Shown: piece after piece, positions 1-54,882 of the stretch | Numbering within the stretch: the stretch's first letter is position 1 | How the letters are laid out: every line of letters begins with the position of its first letter | Source of the DNA: an uncultured Acidobacteriia bacterium | GTDB lineage: Bacteria; Acidobacteriota; Terriglobia; Bryobacterales; Bryobacteraceae | Length of the DNA: 54,882 nucleotides | NCBI GenBank assembly: GCA_903892565.1 | Contig: CAITIX010000434.1 | Location: forward strand, 1-54,882 | Reading direction: 5' to 3' | Translations under genes and position numbers: made by a program | Notes under the pieces: model-generated | Database searches by the model: none | Told to the model about the DNA's origin: nothing | What the model saw: the letters and a program-made list of their open reading frames with translations, nothing else

Positions 1-57
1 CGCTCCGTTTCCGCCGCGGAGTACTGCTGTGAGGTGTCCAACCTCCAGCTTCCCCCG

Positions 58-75
58 CCGCTTTTTCAAAAGCGG
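58..75. repeat. Perfect 8-bp stem hairpin
   Basis: CCGCTTTT and AAAAGCGG face each other across two bases. It lies just left of the transposase remnant. It could be the terminator of a gene beyond the window edge or a scattered palindrome; nothing here decides between them. Confidence 0.45.
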
Positions 76-116
76 ACAGTTCATGTGTGAATTAGACCGG
101 ACAGATCACATACTAG

Positions 117-941
117 CGACATCGCTGGTTCGTTGGGCTGGACATGGACGACGCGGTGTGGGATGTGACGGTGTTCACGAAGAATCGCGAGCGGCTGTTG
201 AAGAGTGAAGTGTCGGATGGCTTCTTCGAACAAGTATTGAAACAGGCGCGGGCGCAGCAGTTGCTCTCGGCCGATCACTTCACGGTGGACGGCACGCTGA
301 TGGAAGCCTGGGCGGGCCAGAAGAGTTTTCAACGCAAGGATGGCAAGACGCAGCCGCCCGAAGATGGCGGCAGCAATCCGACGGTAAACTTTCACGGCGA
401 GGAGCGGCGCAATGACACGCATCGATCCACGACCGATCCCGAGGCGCGGCTGTTCAAGAAGTCGCGCGGCAGCGAGTCGAAGTTGAGCTACATGGCGCAT
501 GTGTTGATGGAAAATCGCAACGGCTTGGTGGTGGATACGCGGCTCACGAAGTCGACCGGCAAGGCCGAGCGCGAGTCGGCCTGGATGATGGCTTGGCGCG
601 TGGCCCGGGGCGAGCGGCGCATCACGCTGGGCGGCGATAAGAACTATGACACGCAGCAACTGGTGGCGTCGTTACGTGGGATCAAGGCGACGCCGCATGT
701 GGCCCAAAACGAACATGCGCGGCGCACCAGCGCGATTGATGAACGCACCACCAGACACGATGGCTACGCCGTGAGCCAACGCAAGCGCGTCGAGGAGATC
801 TTCGGCTGGATAAAAACCATAGCTGGCCTGCGCAAGACCAAGCACCGCGGACGTAAACGAGTCGGATGGATGTTCACCTTCGCCGCGGCCGCGTTCAACT
901 TGGTGAGGTTACGAAATCTCACCGCACTCGCTGCGGTCTGA
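117..941 (+). pseudogene. IS5-family transposase, N-terminus missing
   Basis: This is the C-terminal three quarters of a DDE transposase of the IS5 type. Numbering from the ATG at 144, the first catalytic Asp is D49 (VDGTLMEAWA), the second D165 (GGDKNYD), and the Glu lies at 217/218 in VEEIFGWIK. The family block STTDPEARL is also present. Sequence resembling the family continues in frame upstream of the ATG (about residues -8 to -1, ending VGLD) and then hits a TAG at 114-116. The N-terminal region of about 90 residues (DUF772) normal for the family is absent. The catalytic core is intact but the protein is probably inactive. Full-length family members are about 350 residues; this is from recalled family knowledge. 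Confidence 0.85.
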
Positions 942-977
942 GGCCCCCCTTCGGCCATGAGCCGCAAGAATGCGGCT
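921..977. repeat. Two adjacent hairpins at the transposase 3' end
   Basis: ACCGCA/TGCGGT (921-937) overlaps the last codons of the transposase. AGCCGCA/TGCGGCT with loop AGAA (960-977) follows the stop. The second stem shares its TGCGGC core with the hairpin between dnaG and rpoD at 20753-20768. Confidence 0.5.
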
Positions 978-1042
978 CCAGCGAGAGCTCAACCGACACA
1001 CAAAACCTACGCGGCAAGCTTCTCTTTGCCGAATTTAGCCGA

Positions 1043-1060
1043 TTTTCCGCAGTCTGCTAA
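1043..1060 (+). mobile_element. Candidate right end of the IS5-type element
   Basis: A T-rich string leading into CCGCAGTCTGCTAA lies about 100 bp after the transposase stop. It resembles the terminal repeats recalled for IS5-group elements. No matching left end is present, which fits loss of the 5' part, so the boundary is inferred. Confidence 0.3.
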
Positions 1061-1174
1061 AGAGCGGTATCAATGTTGCCGGTTCATCGCAAATGGAAAT
1101 GGTCCACTAGCGCCATGGAATGCGGTTTGCTTTCGTGCGACGCGCGCGGGCGGCCCCAGCTTGCAATCCCGGGA

Positions 1175-2326
1175 CTATAGCTTCTTGATCAAGATCACGC
1201 CCGCTTCGGTGACCTTGCCCGGCGCATTTTCGAGCGTAAAGCGGACTTCCAAAAGATTAAATGCGCTGGCCGGTATCAGCGTAACTTTGCCTGTCGCGCC
1301 CTCTGCCGTTTGGAGCGGGAAGGATTGCTCGCGCCCCTCTTGCATGGGTCCACGGAACGTGAATTTCACGGCAGGATCCTTCTTAGGCAGCACGTCAAAC
1401 GTGGCGCTGACAGTTCCGCTCATCTGGCCGTTTTCGAATTTCCCTTCGATGTCGAACGCCGTCGGCGGTACGCCGGTAAACGTAGACACGCCTTTTAGAA
1501 ATTCCCAGGCTCCGGTATAACGAGTCAGCGGTAGGCTGTTGGGCCGGCGGGACGAAGAGGTAGCGATTGTGGGCTGCGGGGTTTTTACCGGAGTGGGGGC
1601 GGGGAGCGGATCCAAAGTTCCTGACGGAGTGGAGGGTCGCGAGATAAAGGGCGGTGCAACGTCGGACAACGCGACGCCGCGGGCCCCGCTGGAGAGCGCG
1701 CGATAATAGCCTGGCCAGGCGTCGGCCAGGCGGTCGGCTGAGAGTGCGGATTCCTCGAAATTGTCGGCGATGGCCTGGATCTGGTCTTCCGCTGCTTTCG
1801 CCGCCCGCTCGACGGATTCGTTGGCGATCTTCACGGCTCCCGTGCTGGATTGGCGAGCTTCCACGCCAGATTTGGCGGCGGCAAGCGCGTTGCGCTCTTT
1901 ATCCAGCGCTCGTCGCAGACGCTGAATGCCCTCGTCCGGATCGTTCGCGAGGGCGCCGATACTCTTGGCTAAGGCTGCGTCCTGCGAGGCAAACAACTCT
2001 GTTGCTGCGGAATCAGAAGGAACGTCGAGCGCGATGGACAGAGGCTGCAGCTGATTGGCGGTTTCCAGGATCTGGGCGCGTTGGGCTTCGAGGAGCGCCT
2101 TGCGAGCGTTCTCGTACTTTACGGCCTCGGCGGCAGCGCGATCGGTGCGGATGGCCAGTCTTTCGCGGGCGACGGAAGCGTCGCGTTCCAGTCCGGCGGC
2201 GTTGCGGATCCACGCGTCATACGGTTCCTGATACGAGGGCTCCTGATACGAGGGCGGCGACTGTGCCGGCAGAGAGCCCACGGCAAGGAGCGACAGAAGC
2301 AAAACCGGTGCGCGGAGTTTCATCAT
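1175..2326 (-). CDS. Secreted helical protein of unknown function
   Basis: A 383-residue protein with a clear N-terminal signal peptide (MMKLRAPVLLLSLLAVGS). Directly after the cleavage region comes an exact duplication, SYQEP-SYQEP. Residues about 40-220 are rich in Ala, Glu, Arg and Gln and look like long helices or coiled coil. A Pro/Thr/Ser linker follows (about 225-265), then a compact C-terminal part (about 270-383) with alternating hydrophobics that may be a small beta domain. I recognise no family. Its ATG overlaps the stop of the upstream gene by four bases (ATGA), so the two are probably translationally coupled and act together outside the cytoplasm. Confidence 0.7.
   Translation of the reverse strand: MMKLRAPVLLLSLLAVGSLPAQSPPSYQEPSYQEPYDAWIRNAAGLERDASVARERLAIRTDRAAAEAVKYENARKALLEAQRAQILETANQLQPLSIALDVPSDSAATELFASQDAALAKSIGALANDPDEGIQRLRRALDKERNALAAAKSGVEARQSSTGAVKIANESVERAAKAAEDQIQAIADNFEESALSADRLADAWPGYYRALSSGARGVALSDVAPPFISRPSTPSGTLDPLPAPTPVKTPQPTIATSSSRRPNSLPLTRYTGAWEFLKGVSTFTGVPPTAFDIEGKFENGQMSGTVSATFDVLPKKDPAVKFTFRGPMQEGREQSFPLQTAEGATGKVTLIPASAFNLLEVRFTLENAPGKVTEAGVILIKKL
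2226..2255. repeat. Exact 15-bp tandem duplication (2 copies)
   Basis: TCCTGATACGAGGGC occurs at 2226-2240 and again at 2241-2255. It encodes the SYQEP duplication at the mature N-terminus of the 1175-2326 protein, in frame. Confidence 0.9.
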
Positions 2327-3174
2327 TTGCTTGTCTTACTTGTGCTCGTCTTACTTGTGCTCGTCTTGCTTGTGCTCGTCTTGCTTGTGCTCGCCTTGCT
2401 TGTGCTCGCCTTGCCTGTAGCTTTTCGCGGCGTACTGGGTGCCGAGCCGGTGAGCGAGCATTCCACCTGCCCTCGGGCGATGCGCGCCGCATAGTATGCG
2501 CTCCAGCGGTCGCGTTCTCCGGCGATTGCTTTCACGTGGTTTTCGATGGACGCATCGCGTAATTGCGCAGCCCGTATGACTTCGTTCCAGCGGGCGTTCA
2601 ACTCGGCGACCTGGGTTTCCCTCTCGGAGGACTGGCTGGTCAGGGCCTCCGAATTTCGCGAGATGCCATCGAGGACACGCGCTGCGGGAGCGAGGGCGGC
2701 GATGGTGCGCAAGCTTTCCTTTAAGTCGAGCGCCTGGTCTTCCAGACGCGTCTGGGCTTTTTCGGAATCGGCGCGCTCGTTCTTCCAACTGGCAACCAGA
2801 GCATCGTTTTCCTCGATGAGTCTGCGGGCGATTTTCACTTGCTCCTTCGAGCGGTCCTGCAGTTCTTGCCAGTAAGCTCCCATGGCGGCAAAGCGCACAT
2901 CGGAGGCGCGAGAGACTTCTTCAATGGCGGATTTGACACTTGCGTCGCAGGGTAACAGGCGTGCGACCTTTGGCTCCAGGGCGGAGGCCAGAGCGACCCA
3001 TTCCGCGTTCTTTTGCTCGGCGGTGCGGACGGCCTCGGAGCCTGCGGGTTTCAAATCGGGCGCCGCAGGAGGCTCCTGTGAGAATGCCGTGGATACCAGC
3101 AAAATGCCCAAGGCGATGCCGGACCGAATACGCGTACCTGAGATTTGAAATCGTACTAAAGGTACCACTGACAT
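2323..3174 (-). CDS. Secreted coiled-coil protein with STSKT repeat tail
   Basis: A 283-residue protein whose first 32 residues form a signal peptide after a basic stretch, ending near AFSQEPP. The body (about 35-245) is almost wholly helical, with heptad-like Ala/Leu/Glu/Arg spacing and several Trp residues. The last 30 residues are a Ser/Thr/Lys tail made from repeats of the pentapeptide STSKT. No family is recognised. It is the first gene of a two-gene unit with the 1175-2326 gene and is divergent from ispG. The basic low-complexity tail could bind the envelope or nucleic acid; that is speculation. Confidence 0.7.
   Translation of the reverse strand: MSVVPLVRFQISGTRIRSGIALGILLVSTAFSQEPPAAPDLKPAGSEAVRTAEQKNAEWVALASALEPKVARLLPCDASVKSAIEEVSRASDVRFAAMGAYWQELQDRSKEQVKIARRLIEENDALVASWKNERADSEKAQTRLEDQALDLKESLRTIAALAPAARVLDGISRNSEALTSQSSERETQVAELNARWNEVIRAAQLRDASIENHVKAIAGERDRWSAYYAARIARGQVECSLTGSAPSTPRKATGKASTSKASTSKTSTSKTSTSKTSTSKTSK
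2339..2408. repeat. 15-bp minisatellite, five core copies
   Basis: The core CTTGTGCTCG recurs exactly at 2339, 2354, 2369, 2384 and 2399, with degenerate half units on both sides. It encodes the STSKT tail of the 2323-3174 protein. Copy-number change would keep the frame. Confidence 0.9.
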
Positions 3175-3285
3175 GAGCTTAAGGAACCGATGCAGGCTCT
3201 GTCAATCTGCTTTGGCACGCACAGCCGAGGGGGGGTTCGCTAAAATAGAGGTTCTTACACTTTGCAGGTGGGCTCAGGAGGCAGC

Positions 3286-4542
3286 ATGGCAGCGAATTCC
3301 CGGCGCAAGTCCGTGGTGGCGGAAATTGGAACGGCTGGAACGGCGCGGGTGAAAGTGGGCGGAGGCCATCCGATCGTCGTGCAATCGATGACGAATACGG
3401 ATACGGCGGATGCTCCTTCGACCGTGAACCAGGTGATGGCGCTGGCGAAGGCCGGGTCCGAGATGGTGCGCGTCACGGTGAATACGGAAGACGCCGCGAA
3501 GGCCGTGCCTCGGATTGTAGAAGCGCTCGATAAGTTCGGCGTTCGGGTTCCGATCATCGGGGATTTTCACTACAACGGCCATTTGCTGCTGAAGAAATAT
3601 CCGGACATGGCGCGCGCTCTTGCCAAGTACCGGATCAATCCCGGCAACGTCAACATCGGCAAGAAGCACGACGACAATTTCCGCACCATGATCGAAGCGG
3701 CGGTGGAGTATGAGCGTCCCGTGCGCATCGGCGTGAACTGGGGATCGCTCGATCAGGCGTTGCTCACCCGCATGATGGACGAAAACAATTTGCTGCCGGA
3801 GCCGCTCGATGCCAAGCTCGTGACACTGCGGGCCATCGTGGTCAGCGCGGTGGAATCGGCCAAAGCTGCGGAGCAGTATGGATTGCCGCACAACCGCATT
3901 ATCTTGAGCGCCAAGGTCAGCGGTGTGCAGGATTTAATCACGGTGTATCGCATGTTGGCGGTGGAATGCGATTATCCTCTGCATCTGGGGCTGACGGAAG
4001 CGGGGCTCGGAGCAAAAGGCATCGTCGCAACGTCGATTGCGCTGGGCGTGCTGCTGCAGGAAGGGATCGGCGATACGATCCGCGCGTCGCTGACGCCCAT
4101 GCCGAATGGCGATCGCGCCGAAGAAGTTTTCGTTTCGCAGCAAGTTTTACAATCGCTGGAGCTGCGCAGCTTTACGCCCCAGGTCACGTCCTGCCCGGGC
4201 TGCGGACGCACCACCAGCACGTTCTTCCAGGACATGGCGGACCAGATCCAGACCTATTTGCGCACGCAGATGCCGGTGTGGAAGGTGCGCTACAACGGCG
4301 TGGAAGAGATGAAGGTCGCGGTGATGGGCTGCGTGGTGAACGGGCCGGGTGAATCGAAGCACGCGAATCTGGGCATCTCACTGCCGGGAACGTTTGAAGA
4401 TCCGGTTGCGCCCGTGTATGTGGACGGAAAGCTGAAATGCACGCTGCGCGGCGATCATATCGTCAAGGAATTTATCGACATCCTGGATCAATACGTGGAC
4501 CGCACGTACGTGGCGCGCACGCAGGAAACAGTAGTCGCTTAA
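3286..4542 (+). CDS. ispG: 4-hydroxy-3-methylbut-2-enyl diphosphate synthase
   Basis: IspG (GcpE) performs the penultimate step of the MEP isoprenoid pathway, reducing ME-cPP to HMBPP with a [4Fe-4S] cluster in the cytosol. The 418-residue protein has the family N-terminal block ([19 protein letters not shown]), a TIM-barrel body, and the cluster ligands C303, C306 (CPGCGRT) and C349 (GCVVNGPGE), with the conserved Glu at about 356. A TTG at 3262 would add eight residues. I chose ATG 3286 because AGGAG lies five bases before it. The gene stands alone. Its stop overlaps by four bases the stop region of the convergent hydrolase gene. Confidence 0.96.
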
Positions 4543-5411
4543 TCCGATAAAAACCGTTTCGTTTCGCTGAGGAATAGGTCCAGGCGATCGTGATGCAGCC
4601 AGTGCCCGGCGCGATCTACCTTGACGATCTGACGGTTGCGGATTCCCTGTGCGAGTGGCTCGGTTTCGGGATCTTTAGCGAAACTCTCGCGTCCCCAAAA
4701 CAACAGCGTGGGGCAGGAGATCTGCTGGAGAATTTCGGCGGAGTCTGCTGGAGTGTTGATAAATGTGGGCAAGAGCCGTACGTAGTTATCAAACTTCCAC
4801 ACCATGGATCCATCGGCATTCCAGTTGGTGCCGTGGAGCGTGAGATGTTCGGCGACCTCATCGGAAAGAAATTGATTCGCTTCTTTCATGCGGGCCACGG
4901 CGGTGGCGAGATCCGGGTAGCTGTGGGGAGCGCGGCCTTCGCCCGCACGTGTGCGGTCGATCCATTTGCGGAGGCGTTCGGGGGCCGTGCCCTTGCGTTC
5001 CTGGATCGGTAGGCCGATGCCTTCGATGGCGACGAGCTTCTTCACGCGTTCGGGGAACGTTCCAGAGTAGAGCAGAGTCGTGATCGCGCCGAGCGAATGG
5101 CCGAGGAGATAGATCGGTTCCTTCTGGATAATATCGGCCCACGTCGCCAGATCGAGGACGTGCTCCAGGACGCTGTAGAGAGCGCCAGGAGCCCAGTTGC
5201 TATTACCGTGGCCACGGAGGTCGAGCGCGTAGACGTGGAAATCCTCGCGCAGCGCGCGCGCCACCCAATCCCAACTGCGGGCGTGATCCAATCCGCCGTG
5301 AACCAGGAGGAGCGCTGGCTTTCCTTTTGATCCCCAGTCCCAAAACTGGAGCTTCAAACGATGCGAGTAGAAGAAGTGCGAAACGGGTTCCAAGGAGAGG
5401 CTGCTGTCCAT
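4539..5411 (-). CDS. Alpha/beta hydrolase
   Basis: A 290-residue alpha/beta-hydrolase-fold enzyme. Visible features are the oxyanion-hole strand [14 protein letters not shown] (about 35-48), the nucleophile elbow GHSLGA with S106, and the catalytic His H270 in AGHWLHHD. The acid is probably the Asp near residue 247 after LLFWGRESF. There is no signal peptide, so it is likely cytosolic. The substrate cannot be told from sequence; the fold includes esterases, epoxide hydrolases and C-C hydrolases. It is the last gene of a leftward run after the NagK-like gene (41-bp gap). Confidence 0.88.
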
Positions 5412-5452
5412 GTCTTGCTTCTATTAGACCCCGAATTCACTCGCTGCTTGAT

Positions 5453-6406
5453 TTAGAGATCCGTATGTGGTCCCGAGGGTAGTTCATGAACGCCTGCAAT
5501 GCGACATGCCTCGATCAATGCGCCCGTTGCGGGGCCGTAAAGCGGAGGATGAATCATGCCGTCGCCTTCCAGTTCCAGGATGAGGCGAAATCGCTCCAGA
5601 AATAGCGAGCTTTCGAAGACGCCGCCAATGTAGGAAGTCGCGGACGTTTCGCCCCGCTGAAACAGTTGCCGGCGCACGGCGGCGACGTACGTCGCAAGTG
5701 TTTGCGCGCCCGTCATCAGGATTTCATGCGCCGCGTGATCGCCTTCTCTCGCGGCCTGATCGACCAACGGCGCGTAAGAGGCCACGCGGGCACGCGGAAA
5801 ATCGGGCGTATAAAAACGATGCAGCAGATCGATGGCGCTATGGGCGCCCGTGGCGCGCAGAAGAGCTTCGCGCAGCGTGGTTGCCGATCCCCAGCCTTCT
5901 TCGAAACGGAGAATCGCCCGCAAGGCCTGGCGGACGATATCGTACGCGCTGCCTTCGTCGCCGAATGCGTAGCCCCAGCCTCCAGCGCGCGCGATCATCC
6001 CGAAAGAGTTGCGTCCATAGGCGATGGATCCGGTTCCGGCAATGGCGATGACGCCCGGCTTTCCGCCCAACGCTCCGGTGAGCGCGATGTGCGCGTCGTT
6101 GACGATGAGGTAGTGATTCGCGCGAATGGCTTCTCTCGTCAGCGCGTCCTTATCGTGAGTGCCGCCGCTGAAACCCAGGCAGGCGGCTTCGAAATGGACG
6201 TCCACACATCCGGCCATTTCTTGAGCTGTTCGCACCGCCCGGCCGATGGCGCCCATAAAACGTTCGCGAGCTTCGGACTTGGCGACGTGATTACATGGTC
6301 CCGCTTTTCCGATGCCGAGGACGGCACCAGTTTGATCGCCGATGACCGCGACGGTGCTCGATTGTCCGCCATCTACGCCGAGAAACCATTTACGTTCGTC
6401 TGCCAT
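5453..6406 (-). CDS. N-acetylglucosamine kinase-like BadF/BadG ATPase
   Basis: A 317-residue sugar kinase of the ASKHA superfamily, BadF/BadG/BcrA/BcrD type. It shows the phosphate-1 loop GVDGGQSST (10-18), the catalytic Asp in VNDAHIA (D104), the phosphate-2 loop GTGSIAYG (124-131) and the glycine-rich GGWGYAFGDEGSAYD (142-156). The family includes N-acetylglucosamine and N-acetylmuramic acid kinases used in wall-sugar salvage, and this is the most likely role. It starts 11 bases after the glycosyltransferase stop on the same strand, suggesting cotranscription. Confidence 0.85.
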   Translation of the reverse strand: MADERKWFLGVDGGQSSTVAVIGDQTGAVLGIGKAGPCNHVAKSEARERFMGAIGRAVRTAQEMAGCVDVHFEAACLGFSGGTHDKDALTREAIRANHYLIVNDAHIALTGALGGKPGVIAIAGTGSIAYGRNSFGMIARAGGWGYAFGDEGSAYDIVRQALRAILRFEEGWGSATTLREALLRATGAHSAIDLLHRFYTPDFPRARVASYAPLVDQAAREGDHAAHEILMTGAQTLATYVAAVRRQLFQRGETSATSYIGGVFESSLFLERFRLILELEGDGMIHPPLYGPATGALIEACRIAGVHELPSGPHTDL

Positions 6407-6417
6407 TCCGCTCCATC

Positions 6418-8721
6418 TTACTTATATACGTTCACGCCGTCAGCTTTGTATATGGTCACGCCTTCGACTTTGTATATCGTCACGCCTTCGGCGTGGCCAG
6501 CAACAGAAAAATTCCAACTGGCCGGATCCTTGGCATAAACGTCGGCCCCCGGTTCGTTGTCGCGTACTAGAAGATAGCGGACGCCTCGCGCGCGAAGCTC
6601 GTAATTCGCTGCGAGCGGCAAGGACGTTTCGGGAGACAGCGTAAGCTGCTCTGTTTGCGAAATGACGGGCGCCCAGTGTCCGGCAGCGTCCATCTCTTCG
6701 AGTTGCAGTCGGACGTCAGGATTGTCGCCGCTGGTTTCGATATTTACTTGATCGATACGAGACGGTGGGCCGAAGTCGACGTCAACAAAGTTTCCCGGCG
6801 CTGCCGTTTCCCATGTCCGCCAACGCGTCACAGGAGAATGATCGAACGCGTAGCCGACGCCCCAGGGATTCGGAAATGCGCGCAGGCGCCACGCAGGGGA
6901 GCGCGGGATCTCCTTGCCCGCCAGGAAAAAACGCAGTTCGTGGATGCTCCAGAGCTCATCGGCCTTCGGCATCACTGCGGTTTCGACGACACGAAGGCGT
7001 TGCGCGGCGCGCGCAGGAAAACGAAGGACAGTGGCGAGCGATGGACGCGACGGGGTGTGCCACGCAGAATAGAGAACGTCCATCAAGTCGTCGTTGTGCG
7101 CTCCGCCGAAGCGCACAAGCATTTCGCGGGCGGTGTAGAAATCGGCAAAGCTGCTGGTGGCCAGGATCTTCTCGCCGGGAGGAACGGTCTGTTCGATGAA
7201 TCTGGCGATGCGATAATTTGGGACTTCGCTTAAGTAGCTATTTTCGGATTGTTGCCGCAACGCCCCGCGAATGGGGGTTCTGCGCAGGACCCAGGCATCG
7301 GGAGAAGCGTAGCGCCGCAGATTCCGCGGCCAAGAAGCGGTCGCGTGGACGGCGATGAGCACGACGAGCAGCAGGGGGAGATCCTCTAGTGCAAGCGCCA
7401 ACGCGAACGAGAGAAAGGGCAGGGCAGGGAGGAGAAACCGCGTCTGGATATTCGCCGGATAGCTTAGAAGAAGCAGCACGGCGGGCAAAAGTACGCGTCT
7501 CCCTTGCGGTTTTCGCAGCGCCAGCAGTGCGAGTGGCACGAGCAGCACGAGCAGGAATACGGGTCCCAGGGGATTTTGCAGCACGCCACCACTGACGAAG
7601 GCCATCCACGGCAGCGTAGAGCGGTCCGCGACGGCGTAGGATCGGACCACTTCCCGCCACAGCCGTTCGACATCCGGATGAATATATGGGTTGCGAAAAA
7701 CTTGGTTGGCGAAGGGTGCGATGGGATTGTGGACGTAGATCCAATCTTTCAAGAGCCAAGGCGCGGCCATGATTGCCGCGCACGCCGCTACCACGAAGAC
7801 CGGACGCCAGGAGCGCGCGCGCCACAATACATAACCAAGTGCGTAGATCGCCATCAATGCAGCGGTGTACTTCGCGGCGTAACAATATCCCGCGAGTAAG
7901 CCGATGCAAGCGAGAAACGCATGGTCACGCGTTTTGTCCCACAGTTCGACGAAATAAAATGTGCAGAAGACAGCGGCTGCAGCGCCGAGGTCGACATAGG
8001 CCGAGGTCCCGACAACGCCAGCGACGGGGCTCAAGTACACCAACAACGCGGCGGCCTCTCCTGCCAGAGCATTCCCGACCCGATATCCGTAGGCTCGGAT
8101 CGCGAGGGCTAATGCGATTAGGAATGCGAGATGAACGAGTGCGGCGGCCGAGCCCGCACCAGCCAGCGTGCTGATATCAGAATGTTGCGTAAGCAACGCC
8201 TGTGCGATCGCATAAGCCGGCAGGAAGATCATCTCAATGCCTTCGCTTAACGTCGAGTAGAAGTTCGTTGGCACGGCTTCGAAACCGTGCGCGTGAAGAT
8301 AGCGAGCGATGAGCGGAAGATGGTACGCCGTGCCGTCCGGGCTGATCTCGGGCGCCCAGGCGCAGAAGATATAGACAACGGTAAACGTAGTTGCGATGGC
8401 TGCAAACACAATGTGGATCGTGCGAATGAGGCTGGTGGATTTCGGGATGTCCGTTCGCGCGGGGAGGCTCCCGTGGCCCGTCCACAGCGCAGCGGCGAGA
8501 ATCGCGAAGAGCATGCCGGCCAATACGGATACGTATGCAACGTGCAGCGTCAATATTACGAAGACAAGTAAATGAAGGAGCGCCGCGCCGCTGACGAACG
8601 CGAGTGGAGCTTTTTCCGCACACAGCAGCGTGATTCGCAATCGCGCGAGAAATAAGCTTCCCAGTGCGTACGTAGCGACGATCGTGAGGAATGCGCCGAT
8701 GAGGGGCGCGAGTGCTGTCAT
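6418..8721 (-). CDS. GT39-like membrane glycosyltransferase with lectin-like C-terminal region
   Basis: A 767-residue polytopic membrane protein with roughly eleven hydrophobic segments in the first 480 residues. After segment three comes DGTAYHLPLIARY (D129), the usual place of the catalytic acid in GT-C (family 39/83) enzymes that take sugar from polyprenyl phosphate. The soluble C-terminal part, about 640-735, has a jelly-roll-like pattern (VDFGPPSRIDQVNIET) resembling F5/8-type carbohydrate-binding domains. The protein ends in three copies of an eight-residue unit, (A/V)(E/D)GV(T/N)(I/V)YK. It probably glycosylates an extracytoplasmic acceptor. Its ATG lies seven bases after the lipoprotein gene. 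Confidence 0.78.
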   Translation of the reverse strand: MTALAPLIGAFLTIVATYALGSLFLARLRITLLCAEKAPLAFVSGAALLHLLVFVILTLHVAYVSVLAGMLFAILAAALWTGHGSLPARTDIPKSTSLIRTIHIVFAAIATTFTVVYIFCAWAPEISPDGTAYHLPLIARYLHAHGFEAVPTNFYSTLSEGIEMIFLPAYAIAQALLTQHSDISTLAGAGSAAALVHLAFLIALALAIRAYGYRVGNALAGEAAALLVYLSPVAGVVGTSAYVDLGAAAAVFCTFYFVELWDKTRDHAFLACIGLLAGYCYAAKYTAALMAIYALGYVLWRARSWRPVFVVAACAAIMAAPWLLKDWIYVHNPIAPFANQVFRNPYIHPDVERLWREVVRSYAVADRSTLPWMAFVSGGVLQNPLGPVFLLVLLVPLALLALRKPQGRRVLLPAVLLLLSYPANIQTRFLLPALPFLSFALALALEDLPLLLVVLIAVHATASWPRNLRRYASPDAWVLRRTPIRGALRQQSENSYLSEVPNYRIARFIEQTVPPGEKILATSSFADFYTAREMLVRFGGAHNDDLMDVLYSAWHTPSRPSLATVLRFPARAAQRLRVVETAVMPKADELWSIHELRFFLAGKEIPRSPAWRLRAFPNPWGVGYAFDHSPVTRWRTWETAAPGNFVDVDFGPPSRIDQVNIETSGDNPDVRLQLEEMDAAGHWAPVISQTEQLTLSPETSLPLAANYELRARGVRYLLVRDNEPGADVYAKDPASWNFSVAGHAEGVTIYKVEGVTIYKADGVNVYK
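6421..6492. repeat. 24-bp tandem triplication at a CDS 3' end
   Basis: Units 6421-6444, 6445-6468 and 6469-6492 are near-identical and encode the three EGVTIYK-type octapeptides that end the glycosyltransferase. The outermost copy, next to the stop, is the most diverged. Confidence 0.88.
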
Positions 8722-8728
8722 GCAGCTC

Positions 8729-9274
8729 TCAATTCCTCGTCAGGCCGAGTGAGACGAGCAGAAAGCCGTATGCTCGTCCACTCTGCTGTTCCACGTAGGT
8801 CTTGTCGATCTCGGCGCCGAGCGTGGTGTCGCCTCCGGTGATCCATTCCGGAGGAACGTCTTTCTCGAACGTATATTCGCCGGCTGCTGTGTACGGTCTG
8901 GAATCGAGCGCGTGGCCATTGACCAGGAACGTGAGCGTGACGGGGCCGATGGATTTCAGGGTCTGCTGGGGGATCGCGAAATCCATGAAATAGGTACGTC
9001 GCGTGTGCTCTGGTACCTGCAGGCGAAGTAAGGGACGTTTGCCGGTCCAACACCAAGTGCCGGAAAGAGGATCGAACACATCGGCCACGAAATGTTCCTG
9101 GGCGTCTACGTCCGTCATGCGGACGATTCTTTCCCATCGGTCTGGATCGTCAAACACCGGACGTTGCATGGGCGCTGCATAGGACTCGGGCCAATGCTCG
9201 CAAGCGCACAGCGGCAGGATGGCCAGGAGAAGGAAGCCTGCTCGGATGGCCGATTCCGGGGTCGTCAACGGCAT
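8729..9274 (-). CDS. Putative lipoprotein, unknown function
   Basis: A 181-residue protein. The hydrophobic N-terminus ends in LPLCAC, a plausible lipobox with the second Cys as the lipidated residue. The mature part is beta-rich and Trp/Tyr-containing, with no recognised domain; its final hundred residues read like a sandwich domain (VTLTFLVNGHALDSRPY). It is the first gene of the leftward set with the GT39-like enzyme, so it may assist or anchor that transferase. A TATAGT box on the minus strand (complement of 9281-9290 region) sits only about eight bases before the ATG. Confidence 0.65.
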   Translation of the reverse strand: MPLTTPESAIRAGFLLLAILPLCACEHWPESYAAPMQRPVFDDPDRWERIVRMTDVDAQEHFVADVFDPLSGTWCWTGKRPLLRLQVPEHTRRTYFMDFAIPQQTLKSIGPVTLTFLVNGHALDSRPYTAAGEYTFEKDVPPEWITGGDTTLGAEIDKTYVEQQSGRAYGFLLVSLGLTRN

Positions 9275-9390
9275 TGTCCGTTACTATAGCGAAGTTGCTT
9301 TCCGGAAATAAATCAGGGCCGGCCACAAACGTTTTCCGGCCCGATCCGTCTGTCTGCAGTGTGTCCGCATGTTAGATTGAAGAAATCACG

Positions 9391-10341
9391 ATGAAAACAT
9401 TGTTTCTTGCTAGCGCCTTGGGATTCGCCGCGTTCGCGCAATCGCCGTTGCCGCAGGTTTCCGAGTCACAGGTTGTGGCGAAGATCGACGGCAAAGAGAT
9501 TACGGCAGGTGAGGTTCAGGCGGCGTTACTGGCCATGCCTCCCGAGTTTGTGACCATGTATAACCGCAATCCGGCGTATGCCGTGCAGCAGTTATTCATG
9601 ATGCGTTACTTGTCGGGCGAGGCGGAAAAGCTCGGGCTCGGAGACCGTCCTCCTTACAAGGAACAGTTGGCGATGCAACGCGCCAACGTTATGGCGGGTG
9701 CGCTATTGAGCTTTCAGCAGGATCATTTCCCCGTGGCGGACGAGGCGGTCAAGAAGTATTACGACGATCATCGCGATGTATTCCAGCAGGCCAAAGTCAA
9801 AGCGATCCTTGTCCGTTTCAAGCCGGTTTTGCCGGCGACCGCTTCGCAGGACGATCGCATGCGGACCGATCTGGAAGCAAAGACGATGAACGTCACGCGC
9901 ACCGAAGATGAGGCGCGCACGCGCGCGGCGGAAGTGGCCAAGAAACTGAAAGACGGCGGCGACTTTGCGGATCTGGTGATCGAGTATTCTGACGATCTGC
10001 TGTCGAAGAAGAAAGAGGGCGACTACGGTATCGTTGCCATCGATAGTTCCCATCCGGATGAGTTGAAGAAAGCCGTGCTGAAGCTGAAGAACGGTGAGAC
10101 GAGCGATGCGATTCGTACGTCGAATGCGTTTTTCATCTTACGGATCGTTGAAAAATCCGCGCAGACACTGGATCAAGTGCAAGGTTTGATTACCGCTGAT
10201 TTACGCAAATCGCAAATGAACGCCTGGTTTGCCGATGTCACGCGTCGCTTTCAGCCGGCGATTGTGAACAAGGACTTTTTCACGATGCCCGCGAACATTC
10301 CCGGGGGGCCAAGTCCGGCGGCGCTGCCGCAGGGCCGCTAG
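9391..10341 (+). CDS. Periplasmic peptidyl-prolyl isomerase, parvulin/SurA-like
   Basis: A 316-residue protein with a short signal peptide (MKTLFLASALGFAAFA). Residues about 25-115 form the helical chaperone region seen in SurA/PrsA proteins. Residues about 125-265 are a PpiC-type rotamase domain, with FADLVIEYSDD, EGDYGIV and FFILRIVEK marking its strands. It would catalyse proline isomerisation and assist folding in the periplasm. The domain carries an extra helical insert (about 150-190) before FADLV. It heads a run of four envelope genes; the next gene starts four bases after its stop. Confidence 0.87.
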   Translation: MKTLFLASALGFAAFAQSPLPQVSESQVVAKIDGKEITAGEVQAALLAMPPEFVTMYNRNPAYAVQQLFMMRYLSGEAEKLGLGDRPPYKEQLAMQRANVMAGALLSFQQDHFPVADEAVKKYYDDHRDVFQQAKVKAILVRFKPVLPATASQDDRMRTDLEAKTMNVTRTEDEARTRAAEVAKKLKDGGDFADLVIEYSDDLLSKKKEGDYGIVAIDSSHPDELKKAVLKLKNGETSDAIRTSNAFFILRIVEKSAQTLDQVQGLITADLRKSQMNAWFADVTRRFQPAIVNKDFFTMPANIPGGPSPAALPQGR

Positions 10342-10345
10342 CAAC

Positions 10346-10825
10346 GTGCTACCGCGGCTCGAAGGACGGCCGGTTCGCGTTGTCGTGAAGCCGTCGCTCG
10401 GGCCGTATCATGCTTCGACGTCGATTCCACGGCGCGTGATTTTTCTAGATGCAGGAGTTTTTTCCACACCACGCGAATTCGAACGGATTCTGATCCACGA
10501 GCTGTTCCATTTTGTTTGGGTGCGCCTGTCGAACGCTTCGCGCAGAGAGTGGGAAGAAGTCTTGCGGCGCGAGTGCGCACGGGGCACGCGGGGCGAGTTG
10601 GGGTGGAGTGCGGAATGGCGCAAGGAGAATTTGCGTGCCGATAGCGATCGGATTCGCGATCCACAGTGGCGCCGCTATGCGTGCGAAAGCTTTTGTGACA
10701 CGGCGGCGTGGATGTATTCGGGAATCGGCGCGCATGATGAATTTACGCTGCGCATGCGCGGGCGGCAGATCCGGCGGAGATGGTTCGTCCGCCAGTTTCC
10801 CGTGGACGCCGCACTCAAAATGTAA
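10346..10825 (+). CDS. Small HExxH putative zinc metallopeptidase
   Basis: A 159-residue protein starting at GTG, four bases after the isomerase stop. The sequence ILIHELFHF carries a zinc-protease signature, H51-E52-x-x-H55. A third ligand may be E114 or D118 in the helix ACESFCDTAAW, a spacing seen in several minimal metallopeptidases. There is no signal peptide, and the C-terminus is very basic (RGRQIRRRWFVRQF). I cannot assign it to a MEROPS family. Coupling to a folding factor and a thiol oxidoreductase suggests a role in envelope protein quality control, but this is inference from position. Confidence 0.72.
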   Translation: MLPRLEGRPVRVVVKPSLGPYHASTSIPRRVIFLDAGVFSTPREFERILIHELFHFVWVRLSNASRREWEEVLRRECARGTRGELGWSAEWRKENLRADSDRIRDPQWRRYACESFCDTAAWMYSGIGAHDEFTLRMRGRQIRRRWFVRQFPVDAALKM

Positions 10826-10843
10826 CTTGTATAATAAGGCCAG

Positions 10844-11443
10844 ATGACGAAAGTAATGCCACGTCTCGCATTTTCCGCGGTCCTTATCCTGCTGCTGGCG
10901 GGATGCTCCAACAATTCGGGTGGTGCTAATGTGCGTGCCTCCGGTGATCGTAAGGCTGCGCCTGCCTTCAAGCTGAAGGATTCCAGCGGTGGCGAGGTTA
11001 CGCTCGCCAGTCTTAAGGGCAAGGTCGTCCTGCTAAACTTCTGGGCCACGTGGTGCGGACCCTGCGAAGTGGAGATCCCGTGGTTTGTCGAATTTGAACA
11101 GAAGTATAAAGACCAGGGCTTCTCGGTGTTGGGCGTTTCGTTCGACGATGATGGGTGGATTTCCGTTCGCCCCTACATGGCAGCGCACAAGATCAACTAC
11201 CGCATTGCGATCGGGTCCGATGAGTTGTCTCAGGTGTACGGTGGCGTGGATGCCTTGCCGACATCCTTCATCATCGATCGCACCGGGCGCATTGCCGCCA
11301 AGCACCGCGGCCTGGTAGATAAACGCGATTATCAAGATGAAATTATCAAGCTGCTGGCAGATCCGAAGGCCGCGATTTATCCCGAGACTGGCGACGATGC
11401 TCCTCGCTTCGCTTTACTGCTTCGGCCAAATCAACGTCCTTAA
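10844..11443 (+). CDS. TlpA/ResA-like thiol-disulfide lipoprotein
   Basis: A 199-residue thioredoxin-fold protein. The N-terminus is a lipoprotein signal with lipobox LLAGC (C21), so it is probably anchored in a membrane facing the periplasm. The active site is WCGPC (C71, C74) and the cis-Pro is P139 in DALPTSF. Family members reduce apocytochromes or other periplasmic thiols. A perfect TATAAT lies at 10830-10835 with AAGG just after it. The next gene starts inside this one, in another frame. Confidence 0.9.
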   Translation: MTKVMPRLAFSAVLILLLAGCSNNSGGANVRASGDRKAAPAFKLKDSSGGEVTLASLKGKVVLLNFWATWCGPCEVEIPWFVEFEQKYKDQGFSVLGVSFDDDGWISVRPYMAAHKINYRIAIGSDELSQVYGGVDALPTSFIIDRTGRIAAKHRGLVDKRDYQDEIIKLLADPKAAIYPETGDDAPRFALLLRPNQRP

Positions 11444-11834
11444 CGTCGCGCCTTTGCGTAAAATTACGGTTCCGGTGAACGGCACGGCGGAGGCATCCGT
11501 GGCGCTGCAATTGCGCGATGGATATCACGTCAATAGCAACACGCCAGCGGATGCGTACTTCATTCCGCTGCGGCTCACCTGGGGCGCCGGACCGGTTGAG
11601 GCGGTGTCCGTGATCTATCCGAAACCGCAGTTGGAGAAGCTCGCGTTTTCAGAAAAGCCCGTGTCGATCTTTACCGGCAACTTCGAAGTGGTCACCAAAT
11701 TCAAAGCGGTCGCTGGAGCAGTTCTCGGACAGAACGTTATGACCGCAAAGCTGCGTTACCAAGCCTGTAACGACCGTATGTGCTTACCGCCGCGGACGGT
11801 AGACCTCTCTCTACCCGTGGAAGTGTCGAAATAG
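11397..11834 (+). CDS. DsbD alpha-domain-like protein
   Basis: I place the start at ATG 11397, where a short signal-like segment (MLLASLYCFG) begins. An upstream ATG at 11337 is poorer. The 145-residue product resembles the N-terminal immunoglobulin-like domain of DsbD: DGYHVNSNTP, a central beta-sandwich, and the Cys pair C124/C129 in ACNDRMCLPP. In DsbD this pair passes electrons to periplasmic thioredoxin-like partners. Here the domain stands alone and overlaps the TlpA-like gene by 47 bases, so the TlpA-like protein is its obvious partner. No DsbD membrane domain is in the window. Confidence 0.75.
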   Translation: MLLASLYCFGQINVLNVAPLRKITVPVNGTAEASVALQLRDGYHVNSNTPADAYFIPLRLTWGAGPVEAVSVIYPKPQLEKLAFSEKPVSIFTGNFEVVTKFKAVAGAVLGQNVMTAKLRYQACNDRMCLPPRTVDLSLPVEVSK

Positions 11835-12819
11835 CCGGAAGTTGTTTTTTTGCTGGACGTGTTGCCATAGCTTGCGGCCGACGCTGGGGAGCTGCATACT
11901 TAGGCACCGTGGCATTCGCCACTTCGAGCGCACGCGTCGCTTCTTCGAGCAGCGGCACGGCGAGTTCGCGCATATCGATGTCGTAGAAAGAGCGCAACGT
12001 GGCCGTCACGCGTCGCGCGAAGGGCTTCACTGTAGCGAGGTTGCGCGTAGCTCCTAGTGCGATGACGGCGTCCACCAGCAGGGCCTCATCACCGAGCGCG
12101 GAGAGCAGTTTCCGGGGCTTCTGAGCAACGGCACGGACGATATCCTCGTGCCACACCGGCGAATAGCGGCGAGATAATTCCATGCGTCCGGACTCTGCCA
12201 AACGGGTTTGCGCGCGCACGAGGATTTCCTGCAGGGGGCGGCGAATCATGCGCAGCGATTCCTCCAGCATCTCCGCGTCAGCAATGTCGTAGGTGAACTC
12301 CGTTTCCGGTATCCCGTAGCAGGGGCGCATCGCCTGATACACCAGCAAGGGCCACGCGGCCTTGCGATCTTCGAACGCCGAAACATCGCGGAAATAGATT
12401 TTAGTCGCTCTACGGCGCAGGAATTCCTGCACCGCCACGGAGACAGCGCGCCACGTCCGAAAGTATCCGGGGCGGCGTTCCACGGGTGCTGCGAGCCAGG
12501 CTGGGTGGCCTCCGGCCGTGTCTGCCGCGAGGTCGCGCAACGTTGCGGATGCACTCGTTGGGACGTAACGGATGACGCGCCCCTGCCGCTCGAGCTGAAG
12601 GGTGCGCAGCGTTTCGGAACGACGTTTCCATTCCCGTTTATCGAGGAAGGGCAGCCGGATCTCGATGGGTTCACCGCTGTCTTCCGTGCCAGTTGATATT
12701 TCCGTTGCCAGTTCCAATACGCGAGGCTGAATGGCGGCTTCAAGATCTTCCAAGCTCGCCACTGTCCCGTCGTCACAGCCGGATTCCCGGCGCCAGTAAA
12801 GTCGAAAGATGTTTTCCAT
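11737..12819 (-). CDS. Conserved-looking cytosolic protein, unknown function
   Basis: A 360-residue protein without signal peptide or membrane segment. It is rich in Arg, Leu and Ala and looks helical. The middle (about 150-300) has regular helices, and the last 50 residues are basic and disordered-looking. I do not recognise a family. The last 98 bases overlap the convergent DsbD-like gene, so the tail may be an overextension of a shorter protein. A TATAAT on this strand (complement of 12840-12845) lies about 20 bases before the ATG. Confidence 0.6.
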   Translation of the reverse strand: MENIFRLYWRRESGCDDGTVASLEDLEAAIQPRVLELATEISTGTEDSGEPIEIRLPFLDKREWKRRSETLRTLQLERQGRVIRYVPTSASATLRDLAADTAGGHPAWLAAPVERRPGYFRTWRAVSVAVQEFLRRRATKIYFRDVSAFEDRKAAWPLLVYQAMRPCYGIPETEFTYDIADAEMLEESLRMIRRPLQEILVRAQTRLAESGRMELSRRYSPVWHEDIVRAVAQKPRKLLSALGDEALLVDAVIALGATRNLATVKPFARRVTATLRSFYDIDMRELAVPLLEEATRALEVANATVPKYAAPQRRPQAMATRPAKKQLPAISTLPRVERGLPSAAVSTYGRYRLGNAALRS

Positions 12820-12950
12820 GAGGTCCGTTTCCTGCCCCGATTATATTTTGGGCGTGCAACACTATCGACCGTCTGCGCGCGTTAAAGAATGTTTTATGAA
12901 TTACTTGCCGATATAAAAACGGCGGTGATCGTCGATCTGGTACCCTCGTA

Positions 12951-12978
12951 TTGGAACGCGGCGAATGGATTGTAGTAT
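12951..12978 (+). promoter_or_regulatory. Candidate promoter of the Fur-family gene
   Basis: TTGGAA (12951-12956) and TAGTAT (12973-12978) are 16 bp apart. Transcription from here would start near 12985, downstream of two other possible ATGs, which supports the start at 12998. Confidence 0.35.
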
Positions 12979-12997
12979 GCGCCGCGCAGGTGGAAAC

Positions 12998-13483
12998 ATG
13001 GTCCCGGCAGCGTCAGCTACAGGCATCCAACATTCGCTCCGAATGCGCGGGGTTCGTCTCACACGCCAACGGCTGATCCTGCTCGAATTGCTGGACCTCA
13101 CGGGTCGCCATTTGGATGCCGAGAGCCTGTACCAACTGGCCAAGGAAAAAGATCCGAAGTTGAATCGCGTTACGGTCTATCGCACGCTGAAGCTCCTCAA
13201 ACAGGGTGGGCTAATCGACGAATTGGACCTGATGCATCACGCAGGCGATCAGCATTACTACGAGACGCGCCAGAAGCAGGAGCATGCCCACATCGTCTGC
13301 CTGCGTTGCGGCAAGGTGGAGGAATTCTTCGGCGAAGCATTGCAGGGCATGAAACACCAAGTGGAGACGGCTCTGGGATTTCGTATCGTAACGGCGCGTA
13401 CGGAGATGGGCGGATACTGTGCCGATTGCCAATCGCAGACCGCGACAGATGCTGTCGCGATCTCTCCCCAAGCCGAGCGCTAG
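12998..13483 (+). CDS. Fur-family transcriptional regulator
   Basis: A 161-residue metal- or peroxide-sensing repressor. The winged helix covers RLTRQRLILLELL through LNRVTVYRTLKLLKQGGLI. The dimer region has the HxHxxC block EHAHIVCLRCGK and a second pair CADC, giving the usual four-Cys structural zinc site. Subtype (Fur, Zur or PerR) cannot be fixed. I prefer ATG 12998 (AGGTGGA 4-5 bases before) over 12965 and 12977. The next gene begins six bases after the stop, so the regulator probably shares a transcript with the phosphatase and glycosyltransferase. Confidence 0.9.
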   Translation: MVPAASATGIQHSLRMRGVRLTRQRLILLELLDLTGRHLDAESLYQLAKEKDPKLNRVTVYRTLKLLKQGGLIDELDLMHHAGDQHYYETRQKQEHAHIVCLRCGKVEEFFGEALQGMKHQVETALGFRIVTARTEMGGYCADCQSQTATDAVAISPQAER

Positions 13484-13489
13484 AGACCT

Positions 13490-15193
13490 GTGTCGGAACA
13501 CGCTTCTCCATCGCGAACGACAGAGCGGCCAGGCGCTGCGCTGCTAGTGTTGGCGCCCTCAGGACAGCGAAGCCGCGTCGAAATCGATCAATTTCCCTTC
13601 ACGATCGGGCGGCAACCCGGGAATGGCCTGGTGTTGCGCGACAATCGAGCGTCGCGTCGCCACGCGCAAATTATCCACGAAAACGGATCGTATTTTATTG
13701 AGGACCTGAACAGTCGCCACGGCACGTGGGTCAATGGCGAGCGCGTCGCTCGGCGGCCGTTGCACAATTCGGACCGTATTGAATTCGGCGTTCGCGAATC
13801 GTATCAACTCACGTTCACGCTGGATAAGGCCGAAATTCACCGGCTGCTGGATCAACTTGCGGCGACGCCGCACACGGGATCGACTTCGGGCGAAGCGGGC
13901 GCCGCGGAGTTGGTAAAGCTGCGTTCCCTGACCGAAGTCGCGCGGGCGCTGCACAATTCTTTGTCGACGCGCGACGTGCTGATCGCGGTGCTGGATGCCG
14001 CCCTTACCGTGACCGGCTGTGAACGAGGCTTCCTTCTGTTGCGCGCCAAAGGGGAGCTTGAGGTTTCCGCCGCTCGCGATCAGAATGGGCGCGTCTTGGA
14101 TCCTTCGGATTTGCGCGTGCCGACATCCCTTATTCGCCGCGCACTGACGTCACGCCGCGATCTGCTGACGATGCAGTTCGACCCGCTGGAACTGCAGAAG
14201 AACGAGCCGGAAGCGACTGTCGCGATGCTCGAACTGCGCAGCGTTGTGTGCCTCCCGCTGATTCGGATTCAGAATGTCTTGGGCGAAGAGACGCGCGCGG
14301 TGTCCGCGGCCGAAGACACAGTTGGGCTCATCTATCTGGATTCCCGAAAAGCTCCTGCCGATCTATCCGCGGGAAATCGCGAACTGCTGCAGACGCTGGC
14401 GATCGAAGCGTCGACCATTCTCGAAAACGCGCGCCTGCTGGAGGAGGAGCGCACGAAGTTGCGCATGGAAGACGAGCTGAACATCGCCCGTGTGATTCAG
14501 CAAGGGCTGCAGCCTACGTCGCTTCCGAGCGAAGGCTGGTTCCGCGCAGCGGGATCCAGTACGCCCTCCACGCAAGTCGGCGGCGATTACTACGACGTCC
14601 ACAAAACTTCAGAGGACGCCTGGATTACGGTCGTCGCGGATGTTTCGGGCAAGGGAGTGAGTTCGGCGTTGCTTGCAAGCCTGCTGCAGGGCACGTTTCT
14701 CATGGCTTCGGGCGACATTACACACATCGGGCCGCGCATCTCCCGATTAAACGAGTTTCTGCTGGATCGAACGCGAGGGGAAAAATACGCGACTGTTTTC
14801 TATTCGCTGTTGGATTCGGAGGGGACGCTGACGTACTTGAACGCGGGCCATTGCGCGCCGTTTCTGTTGAGCCGCGATGGACGCCTGCGGATGCTGCAGA
14901 CGACTTCCATGCCTGTCGGAATGCTGGAAGACGCGGAGTTCGACGTCGTGGAGATCAAGATGGACCCGGGCGACAAGCTCGTGATTTACAGCGACGGATT
15001 GACAGAGGCGGAAGATCCCAACGGCTGCTTTTTCGATACCGAGCGGCTCCGCGAATGCTTGCGAGAAAATGCCACGCTCGATGCAAGCGGCCTGCATGCG
15101 GCGATCCTGGCGCGCGTCGAACGATTCACTGAGGGCGGCGCGATGCGCGACGACATTACGACGGTCGTGCTCGAATACGCTCCGGGTTCGTGA
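13490..15193 (+). CDS. FHA-GAF-PP2C (RsbU/SpoIIE-type) serine phosphatase
   Basis: A 567-residue signalling protein starting at GTG. Residues about 20-110 are an FHA phosphothreonine-binding domain (FTIGRQPGNGLVLRD, SRRHA, LNSRHGTWVNG). About 145-320 is a GAF sensor domain, followed by a helical linker (EERTKLRMEDELNIARVIQQGLQP). About 360-563 is a PP2C-type phosphatase with metal-binding Asp residues in GGDYYDV, VADVSGKG and DDITTVVLE. Such proteins dephosphorylate anti-sigma antagonists or kinase targets; the FHA domain suggests recruitment by a Ser/Thr kinase such as that encoded at 17177. Its TGA overlaps the next ATG (TGATG). Confidence 0.92.
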   Translation: MSEHASPSRTTERPGAALLVLAPSGQRSRVEIDQFPFTIGRQPGNGLVLRDNRASRRHAQIIHENGSYFIEDLNSRHGTWVNGERVARRPLHNSDRIEFGVRESYQLTFTLDKAEIHRLLDQLAATPHTGSTSGEAGAAELVKLRSLTEVARALHNSLSTRDVLIAVLDAALTVTGCERGFLLLRAKGELEVSAARDQNGRVLDPSDLRVPTSLIRRALTSRRDLLTMQFDPLELQKNEPEATVAMLELRSVVCLPLIRIQNVLGEETRAVSAAEDTVGLIYLDSRKAPADLSAGNRELLQTLAIEASTILENARLLEEERTKLRMEDELNIARVIQQGLQPTSLPSEGWFRAAGSSTPSTQVGGDYYDVHKTSEDAWITVVADVSGKGVSSALLASLLQGTFLMASGDITHIGPRISRLNEFLLDRTRGEKYATVFYSLLDSEGTLTYLNAGHCAPFLLSRDGRLRMLQTTSMPVGMLEDAEFDVVEIKMDPGDKLVIYSDGLTEAEDPNGCFFDTERLRECLRENATLDASGLHAAILARVERFTEGGAMRDDITTVVLEYAPGS

Positions 15194-16437
15194 TGCGCGT
15201 GATCTATACGGCCGCGCACGGCGGCTACGCGCGCGAGAATGTCCCGCTGGGCGGAGGCGGGGCCGTTTGCGACCGTCTGGTCACGGAATGGAATCGCACG
15301 CAACCCTTCGAAGTGGAGTTGGTGACGCCCACGATCCTCGGCGCGCGCTCTCCGTCGGGGCAAGCGCTGGTCGGCTACGGGGAGCGCGATTATGCGCGCT
15401 TTTGCCGGGCCTTTGAAAGACGTTCCACGGCTCATGTCCTGCACGCGGACCCGGCCTCGACTGTCGTGTTGGTCAACGACATCTCAGAAGGACCGGATTT
15501 CGCGGCGCTCGCGGCGCGCGGATTTGCCATCTATACGATCTATCACGTGGATGTTGTGGCTTACGTTGCGTCCATGTATCTGCGCGGATGGGTGAAGCCC
15601 GAAACGACCGTGCGTTGGTATCGTCGCCTCAGGCGTATCTTGCCTAAGATGACGAAGCTGATTTGGGAGAAGCAGGAAGCCAGCGTCCGGCACTCGCGCG
15701 GCTTGATTGTTCCCTCGGAAGGCATGCGTGAGGTCTTGCTCCGCTGCTATCCGGAATGTCCTCGCGAAAAGATTCATGTGTTGCCGTGGGGCGCGTGGGA
15801 GACGGGGAACGACGCGGACCGCGCGAGCGATACGCGCGTGGATGTCGCGGAGCTTCGTCATGAATATGGCGTGCCGGAAAACGCACAGGTGTTGCTCACG
15901 CTCAGTCGCATCTCGCCGGAAAAAGGGCAGGACCTGTTATTGCGTGCGCTTCAGGAATGGGAAAGCCGTCCCGATTTTCCGCAGCGTCCTCTGTGGCTGT
16001 TTGTGTGTGGAGATGCAGCGTACATGCAGGGCAAGCGCTACGCGGAGCACTTGAAATTGCTGGCCTCCCGTTTGCGCAGGACACGCGTTGTATTTCCGGG
16101 GCACGTCACGGGTGCGCGAAAAAAAGCATTCTTCGCGCTTGCGGATTTGTATGTCTTCCCGTCGCGCCACGAAAGCTATGGCCTAACGCTGATCGAGGCG
16201 CTTGGCGCGGGGCTGCCCGCCGTGTGTTTGGATCACGATGGAGCGCGGAGCGTGATGCGTCCCGAATTCGGCAGAATTGTGGAACAGTTGGAACCTGCGG
16301 AGTTGCGGGCGGCGATCGCGGAACTGCTCGCTGATGATGGACTGCGCGAGAAGATGGGACAAGCAGGTCAAGCTTACGCGCGCACGCAACGATTCTCCGA
16401 CGCGGCTGCCCGCTTGGCGGAGATCCTGAAGGGTTGA
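15193..16437 (+). CDS. GT4-family glycosyltransferase
   Basis: A 414-residue retaining GT-B glycosyltransferase. The C-terminal nucleotide-sugar domain has LTLSRISPEKGQDLLLRAL and the E-x7-E signature HESYGLTLIEALGAGLP. The N-terminal domain carries GGGGAVCDRL, typical of starch-synthase-like GT4 and GT5 enzymes. It acts in the cytosol and might build a polysaccharide, lipid-linked sugar or thiol precursor. GTG 15190 is possible, but ATG 15193 fits the stop-start overlap with the phosphatase gene. That coupling suggests its synthesis is tied to the phosphatase. Confidence 0.88.
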   Translation: MRVIYTAAHGGYARENVPLGGGGAVCDRLVTEWNRTQPFEVELVTPTILGARSPSGQALVGYGERDYARFCRAFERRSTAHVLHADPASTVVLVNDISEGPDFAALAARGFAIYTIYHVDVVAYVASMYLRGWVKPETTVRWYRRLRRILPKMTKLIWEKQEASVRHSRGLIVPSEGMREVLLRCYPECPREKIHVLPWGAWETGNDADRASDTRVDVAELRHEYGVPENAQVLLTLSRISPEKGQDLLLRALQEWESRPDFPQRPLWLFVCGDAAYMQGKRYAEHLKLLASRLRRTRVVFPGHVTGARKKAFFALADLYVFPSRHESYGLTLIEALGAGLPAVCLDHDGARSVMRPEFGRIVEQLEPAELRAAIAELLADDGLREKMGQAGQAYARTQRFSDAAARLAEILKG

Positions 16438-16463
16438 CATACGCCCACAAAAACGAATGAGCC

Positions 16464-16487
16464 GCCACGGCGCAAATGCCGGGTGGC
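16464..16487. terminator. Hairpin between convergent genes
   Basis: GCCACGGC and GCCGGGTGGC pair with a two-base bulge between the glycosyltransferase and DinB-like stops. No T-run is present, so factor-independent function is doubtful. Confidence 0.35.
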
Positions 16488-16512
16488 CCAGTCGCTGGAA
16501 TTCTAAAATGGA

Positions 16513-17019
16513 CTACGCGCTCGCGCCCATCTGGCCTTCGTCGGCCGACGGTCCGTAGATCGAGGGCACGGGGACACCGGTCATGCGCAGATAAACCGAG
16601 TACTGTCCGCGATGGTGGATCACGTGGTTCATGACAAAGCTGCGCACCACGGCGACCTTCGGCATGGTCATGAGCGTTTGTCCGCCCATGGTCAGCGACC
16701 AGTTAGACATAAACGTGGCATCGTCGGCACCGGCAATGGCCTCGCGGGCTTCGGAGACGTTCTTGTCGAACACGGCCAGGATCTCCTCGCGGGATGCGCC
16801 CTTCCACGGCTTGTAGTTGCTCATGTCGAGCGAATCCATCTTTAGGCCGGCAACGCCCCAAGCGGGCATTTCGGCGATGTGCGATGCCAAGTGGCCCAGC
16901 GTCATGGAACGTTCGTGGGGCTTGAAATCCATCTTGTCTTCGGGAAGGCGCTCCAACGTCTTCCGGGTTGTGGCCATTTCATAGTCGAATTCGGGCAGTA
17001 GTGCCGCACTGATGCTCAT
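16513..17019 (-). CDS. DinB/YfiT-fold protein
   Basis: A 168-residue four-helix-bundle protein. The metal-binding His pattern is HLASHI in helix two and NHVIHHRGQYSVYLR near the C-terminus, typical of the DinB/YfiT/BstA superfamily. Members are putative thiol-dependent hydrolases or S-transferases, some using bacillithiol, mycothiol or glutathione. The start is placed at 17019, where GGAGGA precedes the ATG; the longer reading from 17076 has no such site. The gene is single, convergent to the GT4 gene and divergent from the kinase. Confidence 0.85.
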   Translation of the reverse strand: MSISAALLPEFDYEMATTRKTLERLPEDKMDFKPHERSMTLGHLASHIAEMPAWGVAGLKMDSLDMSNYKPWKGASREEILAVFDKNVSEAREAIAGADDATFMSNWSLTMGGQTLMTMPKVAVVRSFVMNHVIHHRGQYSVYLRMTGVPVPSIYGPSADEGQMGASA

Positions 17020-17176
17020 GGGTAAATCCTCCGCTAAGATTCTATTCCTGAATTGCGAACGTTCGATGACAAGCACTTCGTGCCGCGTCGAAATTCCTGC
17101 AATTTGCTCCAGTATACTCCCGCTGCGATAGACTGGAATTTCCAGGGCATGGTGCCGGACCTCCCTTGCGGGGTGT

Positions 17177-19009
17177 ATGGAGCAAATCGGACGTTATAAA
17201 GTCGTCGGCGAGCTCGGGCGGGGTGCCATGGGCATCGTCTTCAAGGCGCAGGATCCTGCGATCGGCCGCATGATCGCGATCAAGAGCATCCGCCTGGGTG
17301 AACTCACCGACGATTCGGAGCGCGCGCGGCTCCGTGAACGCCTCTTCCGCGAAGCTCAATCAGCCGGAATCCTCTCTCATCCAGGTATTGTGACGATTTA
17401 CGACATTGCCGAAGAAGGCAACATGGCGTATATCTTCATGGAGTTGGTGAATGGTCCTCCGCTGGAAAAGCTGCTGAAGTCCGAGCGCCCGCCGGACAAG
17501 GAAACGCTGCTCAGCTTGCTGCGGCAGACCGCCGCCGCTCTCGACTATGCGCACAAAAAGGGCATCGTACATCGGGACGTGAAGCCAGCCAACATCATGG
17601 TGCACGAAGACGGCACGGCGAAAATCACGGATTTCGGCGTCGCTAAAATCGTCTCGCAACAAATGACCAGAGCCGGCACGATCATGGGGACGCCGAGCTA
17701 TATGTCACCGGAGCAAGTGCAAGGCGATGCGGTTTCGGGACGCTCCGATCAGTTCTCGCTGGCGGTGATTGCCTACGAAATCCTAACGGGTGAGAAGCCG
17801 TTCCAAGCCGAGTACTTGCCGACACTGCTGTTCAAGATCGTAGGCGAAGATCCAGTGTCGCCCCATCGATTAAATCCCACGCTGCCTCCGGAAGTGGAAC
17901 CGGTGATCCGCAGGGCATTGGCTAAGGTCTCCGAAGAGCGTTACGAAACGTGCAGCGATTTCGTAACGGCCTTGGCTGCGGCCTGCTCCGATTCTCTGTG
18001 GGTTCCGTTGCCGCGTGGCGCCAGCAACAACATGCCGACCGTGGACTCCGCCGATCTGCTCATTTCTCCCACGGCGGAGCTGCTTGGGGAAACGCTGGCA
18101 CTTTCCGCGGCGGAAACGCCTGCTTTGGCAATCGCAGGCGCGGATAGCTCCCTCTTGGCCAATGGCGATTTCGACGCGACGGTAGCGGATGTCTCGGCGC
18201 CCGGAGAGGCAATGACGTCAGAGCTCGCTGATGAATCCGCAGTCCAGACGACGTCAAATCCGACATGGACGCCGCGCCAGCGTGCGGAGGTTCCCACTGG
18301 GTTGGGAGCCAGAAACATCATGCTCGGCGTCTTGGCGGGAATTGTTGTGATTGGAGCGGTAGTGTATGTCACGCGAGACTCGCGGCCCGCGGATGTTGCA
18401 GGGACGTCGGCGTCTCCGTCCGCAGCGCCGCCAGCATCTGTGTCGCCGGGCGAACAGGGAAACGGTCCTGTCGATTCTATGCAAGCCGCGCCGGGTGCGG
18501 CGCCAGGCGCCTCAGTGCCTTCGAACAGTGACGGCGGTTCGCCAAAACCGAAGGAAGCGGCATCCGGGTCGCCGGCTACGCCTGAGATACCGTCTCAAAT
18601 TACGTTTCATTTGACGACGACTCCTGCGGGAGCCGAAGCCACTATCGATGGATCCGCCGAACTGCGATGCACGTCGCCGTGCGCATTGAATCTACCGAGC
18701 GGTCCGCACTCCATTGTGGTGCGCCACGATGGTTATCGCGATGTACAGAGAGCGTTCAATCTGCCGGACGAAACTGAATTGATCCTCACGTTGGCCGCGC
18801 GCACGGGCGTCCTCAGTCTGGTCTCCACGCCTCCCGGGCTCGGGATATTTGTCGATGGCCAGGAGCACGCGCGCAAAACTCCCGCAAGTTTGTCGCTGAC
18901 GGTTGGTTCGCACCGCGTTCAAATCGTCAAAGGAAGCGATAAGCAGGATTTCACGGTCGATATCCGCGATGGAGTTTTCACGGAGCGCAGCGTGGAGTGG
19001 GGTAACTAA
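17177..19009 (+). CDS. Membrane Ser/Thr protein kinase with PEGA repeats
   Basis: A 610-residue Hanks-type kinase. The P-loop is GELGRGAMG (11-19), the catalytic Lys K36, HRDVKPAN carries D134, DFG is at 152-154, and GTPSYMSPE marks the activation segment. After about 270 there is a Ser/Thr/Ala-rich linker, one membrane helix (about 380-398), a Pro/Ala/Ser spacer and two PEGA-type beta domains (about 475-610; TTPAGAEATIDG, STPPGLGIFVDG) outside the membrane. It likely senses an envelope signal and phosphorylates cytosolic proteins. The FHA-phosphatase at 13490 is a natural counterpart. Confidence 0.93.
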   Translation: MEQIGRYKVVGELGRGAMGIVFKAQDPAIGRMIAIKSIRLGELTDDSERARLRERLFREAQSAGILSHPGIVTIYDIAEEGNMAYIFMELVNGPPLEKLLKSERPPDKETLLSLLRQTAAALDYAHKKGIVHRDVKPANIMVHEDGTAKITDFGVAKIVSQQMTRAGTIMGTPSYMSPEQVQGDAVSGRSDQFSLAVIAYEILTGEKPFQAEYLPTLLFKIVGEDPVSPHRLNPTLPPEVEPVIRRALAKVSEERYETCSDFVTALAAACSDSLWVPLPRGASNNMPTVDSADLLISPTAELLGETLALSAAETPALAIAGADSSLLANGDFDATVADVSAPGEAMTSELADESAVQTTSNPTWTPRQRAEVPTGLGARNIMLGVLAGIVVIGAVVYVTRDSRPADVAGTSASPSAAPPASVSPGEQGNGPVDSMQAAPGAAPGASVPSNSDGGSPKPKEAASGSPATPEIPSQITFHLTTTPAGAEATIDGSAELRCTSPCALNLPSGPHSIVVRHDGYRDVQRAFNLPDETELILTLAARTGVLSLVSTPPGLGIFVDGQEHARKTPASLSLTVGSHRVQIVKGSDKQDFTVDIRDGVFTERSVEWGN

Positions 19010-19049
19010 GCGTTACCGCAGCGGTTTCGTCCTGCAAGCGGCAAGCGCT

Positions 19050-20732
19050 TTAGTCGTGCGCGGATTCTTCCAAAAACGCACGCAGACGATGGCTGCGGCT
19101 GGGATGCCGCAATTTGCGCAGCGCTTTCGCTTCGATTTGACGAATGCGCTCGCGCGTCACGGCGAAGTGCTGGCCCACTTCTTCGAGCGTATGTTCGCTG
19201 CCGTCCTGCAGTCCGAAACGCATCTTGATGATCTTTTCTTCGCGCGGGCTTAGAGTCTTGAGAACCTCGGCCGTCTGTTCGCGCAAATTCAAATTGATGA
19301 CGGCTTCCGACGGCGAAACCACGCGGCGGTCGATGATGAAATCGCCGAGATGAGACTCGTCCTCTTCACCCACCGGAGTTTCCAACGAGATCGGTTCCTG
19401 CGCGATGCGCAGCACTTTGCGCAATTTCCCAACCGGAAGCTCCATTTTCACGGCGAGCTCTTCCGTGGTGGGCTCGCGGCCCAGATTTTGCTGCAGCGTC
19501 CTCTGCATGCGCACCAGCTTGTTGATCGTTTCGATCATGTGTACTGGGATGCGAATGGTACGGGCTTGATCGGCAATCGCGCGGGTGATTGCCTGCCGGA
19601 CCCACCAAGTGGCGTAGGTCGAGAACTTGTAGCCGCGCATGTAGTCGAATTTATCGACGGCTTTCATCAGGCCGATGTTGCCTTCTTGAATCAAGTCCAG
19701 GAATTGTAATCCGCGATTCGTGTAGCGCTTCGCGATGGAAACCACCAGGCGAAGGTTCGCCTCGATGAGTTGCTTCTTCGCGATGTCCGCTTCATGCTCG
19801 CCGCGCTCGACGATTTGCAGCGTGCGGCGTAGCTCCGACGACGAAGCGCCCGAATCTTCTTCGAGCTGCTGCATCTGCTGCGCATGTTGGCGCATTTCCT
19901 TGCGCAGCGTAGCGGCTTGTCCATGCGCGCCGCCCTCCGCCGTTTCCAGCTGTCGCTGCAGCCGTGCGATCTCTTTTTCAACCGGACGCAACGCGTCCAC
20001 GGCGCGCCGCAAACTTCCTGCGAGCTCTCTGCGCTGGAACGAGGAAAACGCGATGCCGCGGATGAGCCGCGAGTTTGCAACCATCGTGCGCGACAGTCCC
20101 CAGCGCAGCGTGCGGTGCATCTTGGGCTTCATCCCGCGAGAAACAGCCTGCAGTTTTTGCCGGAACTGCTGGGCCTTTTTGTAATTCTTGTCGATTTCCG
20201 CAATCGTTGCGAGTAGCACTTCCGCCTGCTGGACGACTTCTTCGTCGGTGACGACGAGTTCCGGCATGATCAGAATATCGCGGACGGAATTTGCATCCTT
20301 GGTGATGTTTTCCGGCAGAGCCAGAATCTCGCGGATCACAAGCGGTGATCGCGAGAGCGCTTTGCGTACGGCCGTTTGCCCGCGTTCAATGCGCTTGGCG
20401 AGTTCGACTTCGCCTTCGCGTGTTAAAAGCGGAACCGAACCCATTTCGCGCAAATACATGCGCACGGGATCGTTCGTCTTGTCGGCGAACTCCTGCGGTT
20501 CTGCTTCTGTGAACTCTTCCGTCTCTTCCGATTTTTTCTCGAATTCGACTTTGGGTTCTTCGAGGATTTCAACACCGGCGGAGTCGAGTTCCGTCAGGAG
20601 GTCATCGAGCTCGCGGCCGCCCGGGTACTCATCGGTGAGAAGCTCGCTGACGTCGTCATAGAGAACGTAGCCCTTCTCTTTGCCCGTACTCATGAGCTGC
20701 TTAAACCGGCCGATTTTTTCGTCGCCCGCCAC
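19050..20732 (-). CDS. rpoD: Primary sigma factor RpoD (sigma-70)
   Basis: A 560-residue housekeeping sigma factor. Region 1.2 begins at [17 protein letters not shown] (about 86), followed by a long helical non-conserved region. Region 2 has [32 protein letters not shown]. Region 3 includes [11 protein letters not shown]. Region 4 has the helix-turn-helix [20 protein letters not shown]. Region 1.1 is present but short and acidic (about 1-80). It follows dnaG on the same strand, the classic dnaG-rpoD order. The 84-bp gap holds a hairpin that may set the relative amounts of the two products. Confidence 0.97.
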
Positions 20733-20752
20733 GCTATTGCTTACCCCTTGAA

Positions 20753-20768
20753 TGCGGCTTTAGCCGCA
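20753..20768 (-). repeat. Hairpin between dnaG and rpoD
   Basis: TGCGGC and GCCGCA pair across TTTA. It could be a transcript processing or attenuation site, as known in the enterobacterial rpsU-dnaG-rpoD operon, or one of a family of dispersed palindromes. The same core occurs at 960-977. Confidence 0.45.
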
Positions 20769-20816
20769 ATTCTTCCCTCAGACGCCATTAGTGTACAACA
20801 GAGGCCGCGTTGCTCA

Positions 20817-22616
20817 TCACGCCCTTGGTGCCCCTGAGCCACTTGCTTCCTGCTCCAAACTGTGAAGCTCTGCCATCAGCCGAAGAGCCTCTTCGAAGTT
20901 TCCGCTCCGCTCGGCGTTCTTGACGCGGGCCTTCAACTCGGTATTCCGTTTGCGGCGGAAATCCTCGTTTAATCTGCGCAAACATGCTTCGGCCTGTGCA
21001 AGACACGCTTCATCGTCTCCTATCTCATCGGCAGCGACGATCTCGTGCAGTAGGGTCTTTGCCGTATCTCCGAGCCGGGCGTCCAGGACGGCAAAGGACA
21101 CGTCCTGCCCGCCATCCGTCAAAAGGCGCAAGGCATCGAAGATGGCATGGCTGGCAAAATTCTCCGTGAGTTCCGGCACTAGCCGCGGCAGGATCTCCGC
21201 GCGCACCGCGACGTTGGAGACCAACACGTTCAGGAGAATCCTCTCTAAAGGAGGAATTTCCGGGCGAGGCTTCTGCGCGGGCGGCTGCTGTATCTGCGGT
21301 CCACGGCGATCGTTTGCATCGCCGCGTCTCTCAATGGCGGCTCGTTTGAATTGATCCAGCACGAGTCCCGGATCCACGCCCAAATATCCCGCCAGGTCGC
21401 TGGCCACCGCGGCGCGTTCCAGCTTGTCGGGAATTCTTTGTACGGCGGGTAATAAAAGTTTGAATGCATCCACGCGTCCTTCGGATGTCTTCATGTCGAA
21501 CTTCGAGCGCACTCGATCCGCGAGCCAGTGAAAATATCCGGGTGCCGCGTCGAGCTTCGCGCGATACGCTTCTACGCCGTTTTGTTTTACGTAATCGTCG
21601 GGATCCAGCCCTCCGTCGAGCGCCAGCACCTTCACGTGGAGGCTTTCGTCAAGCAGGATTTGCAGCGCCCGCTCGGCGGCGTTCGCCCCTGCTTCATCCG
21701 GATCGAAATTGACGACCACCGTATCGGCGTGGCGGTGCATCGCACGCACCTGCGCGTTCGTCAGGGCCGTTCCGCAACTGGCAACCACTTCGCCGATGCC
21801 CGCCGCGTAGACGCCGATCACGTCCATGTAGCCTTCCACCAGCACGGCGCGATTCGCCTTTCGCATGGGATTCCGCGCGCGATGCAAGTTGTACAGCGTG
21901 GCGGTCTTTTTGTAGATCGGAGTCTCGGGCGAGTTCAAATATTTCGGCTGATCGTCCGCACCCAGCGCGCGACCGCCGAACGCGATGACCTTGCCGGATT
22001 CGTTATGAATCGGGAACATCAACCTTCCGCGAAACGTGTCGTAATAGCCTGTGCCTTCGTTTCGCTTGCGGACCAATCCCGAAGCCTCCCATTGCTCCGC
22101 GGTGAAGGATTCCGAACTCAGTCGCCTTACCAGCGCTTGCCCCGCGGGATCCGAATACCCGAGCTCAAACGTTTCCACCAGTTCTTTTGTCAATCCGCGC
22201 TTTTGCAAGTATGCTCGCGCGTCCGCGCCTTGCGGCCCTGCGAGAGCCGTGCGATACAACTGCGTTGCGATGTCGTGGATATCATGCAACGCGCCGCGCA
22301 TGCGGGATTCTGCGTCATTGTATTCGTGGCGCTTCGGCATGGGGATGCCGTTGCGCTCCGCCAGGTATTTGAGGGCTTCCGGGAACGTCATGCCCTCGAT
22401 ATCCATGATGAACTTGAGCGCGTCTCCGGCAACTCCGCATCCGAAGCACTTGAAGAATTGCCGCGCTTGATTGACGTTGAAGGACGGCGTCTTCTCCTGA
22501 TGAAACGGGCACAGTCCCTTGTATCGCCCGGCCGCGCCCTCGCGTCGCAAGCGCACGTAGTCTCCCACAACTTTGACAATGTCGATCGACGACTTCAGTT
22601 GTTCGACAAAATCCAT
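20817..22616 (-). CDS. dnaG: DNA primase
   Basis: A 599-residue primase that makes RNA primers for replication. The N-terminal zinc-binding CHC2 domain has C36, H39, C57 and C60 (CPFHQEKTPSF, FKCFGCG). The catalytic core follows, with LMFPIHNESGKVIAFGGR and the TOPRIM block VLVEGYMDVIG (about 257) with acidic VVNFDPDEAG. The C-terminal DnaB-interacting region is present (about 450-599), more diverged and rich in Arg/Glu. Upstream gene of the dnaG-rpoD pair. I see no strong ribosome-binding site before the ATG. Confidence 0.97.
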   Translation of the reverse strand: MDFVEQLKSSIDIVKVVGDYVRLRREGAAGRYKGLCPFHQEKTPSFNVNQARQFFKCFGCGVAGDALKFIMDIEGMTFPEALKYLAERNGIPMPKRHEYNDAESRMRGALHDIHDIATQLYRTALAGPQGADARAYLQKRGLTKELVETFELGYSDPAGQALVRRLSSESFTAEQWEASGLVRKRNEGTGYYDTFRGRLMFPIHNESGKVIAFGGRALGADDQPKYLNSPETPIYKKTATLYNLHRARNPMRKANRAVLVEGYMDVIGVYAAGIGEVVASCGTALTNAQVRAMHRHADTVVVNFDPDEAGANAAERALQILLDESLHVKVLALDGGLDPDDYVKQNGVEAYRAKLDAAPGYFHWLADRVRSKFDMKTSEGRVDAFKLLLPAVQRIPDKLERAAVASDLAGYLGVDPGLVLDQFKRAAIERRGDANDRRGPQIQQPPAQKPRPEIPPLERILLNVLVSNVAVRAEILPRLVPELTENFASHAIFDALRLLTDGGQDVSFAVLDARLGDTAKTLLHEIVAADEIGDDEACLAQAEACLRRLNEDFRRKRNTELKARVKNAERSGNFEEALRLMAELHSLEQEASGSGAPRA

Positions 22617-22665
22617 AGGGGAAATTAGGTGATCTGGCGAGCTTCGTTGCCGGAGGGGTCCGTAC

Positions 22666-22692
22666 AGAAAATTATGGCACGTACCAGTGCCA
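22666..22692 (-). terminator. Rho-independent-type terminator after the DUF4159 gene
   Basis: On the minus strand TGGCAC and GTGCCA form a six-pair stem with a six-base loop, followed directly by TAATTTT. It sits 16 bases after the DUF4159 stop and separates that gene from dnaG. Confidence 0.5.
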
Positions 22693-22707
22693 CGCTACGG
22701 CGGACGG

Positions 22708-23562
22708 TCAGTGCGTCATGGCGTACACGACGCTGTTGACGGTAATGCGAATGGCCTGATCGCTCATGTGCTCCGGATAGTAGGGCGAATCGGCGTACTC
22801 CCAGGCGTCGCCCATATCCGAATTGTAGGAGATCCCGACCATCACGCGTCCTTTGTCATCGTAAATGGCTCGCCAATGCGCGCCCTTGCCGCCGTTGTTG
22901 CAAGCCTTGCAGCCGTCTCGCAAATGATCTGCGCCGACGATTTGCGGACGATCCTTTACGTCGAACACGGCGTGGAAATAAGGATCATCGTCGGGCATGT
23001 CATTGCGCAGCAGTTCGGTAAGTGGACGATCAGGGAAGACGTAAAGCTGCATACGGTACAGGAACTCGGCCCACTCGGCGTTGCCGTGGAAATCGTCGGC
23101 CATGAAGAATCCGCCGCGTTGCAGAAACTCGCGGAGCACGGCGCCTTCCTTTTCCGTCATCCCCCATTCGCCCACTTGCACGGCATAGATCCAAGGCCAG
23201 TTGAAGACATCGTCGTCATCCAAATTCGTGACCTGTTCCGCGGAACGCGCATCAATGCGGGTAAGTCTACGAATAGCGCGAGAAAAGTGCCGATCGGCGC
23301 GAGGATAGTCCTGTGTCCACAGCGAAGCTCCCAGGCGGTAATCGCCGGTGAAGCGTCCCGTGCTGCTGTATCCGTCGAGCGGTCCGGGAGGATACATGAT
23401 GCGGGCGAAAACCCATTCGGCCGGAACTTTTCCGTCTGTAGGCATCGGGAAATTGTTGTATTCCGTTGCGGGATACTCGCGCCACGGCTTCTGAAACGCG
23501 TAGAGCGTTCCGAAGAACATGAGTCCGCTGATCAGCGCAGCCACGGCTCCGCGCAGTTTCAC
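22708..23562 (-). CDS. DUF4159 domain protein, exported
   Basis: A 284-residue protein with an N-terminal signal or anchor (MKLRGAVAALISGLMFFGTLYAF). Family hallmarks of DUF4159 include FARIMYPPG, the DDDDVFNWPWIYAVQVGEW segment, LREFLQRGGFFMADDFHG and a late VMVGISYNSDMGDAWEYAD. Asp- and Trp-rich conservation suggests a carbohydrate- or nucleotide-binding fold related to glutamine-amidotransferase-like domains. The function of the family is not known. A CKAC pair (about 220) may bind metal or form a disulfide. Divergent from queG, with a terminator before dnaG. Confidence 0.85.
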   Translation of the reverse strand: MKLRGAVAALISGLMFFGTLYAFQKPWREYPATEYNNFPMPTDGKVPAEWVFARIMYPPGPLDGYSSTGRFTGDYRLGASLWTQDYPRADRHFSRAIRRLTRIDARSAEQVTNLDDDDVFNWPWIYAVQVGEWGMTEKEGAVLREFLQRGGFFMADDFHGNAEWAEFLYRMQLYVFPDRPLTELLRNDMPDDDPYFHAVFDVKDRPQIVGADHLRDGCKACNNGGKGAHWRAIYDDKGRVMVGISYNSDMGDAWEYADSPYYPEHMSDQAIRITVNSVVYAMTH

Positions 23563-23665
23563 ACATCCCGCCTTTCTGTTTTCGAGAATAGCACCGGGGA
23601 CGGGGAATCACACTTCTCACCGAGTACGTAATGGCCAGAGCCCTTCGGGAAATGAACGCGAGTTT

Positions 23666-24784
23666 ATGAGCGTTTACAAGCGTTACGATGAAGTCGTGCA
23701 GGCGTCTCGCATAAAGGAGCTCGCTCGGGAATGCGGATTTGAGCTCGCAGGCATCGCCGGGGCCCAGCCTCTCGACGAAGACTTCGCTCGCTATCAAGCA
23801 TGGGTCGCCGCCGGGATGGCCGGAAAGATGGGCTACCTCACCGACCATCGAGCCGAAGTGCGCCGCGATCCACGAAACATCCTGGCTTCCGCGCGTTCGG
23901 TGATCTGCGTCGGCAAGTTGTACAACACGGGTTCCGCGGAGAACTCCGGCGCGGACGGGATTATCGCGAAGTATGCGCGCGGCGAGGACTATCACGATGT
24001 TCTGCGAACGAGCCTCGAGGAACTCGCGCGGCGCATCCATCTGGAAGAAGCCCATGAGTGGAGAGCATGCGTCGATACTGCGCCTCTGCTCGAGCGAAGC
24101 TACGCTCGTGAGGCGGGCCTTGGCTGGATCGGTCGCAATCAGTGTTTGATCCATGAGCCGCTCGGTTCATGGTTCGTCCTCGGAGAATTGCTGACGTCTC
24201 TCGATATCACGACGGACGCACCACCACCGGACCGCTGCGGGACCTGCACGCGCTGCATCGATGCCTGTCCGACTCACGCGATTGTCGCGACGGAAGTCGG
24301 AGAATGGACGCTAGACGCGCGTCGCTGCATCGCCTATCTGAATATTGAGTTGCACGGCGCGATTCCAGAAGAATTTCGCCAACTCATGGGCTCGAACCTT
24401 TTTGGCTGCGATATCTGTCAGGATGTTTGTCCCTGGAATAGGCGTGCACCGGAGACCCGTGATTCGGCCTTTCCGGCGGACTTCGAAGCGACCCCGCGTC
24501 TGGAAGTATTGGCGCATCTTTCGCCCGACGAATTTCGCGAGCGCTATCGCCACACTCCCGTAACACGGCCGAAGTACGATGGGTTTTTGAGGAACGTTGC
24601 CGTCGCCATGGGAGCTTCGGGACAAGAACAGTATCGCGAACCACTGAAGCACTTGGCTGGCAGTGCGAGTAGCGTGGTGGCGGAGCATGCCGAGTGGGCG
24701 CTGGGGCAATTAAAATCGGAACATATGGCGGCGGATAACGTCGTCACGGTAAACCTCGTTACGGTAACCGTCGATAAAGGATAG
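23666..24784 (+). CDS. queG: Epoxyqueuosine reductase QueG
   Basis: A 372-residue cobalamin-dependent iron-sulfur enzyme that reduces epoxyqueuosine to queuosine in tRNA. The N-terminal domain has GIAGAQPLDEDFARYQAW and GKMGYLTDHRAEVRRDPR. The two [4Fe-4S] motifs are CGTCTRCIDACP and CDICQDVCPWN, followed by a HEAT-like C-terminal end. Start at ATG 23666, which fits the family N-terminus; the frame is open 49 codons further upstream but that part is unlike the family. The last residues carry a small tandem repeat (VTVNL-VTVTV) not expected in the family. Confidence 0.94.
   Translation: MSVYKRYDEVVQASRIKELARECGFELAGIAGAQPLDEDFARYQAWVAAGMAGKMGYLTDHRAEVRRDPRNILASARSVICVGKLYNTGSAENSGADGIIAKYARGEDYHDVLRTSLEELARRIHLEEAHEWRACVDTAPLLERSYAREAGLGWIGRNQCLIHEPLGSWFVLGELLTSLDITTDAPPPDRCGTCTRCIDACPTHAIVATEVGEWTLDARRCIAYLNIELHGAIPEEFRQLMGSNLFGCDICQDVCPWNRRAPETRDSAFPADFEATPRLEVLAHLSPDEFRERYRHTPVTRPKYDGFLRNVAVAMGASGQEQYREPLKHLAGSASSVVAEHAEWALGQLKSEHMAADNVVTVNLVTVTVDKG
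24743..24772. repeat. 15-bp imperfect tandem duplication at the queG 3' end
   Basis: Two units of the form GTYACGGTAA-N-C-N-TC at 24743-24757 and 24758-24772 encode VTVNL-VTVTV just before the queG stop. Confidence 0.7.
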
Positions 24785-24792
24785 AGTCATCG

Positions 24793-25995
24793 ATGCGTCG
24801 AAACTCCACCATTGCAGCTGCGGACATTTTTGCGATAGCAATGCTGCTCTTCCTGCCCGCGCTTGCCGTAGCGCAGGATCTATCCGCCACGGATGCCGGC
24901 TATCAGCACTTCTACAATTTGGAGTACGATGAGGCGCTTGCCAGCTTTCACGCGGATGCTGCGAAAAATCCGAATTCTCCAGAGGCGCTGAACCACGTGG
25001 CGCAGACGATTTTATATCGCCAGATGTTTCGCGCCGGGACGCTGGAATCGCAGATGGTAACCGGCAACAATCCGTTCCTGCGCCGCGCGGAGATGAAGAT
25101 CAGCGCCGCAGACGAGAAAGAATTTCTGGATTGCTTAGGTCGCGCCGTCGCGCTCTCCGAAGCTCGTCTGCAACAGCATCCCGACGATGTGGCCGCGCTC
25201 TACGCTCAAGGCGTCAGCTACGGACTGCGCTCGAATTATCACTTTCTGGTGCACAAAGCCTGGATGGAAGCCTTGAAGGATGCCACCGCTTCGCGCAAGG
25301 CTCACAATCGCGTGACGGAACTGGACCCGGCGAATGTGGATGCACGCTTGATGCAAGGTGTCTACGACTACGTCATCGGAAGTCTCCCGCCGCTTTGGAA
25401 GACGCTTGGATTCCTCGCGGGATATGTGGGAGATCGCAATCGTGGCGTTGACACACTTCGTGTGGTCGCCGAGAAAGGCAAGCTCAATCGCACGGATGCA
25501 GCGGTAGTGTTATGCGCGATCTTGCGCCGGGAACGGCGTCCGAAAGAAACGGTGCCGTTCTTGCTCGACTTGATCGAGAAGTATCCGCGTAATTTCCTTC
25601 TGCGGTTGGAGCTGGTGCAAATGTACGGCGAGTTTGGCGAACAGGAAAAAGCGCTAGCCGTCATTTCGCAATTGGAGCAGTTGAAAAAGGCCCGCGCAAG
25701 CGGCTTTGAGCGGATTCCGGAAGAGACGATTCTCTACACGCGCGGCAATCTATTGTTCTGGTACCGCGATCTGGATCGCGCGCTGCTCGACATCAAAGCT
25801 GTAACGGCAAAAGCCGGCACGCTCGATCTCAATACGGGCGTCTATGCGTGGCTGCGGCTGGGCCAGATTTACGATCTCAAGGGCAATCGCAAGGAAGCGG
25901 TTCACGCCTACAACCAGACGATGGTGTTCGCGCCGGGATCCGATGCGGCCAACGAAGCGATGGGCTACGCGCTCAACAAATACAAGCGGCAATAG
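24793..25995 (+). CDS. Exported TPR-repeat protein
   Basis: A 400-residue protein with a signal peptide ending near AVAQDLS. Several tetratricopeptide-like helix pairs are visible: YQHFYNLEYDEALASFHADAAKNP (about 37-60), the 130-180 region, FLLDLIEKYPRNFLLRLELVQMYGEFGEQEKAL (about 255-290) and LRLGQIYDLKGNRKEAVHAYNQ (about 355-377). It is probably a periplasmic scaffold, and the partner is unknown. It begins eight bases after the queG stop and may be cotranscribed, though no functional link is apparent. Confidence 0.85.
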   Translation: MRRNSTIAAADIFAIAMLLFLPALAVAQDLSATDAGYQHFYNLEYDEALASFHADAAKNPNSPEALNHVAQTILYRQMFRAGTLESQMVTGNNPFLRRAEMKISAADEKEFLDCLGRAVALSEARLQQHPDDVAALYAQGVSYGLRSNYHFLVHKAWMEALKDATASRKAHNRVTELDPANVDARLMQGVYDYVIGSLPPLWKTLGFLAGYVGDRNRGVDTLRVVAEKGKLNRTDAAVVLCAILRRERRPKETVPFLLDLIEKYPRNFLLRLELVQMYGEFGEQEKALAVISQLEQLKKARASGFERIPEETILYTRGNLLFWYRDLDRALLDIKAVTAKAGTLDLNTGVYAWLRLGQIYDLKGNRKEAVHAYNQTMVFAPGSDAANEAMGYALNKYKRQ

Positions 25996-26012
25996 AAAAG
26001 TTGGTCGCGTCC

Positions 26013-26975
26013 TTAGGGTTCGGTGACGAGCTCATGAATATGAAACGCGCGCTTGCGGCCCGTCACTACCACTTCTCCCTGATACTTTAGGCGTCCATTT
26101 ACCGCGAAGTCGATGGGCCGCTCCACGGGATAGTCGAACGCCAGCACATCGCCCTCCTGTAATTCGAGCAACGCCTGCACGCCGAGTTTCGGTCCCTGTA
26201 GGCGCGCATCCAGGCGCACGATCGCCGGACGAATCAGGCGCAGCATGCGCGCGTGCTCGTCTTCGGTGGCTTGCGTCTTGCGGACGCTCCATTGCTGATC
26301 GAACTTCTGGCGCAGCATCTTAACGACAATCGATGGGATGCCGATGTTCATCATGCCCGACGAATCTCCGATGCGGACTTCCATGCTGATGGCGACAACG
26401 GCTTCGGTCGGTGCCAGAAACTGTAGCAGCTGCGGCTCGGTTTCATGCGCTTCGATGGAAAACTCGATGGCGGCAACCGCGCTCCAGGCTGTCCGAAGAT
26501 CGTTCAGGATGATGCGCAGCATACTGTCCAGGATGCTTTGCTCGATTTCGGTGATCTCTCGTTCCATCTTTTTGCCCGAGGTTCCAGCGCCGCCGAGCAG
26601 CATCTCCAGAATCGGGAATACCAGCGACGGATTGATTTCGAGTACTGCAGTGCCGTCGTAGGGCTTCAGGCCGAGCGCGATCAAGCTGGTGGGTGACGGG
26701 AGAATCTGCGTGAATTCGACAAACGAGACTTGTTCGACCGAGACCAGATTGACGGCCACGTACGCTCGCAAGTAGGCCGAAAGGCTGGATGCAAGATTGC
26801 GCGCGAAGTTTTCATGCAAGAGGTGAATCGCTCGCAGTTGGTCCTTTGCGATGCGATCGGGACGGCGGAAATCATAGGGTTGCGCCGATTTGAGCGGATC
26901 CTCTTCTGTACCGTCGTCTCGGACTTTCTTAAATACGTTGTCGATTTCCTGCTGCGAGAGGACACGATCTGCCAT
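26013..26975 (-). CDS. fliM: Flagellar motor switch protein FliM
   Basis: A 320-residue protein of near-standard FliM length. The N-terminal CheY-binding peptide is LSQQEIDNVF (6-15). The middle CheC-like domain starts around YDFRRPDRIAKDQLRAIHLLHE and includes LEMLLGG with a Gly-rich loop. The C-terminal SpoA-like domain ends with GDVLAFDYPVERPIDFAVNG, the FliN-interacting surface. It forms the C-ring that sets motor rotation direction. No other flagellar or chemotaxis gene is in the window. Confidence 0.95.
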   Translation of the reverse strand: MADRVLSQQEIDNVFKKVRDDGTEEDPLKSAQPYDFRRPDRIAKDQLRAIHLLHENFARNLASSLSAYLRAYVAVNLVSVEQVSFVEFTQILPSPTSLIALGLKPYDGTAVLEINPSLVFPILEMLLGGAGTSGKKMEREITEIEQSILDSMLRIILNDLRTAWSAVAAIEFSIEAHETEPQLLQFLAPTEAVVAISMEVRIGDSSGMMNIGIPSIVVKMLRQKFDQQWSVRKTQATEDEHARMLRLIRPAIVRLDARLQGPKLGVQALLELQEGDVLAFDYPVERPIDFAVNGRLKYQGEVVVTGRKRAFHIHELVTEP

Positions 26976-27045
26976 GCGCGTCTATCGGCAAAGCGACCAG
27001 CGCCGGGAGATCGGATGATCCTGAACCCGCTAGAATCGGGAGTAG

Positions 27046-28419
27046 GTGCAACACTCCCCGGTGAACAAGTTCCTCGTCAAAAATTTCGGATGCCGCGCAT
27101 CGCAGGCCGATGGTGCGGCGATCGAGGCTGGACTCTCCGCCGATGGCCTTTCCGGCGTCGACGAATTTTCCGCGGCAGACTTGGTTGTGCTCAATACTTG
27201 CACCGTCACGGCCACCGCTGACGACGAAGTTCGTCAAACGGTACGCCGCATTCGTCGCGAGAGTCCGGCGGCGCGAATTCTGGTCACAGGCTGCTACGCG
27301 CAGCGCGCGCCCGAGGAGATCGCGAAGCTGGACGGCGTGTCGCTCGTGGTGGGGAATTCGCACAAGGCGAATATTCCGCAACTTGTCACGGAACGTTTTG
27401 GCGACAACGCCCCGACGTATCACGGACAAATTGAAATCGGTGATATTTTCGCGCAGACAGATTTTCTGTCGGCTCCAGTGGAAGATGCCGCGGGAGATCG
27501 CACGCGTCCGAATTTGAAAATCCAGGACGGCTGCAACAACCGCTGCTCGTTCTGCATCATTCCTTATGTGCGAGGGAAGAGCCGCAGCGCGCCCGCCGAT
27601 CGGGTGGTCGATCAAGTGCGCACCCTCGCAGCAAAGTATCGCGAAGTGGTCCTGAGCGGCATCAATCTGGGACGCTGGGGGCGCGACCTTCCGGCGGCGG
27701 ATTCAGGGTACAACCCCGTCCCGTCAGGGCGGGGATTCAGGCCGCGATTGAGCAAATCCCGTCTCGCCGATTTAGTTCGCCTACTCCTTGAAGAAACAAG
27801 CGTGGAGCGTTTGCGCTTGAGCTCCGTGGAGCCCATGGATTTCTCAGACGGGCTCTTGCAACTCATGGCCGATTCTCCGCGCATCGCCAAGCACGTTCAC
27901 GCGCCACTGCAATCGGGTTCGGATACCGTCCTGCGCCGCATGCATCGCAAGTATCGGCCCCGGCACTACGCGGACCGCATCGCGAAAGCTCGCGCTTTAA
28001 TGCCCGAATGCGCCGTCGGCGCTGACGTCATGACCGGATTCCCCGGTGAGACAGAGGCCGAATTTGAACAGAGCTGCGCGTTTATCGAGAGCCTGCCGTT
28101 CACGTATCTGCACGTGTTCACTTATTCGGAACGGCCGGGAACTCCGGCTGCGGATGCGGAGCAGGTGCCGACGCGCGCTCGTCGCGATCGCACGCAAGCG
28201 CTACGTGCCTTGGCCGCGCGCAAGAATGCCGAGTTTCGGAGATCGATGGTCGGCAAGACGCTCTCCTGCGTCACGCTCGATAACGGCACGGCGATCAGCG
28301 GGAATTATTTGAAGGTCGCGCTCGCGAAACCACGCGAAGCAAATCGCATCGAGGAGATTCGCATTGGTGGATTGACGTCGGATGGGCTGAGCGAAGAGGG
28401 GACCTTTACGGTTCTCTAG
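27046..28419 (+). CDS. mtaB: tRNA t6A37 methylthiotransferase MtaB
   Basis: A 457-residue radical-SAM methylthiotransferase that converts t6A37 to ms2t6A in tRNA. The N-terminal domain has the auxiliary-cluster Cys residues C16, C52 and C83. The radical-SAM motif CNNRCSFC has C163, C167 and C170, followed by IPYVRGKSRS, typical of MtaB rather than MiaB. The C-terminal TRAM domain is about 385-457. Residues about 216-235 (SGYNPVPSGRGF) are an insertion of roughly 19 residues relative to what I recall of Bacillus MtaB, encoded by a hairpin element. GTG 27046 has GGGAG four bases before it. Divergent from fliM. Confidence 0.94.
   Translation: MQHSPVNKFLVKNFGCRASQADGAAIEAGLSADGLSGVDEFSAADLVVLNTCTVTATADDEVRQTVRRIRRESPAARILVTGCYAQRAPEEIAKLDGVSLVVGNSHKANIPQLVTERFGDNAPTYHGQIEIGDIFAQTDFLSAPVEDAAGDRTRPNLKIQDGCNNRCSFCIIPYVRGKSRSAPADRVVDQVRTLAAKYREVVLSGINLGRWGRDLPAADSGYNPVPSGRGFRPRLSKSRLADLVRLLLEETSVERLRLSSVEPMDFSDGLLQLMADSPRIAKHVHAPLQSGSDTVLRRMHRKYRPRHYADRIAKARALMPECAVGADVMTGFPGETEAEFEQSCAFIESLPFTYLHVFTYSERPGTPAADAEQVPTRARRDRTQALRALAARKNAEFRRSMVGKTLSCVTLDNGTAISGNYLKVALAKPREANRIEEIRIGGLTSDGLSEEGTFTVL
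27701..27741. repeat. Palindromic element inside mtaB, flanked by 7-bp direct repeats
   Basis: An eight-pair stem (27714-27721 with 27727-27734, one T-G wobble, five-base loop) is bordered by ATTCAGG at 27701-27707 and 27735-27741. It is read through in frame. It looks like an inserted short palindromic element. Confidence 0.6.
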
Positions 28420-28430
28420 TTCCGCGAGCG

Positions 28431-29027
28431 CTACATCTCCCGGCGATTCTCCAACGATTTCGAGATCGTCACTTCATCCGAAAATTCCAGATCGCTGCCC
28501 ACGGGAATACCCATTGCGATGCGCGTGACTTTCAATCCCAGCGGCTTCAGCAAGCGCGATAAATAAACCGCCGTCGCCTCGCCTTCCACTGTGGGATTCG
28601 TCGCGAGGATGACTTCTTGCGTCTCGCCGCGTGCGATGCGGTCCAGCAGGCTCTTGATTTTGAGTTGCTCAGGGCCAATGCCGCGCAGCGGAGAAATCGA
28701 TCCGTTCAGTACGTGATACACGCCCGGGAACGTGCGCGTGGTTTCGATGGGAAGAATATTGTGCGATTCCTCGACGACGCAAATCTGCGTGCGGTCGCGA
28801 TGCGGATCGCGGCAATAGGGGCATAGCTCGCCATCGCTGATGTTGTTGCATTCGGCGCAGATGCCGAGGTTGTCCTTCACGTCGAAGAGGGCTTCTGCGA
28901 GGCGCGACGCGTCCTCACGCGAATGGCGTAGGACATGAAATGCGAGGCGTTGCGCGGACTTCTGCCCGATGCCGGGCAGGCGGCGAAACTCGTCGATCAA
29001 TCGTTGAAGCGGTGCGGCGAAGTCCAT
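28431..29027 (-). CDS. recR: Recombination mediator RecR
   Basis: A 198-residue RecF-pathway protein that helps load RecA at single-strand gaps. It has the helix-hairpin-helix [20 protein letters not shown] (about 13-33), the zinc finger C57, C60, C69, C72 and the TOPRIM domain (about 80-175: [36 protein letters not shown]). It lies downstream of ybaB on the same strand, the usual ybaB-recR order. Between them is an unusual palindrome array. Confidence 0.97.
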
Positions 29028-29042
29028 GATTTAATTTGTGAG

Positions 29043-29158
29043 GCAGCTTGGCCGGCTGCGGTGGGGCAGCTTGGTAAGCTGCGGCGGGTTGCTAACCCGC
29101 CCATTCACGGAAGAGGGCGAAGGCGCGATTCCCAATCGCGCGCAGGTTGCCAACCTGC
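29043..29158. repeat. Array of five short palindromes between ybaB and recR
   Basis: Palindromes at 29043-29059 (5-bp stem), 29066-29082, 29084-29100, 29123-29141 and 29142-29158 (7-8 bp perfect stems). The last four all have a three-base loop closed by TT/AA, while their outer stem bases differ (GCAGC, GCGGG, GCGCGA, GCAGG). They fill most of the 142-bp gap. Confidence 0.85.
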
Positions 29159-29169
29159 CCCACGAGCGC

Positions 29170-29490
29170 TTAGAACAATCCCGGAGGCAATCCCATGCCG
29201 CCCAGCATTCCGGACATCTTCTGCTTGGTCTCGTCGTCCACCTTTTTCGTCGCTTCGTTGCAGGCGGCCAGCACCAGATCCTGCAGCATCTCGACGTCAC
29301 CCGCGACTTCGGCATCGATCTTTACGCCGGTGATGTTCTTGTGGCCGTCCATCTTTACCGTCACCATGCCGCCGCCCGAGGAGCCTTCCACGCGGATCAG
29401 CGCGATTTCCTCCTGCATCTTCTGCTGCATCTTCTGGGCCTGCGCCATCATGTTCTGCATGTTTCCGGGCATCTTCATACGTATGTCCAT
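29170..29490 (-). CDS. ybaB: YbaB/EbfC nucleoid-associated protein
   Basis: A 106-residue DNA-binding protein. The N-terminal helix is Met/Gln-rich (MQNMMAQAQKMQQKMQEE), followed by strands with GGGMVTVKMDGHKNITGVKID and a C-terminal helix ending in Gly/Met/Pro-rich GMGLPPGLF. It forms dimers that coat DNA and often accompanies recR. An internal ATG at 29478 is an alternative start. dnaX, the usual upstream neighbour, is absent; a large surface-protein gene stands there instead. Confidence 0.94.
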   Translation of the reverse strand: MDIRMKMPGNMQNMMAQAQKMQQKMQEEIALIRVEGSSGGGMVTVKMDGHKNITGVKIDAEVAGDVEMLQDLVLAACNEATKKVDDETKQKMSGMLGGMGLPPGLF

Positions 29491-29518
29491 TGTTGCACCG
29501 TCCGCTGTTGTACTGAAA

Positions 29519-29548
29519 GAAGGGCCGCGGGTGTCTCCCGAGCCCTTC
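29519..29548 (-). terminator. Terminator hairpin after the OmpA-PKD gene
   Basis: GAAGGGC (29519-29525) pairs with GCCCTTC (29542-29548), with a further GGG/CCC inside. A T-run lies on the plus-strand side (29551-29555), and on the minus strand TTTCAG follows. It may work in both directions. It sits 36 bases after the minus-strand stop. Confidence 0.5.
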
Positions 29549-29584
29549 CGTTTTTCGATGGGATGGTGCGCGATATGTTTGCTG

Positions 29585-32086
29585 CTACGGTGCCGTCAGA
29601 ACCTGCGTCACCGAGGTGCCATCCGATCCGGTTGCGACGCATGGATACTGCGTTGGCGTCGAGGGATTCACTTCCAACACCGCTTCCGTCGTGAACGGGA
29701 ACGTCTTGCCCGCCAGTTGGATGGACGCTGCGCCCTTCGCGATGCAGTACAACTGCGTCATGCCATCGGACAGCACCTGCTTCGAGTAGGACAGGATCTG
29801 TACCGTCGGCGCGGGCGTTGGCGGAGGAGGCGGCAACGTGATCGTCACCGTGGCGCTCGTGGTTACGCTCAGTGCGCCCTTGGTCGCCGTGATCTGGTAC
29901 GTCGTGGTTTGTTGCGGCGACACTTGAATGCTGCCCGTGAGCGTCACATTGCCCACCTGCGTAATCGTCACCGTGTCGGCGTTGATCACCTGCCATCCCA
30001 GTGTGGATGCTTGTCCTTGCTGCACCGAATTCGGAGTCGCGGTGAACAGCAGAATCTGCGGAGGAGCATTGGGCGTCGTCGTGATGGCGACGCGCGCCGA
30101 GCTTTGCAATCCCGCCGGATTGTGAACGGTTAGCGTGAAGATGTAGACGTTGCCGGCCGCTGCGCTAAACGTGGTGATTGCGCTGGTGGACGCCGAAAGA
30201 GCCACGCTTGGACCGGAATTTTGCGTCCACTGATACGTAAGCTTGCCGCCCTCAGGATCGTAGGAACCGGAGCCATCGAGCGTCACGGTTGCGGCCGTGG
30301 GCAGTGTCTGGTCCGGGCCCGCATTCGCTACCGGAGGAAGCGCTCCCGTGCGCACGGTCCGCGTCAGTACTTCATAGCGCACGCGGGGAACCTGCACGGG
30401 TGTGGGTAGAGACGTTGTCAGGAAATCGCTCGGACGCTGGAAATTGCCCAGCTGTACGCCGGCCACAACGCGTCCTGTATTGCCACGGCCCAGCAGCGTT
30501 TCATTTACGCCGCCTTCCAGTGTAAAGGCCACGTGATTGACAATCGGGAAGATTAGGCGCAGCGTGCCGCCCAGGCGATCGCCCGCCGTAGTGCTCCGCA
30601 AATATCCGAGGTTGCCCTCAAAGTAGTTCCGGCCGAACAGAGGACCCGTAGCATTGATGCCCGCTTGATCCACCACGCGCAGATACGACTGCTGATAGAA
30701 ATCCGGAACCAATACCGTGCCTTGGAACAGCGGCACATTGTTGACCATCGCGTCGTCTAAGAACGCCTTTGTGCCGTACGCTCCGACCTTGCCCCACTTG
30801 AAGAGATATTCGAGCGAGACGGAAGCTTGTCCTAGTGTTCCTCCCGTTTGATCGCCCGTGAGGTTTACGTGCTTGAAGCTCGAGAACAGGCCAGCCTGGA
30901 AGCGTCCGACGCGATCGACGAGACCGAAGTCGAACTGGCCTTCGCGTTGTCCCTTGCTATAAAAATATTCGCCTTGTCCCTGGAATGCGTAGTGTTCGGC
31001 GAAGGGAGCGAAATAGCGGCCTTTGCCCGTGAACGTCGCGTTGCCATCGTTGGTGGCGCCCACGTTCATGCCCAGCATTTCAAAACGGGGAGCGCGATTC
31101 TTGTCCAGTTCATTCGCTACCGCTTTGGCGAAATCCGAGGCCGAAGCGCCGTTGATGTTTGCGTTGCCATTGGCGTTGTTGCCATTGGAATTGCCCGCGC
31201 CGTTTCCATTCGACCCTGCTGCGCCATTCGCGCCCGCCGGGCCACTATTGCCGCTGCTTCCGACGCCGCCATTGCCGGCATTTCCAAAGCCTGGCATCGT
31301 GCCTGCCGCATCGCCACTGCCGGAGCCTGCTACGCCTCCGCGACTATTGCCCGCGCGAAGATTGCCGTCACCACCATCGCGTAGCGCGGAGAGTTGATCA
31401 CGCATGGCGTCCTGCTGCTGCTTGAGGCCGTTGAGTTGATCCTTCAATGCCGCATTTTGATCAGCGAGATCCTTCAGCATGTGCTCCAGCGTGTCGAGCT
31501 TATCGAGTTTGTGCAGAACTTCGTTGCAACAGTCTGCCGATCCGCCGGAAAGTCCGTTGCTCCCGTCTAACGCGCGAATCGCATCACCCGTGCCGCCTGC
31601 GCCCGCGCTGATCACACGTCCTTGTCCATCAACCACGGCCAACGCCACACGACGATCCATCCAGCGCGCTTCATCCGTGGCGCTGAAGCCGGGTTTTCCC
31701 TCACCGTACTTCAAATCGTTCTTGCCTCGGCTGGATGTTTCGATCTGGGCTGCGCGAGCGCCGTACTTGACGAGGAAATCGCGGACGGCATTTGCGCGCG
31801 CCAGTCCCAGCTTTTCGTTGTAAGCCGCGCTGCCAATGCGGTCCGTATGGCCTTCGATCTTCACTTTATAGGTCGAGTTCATCTGGAGCAGTGCGCTGAT
31901 GCGCAGCAGACTGGGGAAGCCGTCGACCAGAACGGACGAGTTGAAATCGAAGTTGATTTCCTCCCAGTCGTCCTTGCTCGCGTGCGTGTCGAGTCCCTGG
32001 GCCGATGCAAATGGAACAATAAGCAGCGCCATCAGAAAAGGCAATGCCGCCGCTAAGCTGGCGAACCGTTTGAATAGAGTTTTCAT
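29585..32086 (-). CDS. Large OmpA-domain surface protein with C-terminal PKD and Ig-like domains
   Basis: An 833-residue exported protein. Signal peptide 1-30. An OmpA-type peptidoglycan-binding domain occupies about 45-155 (KIEGHTDRIGSAAYNEKLGLARA), unusually at the N-terminus. A Gln/Leu coiled coil follows (about 185-240), then a Gly/Asn/Ser linker (about 245-315). About 330-570 has alternating aromatic strands (YYSKGQREGQFDFGLVDRVGRF) that could form a beta-barrel. About 585-680 is a PKD domain (PVANAGPDQT, DGSGSYDPEGGKLTYQW). About 690-833 has one or two Ig-like domains separated by PPPPPTPAP. The protein may tie peptidoglycan to the outer membrane and display adhesive domains. A terminator follows. 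Confidence 0.85.
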   Translation of the reverse strand: MKTLFKRFASLAAALPFLMALLIVPFASAQGLDTHASKDDWEEINFDFNSSVLVDGFPSLLRISALLQMNSTYKVKIEGHTDRIGSAAYNEKLGLARANAVRDFLVKYGARAAQIETSSRGKNDLKYGEGKPGFSATDEARWMDRRVALAVVDGQGRVISAGAGGTGDAIRALDGSNGLSGGSADCCNEVLHKLDKLDTLEHMLKDLADQNAALKDQLNGLKQQQDAMRDQLSALRDGGDGNLRAGNSRGGVAGSGSGDAAGTMPGFGNAGNGGVGSSGNSGPAGANGAAGSNGNGAGNSNGNNANGNANINGASASDFAKAVANELDKNRAPRFEMLGMNVGATNDGNATFTGKGRYFAPFAEHYAFQGQGEYFYSKGQREGQFDFGLVDRVGRFQAGLFSSFKHVNLTGDQTGGTLGQASVSLEYLFKWGKVGAYGTKAFLDDAMVNNVPLFQGTVLVPDFYQQSYLRVVDQAGINATGPLFGRNYFEGNLGYLRSTTAGDRLGGTLRLIFPIVNHVAFTLEGGVNETLLGRGNTGRVVAGVQLGNFQRPSDFLTTSLPTPVQVPRVRYEVLTRTVRTGALPPVANAGPDQTLPTAATVTLDGSGSYDPEGGKLTYQWTQNSGPSVALSASTSAITTFSAAAGNVYIFTLTVHNPAGLQSSARVAITTTPNAPPQILLFTATPNSVQQGQASTLGWQVINADTVTITQVGNVTLTGSIQVSPQQTTTYQITATKGALSVTTSATVTITLPPPPPTPAPTVQILSYSKQVLSDGMTQLYCIAKGAASIQLAGKTFPFTTEAVLEVNPSTPTQYPCVATGSDGTSVTQVLTAP

Positions 32087-32572
32087 GTTGCTGCTGTTCT
32101 CCCGTGTCTGGACTTCAGTGAATCAAAAAGTCGTCTCGAATGAGCGCATTACCTTTAACCGTGCCTGCTTTGTCGCTAGCATGCCGAGCTGAAGCATAAA
32201 ACGCTACTGGTACAAAATGTTTCGGCGGTCCTGAGGGCCTCAATCGCCCCTTCAGAATCCTGTTCTTGCTTGGCTTGCATTTTTGTTGCCAATGCCCTTC
32301 GATAGCCTTACCCGGTTTGAATTGGGGCATATCCAGAACAGGGCGGTAAGCAGCCTTCGGCAGAAGTAGTAGCCTTCTGCAGAGCATCTGTGCGGAACTT
32401 CTCGATAGGCGCGAAATGATACTGAAACGTATGACTCATTGGGCACGTCCGGAGTGGGATGGCAGGTCGGACTCACCTCAAAATTGCGGTGACGCTGGAA
32501 AATTTTACCGAACGGGGTGATCGAGAAACCGGGCCTTGCGATTTCCCGATTTTCGTCGAGATGTTTGTTAAG
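32087..32572. other. 486-bp stretch with no supported gene
   Basis: Short open frames on both strands lack family features and coding-like composition. The one notable structure is an interrupted palindrome around 32224-32248 (GGCG, TGAG/CTCA, CGCC). The region probably holds the promoter of the leftward OmpA-PKD gene and the leader of the rightward small gene. Confidence 0.5.
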
Positions 32573-32941
32573 ATGGAAGGGATGGCCGATAACGTTCGAC
32601 TTTTTCAAGCCGGACCCGATCCGTTCGGGCGCACCTGGGACGTGGAATTCCGCTGGTCTCAGAATGGCATTTCCATTCGTCATGCCGACACCGTGGACGT
32701 CAAGTACGTCTTGCGCACCGCAGGTGAGGAACCACAAGAAAAGGTCATTGCGCTGCAGCATGCGGATCTTCTGGCGCTGTCTGCCAAGTCGGGTCATGCT
32801 CTGACCGATGCCTGGTGCATGAAGCTGGCGGCGAATTATATGAAGTACATGGTCAAATCCGGTGACAATCTTGAAAAGACGCTCGTCACCGTGACGCCTG
32901 CTGAGTTGGAACTCGCCGCTGGAGTCCGGAAGGCCGCCTAG
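32573..32941 (+). CDS. Small protein of unknown function
   Basis: About 122 residues from ATG 32573; starts at 32459, 32561 or 32582 are also open and no clear ribosome-binding site decides. The product mixes strands (GRTWDVEFRWSQNGISIRHADTVDVKYVLR) with a C-terminal helical part containing one Cys and MKYMVKSGDNLEKTLVTVTPAELE. There is no signal peptide and no known family. The gene is isolated from its neighbours. Confidence 0.55.
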   Translation: MEGMADNVRLFQAGPDPFGRTWDVEFRWSQNGISIRHADTVDVKYVLRTAGEEPQEKVIALQHADLLALSAKSGHALTDAWCMKLAANYMKYMVKSGDNLEKTLVTVTPAELELAAGVRKAA

Positions 32942-32967
32942 GCTTTCGATACTGGGGCGTCTGCGAA

Positions 32968-33053
32968 TAGTACTGGAAGCGCACGCTTTTAGTACCAGTA
33001 GCCTCTTCGCATTAGTACAACGAATTGCTCGTTTGTACCGTTGCGCCTGTACG
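32968..33053 (+). promoter_or_regulatory. Phased GTAC-motif region
   Basis: TAGTAC occurs at 32968, 32990 and 33013 (22 and 23 bp apart, about two helical turns). Further GTAC cores are in TTGTAC (33033) and TGTACG (33049). GTACAACGA/TCGTTTGTAC also forms an inverted repeat (33015-33038). This may be a multi-site operator for the small gene at 33118. Confidence 0.45.
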
Positions 33054-33060
33054 CTATAGA
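33033..33060 (+). promoter_or_regulatory. Candidate promoter of the small PEP-CTERM-like gene
   Basis: TTGTAC (33033-33038) and TATAGA (33055-33060) are 16 bp apart. The -35 match is weak. A GCCCC/GGGGC stem (about 33081-33105) lies in the leader, ending just before AAGGAG. Confidence 0.3.
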
Positions 33061-33117
33061 GTGTAATCTAAGGACACCGCGCCCCACGAACGTAAAAGCG
33101 GGGCACAAGGAGATCGC

Positions 33118-33276
33118 ATGACTAAATCAATTGGATTCGCCGTTGTATTCCTCGCCGCCTCCACCGCGTTGCTGGCCGTCCCGGCCACCCCGGAAATTGA
33201 CGCGACCACCGGAAGTTCTGCTTTCGCGCTGATCGCGGGAGCCATGCTGGTGATTCGCGGTCGTCGAGCAAAGTAG
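33118..33276 (+). CDS. Tiny exported protein with PEP-CTERM-like C-terminus
   Basis: A 52-residue protein with AAGGAG five bases before ATG 33118. It has an N-terminal signal-like segment (MTKSIGFAVVFLAASTALLAV), then PATPEIDATTG, a second hydrophobic stretch (SSAFALIAGAMLVI) and a final RGRRAK. The order P-E motif, membrane helix, Arg cluster matches exosortase-type (PEP-CTERM) sorting signals, here with almost no mature domain between signal peptide and sorting signal. No exosortase gene is in the window. Function unknown; a surface peptide or a regulator of the sorting system are both possible. Confidence 0.72.
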   Translation: MTKSIGFAVVFLAASTALLAVPATPEIDATTGSSAFALIAGAMLVIRGRRAK

Positions 33277-33366
33277 GGACCGTGTCATCCTCATCGCGGT
33301 AGGCTTTGGCTCAAGGCCAGGGCCCCGCGGGCTGTTCTTTCTAGTCGAAGCGTTTAAGGCACGCGG

Positions 33367-34005
33367 TTAGGTGTCTTTCAATACTTCGGCGATCTCGCGT
33401 TCGGCGATGGCCCCTTCGCGGATGATGCGCCAGTAGGGTTCGGTGACGTCGATCGTCGTGGCGCCCGCGCCGGAAATGTGTCCTGCATCCAGCACCAGAT
33501 CGATGCGTCCATCCATCGTGCCGAAGACTTCAATGCCTTTCGAGCACGTCGGCTGTCCCGAACGATTCGCGCTTGTCGCAATCAGCGGCTGCGAGAGCTT
33601 TTCGATCAGCGCCGTCGCAACTTTCGAGCGCGATTGCCGCATCGCGATGCGGCCCGTATTGCCCGTGACTTTCAACGGAACGCGCGACGAAGCCGGTGTG
33701 ATGATCGTCAAAGGCCCGGGCCAAAAACGCCGTGCCAGACGATAGAAGCGCGTCGGCAATTCCTTGCCGAGTTCTTCGGCCATCACGATATCGCCCACCA
33801 GCATCGGCAGCGAGCGAACCTGCTCACGTCCCTTGGCGGCGAATACGCGCTGAGCCGCGTGGAGATTCAAAGGGTCTGCGACCAGGATATACAGCGCGTC
33901 GCTGGGAATCGCGACAATGCCGCCGCGTCGGATGACAGCCGCCGCGCGCTCCACTGCGCCTGCATCAGGTTGTTCCCCGTCGATTTCGATAAGGTCGGTT
34001 GCCAC
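33367..34005 (-). CDS. Threonylcarbamoyl-AMP synthase (TsaC/YrdC/Sua5 family)
   Basis: A 212-residue YrdC-fold protein that makes threonylcarbamoyl-AMP for t6A37 of tRNA. Seen are FAAKGREQVRSLPMLV with the K-x-R motif, a WPGPLTIITPA strand and the SANRSGQPT signature. The usual PT-D/E-T-x-YGL motif reads PSDALYILV here, so the loop near the active site has lost its Gly. It may still be the t6A enzyme or a diverged paralogue. The product t6A is the substrate of MtaB, encoded 5 kb away. Confidence 0.85.
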   Translation of the reverse strand: MATDLIEIDGEQPDAGAVERAAAVIRRGGIVAIPSDALYILVADPLNLHAAQRVFAAKGREQVRSLPMLVGDIVMAEELGKELPTRFYRLARRFWPGPLTIITPASSRVPLKVTGNTGRIAMRQSRSKVATALIEKLSQPLIATSANRSGQPTCSKGIEVFGTMDGRIDLVLDAGHISGAGATTIDVTEPYWRIIREGAIAEREIAEVLKDT

Positions 34006-34057
34006 TTGCTCGTTTCCGGATCCCTAATTCTATGCGCGAACTGCTCTTCTCGGGCTG

Positions 34058-35932
34058 CTACTCTCTAGGTCCAATTACTTCCGCCACCTTCACTGCCATT
34101 TCGTAACGCCCGAACGGAGCGCTGAGTTGCACGCCCGCCGTCATGGGCCGCACCGCGCGCACCATGTCCTGCGCAATCGCGACGCCTTCGGCGCGGGCGG
34201 CTTCCGCGTTCTCGGCGGCACGCATCCGCTCCATATATGGCTCCGGCACGGGAACCCGCAACTCATGCACCATGAATTCAGCGTTGCGGAAACTCGTGAG
34301 CGGCCAGATTCCGGCGATCACAGGCACCTTATATTGTTCGGTGCGCTTCAGGAACGTTTCGAGCAGACTGAGATCGAAAACTGGCTGCGTCACGATGTAA
34401 TCGGCTCCCGCCTCCACCTTCTTTTCGACGCGACGCAACTCTTCCTCGAGATTTAATGATCCGGGATTTGCTCCCACGCCGATCAAGAGCGCCGTCTGCG
34501 AGCCCATCGGGTTGCCTCCCAGATCCAGGCCCTGGTTCAGATGATTCGCGATGGTCACCAGGCCAATGGCATCGACGTCGAATACCGCCGTGGCATCCGG
34601 ATACGTACCCATGCGCGGCGGATCGCCCGTAATGCAGATCAGATTTCTGACGCCTGCCGCATGTGCGCCCAGCAGTTCGCTCTGAATGCCCAAAATATTT
34701 CGATCGCGGCAGCAGAAGTGCAGCACGGCTTCGATCCCGGCCTGCCGCTGAATCAACTGGCAGGTGACCTGCGCGCTCATGCGCGCGCTGGCACGCGGGC
34801 CGTCCGGGACGTTGATCACGTCGATGCCTGCGTCCTTGCACAGCTTCGCGCCGGCGATTTCCTTCGACGCATCAACACCGCGCGGAGGAAGGATTTCAAC
34901 GAACGCGACAAACTGCCCGGCAGCGAGTTTCGCGCCCAGCGTGCTGCGGTCCGCCACAGGCACCTTCGGCAGCGCTTTGCTTTCTTCCGTCGCGGCATCG
35001 GTCATCACCGTGGACATGCGATGCTGCGGCTGAATACTGCGCACTTCGCCGCGAATTTCCTTGATGTGTTCCGGAGTGGTTCCGCAGCATCCGCCCACAA
35101 TCTTGACGCCTTCTTGTAAAAAGCGCCGCGCGTACTGAGCCAGATATTCGGCCGAGCACAGGTACAGATTGCGCCCTTCGATGGTCGTCGGCAAGCCCGC
35201 ATTAGGCATGGCGCTCAACGGTTTGTTGGTGAACGCCTGCATGTTCTCGATGGTTTCGAGCGTCACGCGCGGGCCGGACGAACAATTCAGGCCGAGCACA
35301 TCGACGGGCAATTTATCCAGAGCTCGTGTGAACGTTTCGGTGGAGCTGCCATCCTGTAGGCTTCCGTCGTCCTCAATTGTGACTTGCGCCACAATTGTCA
35401 GGTCTGGTCCCGCCGCCTCACGCGCCGCAAGAATCGCTTCCCGCAATTCGTCGAGATCGTGGAACGTTTCCAGGATCAGCAGATCGATTCCGGCCTCAAC
35501 CTGCGCCGAAATCTGCTCGCGGAAGATCGCGCGCGCTTCTTCGAAACTGGTGGGTCCCAACGGCGCCAGGCGCACGCCCAACGGCCCGACGGATCCCGCG
35601 ACGAATGCCAAATCGCGCGCCGCTTCGCGTGCAATGCGCACACCGGCCTGGTTGATCAGCCGTAGTTTTTCCGCGAATCCGAACGCGGCCAGGCGCTTGC
35701 GGTTCGCGCCGAAGGTATTCGTCTCAATGATTTCGGCGCCGGCCCGGACGTATTCTTGATGGACGTCCCGGATCATCGCGGGTGACGATAAATTCAACTC
35801 GTCGTAGCAGCGATTTAAAAACACGCCCTTGGAATAAAGGGCGGTTCCCATGGCTCCATCGGCGACGAGAATGCGTTTATGGAGCGCCTCCTTGAATTCG
35901 GCGGCGCGCGACTGCGGTGCGGTTACGGGCAT
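34058..35932 (-). CDS. Homocysteine S-methyltransferase / methylenetetrahydrofolate reductase fusion
   Basis: A 624-residue bifunctional protein like Bacillus YitJ. The N-terminal domain (about 15-300) is a homocysteine methyltransferase: DGAMGTALYSKG, ETNTFGANRKRL and the zinc Cys residues in GLNCSSGP and GGCCGTTPEH. The C-terminal domain (about 335-620) is a MetF-type reductase barrel: FVEILPPRGVDASKE, LICITGDPPRMGTYPDAT, VTQPVFDL. It links folate one-carbon supply to methionine synthesis. Starting at 35932 keeps it clear of the upstream ABC gene; a longer reading to 36043 would overlap that gene. Confidence 0.93.
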   Translation of the reverse strand: MPVTAPQSRAAEFKEALHKRILVADGAMGTALYSKGVFLNRCYDELNLSSPAMIRDVHQEYVRAGAEIIETNTFGANRKRLAAFGFAEKLRLINQAGVRIAREAARDLAFVAGSVGPLGVRLAPLGPTSFEEARAIFREQISAQVEAGIDLLILETFHDLDELREAILAAREAAGPDLTIVAQVTIEDDGSLQDGSSTETFTRALDKLPVDVLGLNCSSGPRVTLETIENMQAFTNKPLSAMPNAGLPTTIEGRNLYLCSAEYLAQYARRFLQEGVKIVGGCCGTTPEHIKEIRGEVRSIQPQHRMSTVMTDAATEESKALPKVPVADRSTLGAKLAAGQFVAFVEILPPRGVDASKEIAGAKLCKDAGIDVINVPDGPRASARMSAQVTCQLIQRQAGIEAVLHFCCRDRNILGIQSELLGAHAAGVRNLICITGDPPRMGTYPDATAVFDVDAIGLVTIANHLNQGLDLGGNPMGSQTALLIGVGANPGSLNLEEELRRVEKKVEAGADYIVTQPVFDLSLLETFLKRTEQYKVPVIAGIWPLTSFRNAEFMVHELRVPVPEPYMERMRAAENAEAARAEGVAIAQDMVRAVRPMTAGVQLSAPFGRYEMAVKVAEVIGPRE

Positions 35933-36002
35933 GTTCTGGTTGGAGTTGCCTATCTCTACAATAGCGCGTGACGCAAGCAGAGGGCTCAGGGGCCCGTCCG
36001 GT

Positions 36003-37706
36003 CTATTCCTCGGATCCGTCGAAACGAAAATCCTCGGCCGCATGTAGCTGCCATGTCCCGCCAGGAGTTAATTCGAGAACCTGCGAGTGATATTTCGCGA
36101 TCGCCGCGTGATGGCTCACACTAATCAACGTAGTATCCGTTTCCGCCACTTGCCGGTACAGTGCAGCCTCGTTTTCCTGATCGAGCGCGCTGGTCGCTTC
36201 ATCCAATAGGGCGTAACGAGGATGGTTCAGCAGCACTCTCGCAAACGCCAGCCGCTGCCGTTCGCCCACCGATAACACGCGTTCAAAATCGAATTCGTTG
36301 TCCAGGCCGCCGCAGCGCGCCACCATCTCCGGCAGATTCACGCGTTCGAGTACGTCATGGAGCTCCGCGTCCGGGACAACGCGCTCCAGGTTGGGATAAC
36401 ACAGCTGCGTCCGCAGGCTGCCCAGGATCATGTAGGCGTGCTGCGGAAGAAACAGCATGTGTTCGGGCGCCGGACGCGTGAGCGTGCCCTCGCCGGAGTC
36501 CCACAGTCCTGCGATCATGCGCAGCAACGAACTTTTCCCGCAGCCGCTCGCTCCCACTACCATCAAGGACTTCCCTTGCGGAATAGCAACGCTGAGCTCC
36601 TTGATCAATGTTTGTGCGTAGTCGGGAGTTTGCAGGGTGACGTTGTCAAAGCTCAGCTGGTGGTCCTCGCGAGTTACGATCTTCTTGCGATCGGACCTTT
36701 CCGCAGGCCCCAGATAGCGCGCGAATACGTCCAGACGGCTCACGCCGGCCGCGAAACTGCTGAGGTTCTCCAGGTTGTCGACCAGGACGCTGAGTGCGCC
36801 CAGGATTGCTGAAAACGCCCCTGTCGCTTGGACTACTTGTCCCACTTCCAGTTCGCCGGAAAGCACTCGCGGTGCAATGATCAAGGCCGGAAGCACGAGC
36901 GTGGTCAGATTGTAGGAGTAATAGCAAAGATTCAAACGCAGGCCGACGTTAATGATTTCATTGAAATTCGTGAACACTTCGGCGAAGCGCCGGTGCAGTT
37001 GGCTTTCCTCCTGGCCTTCGCCCCGGTATAGCGCGATGGACTCCGCATTTTCGCGAATGCGCACTAATCCGAAACGGAAGTCCGCCTCGCGCCTGCGCCG
37101 CGTGTAATACAAGGTCGCCATTTTGGCGCCGAACAGTCCAAACGTGACCGCCGTCCCTGTCACCGCGTAAAGAAGTAAAAACAGCACTAGGGGAATCGAG
37201 ATGCTCCACAGAATTCGGCCGAATCCGATGAGCTGAAATACGGCGCTCCCGAATAGAATCAAAAAATTCAGCGACTCGCGCGTAAATGAGCTGATGTCTT
37301 CCGCGATACGTTGGTCGGGATTATCCACCGCCGGATTCTTGAGCAACCGGAAGAAGGCATGATCTTCAAAGTAGCGGCCCAGAAACTCATGCGTCAGCCA
37401 CCGTCGCCAGTGGATAAAAAGCTTATCGCGCACGAAGTAGTAATAGGCATAGATGGGCACGGCGCCCACCAGCAGTGCGAAAAATACGCGCACCGAACTC
37501 CAGAAGCGTTTTCCGTCTCCGGCGGCTAGTGCCGACGTGAACTCGCCCGATTGGCGATTGAAGTAGACGTTGAATTGCGTATCGGCGATCAACAGGAGGA
37601 CGAGCAGCGCCAGCAGTCCTCTGGCCTTCCACTTTTGGTCTGAATACCAAAAGGGCTTGGCGAGGGTAGCGATGCGCTTCCATAACTCGAGATTGAGCTT
37701 TTTCAT
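36003..37706 (-). CDS. ABC transporter, SbmA/YddA-type fused permease-ATPase
   Basis: A 567-residue half-transporter. Residues about 1-330 hold around six membrane helices of the SbmA/BacA-like exporter class (FNVYFNRQSGEFTSALAAGD, NPDQRIAEDI). The ATPase domain has Walker A GASGCGKSS, signature LSVGERQRLAFAR and Walker B YALLDEATSALD. Related proteins move peptides or vitamin B12, or work in acyl-CoA transport; the substrate is unknown. ATG 37706 (MKKLNLELW) is preferred to 37736. Leftward, upstream of the methionine gene. Confidence 0.88.
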   Translation of the reverse strand: MKKLNLELWKRIATLAKPFWYSDQKWKARGLLALLVLLLIADTQFNVYFNRQSGEFTSALAAGDGKRFWSSVRVFFALLVGAVPIYAYYYFVRDKLFIHWRRWLTHEFLGRYFEDHAFFRLLKNPAVDNPDQRIAEDISSFTRESLNFLILFGSAVFQLIGFGRILWSISIPLVLFLLLYAVTGTAVTFGLFGAKMATLYYTRRRREADFRFGLVRIRENAESIALYRGEGQEESQLHRRFAEVFTNFNEIINVGLRLNLCYYSYNLTTLVLPALIIAPRVLSGELEVGQVVQATGAFSAILGALSVLVDNLENLSSFAAGVSRLDVFARYLGPAERSDRKKIVTREDHQLSFDNVTLQTPDYAQTLIKELSVAIPQGKSLMVVGASGCGKSSLLRMIAGLWDSGEGTLTRPAPEHMLFLPQHAYMILGSLRTQLCYPNLERVVPDAELHDVLERVNLPEMVARCGGLDNEFDFERVLSVGERQRLAFARVLLNHPRYALLDEATSALDQENEAALYRQVAETDTTLISVSHHAAIAKYHSQVLELTPGGTWQLHAAEDFRFDGSEE

Positions 37707-37903
37707 CGAACCGCGTTCCGTCCGGCGCGCCGCCACGTTCGCCGACGGCGCTTATTTCGCCAAGTGAGTTCATTCTACATTGCTTTCGAGCCTAGACCTC
37801 AATGAGGGAACCAAACGTCACGGTCCACAGGAGATCGCGCTTGAGGCGGATCGATTTTAAGAAAAGCACAGGCCGACGGCTGCTATTATGAAGGTTCTTC
37901 CCT

Positions 37904-38317
37904 ATGGCACAAGCATGGCCGGATTTGGCTCCTCTGTCCGATGCAGTAACGCACAACGTGAAAGTCGAAGTCCTCTCGCAGTATTCGAAAGAGAACTCCA
38001 AGCCGACGCAGGGCGAGTGGGTGTTCGAATACACCGTGCGCATCACGAACATGGGGACCGAAACGATTCAACTGGTGAGCCGCCACTGGATCATCACCGA
38101 TGCCACGGATCAGGTCCGCGAGGTGCAAGGTCCCGGAGTCGTCGGCGAGCAACCGGTGCTGGCGCCCGAACAAGCCTTCCAGTATTCGTCGTGGTGCCCG
38201 TTATCCACGCCTATAGGCATGATGCAGGGGACGTATCAAATGGTTCGAACCAACGGCGAAAAGTTTGACGTCGTAATCGCACCGTTTGGATTGAAAGCCC
38301 GTTACACCGTGCACTAG
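37904..38317 (+). CDS. apaG: ApaG family protein
   Basis: A 137-residue protein with the fibronectin-like ApaG fold: YTVRITNMGTETIQLVSRHWIITDA and VREVQGPGVVGEQPVLAPEQAFQYSS. The family is linked to divalent-ion tolerance and Ap4A metabolism, but its molecular role is unsettled. The gene is single. TATTAT lies about 15 bases before the ATG. It is divergent from the ABC transporter. Confidence 0.93.
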   Translation: MAQAWPDLAPLSDAVTHNVKVEVLSQYSKENSKPTQGEWVFEYTVRITNMGTETIQLVSRHWIITDATDQVREVQGPGVVGEQPVLAPEQAFQYSSWCPLSTPIGMMQGTYQMVRTNGEKFDVVIAPFGLKARYTVH

Positions 38318-38415
38318 TAACCTGTACCGGCGATCCTGTGAATCGTGACGCCGCGCCTTGCGCCGCCGCAGTGGCGCTATCCTGGATACCGAGAGGCATC
38401 CATACGAGGCAATCG

Positions 38416-39348
38416 ATGCGTATTCTGATTCCGGCTGTTCTCCTAACTTTGCTCGCGCATGCTGCAGATGTGAACTCCGTGGGCTCGTCCAACTATTCGG
38501 GCTCGATCGCGCAGTGGCGCGCCGCCAGTGAGGCGCGCCTCAAGGCCGATGACGGATGGCTCACCGTCGTGGGTCTTACGTGGCTCAAGGAAGGCGAAAG
38601 CCGTATTGGCTCGAATCCCGCGTCGGACGTCGTATTGCCGAAGTCCGCGCCGGATCGAGTCGGAACGTTGACTTTAGCCAACGGGAAGGTGACCTTCAAG
38701 CCCGCCGGCGGACTTGCCTCGAATGCGTTGCTGGTCACCGCGCGCCCGGGGATCGACGGCGCTCAGCCCGCTCACGAAATGGAATTGCATCCCGACGTCG
38801 ATCCTGCGTACACGCGTTTGATTGCCGGGCGCGTGAAGTTTTTTATCATTAAGCGCGAAGAAAAGTTCGGCGTCAGGATCAAGGACAACGATAGTGCGAC
38901 GCGCCGCGAATTCACGGGCAAGAAGTGGTACCCGGTGGATCCCGCCTGGCGTGTGAACGCGCAATATGTTCCCTTCGATAAGCCTCGGGAATTGACGTTC
39001 GAGACCATAGCCGGCGTGAAAGAAAAAGACGAGTCGCCGGGCTATGTTCGTTTTACCCGCGACGGGCAGGAATATCGCATGGATGCGGTGGCGGAAGACA
39101 ACGAGCTTTGGTTCATCATGCGCGATGCAACCAGCGGCAAATCCACCTACGCTGCCGCTCGTTTTTTGTACGCCGATGTGCCGAGCACGGGGCTAAAGCA
39201 GCCTGGGCCTGTCATGCTGGATTTCAATAAAGCCGAGAATCCGCCCTGCGTGTTCACTCCGTACGCGACGTGCCCTTTGCCGCCTCCGCAGAATCGGTTG
39301 AAGCTGCCTGTGACGGCCGGGGAGCAGATGTACGGACACCAGCACTAA
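38416..39348 (+). CDS. DUF1684 domain protein, exported
   Basis: About 310 residues from ATG 38416, where a signal peptide begins (MRILIPAVLLTLLAHAA). DUF1684 hallmarks are DDGWLTVVGLTWLKEGESRIGS, the SPAD-like DVVLPKSAPDRVGTL segment and KWYPVDPAWRVNAQYVPF. The C-terminus is Pro/Cys-rich (NPPCVFTPYATCPLPPPQNRL), a conserved end of the family. Function unknown; all members are small-molecule-binding beta proteins by prediction only. An upstream ATG at 38338 adds a segment with no export signal. Confidence 0.88.
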   Translation: MRILIPAVLLTLLAHAADVNSVGSSNYSGSIAQWRAASEARLKADDGWLTVVGLTWLKEGESRIGSNPASDVVLPKSAPDRVGTLTLANGKVTFKPAGGLASNALLVTARPGIDGAQPAHEMELHPDVDPAYTRLIAGRVKFFIIKREEKFGVRIKDNDSATRREFTGKKWYPVDPAWRVNAQYVPFDKPRELTFETIAGVKEKDESPGYVRFTRDGQEYRMDAVAEDNELWFIMRDATSGKSTYAAARFLYADVPSTGLKQPGPVMLDFNKAENPPCVFTPYATCPLPPPQNRLKLPVTAGEQMYGHQH

Positions 39349-39372
39349 GGGTCTCGCGAAACTCGCGAAGTG

Positions 39373-40197
39373 CTAAACCTTCTGCACGCGCCGCAGCGTG
39401 TACAAATCGGCTTTGACCGCCGACTCACGCAAGCGCTTCCAATCGTCCAGCACGTGAATGAGTCTCCCGCTAATGTGGTTGGATTCTTCCGACGCCAAAA
39501 ACAACGCCAGCTCGATTTGTTTTTCGGCCGTCACGCCTCCGGTAAGGCGCACCTGCTGCGCTTCCTCCACTTCACGCCAGCCCGCGCGATCGCCCGCCGC
39601 CAGGATTTGATCCGTAATATGCGTGTAGCTCGCGCCCGGCGACATGCAGTTGATTTGGACGTTATGATCCCGCAGTTCCTCGGCCACGCTTTCGACCAGG
39701 CTGACGATCGCGGCTTTGGTCGCCGCATAGAGCGCGAAGTTCGGACGCGCCTGTGTCCCGTGTCCGCCCGTGAGAACAATAATCTTGCCCTTGCGATGCT
39801 GAATCATATGCGGCAGCACGGCGCGGCAGACGTTCATCACGCCGACGAGATTCGTCTGAATGATTTCGGCCCACGCTTTCGGATTGGATTCCGCGAAGGG
39901 TCCGGGATGGCCCAGCGTGCCGGCCGCGCACACCAGTACCTGCGGCGTGCTGCCGAATTGCACTCGCATGCGTTCGATGGACGCCGACACTTGTTCGTGA
40001 TCGGCAACATCGGCGCGGATGCGCAACGCGTTGCCGCCCGCGTGTTCAATTTCCAGGTGGCATAGGTCGAGCTCGGGCTTGCTGCGCGCCAGCAGGCCCA
40101 CCCGCGCGCCTTGTGTCGCGAAGCCGATCGCTAATCGTTTTCCGATGCCACGGCCTGCGCCGGTCACCAAAACCGGAATTGTCTTGAAAGATTGCAC
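39373..40197 (-). CDS. Short-chain dehydrogenase/reductase, catalytic Ser replaced
   Basis: A 274-residue SDR. The cofactor motif is TGAGRGIG (12-19), LLARS suggests NADP preference, the NNAG-type motif reads CAAG (about 90), and the YxxxK pair is Y157/K161. The Ser that normally lies 13 residues before the Tyr is a Gly here (TGGHGTQ), though a Thr is next to it. It is therefore either a diverged enzyme or one with another substrate class. Substrate unknown. A palindrome lies about 75 bp upstream. Confidence 0.88.
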   Translation of the reverse strand: MQSFKTIPVLVTGAGRGIGKRLAIGFATQGARVGLLARSKPELDLCHLEIEHAGGNALRIRADVADHEQVSASIERMRVQFGSTPQVLVCAAGTLGHPGPFAESNPKAWAEIIQTNLVGVMNVCRAVLPHMIQHRKGKIIVLTGGHGTQARPNFALYAATKAAIVSLVESVAEELRDHNVQINCMSPGASYTHITDQILAAGDRAGWREVEEAQQVRLTGGVTAEKQIELALFLASEESNHISGRLIHVLDDWKRLRESAVKADLYTLRRVQKV

Positions 40198-40272
40198 AAC
40201 CTCACGTTAGTACAAAACTTGCGGAGCTGGGGGATAGCATCGGGCATCCGTGCCCCTTGACATGCCCCCTTG

Positions 40273-40290
40273 GTATGCCAATTGGTATAC
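40273..40290. promoter_or_regulatory. Near-perfect 18-bp palindrome, possible operator
   Basis: GTATGCCAATTGGTATAC is symmetric except at one base pair. It contains TTGGTAT twice, 12 bp apart, resembling GntR-type sites. It lies between the OsmC-like stop and the SDR start on the minus strand, where an SDR promoter would be. Confidence 0.45.
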
Positions 40291-40304
40291 AACGTTCGTT
40301 CCGG

Positions 40305-40721
40305 CTATTCCGCGACGATTTCGAAGCTCGATACGACAACGGCCGTCGGACGAACCGTTGCCACCGCGCTGCAATATTTGTCGGACGAAAGGTCGATCGC
40401 ACGTTGCACGGATTCCGGGGCCACGCCTCGGCCCGTGACGACGTGCTTCAGTTCGATGCGGACGAACGCGCGCGGATGCTCCTCCCTGCGTTCCGTACGA
40501 ACTTCGACGCGATAAGCCGTCACCGGTTCGCGCTTCTTATGCAGAATGGAAATCACATCCGCGGCCGTACAACTCGCCAAGCCGGAGATAAACAATTCCA
40601 AAGGACCGGGCGCGGCGCGCCTCCCGCTTTTTACGTCCACTTTGACCGTATGTCCGCTGGGCGTCGTGACTTCGAGGAATTCGTCGCCGGAGTATTGCAC
40701 GATGATGGGCGTGTCGCTCAT
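40305..40721 (-). CDS. OsmC-family peroxiredoxin-like protein
   Basis: A 138-residue OsmC/Ohr-fold protein. The reactive Cys is C51 in SGLASCTAADV and the second is C117 in SDKYCSAVA, the two-Cys arrangement that reduces organic hydroperoxides. It is closer to the YhfA/OsmC group than to Ohr. The start at 40721 (MSDTPII) fits the family; the frame is open to 40802. Divergent from the threonine dehydratase gene. Confidence 0.88.
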   Translation of the reverse strand: MSDTPIIVQYSGDEFLEVTTPSGHTVKVDVKSGRRAAPGPLELFISGLASCTAADVISILHKKREPVTAYRVEVRTERREEHPRAFVRIELKHVVTGRGVAPESVQRAIDLSSDKYCSAVATVRPTAVVVSSFEIVAE

Positions 40722-40757
40722 GATCCCATCAATAACACAGGTTACACTGAAGGCTGC

Positions 40758-41708
40758 ATGGTCGAAATGCCGACACTCCCGCAGATCCAGCGTGCCCGGC
40801 AACGGATTTCACCGTGCGTCAAGCGTACTCCTCTCACGGCCAGCGCCACGCTGAGTGAGCGTTTACGGACCAACGTCTACGTTAAGCTCGAGCTATTTCA
40901 GAAGACCGGTTCGTTCAAAGTGAGAGGAGCGTTCAATAAGATCCTCACCTTGAAGCCCGAAGTTCGCGAAAGAGGCGTGGTTGCAGTCAGTGGCGGAAAT
41001 CACGCGCAGGCCGTGGCCTACGCCGCTCGGTCCCTGGGACTCAGGGCCGTTGTTCTAATGCCTGAGAATACGCCGCGCAATTATCTGGACGCGACTCGCG
41101 AATACGGCGCCGATATTAAATTTGCCGCGGACGTCCGCTCGGCCTTCGCCGAAGTCGCCGCGTATGAACGCCAGGGCTGGGCCTACATCCATCCGTTTGA
41201 CGATCCCGATGTGATCGCCGGGCAGGGAACCATCGGGCTGGAAATTTTGGAAGATGTGCCGCAAGTCACGGACATCATCGTCAGCATCGGCGGCGGAGGT
41301 TTGATCGGCGGCATCGCTACCGCCGTGAAGAGCTTGAAGCCAGCTGTGCGCATGTGGGGCGTGGAGACCGAGGGCGCCGACTGCATGTCGAAATCGCTGG
41401 CGGCGGACAAAATTGTGACGCTCGACGTCATTACGTCCGTGGCGCGGACCTTGGGCGCTCCCGCCCCCTCTGAACGCACGTTGCAGGCGGCGCGGGAATT
41501 ATTGGAAAGCGTGACCGTAGTCTCCGATATCGAAGCGCTGGTTGCGGCCCGCTTTATCCTGGAGCGCTTGAAAGTTCTAACGGAGCCTGCGGCATCCTGC
41601 ACGCTGGCGGCTGCTGATCGTTTGATCGATCAGTTTGCGCCCGAAAGGCATGTGGTGCTCGTTTTGTGCGGCGGCAACATGCCGCCTGACGATTTGGCTC
41701 TCGTTTAA
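40758..41708 (+). CDS. Threonine/serine dehydratase (PLP)
   Basis: A 316-residue fold-type II PLP enzyme. K54 in TGSFKVRGAFNK forms the Schiff base, SGGNHAQAVAYAA binds substrate and the phosphate loop is GGGGLIGGIATA. It lacks the C-terminal ACT-like regulatory domain of biosynthetic IlvA, so it resembles TdcB or short dehydratases. It would deaminate threonine to 2-oxobutanoate. The reading frame is open far upstream (40257), but the earlier part overlaps the OsmC gene antisense and has no family similarity. Confidence 0.9.
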   Translation: MVEMPTLPQIQRARQRISPCVKRTPLTASATLSERLRTNVYVKLELFQKTGSFKVRGAFNKILTLKPEVRERGVVAVSGGNHAQAVAYAARSLGLRAVVLMPENTPRNYLDATREYGADIKFAADVRSAFAEVAAYERQGWAYIHPFDDPDVIAGQGTIGLEILEDVPQVTDIIVSIGGGGLIGGIATAVKSLKPAVRMWGVETEGADCMSKSLAADKIVTLDVITSVARTLGAPAPSERTLQAARELLESVTVVSDIEALVAARFILERLKVLTEPAASCTLAAADRLIDQFAPERHVVLVLCGGNMPPDDLALV

Positions 41709-41730
41709 AGCGCCTAGCCAATGAAAGGGC

Positions 41731-42084
41731 CTAGCTAATACCCAGGCCGAGCAACCCCACGCCCACCAGAATCAGCGCGAGCGCGCCAACTTTTGCTTTG
41801 GTCAGAGGTTCGCCGAAGAGTACTTTGGCCCAGATCATGGTCCAAACGTAGCCGACCGATACCATCGGATACAGCACGCTTAAATCGCCATGCTTCAGCC
41901 CCAGCATGAAGAAGATGGACGAAAGTAGGTAGCCCGCAATCCCCGCATGCAGCTTCCAATTTGTCGCCAGCGCCGGAATCGTCAGCTTTAAATTCTTCGC
42001 GCCCGCTTTGAGTCCTACGGCACCCAGGCTGCCAATGAAGGACGCAACATTGACCAGCGCAATCGAGGACATCGGAGTCGTCAT
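41731..42084 (-). CDS. Four-helix SMR/EamA-half transporter, second of a pair
   Basis: A 117-residue membrane protein with four helices and the loop GLKHGDLSVLYPMVSVGYVWTM, which parallels the same element in its partner. It lacks the active-site Glu in helix one typical of EmrE; helix one reads SIALVNVASFIGSLGAVGL. Pairs of such genes (ArnE/ArnF-like or EamA halves) act as heterodimers. Its ATG overlaps the partner's stop by four bases. Confidence 0.82.
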   Translation of the reverse strand: MTTPMSSIALVNVASFIGSLGAVGLKAGAKNLKLTIPALATNWKLHAGIAGYLLSSIFFMLGLKHGDLSVLYPMVSVGYVWTMIWAKVLFGEPLTKAKVGALALILVGVGLLGLGIS

Positions 42085-42587
42085 CGGCTACCGCTCTTTC
42101 CGAGGACCGCAACGCCCGCGATGATCACCGCAATGCCGCCAATGCGGAATGCGTTGACTTGTTCGTGAAACACAAGCACCGAGAGAATGGCCACCCACAC
42201 ATAGCTCAAGGAAATGATTGGATAGAGTACGGAAAGCTCGCCGTGTTGCAATGCCAGAACCATCATGACGGCGCCCATCCCATACAGCGTCAGTCCCACA
42301 ATCATGGGGACGTTCGTTGCCACCGCCACCAGGGCCGCGCTGATGTGGAAATGCGCAGACCCCAAGGTCACATCCACCATGCTGCCCGCCGGAATCTTGT
42401 TCAGCGCATTCGCGCCCATTTTGTACAATACCTGGGCGACGGACGCCAGCAGCGTGAACGCAACCACCATCCACAAAGCCTTGCGCTTTTGTTCGGGCGT
42501 GCTTTGCGCGGCGGATTTCGGTGGAGTCGAGCCCGCCGGTGCGTCCAGGATCTCTTCTGGCATGGTTTGTTCTAGTGTAGCGCTCAA
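42081..42587 (-). CDS. Four-helix SMR/EamA-half transporter, first of a pair
   Basis: A 168-residue membrane protein with an N-terminal soluble, Pro/Ser-rich extension of about 35 residues and four helices. The third helix region carries LQHGELSVLYPIISLSYVWVA, matching the partner's ALKHGDLSVLYP-type loop. The substrate is unknown; relatives flip lipid-linked sugars (ArnE/F) or export small amines. The four-base overlap with the partner gene supports co-translation. Confidence 0.82.
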   Translation of the reverse strand: MSATLEQTMPEEILDAPAGSTPPKSAAQSTPEQKRKALWMVVAFTLLASVAQVLYKMGANALNKIPAGSMVDVTLGSAHFHISAALVAVATNVPMIVGLTLYGMGAVMMVLALQHGELSVLYPIISLSYVWVAILSVLVFHEQVNAFRIGGIAVIIAGVAVLGKSGSR

Positions 42588-42760
42588 GGGAAAATACTCG
42601 TCTTTCTGTGGCTTTATTTTCCTTCGGGATAGCCTTCCGGCATCGCGCGGCGCTTTCCGAATGCTGCAACGGAATGAATACGTAAATGCAAGCCGGCGCG
42701 TATCCTTCGTATCGGCAGACCGTATGAGTTTCCGTAGTGGGCTCGTTTATACGTTGCGAT

Positions 42761-43171
42761 TCATACTTTGAACGCCCCCGGAAGCCACTCGACTTCCGGA
42801 GGATCGGCGAGAATCACGCTGACGACGTCGAAGCGGACTTGGTCCCACTGTGTGCCAGTCTTGCGTACATATTCGCGAGCCACGCGGCGCAGGTGCTGAC
42901 GTTTCTCCTCGCCCACGGCGCGATCGGGAGGCCCATATTCGCCGCTCTGCCGCGTCTTGACCTCGACGAAGACCAGTTCGTCTCCCTGCCATCCGATGAC
43001 ATCGGCCTCCGCATCGCCCGCCGACAGCCGATAATTCCGCGCGACGATCGTAAAGCCTTTGCTCTTCAAATATCGATGCGCCAGATCCTCGCCGTGACGT
43101 CCCGTGGCCAGGTCGGCACTCCAGCGGCGCTTGCGTGCGAGGTGACGAAGGTAATCGAAGAAAGCGAGCAT
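42761..43171 (-). CDS. YraN/UPF0102 endonuclease-like protein
   Basis: A 136-residue restriction-endonuclease-fold protein. Family marks are GRHGEDLAHRYLKSKGF, AEADVIGWQGDELVFVEVKTR (the D...ExK core) and a basic C-terminal half. Members are thought to be nucleases linked to DNA processing or uptake; the true role is unknown. The gene is single, divergent from the DUF4258 gene. Confidence 0.9.
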   Translation of the reverse strand: MLAFFDYLRHLARKRRWSADLATGRHGEDLAHRYLKSKGFTIVARNYRLSAGDAEADVIGWQGDELVFVEVKTRQSGEYGPPDRAVGEEKRQHLRRVAREYVRKTGTQWDQVRFDVVSVILADPPEVEWLPGAFKV

Positions 43172-43272
43172 GGCTGTGAGTTAGTGGCTTAAGGATGGTG
43201 GTTTTCTCCATCTCTGGCGCGCTTGCTTGCGGACTGAGAAAGTTTCCTACTGGAATCCACTATCCAATATTC

Positions 43273-43533
43273 GTGAAGATTCGCATCGATCCACATGCCC
43301 TTGCCCGGATGCCTGTTCGCGGCGTGTCTGCCGATGAGGTATTCGAAGTCGTGACCCGTGGAGAGGTCGCGGAAGCGCGGGGCGAGCGGCGAGCTAAAGA
43401 ATTGGTTTTCGCGCACGAGAGGCTCTGGGCGGGCCGCTTTTATGCCCAGAAAAGGGTCAAAGTGGTATACATGATAGAAGGAGACGGGATCGTCGTGATC
43501 ACCGTTCTTGCTTATTACGGCCGCTGGAGTTGA
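43273..43533 (+). CDS. DUF4258-like putative toxin
   Basis: An 86-residue protein. The pattern IDPHALARMPVRGVSADEVFEVVTRGEVAEARGERRAK-then-KVVYMIEGDGIVVITVL fits the RelE-like DUF4258 family, often a toxin. I chose GTG 43273; an ATG at 43195 is open, but the added part is unlike the family. There is no obvious ribosome-binding site. Eight bases separate its stop from the DUF2283 gene. Confidence 0.7.
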   Translation: MKIRIDPHALARMPVRGVSADEVFEVVTRGEVAEARGERRAKELVFAHERLWAGRFYAQKRVKVVYMIEGDGIVVITVLAYYGRWS

Positions 43534-43540
43534 GGCGAAA

Positions 43541-43747
43541 ATGACAGTTACTTACCATCGAAACACCGACCTCCTATACATTTCGCTCGATGACCGGGTC
43601 GCGCAGGTTCGCAACGAAGATTTCGGCGAGGACGTGCATTTGGAGTTGGGCGAAGGCGACCGCATCGTGGGAATCGAAATCCTCGGCGCGTCGAAGCGCG
43701 TGGACGTGGCTAGCTTGGTGTCGCTGAAGTACGCTGAAGTGGCGTGA
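43541..43747 (+). CDS. DUF2283 protein, putative antitoxin
   Basis: A 68-residue protein typical of DUF2283: TYHRNTDLLYISLDDR, then EDVHLELGEGDRIVGIEILGASKRVD. The family is commonly found beside DUF4258 genes and is thought to be the antitoxin or an accessory partner. Start chosen at ATG 43541 with GAGGCGA before it. Confidence 0.82.
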   Translation: MTVTYHRNTDLLYISLDDRVAQVRNEDFGEDVHLELGEGDRIVGIEILGASKRVDVASLVSLKYAEVA

Positions 43748-43773
43748 GGTTGGCCCGCGCGGCCCGGTGGCAC

Positions 43774-44082
43774 TTACGGATTGATGGCTACTCCGCAGGT
43801 TGGGCAGGTTTGCCTGATTAGTTGTCTTCCGCGGAAGGGTTTACCGCAACCTGGGCAAGGGTACACGACATACGCACACCAATTGTAAAAAGCCACCAGT
43901 ATATAGACAATCCAAAGGAGGAACGACACCGTGTTGAGTGCTCCGACCTCTGCGAAGGAAAGCAAAATACTCAGTCCCATAATAAAGGGCAGCCCCAGGG
44001 CTAGGCGCAGCAATCGGCGCTTTAGTAGGCGGTAGTCCTCCCACTTCACAGGATCAACCGTCTTCATCGGCGCATGGGACAT
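43774..44082 (-). CDS. Small membrane protein with C-terminal zinc ribbon
   Basis: A 102-residue protein: a basic N-terminal segment, two membrane helices (about 30-50 and 54-70), then CPGCG and CPTCG Cys pairs forming a zinc ribbon at the C-terminus. Function unknown. It follows the methyltransferase by seven bases on the same strand and may be cotranscribed with it. Confidence 0.75.
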   Translation of the reverse strand: MSHAPMKTVDPVKWEDYRLLKRRLLRLALGLPFIMGLSILLSFAEVGALNTVSFLLWIVYILVAFYNWCAYVVYPCPGCGKPFRGRQLIRQTCPTCGVAINP

Positions 44083-44089
44083 TGGTTGC

Positions 44090-44617
44090 CTACTTCACCG
44101 CCCGCAATCTCCACTCGATCACTTTCCCCCGCACGACATAGCAAAGATAGTATTCCCAAAACCTCCGAAACCGTTTCGAGCTATTCACCGCCCACTCGAA
44201 CCCCAGCCAGCGCCAGAACGCCAGTAGCTTCACGCGCACGGAAAGCTCCACGAACCGCGCCTTGGAGTAATAGCCGAAGCCCGCGTTATCGTCGCCGAAA
44301 TAGCGCAGGGAAAACGTATTCAGGTGCCACTTGTGCGTCGGATCGCAGAAGGAGCTGAAGTCTGTATAGTGCGGCGTGACAATGAACACCTCTCCGCCGG
44401 GACGCAGCAAGCGGTGCCACTCCTCCATCGTGCGAATCACGTCGGAGACGTGTTCGATGACGTGCACGGCCTGCAGCTTATCAAAGGAAGAATCGCGGAA
44501 CGGGTAGGGGATGTGATCCACGTCCACCAGCACGTCGGCGTTCGTCGCCGCGTTGCGGTCAATGCCGATCGATCCCGGAAGTTTGTTGATGCCGCAGCCG
44601 ACGTCGAGAATCCGCAC
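44090..44617 (-). CDS. Class I SAM-dependent methyltransferase
   Basis: A 175-residue methyltransferase starting at GTG. Motif I is ILDVGCGINKLPG, with IGIDRN marking the acidic end of strand two. Then come DSSFDKLQAVHVIEHV (motif IV region) and LRPGGEVFIVTPHY. The C-terminal part is basic. Such Methyltransf_11/23 proteins often act on lipids or sugars; the substrate is unknown. Confidence 0.87.
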   Translation of the reverse strand: MRILDVGCGINKLPGSIGIDRNAATNADVLVDVDHIPYPFRDSSFDKLQAVHVIEHVSDVIRTMEEWHRLLRPGGEVFIVTPHYTDFSSFCDPTHKWHLNTFSLRYFGDDNAGFGYYSKARFVELSVRVKLLAFWRWLGFEWAVNSSKRFRRFWEYYLCYVVRGKVIEWRLRAVK

Positions 44618-44691
44618 AATGAGCGATTGTAGCCTGAAAAGCGGTTGCTAGGGGCGAACGGCCAGCTGCCTGCTTATGAAAACAGGTATCT

Positions 44692-44728
44692 GCTCCTGAA
44701 AAATGTGCCGGGGGCGGGGTTCAGGAGC
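44692..44728. promoter_or_regulatory. Nine-pair inverted repeat between the methyltransferase and clpB
   Basis: GCTCCTGAA (44692-44700) is repeated inverted as TTCAGGAGC (44720-44728), with a G-rich 19-base loop. It could act in the clpB upstream region or the methyltransferase leader. A half-site CTTGAGT of the HspR-binding HAIR type follows at 44753-44759, without its partner. Confidence 0.45.
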
Positions 44729-44809
44729 CGCTGCAGTCGAGGGAACGCAGCTCTTGAGTAACACAATGTCTCTTATTATCTGTCGTGTAGCTGGTGTTAT
44801 CAGCCATAG

Positions 44810-44824
44810 TATCAATAGTTGATA
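44810..44824. promoter_or_regulatory. Palindrome TATCAA-TAG-TTGATA upstream of clpB
   Basis: A perfect 6-3-6 inverted repeat about 70 bp before the clpB start, in an AT-rich stretch unlike the surrounding DNA. A weak promoter (TTGCAT 44842, TAGACT 44866) lies downstream. It is a plausible repressor site. Confidence 0.4.
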
Positions 44825-44893
44825 TAAAACGACTAAGATTATTGCATGCTATTGCGCTAATGTGTTAGACTGCTTTCAGAGGTCGACAAGATT

Positions 44894-47431
<2,538 letters not shown>

Positions 47432-47459
47432 TCATCCTATTGCAAGAAGGGAAATCATC

Positions 47460-49838
47460 ATGGGTGAAATTGTGAAACCGGAAATTCGCACGCTGCCATT
47501 GCTGCCGCTGAAGAATTCGGTGTTGTTCCCCGGGATCTTCATGCCGCTTTCGGTGGGACGCCCCGGCTCTATCGCCGCGGTAGAGGCAGCCGTTGCCACC
47601 GAAGACAAGGAAATCATCGTTGTCGCGCAGCGGGATCCAAATGACGACGCGCCGAACGCTGCCGGAATGTTTACCATCGGCACCCGCGCCATGATTCGTC
47701 GTGTGGCGCGCCCGACGTCCGATCACATGGAAGTCATGGTGGTCGGCCTGGAGCGCGTCGTCATCGTCAAGGTGGAAGACGCCAATGGCTACCTCACCGC
47801 GCGGTCGCAGGTGCTACCTGCGCCAGACGATTCCACGCGTGAAACCGAAGCGTTGACGCTATCCATCATCGAACTCGGCACGAAGTTCGCGGGCTTCATG
47901 CAGGCACACGGCGGATCGCCGCAAGACCTGGCGCGGATGTTCACGGCGCATGAGGAGCCTCTGCGGCTCGCCTATCTCGTCGCTTCGTTGCTCAGTCTGG
48001 ACGCGGTAAAGGCGCAATCTCTGCTTGAAGCTCCCACGCGGTTAGAAGCCTTGCGCTTGACGCACGGCTGGCTCTCGCACGAAGTGGAAGTGCTGGACCT
48101 GCGCAACAAGATCGCCGAAGATGCCAGCGGCAAGATGTCTCGCGAGCAACGCGAGTACATTCTGCGGCAGCAGAAGAAAGCCATCGAGCAGGAGCTCGGC
48201 GAAAAGGGCAACGATCAGGCGGAGGCGGAAGATCTCCGCAAACGTTTGGACGATGCCGACATTTCCGAAGAAGTCCGCAAAGAAGCGGAACGCGAACTGG
48301 GCCGCCTGGAGAAGATGTCTTCCGCGCAGCCCGAATACAACATCATCCGCACGTGGCTCGAATACATCATCGAGCTGCCGTGGAATAAAAGAAGCGAAGA
48401 CAATTTGGATCTGGCGCGTGCGCGTCAGGTGCTGGACGAAGATCACTTCGGCATCGCCAAGGTGAAGGAACGCATCCTGGAACACCTTGCGGTGTTGAAG
48501 CTGAACCCCGACGCGAAGGCTCCAATCCTGTGCTGCGTGGGAGCTCCCGGCGTTGGTAAAACGTCTCTCGGACAATCCATCGCGCGTACGCTCGGTCGCA
48601 AGTTCGAGCGTCTCAGCCTCGGTGGATTGCACGACGAAGCGGAACTTCGCGGCCATCGCCGCACGTACATCGGCGCGCTTCCCGGACGCTTGATTCAAGC
48701 CATGCGTCGCGCAGGGTTCTCGAATCCTGTGTTGATGCTGGACGAAGTCGATAAGCTGGGCCGCGATTTCCGGGGCGATCCCGCCGCTGCGCTGCTCGAA
48801 GTGCTCGATCCGGAACAGAACAAGACGTTCCGCGACAACTACCTCGACCTGCCGTTCGATTTATCGAAGGTCATGTTCGTCACTACGGCAAACACTCTCG
48901 ATACGATTCCCGCGCCGCTGCTCGATCGCATGGAGATCCTGCGGCTCTCGGGTTATAGCGAAGAAGAGAAAGCGCAGATTGCCACGCGTTACCTGATTCC
49001 TCGTCAGCTCAAGCAAACCGGCTTGACGGCGGAGCAGGTGATCATCAGCGAAGCCGGCTTGAAGAAAATCATCTCGGCCTACACGCGCGAAGCAGGCGTG
49101 CGCCGCCTGGAGCAAGCCATCGGACGCGTGATCCGCAAGGTCGCGCTGAAGTTTGCCGAAGGCGCCGCAGGGCCAGTCGAAGTGACCGCCGAGGAAGTTG
49201 TCGACATGCTCGGCCCTGAGCCGTTCTCGCAAGAGCAAGCTCGTCGCGAAATGCCTGCGGGCGTAGTGACGGGCCTCGCTTGGACCGAATCCGGCGGCGA
49301 CGTTCTCTACATCGAAGCTGCGCTGCAGCACGGCAGCAAGGATCTCACCATCACCGGCCAACTCGGTGAAGTGATGCAGGAGTCCGCCCGCATCGCACGC
49401 AGCTACCTGTGGAGCCACGCTCCGGAGTTTGGCTTCAACGTCGATCAATTTACGCAAGCGGGCGTGCATGTTCACGTACCCGCGGGCGCGATTCCGAAAG
49501 ACGGCCCTTCGGCAGGTGTCACGATGACCACGGCGCTCGCGTCGCTCTACTCGGGAATACCGGCTCGGAGCGATACGGCGATGACTGGTGAAGTAACGCT
49601 CACGGGCTTGGTCCTGCCGATCGGCGGCGTGAAGGAAAAGGTCCTCGCCGCCCGGCGCGCCGGACTCAAGCGAGTCATTCTGCCGCGCGCGAATCAGAAG
49701 GACTTGCGCGATCTTCCCGAAGAAGTGCGCAACGCGATGGAGTTCGTCTTCGCGGATCGCGTGGAAGATGTGCTTCGTGTGATGCTGCCGGGGTTGCCGA
49801 TTGCTCCAGTGGCGAACCTGGTACCGAAAGCGGCCTAA
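47460..49838 (+). CDS. lon: ATP-dependent protease Lon
   Basis: A 792-residue AAA+ protease. The N-terminal substrate-binding domain begins TLPLLPLKNSVLFPG. The ATPase domain has GAPGVGKTSLG and LMLDEVDKLG. The protease domain has catalytic S684 in KDGPSAGVTM and K727 in GGVKEKVLAARRAG, with the family spacing of 43. AAGGGA precedes the ATG. It removes damaged and regulatory proteins. Located directly after clpB. Confidence 0.97.
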   Translation: MGEIVKPEIRTLPLLPLKNSVLFPGIFMPLSVGRPGSIAAVEAAVATEDKEIIVVAQRDPNDDAPNAAGMFTIGTRAMIRRVARPTSDHMEVMVVGLERVVIVKVEDANGYLTARSQVLPAPDDSTRETEALTLSIIELGTKFAGFMQAHGGSPQDLARMFTAHEEPLRLAYLVASLLSLDAVKAQSLLEAPTRLEALRLTHGWLSHEVEVLDLRNKIAEDASGKMSREQREYILRQQKKAIEQELGEKGNDQAEAEDLRKRLDDADISEEVRKEAERELGRLEKMSSAQPEYNIIRTWLEYIIELPWNKRSEDNLDLARARQVLDEDHFGIAKVKERILEHLAVLKLNPDAKAPILCCVGAPGVGKTSLGQSIARTLGRKFERLSLGGLHDEAELRGHRRTYIGALPGRLIQAMRRAGFSNPVLMLDEVDKLGRDFRGDPAAALLEVLDPEQNKTFRDNYLDLPFDLSKVMFVTTANTLDTIPAPLLDRMEILRLSGYSEEEKAQIATRYLIPRQLKQTGLTAEQVIISEAGLKKIISAYTREAGVRRLEQAIGRVIRKVALKFAEGAAGPVEVTAEEVVDMLGPEPFSQEQARREMPAGVVTGLAWTESGGDVLYIEAALQHGSKDLTITGQLGEVMQESARIARSYLWSHAPEFGFNVDQFTQAGVHVHVPAGAIPKDGPSAGVTMTTALASLYSGIPARSDTAMTGEVTLTGLVLPIGGVKEKVLAARRAGLKRVILPRANQKDLRDLPEEVRNAMEFVFADRVEDVLRVMLPGLPIAPVANLVPKAA

Positions 49839-49905
49839 GAAACGGCAGTACTTCTCGGCGGATCCGTTCCCGCCGGAATAGAGGCGCAGCGTGTAAGATG
49901 ACGTC

Positions 49906-51720
49906 ATGAGAACGTTTCGTGATGCGGTTGTCTTATACGCTGCGCCATTTTTATGCGCGGGCCTGCTCTTTGGCGCTCAGCCGACCGTGCAGGACGCCAA
50001 AAAGTTTCTCGACGACGCCGACAAGAAACTCTTCGATCTGAGCTTGGAATCGAGCCAAGCGTCGTGGGTCCAGTCTACCTACATCACCGACGATTCCGAA
50101 GCCCTCGCCGCCAAAGCCAGTGAACGCGCGATTGCCGAAAGCGTCCGCCTTGCCAAAGGCGCCGTGCGCTTCGATCACGTGAAACTCCCTCCTGATATGG
50201 CGCGCAAGATGATGCTCCTGAAAAATGGACTCGTGCTCGCCGCGCCCGCGAATCCCGCGGAAAGCGCCGAAGTCACGCGCTTGGCCGCATCGCTCGAAGG
50301 GACCTACGGCAAAGGGAAATATTGTCCCGAAGGCGGCAAGCCTTGCATGGATATCGAAGCGGTCACGCGCGTACTGGCGAACAGCCAGAATCCTGCGGAG
50401 CTGCTCGATGCCTGGCGGGGATGGCACACAATCTCGCCTCCGATGCGCAAGGACTTCCAGCGTTTCGTTGAGCTCTCCAACAAAGGCGCGCGCGAACTCG
50501 GCTTCAAAGACACCGGTGCGATGTGGCGCTCCAAGTACGACATGCCCGCCGACGATTTCGCCAAAGAGGTGGACCGCCTGTGGCTGCAAGTGCGTCCCTT
50601 GTATCTTTCGCTCCATGCGTACGTCCGCAACAAGCTGCGCGAAAAATACGGCCCCGATGTGGTCCCTGCGAACGGCCCCATCCCCGCGCATTTGCTCGGC
50701 AATATTTGGGCGCAGGACTGGTCGAACGTCTATAAGATGGTCGCTCCGGCGGATACCGATCCCGGTTACGATCTCACGCAAATTCTAAAATCGCGCGATA
50801 CCAAGCCGCTCGATATGGTCCACTACGGCGAAAGCTTTTTCACGTCGCTCGGATTCGCGCCGCTCCCGCCCACCTTTTGGCAGCGTTCCATGTTTACCAA
50901 GCCTCGCGATCGCGACGTCGTGTGCCACGCCAGTGCCTGGGATGTCGATAGCCTCGAAGACCTGCGCGTGAAGCTCTGCCTCGATATCACCGAAGAAGAC
51001 TTCATCACGATTCATCACGAGCTCGGTCACAACTTCTATCAGCGCGCGTATAACAAGCAGCCGTTCCTGTTTCGCGATAGCGCTAATGACGGATTCCACG
51101 AAGCCATCGGCGATACCATCGCGCTTTCGGTAACGCCCGAATATCTTGTCAAGATCGGCCTGTTGGATAAAGCACCGGATGCGTCCAAGGACATCGGCCT
51201 GCTGCTGGCGCGTGCGTTGGAAAAAGTTTCGTTCTTGCCCTTCGGCTTGATGATCGATCAGTGGCGCTGGAAGGTCTTCTCAGGTGAAGTCACGCCAGAA
51301 CAATACAACAAAGCCTGGTGGGATCTGCGCTTGAAGTATCAAGGCGTGGTGCCGCCCATGGATCGTCCCGAATCGTATTTCGATCCCGGCGCAAAGTATC
51401 ATGTCGCCGCGAACGTGCCGTACACGCGCTACTTCCTCTCCTTCATCATGCAGTTTCAGTTTCATCGCGCGCTGGCCGCCGCCGCGGGATGTCCCGCAGG
51501 CAGTGCGACGCCCTTGCATCGCTGCTCCATTTACAACAATAAGGACGCGGGCAAGAAGCTCAACGCCATGCTCGAGATGGGCGAGAGCCGCCCGTGGCAA
51601 GATGCGATGTATGAAATCACCGGCCAGCGGCAGGTTGACGCAACGGCGATTCTGGATTATTTCGCGCCTCTGCAAAAGTGGCTCGACGAGCAGAACAAGG
51701 GTAAGCCCGTCGGCTGGTAG
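49906..51720 (+). CDS. M2-family peptidyl-dipeptidase (ACE-like)
   Basis: A 604-residue exported zinc dipeptidase with a signal peptide (VVLYAAPFLCAGLLFGAQ). Zinc ligands are H371 and H375 in HHELGH and E399 in FHEAIGD, 24 residues after the second His as in angiotensin-converting enzyme. Family landmarks RFVELSNKGARELGF and WDLRLKYQGVVPP are present. It would trim dipeptides from peptides in the periplasm. The gene follows Lon by 67 bases, but no functional link is evident. Confidence 0.95.
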   Translation: MRTFRDAVVLYAAPFLCAGLLFGAQPTVQDAKKFLDDADKKLFDLSLESSQASWVQSTYITDDSEALAAKASERAIAESVRLAKGAVRFDHVKLPPDMARKMMLLKNGLVLAAPANPAESAEVTRLAASLEGTYGKGKYCPEGGKPCMDIEAVTRVLANSQNPAELLDAWRGWHTISPPMRKDFQRFVELSNKGARELGFKDTGAMWRSKYDMPADDFAKEVDRLWLQVRPLYLSLHAYVRNKLREKYGPDVVPANGPIPAHLLGNIWAQDWSNVYKMVAPADTDPGYDLTQILKSRDTKPLDMVHYGESFFTSLGFAPLPPTFWQRSMFTKPRDRDVVCHASAWDVDSLEDLRVKLCLDITEEDFITIHHELGHNFYQRAYNKQPFLFRDSANDGFHEAIGDTIALSVTPEYLVKIGLLDKAPDASKDIGLLLARALEKVSFLPFGLMIDQWRWKVFSGEVTPEQYNKAWWDLRLKYQGVVPPMDRPESYFDPGAKYHVAANVPYTRYFLSFIMQFQFHRALAAAAGCPAGSATPLHRCSIYNNKDAGKKLNAMLEMGESRPWQDAMYEITGQRQVDATAILDYFAPLQKWLDEQNKGKPVGW

Positions 51721-51771
51721 CCGCGTCGGCATTCGGAAACACACGCCTTCGTGGGAAAATAGAACAATCCC

Positions 51772-54393
51772 ATGACAGGTTCTCAAGTCCGTCAGAAATT
51801 CCTCGATTATTTCGCGGCGCGCGGCCATCGCGTGGTGCGCAGTTCGTCGCTCGTGCCCGCGAACGATCCCACGCTGTTGTTCACCAACGCCGGGATGAAT
51901 CAGTTCAAGGACGTCTTCCTCGGCCAGGAAAAGCGCGACTACTCGCGCGCCACCACATCGCAGAAGTGCGTGCGCGCCGGCGGCAAGCACAACGATCTCG
52001 ATAACGTCGGCTACACGCGCCGTCATCACACGTTCTTCGAGATGCTTGGCAATTTCTCGTTCGGCGATTATTTCAAGTCCGACGCCATTGCCTACGCCTG
52101 GGAACTCATCACCAAGGAATACGGACTGCCCACGGATCGCCTCTACGTCACCGTGTTTCGCGAGGACGACGAGGCCGAGGAGTTGTGGCAAAAGGTCGCG
52201 GGTGTATCGAAAGATCGTATTTTCCGTCTCGACGAAAAAGATAACTTCTGGCAGATGGGCGAGACCGGGCCATGTGGTCCGTGTTCGGAAATTCACTACG
52301 ATCTCGGCCCCGAAGCCGCCGAGCCCGGTCGCGAGCACGAACAGTTTCCGCTCGATGGCGGTGGACGCTTCGTCGAAATCTGGAATCTCGTCTTCATGCA
52401 ATACGATCGCGACACGAGCGGCACACTCACGCCGCTGCCGCGTCCCTCGATCGACACTGGCATGGGACTCGAACGCATTGCCGCCGTCATGCAAGGCGTT
52501 CTCTCGAATTACGAAACCGATCTCATCCGGCCGATCATTCTCAAGGCCGCCGACTTGATGGGCAAGACGTACGGGGCAGGGAACAGCGAGCAGGATCAAC
52601 GCATCGATACCGTGCTGCGCATCAATGCCGATCACGCGCGTGCCACTGCGTTCTTAATTCACGATGGCGTGGTGCCTTCCAACGAAGGCCGCGGCTACGT
52701 GCTGCGCAAGATCATGCGCCGGGCGATGAGAAATGCTCGCATGACGGGAACCACCGAGCCGTATCTCTATCAGCTCACCGGATTCGTCGCCGAACACATG
52801 GCCGACGCTTATCCCGAAATGCTGGAGAGCGTGCAGCGTGTGGCGCGCGTGGTGCGCGACGAAGAAAAGCGCTACGCGACCACGTTCCAGGTCGCCGAGA
52901 AAGTGTTCTACGACGAAGCTGCCAAAGCGAAAGATAAATTGCTGCCGGGCGACGTCGCGTTTAAGTTGTACGACACTTATGGACTCGCGCTCGAAGAACA
53001 ACAGGACATGGCGCTCGAACGCGGCATGGGCGTCGACCTCATCGGTTTCGAGATGGAGATGGACAAGCAGCGCACGCGCGCACGCGCCAGTTGGAAGGGC
53101 GCGGATAAGGCGCAGGTTCGTCCCGAATTCCAGGCGCTGCCGAAAACCGAATTCGTCGGTCGCGAAGCACTTGACGCCACAGCCACGGTCATCGGTGTTT
53201 TCGGCAATGAAGTCGCGCTGGACCGCACGCCGTTCTACGCCGAAGCAGGCGGACAAATCGGCGACAACGGTGTGCTCGTTTCGCCGCAGTCGGGAGAAAC
53301 TCTGGCGGTTGTGGAATCCGCCTTCAACGGCGCTCCTGGCAAGACGATTCATCGCGTGACGGCTTCCGCCAAATTGAAAGTGGGCGACACGCTGTTGGCG
53401 CGCGTGAATGCGCTCTCGCGCCACTCCACCATGCGCAATCACACCGGCACGCACCTGCTGCACGCGGCCTTGCGCAAAGTGCTCGGCACGCACGTGAAGC
53501 AGGCGGGAAGTGTTGTGGATCCCGGCCGCTTGCGCTTTGACTTTACGCACTACGCGGCGATGGATGCCGACGAGCTTGCCGAAGTCGAACGGCTGATGAA
53601 CGAAGAGATCCTCGCAAACGCGCAGGTCGTCACCAACGTGATGGATCTGGAGGTCGCGTTGAAGACCGGCGCCATGGCGCTGTTCGGTGAAAAGTATGGC
53701 GACAGCGTGCGCGTCGTATCCATTGCGGGAAACAACGGCGACACCTTCAGCAAAGAACTCTGCGGAGGCATACACGTCTCTCGCACGGGCGATATCGGCG
53801 TTTGCAAAATCGTGTACGAAGGATCGATCTCCGCAGGAGTTCGCCGCATTGAAGCGATCACGGGCGAAGGCGCGCTGAAACGCTTCCAAGACGCGCAAGC
53901 GCAACTCACACGCGCTGCAGCAATGTTGCGCACCGGCGAAGACGATCTCACGGCACAGATCGAAAAACTTCTGGCGAAGGAAAAAGCACTGGAGCAGGAA
54001 CTGCAGCAGCTGAAGACAAAGGCCGCGCAATCGCAAGCCGGAGATCTCGACGCGCAAGCGAAAGACATCAAAGGCGCGAAGGTGGTGGCTGTGCGGCTCG
54101 ATGGATTCGACCGCGCGCAGCTCCGCACCTTGGCCGACACGCTGCGCAATAAATGGAAGAGCGCCGTGATGGTGCTGACGTCGGTGGAAGGCTCCGACGT
54201 CACGATTGTTTCCGCCGTGACGAAGGATCTCACCGCGAAAGTCCACGCCGGCAAGCTCGCCGGTGTTGTCGCGCAAGCCGTGGGAGGCAAGGGCGGTGGA
54301 CGTCCGGATATGGCCGAAGCCGGTGGCAAAGATCCCGCTGCTCTGGACAAGGCGCTCGCCGACGTCTACACCAGCGTGGAAGGAATGCTGTAA
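51772..54393 (+). CDS. alaS: Alanyl-tRNA synthetase
   Basis: An 873-residue class II synthetase. The catalytic core opens with QKFLDYFAARGHRVVRSSSLVP and FTNAGMNQFKDVFLG; motif 2 and 3 regions follow (RRHHTFFEMLGNFSFGDYF, DTGMGLERIAAVMQG). The editing domain has the zinc-binding HTGTHLLHAALR and CGGIHVSRTGDIG. A C-terminal coiled coil and C-Ala-like domain follow (GGGRPDMAEAGG). Length and domain order are standard. Confidence 0.98.
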   Translation: MTGSQVRQKFLDYFAARGHRVVRSSSLVPANDPTLLFTNAGMNQFKDVFLGQEKRDYSRATTSQKCVRAGGKHNDLDNVGYTRRHHTFFEMLGNFSFGDYFKSDAIAYAWELITKEYGLPTDRLYVTVFREDDEAEELWQKVAGVSKDRIFRLDEKDNFWQMGETGPCGPCSEIHYDLGPEAAEPGREHEQFPLDGGGRFVEIWNLVFMQYDRDTSGTLTPLPRPSIDTGMGLERIAAVMQGVLSNYETDLIRPIILKAADLMGKTYGAGNSEQDQRIDTVLRINADHARATAFLIHDGVVPSNEGRGYVLRKIMRRAMRNARMTGTTEPYLYQLTGFVAEHMADAYPEMLESVQRVARVVRDEEKRYATTFQVAEKVFYDEAAKAKDKLLPGDVAFKLYDTYGLALEEQQDMALERGMGVDLIGFEMEMDKQRTRARASWKGADKAQVRPEFQALPKTEFVGREALDATATVIGVFGNEVALDRTPFYAEAGGQIGDNGVLVSPQSGETLAVVESAFNGAPGKTIHRVTASAKLKVGDTLLARVNALSRHSTMRNHTGTHLLHAALRKVLGTHVKQAGSVVDPGRLRFDFTHYAAMDADELAEVERLMNEEILANAQVVTNVMDLEVALKTGAMALFGEKYGDSVRVVSIAGNNGDTFSKELCGGIHVSRTGDIGVCKIVYEGSISAGVRRIEAITGEGALKRFQDAQAQLTRAAAMLRTGEDDLTAQIEKLLAKEKALEQELQQLKTKAAQSQAGDLDAQAKDIKGAKVVAVRLDGFDRAQLRTLADTLRNKWKSAVMVLTSVEGSDVTIVSAVTKDLTAKVHAGKLAGVVAQAVGGKGGGRPDMAEAGGKDPAALDKALADVYTSVEGML

Positions 54394-54399
54394 GCCCTC

Positions 54400-54882
54400 A
54401 TGGAATCTTTCGACGTCGTCATCGTCGGTGCGGGACCCACGGGCCTCGCCTGCGGCATCGAACTCAAACTCCGCGGCGTGAACGCGGTGCTCATCGAAAA
54501 AGGCTGCGTCGTAAATTCGCTGTACAACTATCCCACCGGGATGGTTTTCTTCACTACGCCCGAACTGCTCGAAATCGGCGACATCCCGATGACCTCGCTC
54601 AATGAAAAGCCTGTGCGTGGCGAGGCGCTGAAGTATTACCGAAGAGTCTCGGAGCATTACAAGCTCGATATCCGGCAGTATCAACGCGTGGAGGGCATCA
54701 CGGGCGATGATGGTGCGTTCGTCACGCATGCGGTCGATGCCAAAAACACGCCGCTCACCTACCTGTCAAAAAAAGTCATCTTCGCGATGGGCTATTACGA
54801 CGTTCCGAATTTGCTGAACGTCCCCGGCGAGGATCTTCCGAAAGTCATTCACTACTACAAGGAAGCGCATCCGTATTACAAC
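54400..54882 (+). CDS. YpdA-type bacillithiol disulfide reductase, 3' end beyond the window
   Basis: The first 161 residues of a thioredoxin-reductase-like flavoprotein. The FAD motif is VVIVGAGPTGLACGIELKLRG (GAGPTG at 10-15). The segments SLYNYPTGMVFFTTPELLEIG and IFAMGYYDVPNLLNVPGEDLPKV match YpdA (Bdr), which reduces bacillithiol disulfide with NADPH. It starts seven bases after the alaS stop. The gene is cut by the window edge. Confidence 0.85.
   Translation, partial: MESFDVVIVGAGPTGLACGIELKLRGVNAVLIEKGCVVNSLYNYPTGMVFFTTPELLEIGDIPMTSLNEKPVRGEALKYYRRVSEHYKLDIRQYQRVEGITGDDGAFVTHAVDAKNTPLTYLSKKVIFAMGYYDVPNLLNVPGEDLPKVIHYYKEAHPYYN

Follow-up and report, generated by a model that had tools for sequence, protein, structure and literature searches.

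What purpose a protein made of little more than sorting signals might serve, and what controls its gene, is the question raised by a 52-residue open reading frame in the window, the whole 54,882-nucleotide stretch of soil acidobacterium DNA analyzed here. To our knowledge, neither the attachment partner of exosortase substrates nor the role of the smallest substrates has been settled. The initial annotation had described, at 32968 to 33276, a PEP-CTERM-like protein consisting almost only of signals, preceded by three TAGTAC sites spaced 22 to 23 bp apart and by additional GTAC cores. When the open reading frame was re-read, these coordinates proved to be exact, and the three sites were recovered along with two further cores (Table 1). 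The protein, MTKSIGFAVVFLAASTALLAVPATPEIDATTGSSAFALIAGAMLVIRGRRAK, reads by eye as a signal peptide, a spacer of approximately four residues, PEID, a transmembrane helix, and an RGRR tail; that is, a C-terminal PEI(D), a hydrophobic helix, and a basic tail are present on a small exported protein, with helix and signal peptide assigned by eye. A possible leader hairpin (GCCCC/GGGGC with a 14-base loop, 33081 to 33104) was seen by eye directly ahead of the ribosome-binding site.

Table 1. Features read at the mini-protein locus (positions are those of the window)
Feature	Coordinates	Strand	Detail	Basis
TAGTAC site 1	32968..32973	+	GTAC core at 32970	read in sequence
TAGTAC site 2	32990..32995	+	22 bp after site 1	read in sequence, genome scan
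TAGTAC site 3	33013..33018	+	23 bp after site 2	read in sequence, genome scan
Possible weak promoter	33033..33060	+	TTGTAC (33033-33038), 16 bp, TATAGA (33055-33060)	by eye
GTAC core 4	33035..33038	+		read in sequence
GTAC core 5	33049..33052	+		read in sequence
Ribosome-binding site AAGGAG	33107..33112	+	5 bp ahead of ATG	read in sequence
52-aa VPEID-CTERM-like mini-protein	33118..33276	+	ATG 33118 to stop	translation; signal peptide and helix assigned by eye

The mini-protein matched one NCBIfam model, TIGR04161 (VPEID-CTERM), with an E value of 4.3e-6 and 26.7 bits. Because this score does not reach the curated cut-off of 33 bits, the name VPEID-CTERM-like is used here; the peptide itself is of this catalogued kind. 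A Pfam search with the mini-protein returned no family at E values up to 10, and the mini-protein was absent from the 19 matches to PF07589 (PEP-CTERM) in the source genome, 15 of which are over the cut-off. An ordinary PEP-CTERM protein was ruled out on these two results. Thus, the earlier proposal of a mini-protein of the sorting-signal type was borne out, but its PEP-CTERM class was not, TIGR04161 being the family that fits best. At E values up to 0.1, this model matched all six mini-proteins (here termed minis) of the source genome, every one of them below the cut-off; the model is short, and when E values up to 10 were allowed, 9 of 14 control genomes also gave matches, all below the cut-off. 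Two other tiny tagged proteins, at loci L223 (contig C188, ∼59 aa) and L227 (contig C207, ∼56 aa), carry TPAPGT or TPLPGT motifs with matches to the PEP-CTERM model and are perhaps mini-substrates of an ordinary exosortase.

A search of the genome for exosortases, suggested in the initial annotation as a check, gave three matches to PF09721 over the cut-off. One of them, encoded on contig C316, combines an exosortase and a CPBP protease in a single fusion and scores 175.9 bits against a cut-off of 150 with TIGR04162, a model named "exosortase E/protease, VPEID-CTERM system"; the remaining two are other exosortases. Besides its exosortase and CPBP domains, the C316 enzyme has the candidate catalytic residues: Cys246, Arg293, and His314, together with the EE and His residues of the CPBP domain, are invariant in all eight fusions that were aligned, and we take them to be catalytic. 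Two minis of approximately 50 residues lie directly before the fusion gene, and three more stand in tandem on contig C448. Alignment of the six minis revealed a PE motif, a helix, and an Arg tail common to all, which shows the kinship of the window peptide with its five sisters. The window gene is on a different contig from the fusion and does not adjoin the enzyme, and the same is true of the C448 cluster. A conserved place beside the MetH-like gene was rejected: a mini was found within flanks of ∼1.5 kb at 1 of 19 MetH loci, the window's own, with loci counted irrespective of whether a Sua5-like gene adjoins MetH.

These features were compared with known systems. The system resembles VPEID-CTERM/exosortase E (TIGR04161/TIGR04162) in its signal peptide, PEI, helix, and Arg tail and in the over-cut-off fusion that adjoins two sister minis, but differs in that the window peptide scores under the TIGR04161 cut-off and its gene lies away from the enzyme. 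The family minis are also shorter than the 36 labeled outside the family (median of 53 versus 70 aa) and often stand behind GTAC clusters. The C-terminal layout has the same three parts as in PEP-CTERM/EpsH (PF07589, PF09721), a system that the genome also holds, but the window peptide falls outside the PF07589 matches and, at E values up to 10, outside all Pfam families. MYXO-CTERM/myxosortase likewise has a CPBP-type intramembrane protease that takes off a C-terminal helix-Arg tag (PMC11980579). MYXO-CTERM differs in its invariant cysteine, a residue absent from the window peptide, and in the present system an exosortase is fused to the protease. Fusions of EpsH with a CAAX protease were noted in 2006 (PMC1569441), and the portion of that account consulted describes neither mini-substrates nor upstream sites. 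Literature searches of freely accessible papers returned no paper for VPEID-CTERM, unrelated papers only for exosortase E, XrtE, or VPEID, and no paper for exosortase together with PEP-CTERM and Acidobacteria; no paper holding TAGTAC was found in the Acidobacteria literature searched, and none among the matches listed paired GTAC with exosortase or PEP-CTERM. No description of an upstream GTAC array was found in the papers searched, which does not establish its absence from print.

The association of minis with the enzyme was assessed across genomes. Among the 23 genomes of the genus, eight have a fusion over the cut-off, and two more, G003 and G005, have one that is split or partial; minis were present in 11 genomes, namely, the ten with a whole, split, or partial fusion and G018 (Fisher test, 9.6e-6). 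In the family, for which the mini search and the enzyme search were taken to cover the same 150 genomes, 27 genomes had both, 1 had the enzyme only, 5 had minis only, and 117 had neither (Fisher test, 1.3e-23, phylogeny ignored). The enzyme of one genome with both (G133) has an in-frame stop, and one of the five genomes with minis only (G045) has an enzyme split over two frames. In G045 (C2:24639-25875) and in G003 (C29:9260-10034), exosortase and protease appear as two neighboring matches beside a mini, either a real split or a sequence error. When named genomes were searched with the enzyme, 279 relatives were recovered; 68 of the best 80 of these 279 had a mini within 1,500 bp. Twelve were counted as lacking one, among them L118, L130, and L147, which had model matches that were filtered out, and several others that end at a contig edge. 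By record title, the relatives are mostly from Acidobacteriota, with some from Planctomycetota, Gammaproteobacteria, and others. The fusion was also recovered from the cultured acidobacteria Silvibacterium bohemicum and Terracidiphilus gabretensis, which have longer minis and were placed outside the GTAC-rich set. The 107 family-labeled minis have a median length of 53 aa, with PE starting at a median of residue 25, while the 36 labeled outside the family have medians of 70 aa and residue 41; start codons were chosen heuristically, and some are wrong (e.g., that of the first C448 mini). If both signal peptidase and exosortase cut such a protein, few residues of it would be left.

Next, the array in front of the window gene was examined. 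When the window was simulated 300 times with a first-order Markov model, no simulation contained three TAGTAC sites within 60 bp, and none contained five GTAC within 90 bp. In the 4.6-Mb genome, TAGTAC-N14-20-TAGTAC was found at the window locus only, as two overlapping pairs; the reversed pattern, used as a control, occurred 3 times on the forward strand and 7 times on the reverse strand. With the tandem unique to this locus, the exact TAGTAC tandem was ruled out as the mark of a genome-wide regulon. GTAC triples with gaps of 14 to 24 bp were found at the window locus (two overlapping places) and at five other loci (six places), whatever their coding status, against 58 occurrences of the reversed control. 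Only 1 of the genome's 15 ordinary PEP-CTERM genes had a GTAC pair within 30 bp; this gene, L217 (contig C375), has a spacing of 9 bp. A sigma-70 scan of 32900 to 33400 found no promoter site.

Leaders of related mini genes gave a broader view. The main set consisted of 72 nonredundant family-labeled leaders, obtained by merging 80 into 73 groups and leaving out that of the window; duplicates, operon-internal minis, matches with E values over 1e-3, minis without PE near the end, and those with less than 180 bp upstream were also left out. GTAC occurred 84 times in this set (32.6 expected), and 22 of the 72 leaders carried a GTAC pair within 30 bp, compared with 2.34 expected and a maximum of 9 in 1,000 shuffles; the best other permutation of ACGT reached 7 of 72. 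GTACTA, in 19 of the 72, ranked with the most frequent hexamers once Shine-Dalgarno words were set aside, and CTAGTA was in 17. Since the family label of named contigs, which includes Granulicella and Acidobacteriaceae titles, was assigned by hand and partly after the upstream sequences had been seen, a label-free repeat was carried out on same-family genomes. There, 13 of 39 mini genes or operons had a GTAC pair (1.45 expected; shuffle maximum, 6), compared with 5 of 236 cleaned control regions (Fisher test, 6.9e-9). In the genus part of this repeat, 6 of 20 had a pair (0.69 expected), and GTAC occurred 22 times (9.1 expected), a count that shuffles also reached. A pair was present in 11 of 70 named leaders whatever their label (1.59 expected), in 24 of 108 leaders taken together (2.97 expected), and in 2 of 36 leaders labeled outside the family. 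A search for similar arrays, also suggested in the initial annotation, had a divided outcome: the exact TAGTAC tandem was not found elsewhere in the genome, but GTAC clusters are strongly enriched ahead of minis of the family. The joint absence of an exosortase and of similar arrays, which the initial annotation had named as the finding that would count against it, was not observed, given the exosortases above and the enrichment of GTAC clusters before family minis.

GTAC clusters before many related genes suggest a shared putative regulator, and the cooperative regulator proposed in the initial annotation is a candidate reading that fits the window array; its other proposal, that the peptide is a sensor of the sorting system, is a conjecture. 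No regulator gene beside the enzyme was found among the 16 largest neighbor clusters shared by several of 47 loci (45 enzyme loci, C448, and C316); this comparison was built on greedy long open frames, and small regulators may therefore escape it. Fixed spacing between the final GTAC and a TTGAC-like box was rejected as too loose (21 to 25 bp in 5 of 22 leaders, 43 to 45 bp in 3, other distances in 5, and no box in 9). Ahead of the mini gene at L176 (G113, contig C94), four GTAC follow one another at intervals of exactly 9 bp.

Taken with the architecture of the peptide, we consider it probable that it is a body-less substrate of exosortase E, processed in trans, and that its gene is under a putative protein that reads GTAC clusters. 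The mini would be exported through its signal peptide, with the C-terminal helix holding it in the inner membrane and the Arg tail inside. The exosortase E/CPBP-protease fusion of C316 would recognize it at PEI(D) and cut off the helix; the few residues left, a tiny mature product of presumed function, might be passed to a cell-surface acceptor, by analogy with sortases and archaeosortases. The GTAC cluster would be the binding site of a putative DNA-binding protein, an activator or a repressor, that may also control genes of the same kind across the family. Proteins of two signals only would isolate the processing event and offer a clean test substrate, and a shared upstream element would provide a way of finding out when the system is active.

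Three other explanations were weighed against this one. The array might be a product of chance, of composition, or of relatedness among the sequences and no regulator site at all, which we regard as quite unlikely. The enrichment survives the merging of near-identical upstream sequences and is found in same-family genomes alone, and other permutations of the same four bases show none. Points on the side of chance are that controls are mildly GTAC-rich (97 versus 69.0 expected in the first set, which included mini upstream regions, and 84 versus 62.6 after 26 of these were dropped; all control regions were taken from in front of long open frames, not all of which are real genes), that the source genome's sister operons lack a close pair within 180 bp upstream (C316 has two GTAC ∼49 bp apart and C448 none), and that spacing varies. 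The window cores are spaced 22, 23, 20, and 14 bp, while the commonest spacing in relatives, singled out post hoc, is 9 bp, which accounts for 9 of 30 pairs and occurs in 7 of the 22 leaders with a pair. Because the sisters and 50 of the 72 leaders have no close pair, spacing in relatives is most often 9 bp, and the controls are somewhat GTAC-rich, we regard the array not as a fixed site but as a tendency shared across the clade, with the window as an unusually long case.

The remaining two explanations concern the fate of the mini. It might be a precursor from which the spacer residues are set free to act outside the cell as a small signaling peptide, perhaps linked to a lipid, with the GTAC protein taking part in a response to density or surface. 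The near lack of a body in the 107 family-labeled minis and their occurrence in tandem copies would suit such a precursor, as would the distant likeness of the CPBP domain to MroQ (E value of 0.095, far under the MroQ cut-off), which has a role in peptide signaling; however, spacer sequences differ among paralogues, and we hold this explanation to be improbable. Alternatively, the mini might stay intact as a single-helix inner-membrane protein, such as a membrane regulator or an enzyme subunit, with PEI and the Arg tail kept for other reasons. The distance of the window gene and of the C448 cluster from the enzyme would agree with this, as would the 5 of 32 mini-bearing genomes without an over-cut-off enzyme, but the strong co-occurrence with exosortase E and the conserved PE motif, helix, and Arg tail make an intact protein very unlikely.

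What the acceptor might be is suggested, in a testable way, by a possible lipid-modifying gene that neighbors some of the minis. The three tandem minis of C448 are adjoined by a divergent fatty-acid-hydroxylase-like gene (L014:2862-3698; PF04116, 98.6 bits), distantly related to the ornithine-lipid hydroxylase OlsE and far under the OlsE cut-off. A wider scheme, in which exosortase E and signal-only proteins would yield very short peptides, either secreted or at the surface and perhaps lipid-linked, within a regulon of a dedicated GTAC-binding protein, with the hydroxylase-like enzyme shaping the lipid partner, is speculative and seems unlikely as a whole. Of the 24 PF04116 matches in the genus, 9 have a mini within 2 kb, and for 8 of these the distance is at most 400 bp (raw counts with no chance model), and the pairing occurs in 7 of the 11 mini-bearing genomes, the source genome included. 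A PF04116-type gene is also present at 6 of the 80 best enzyme loci.
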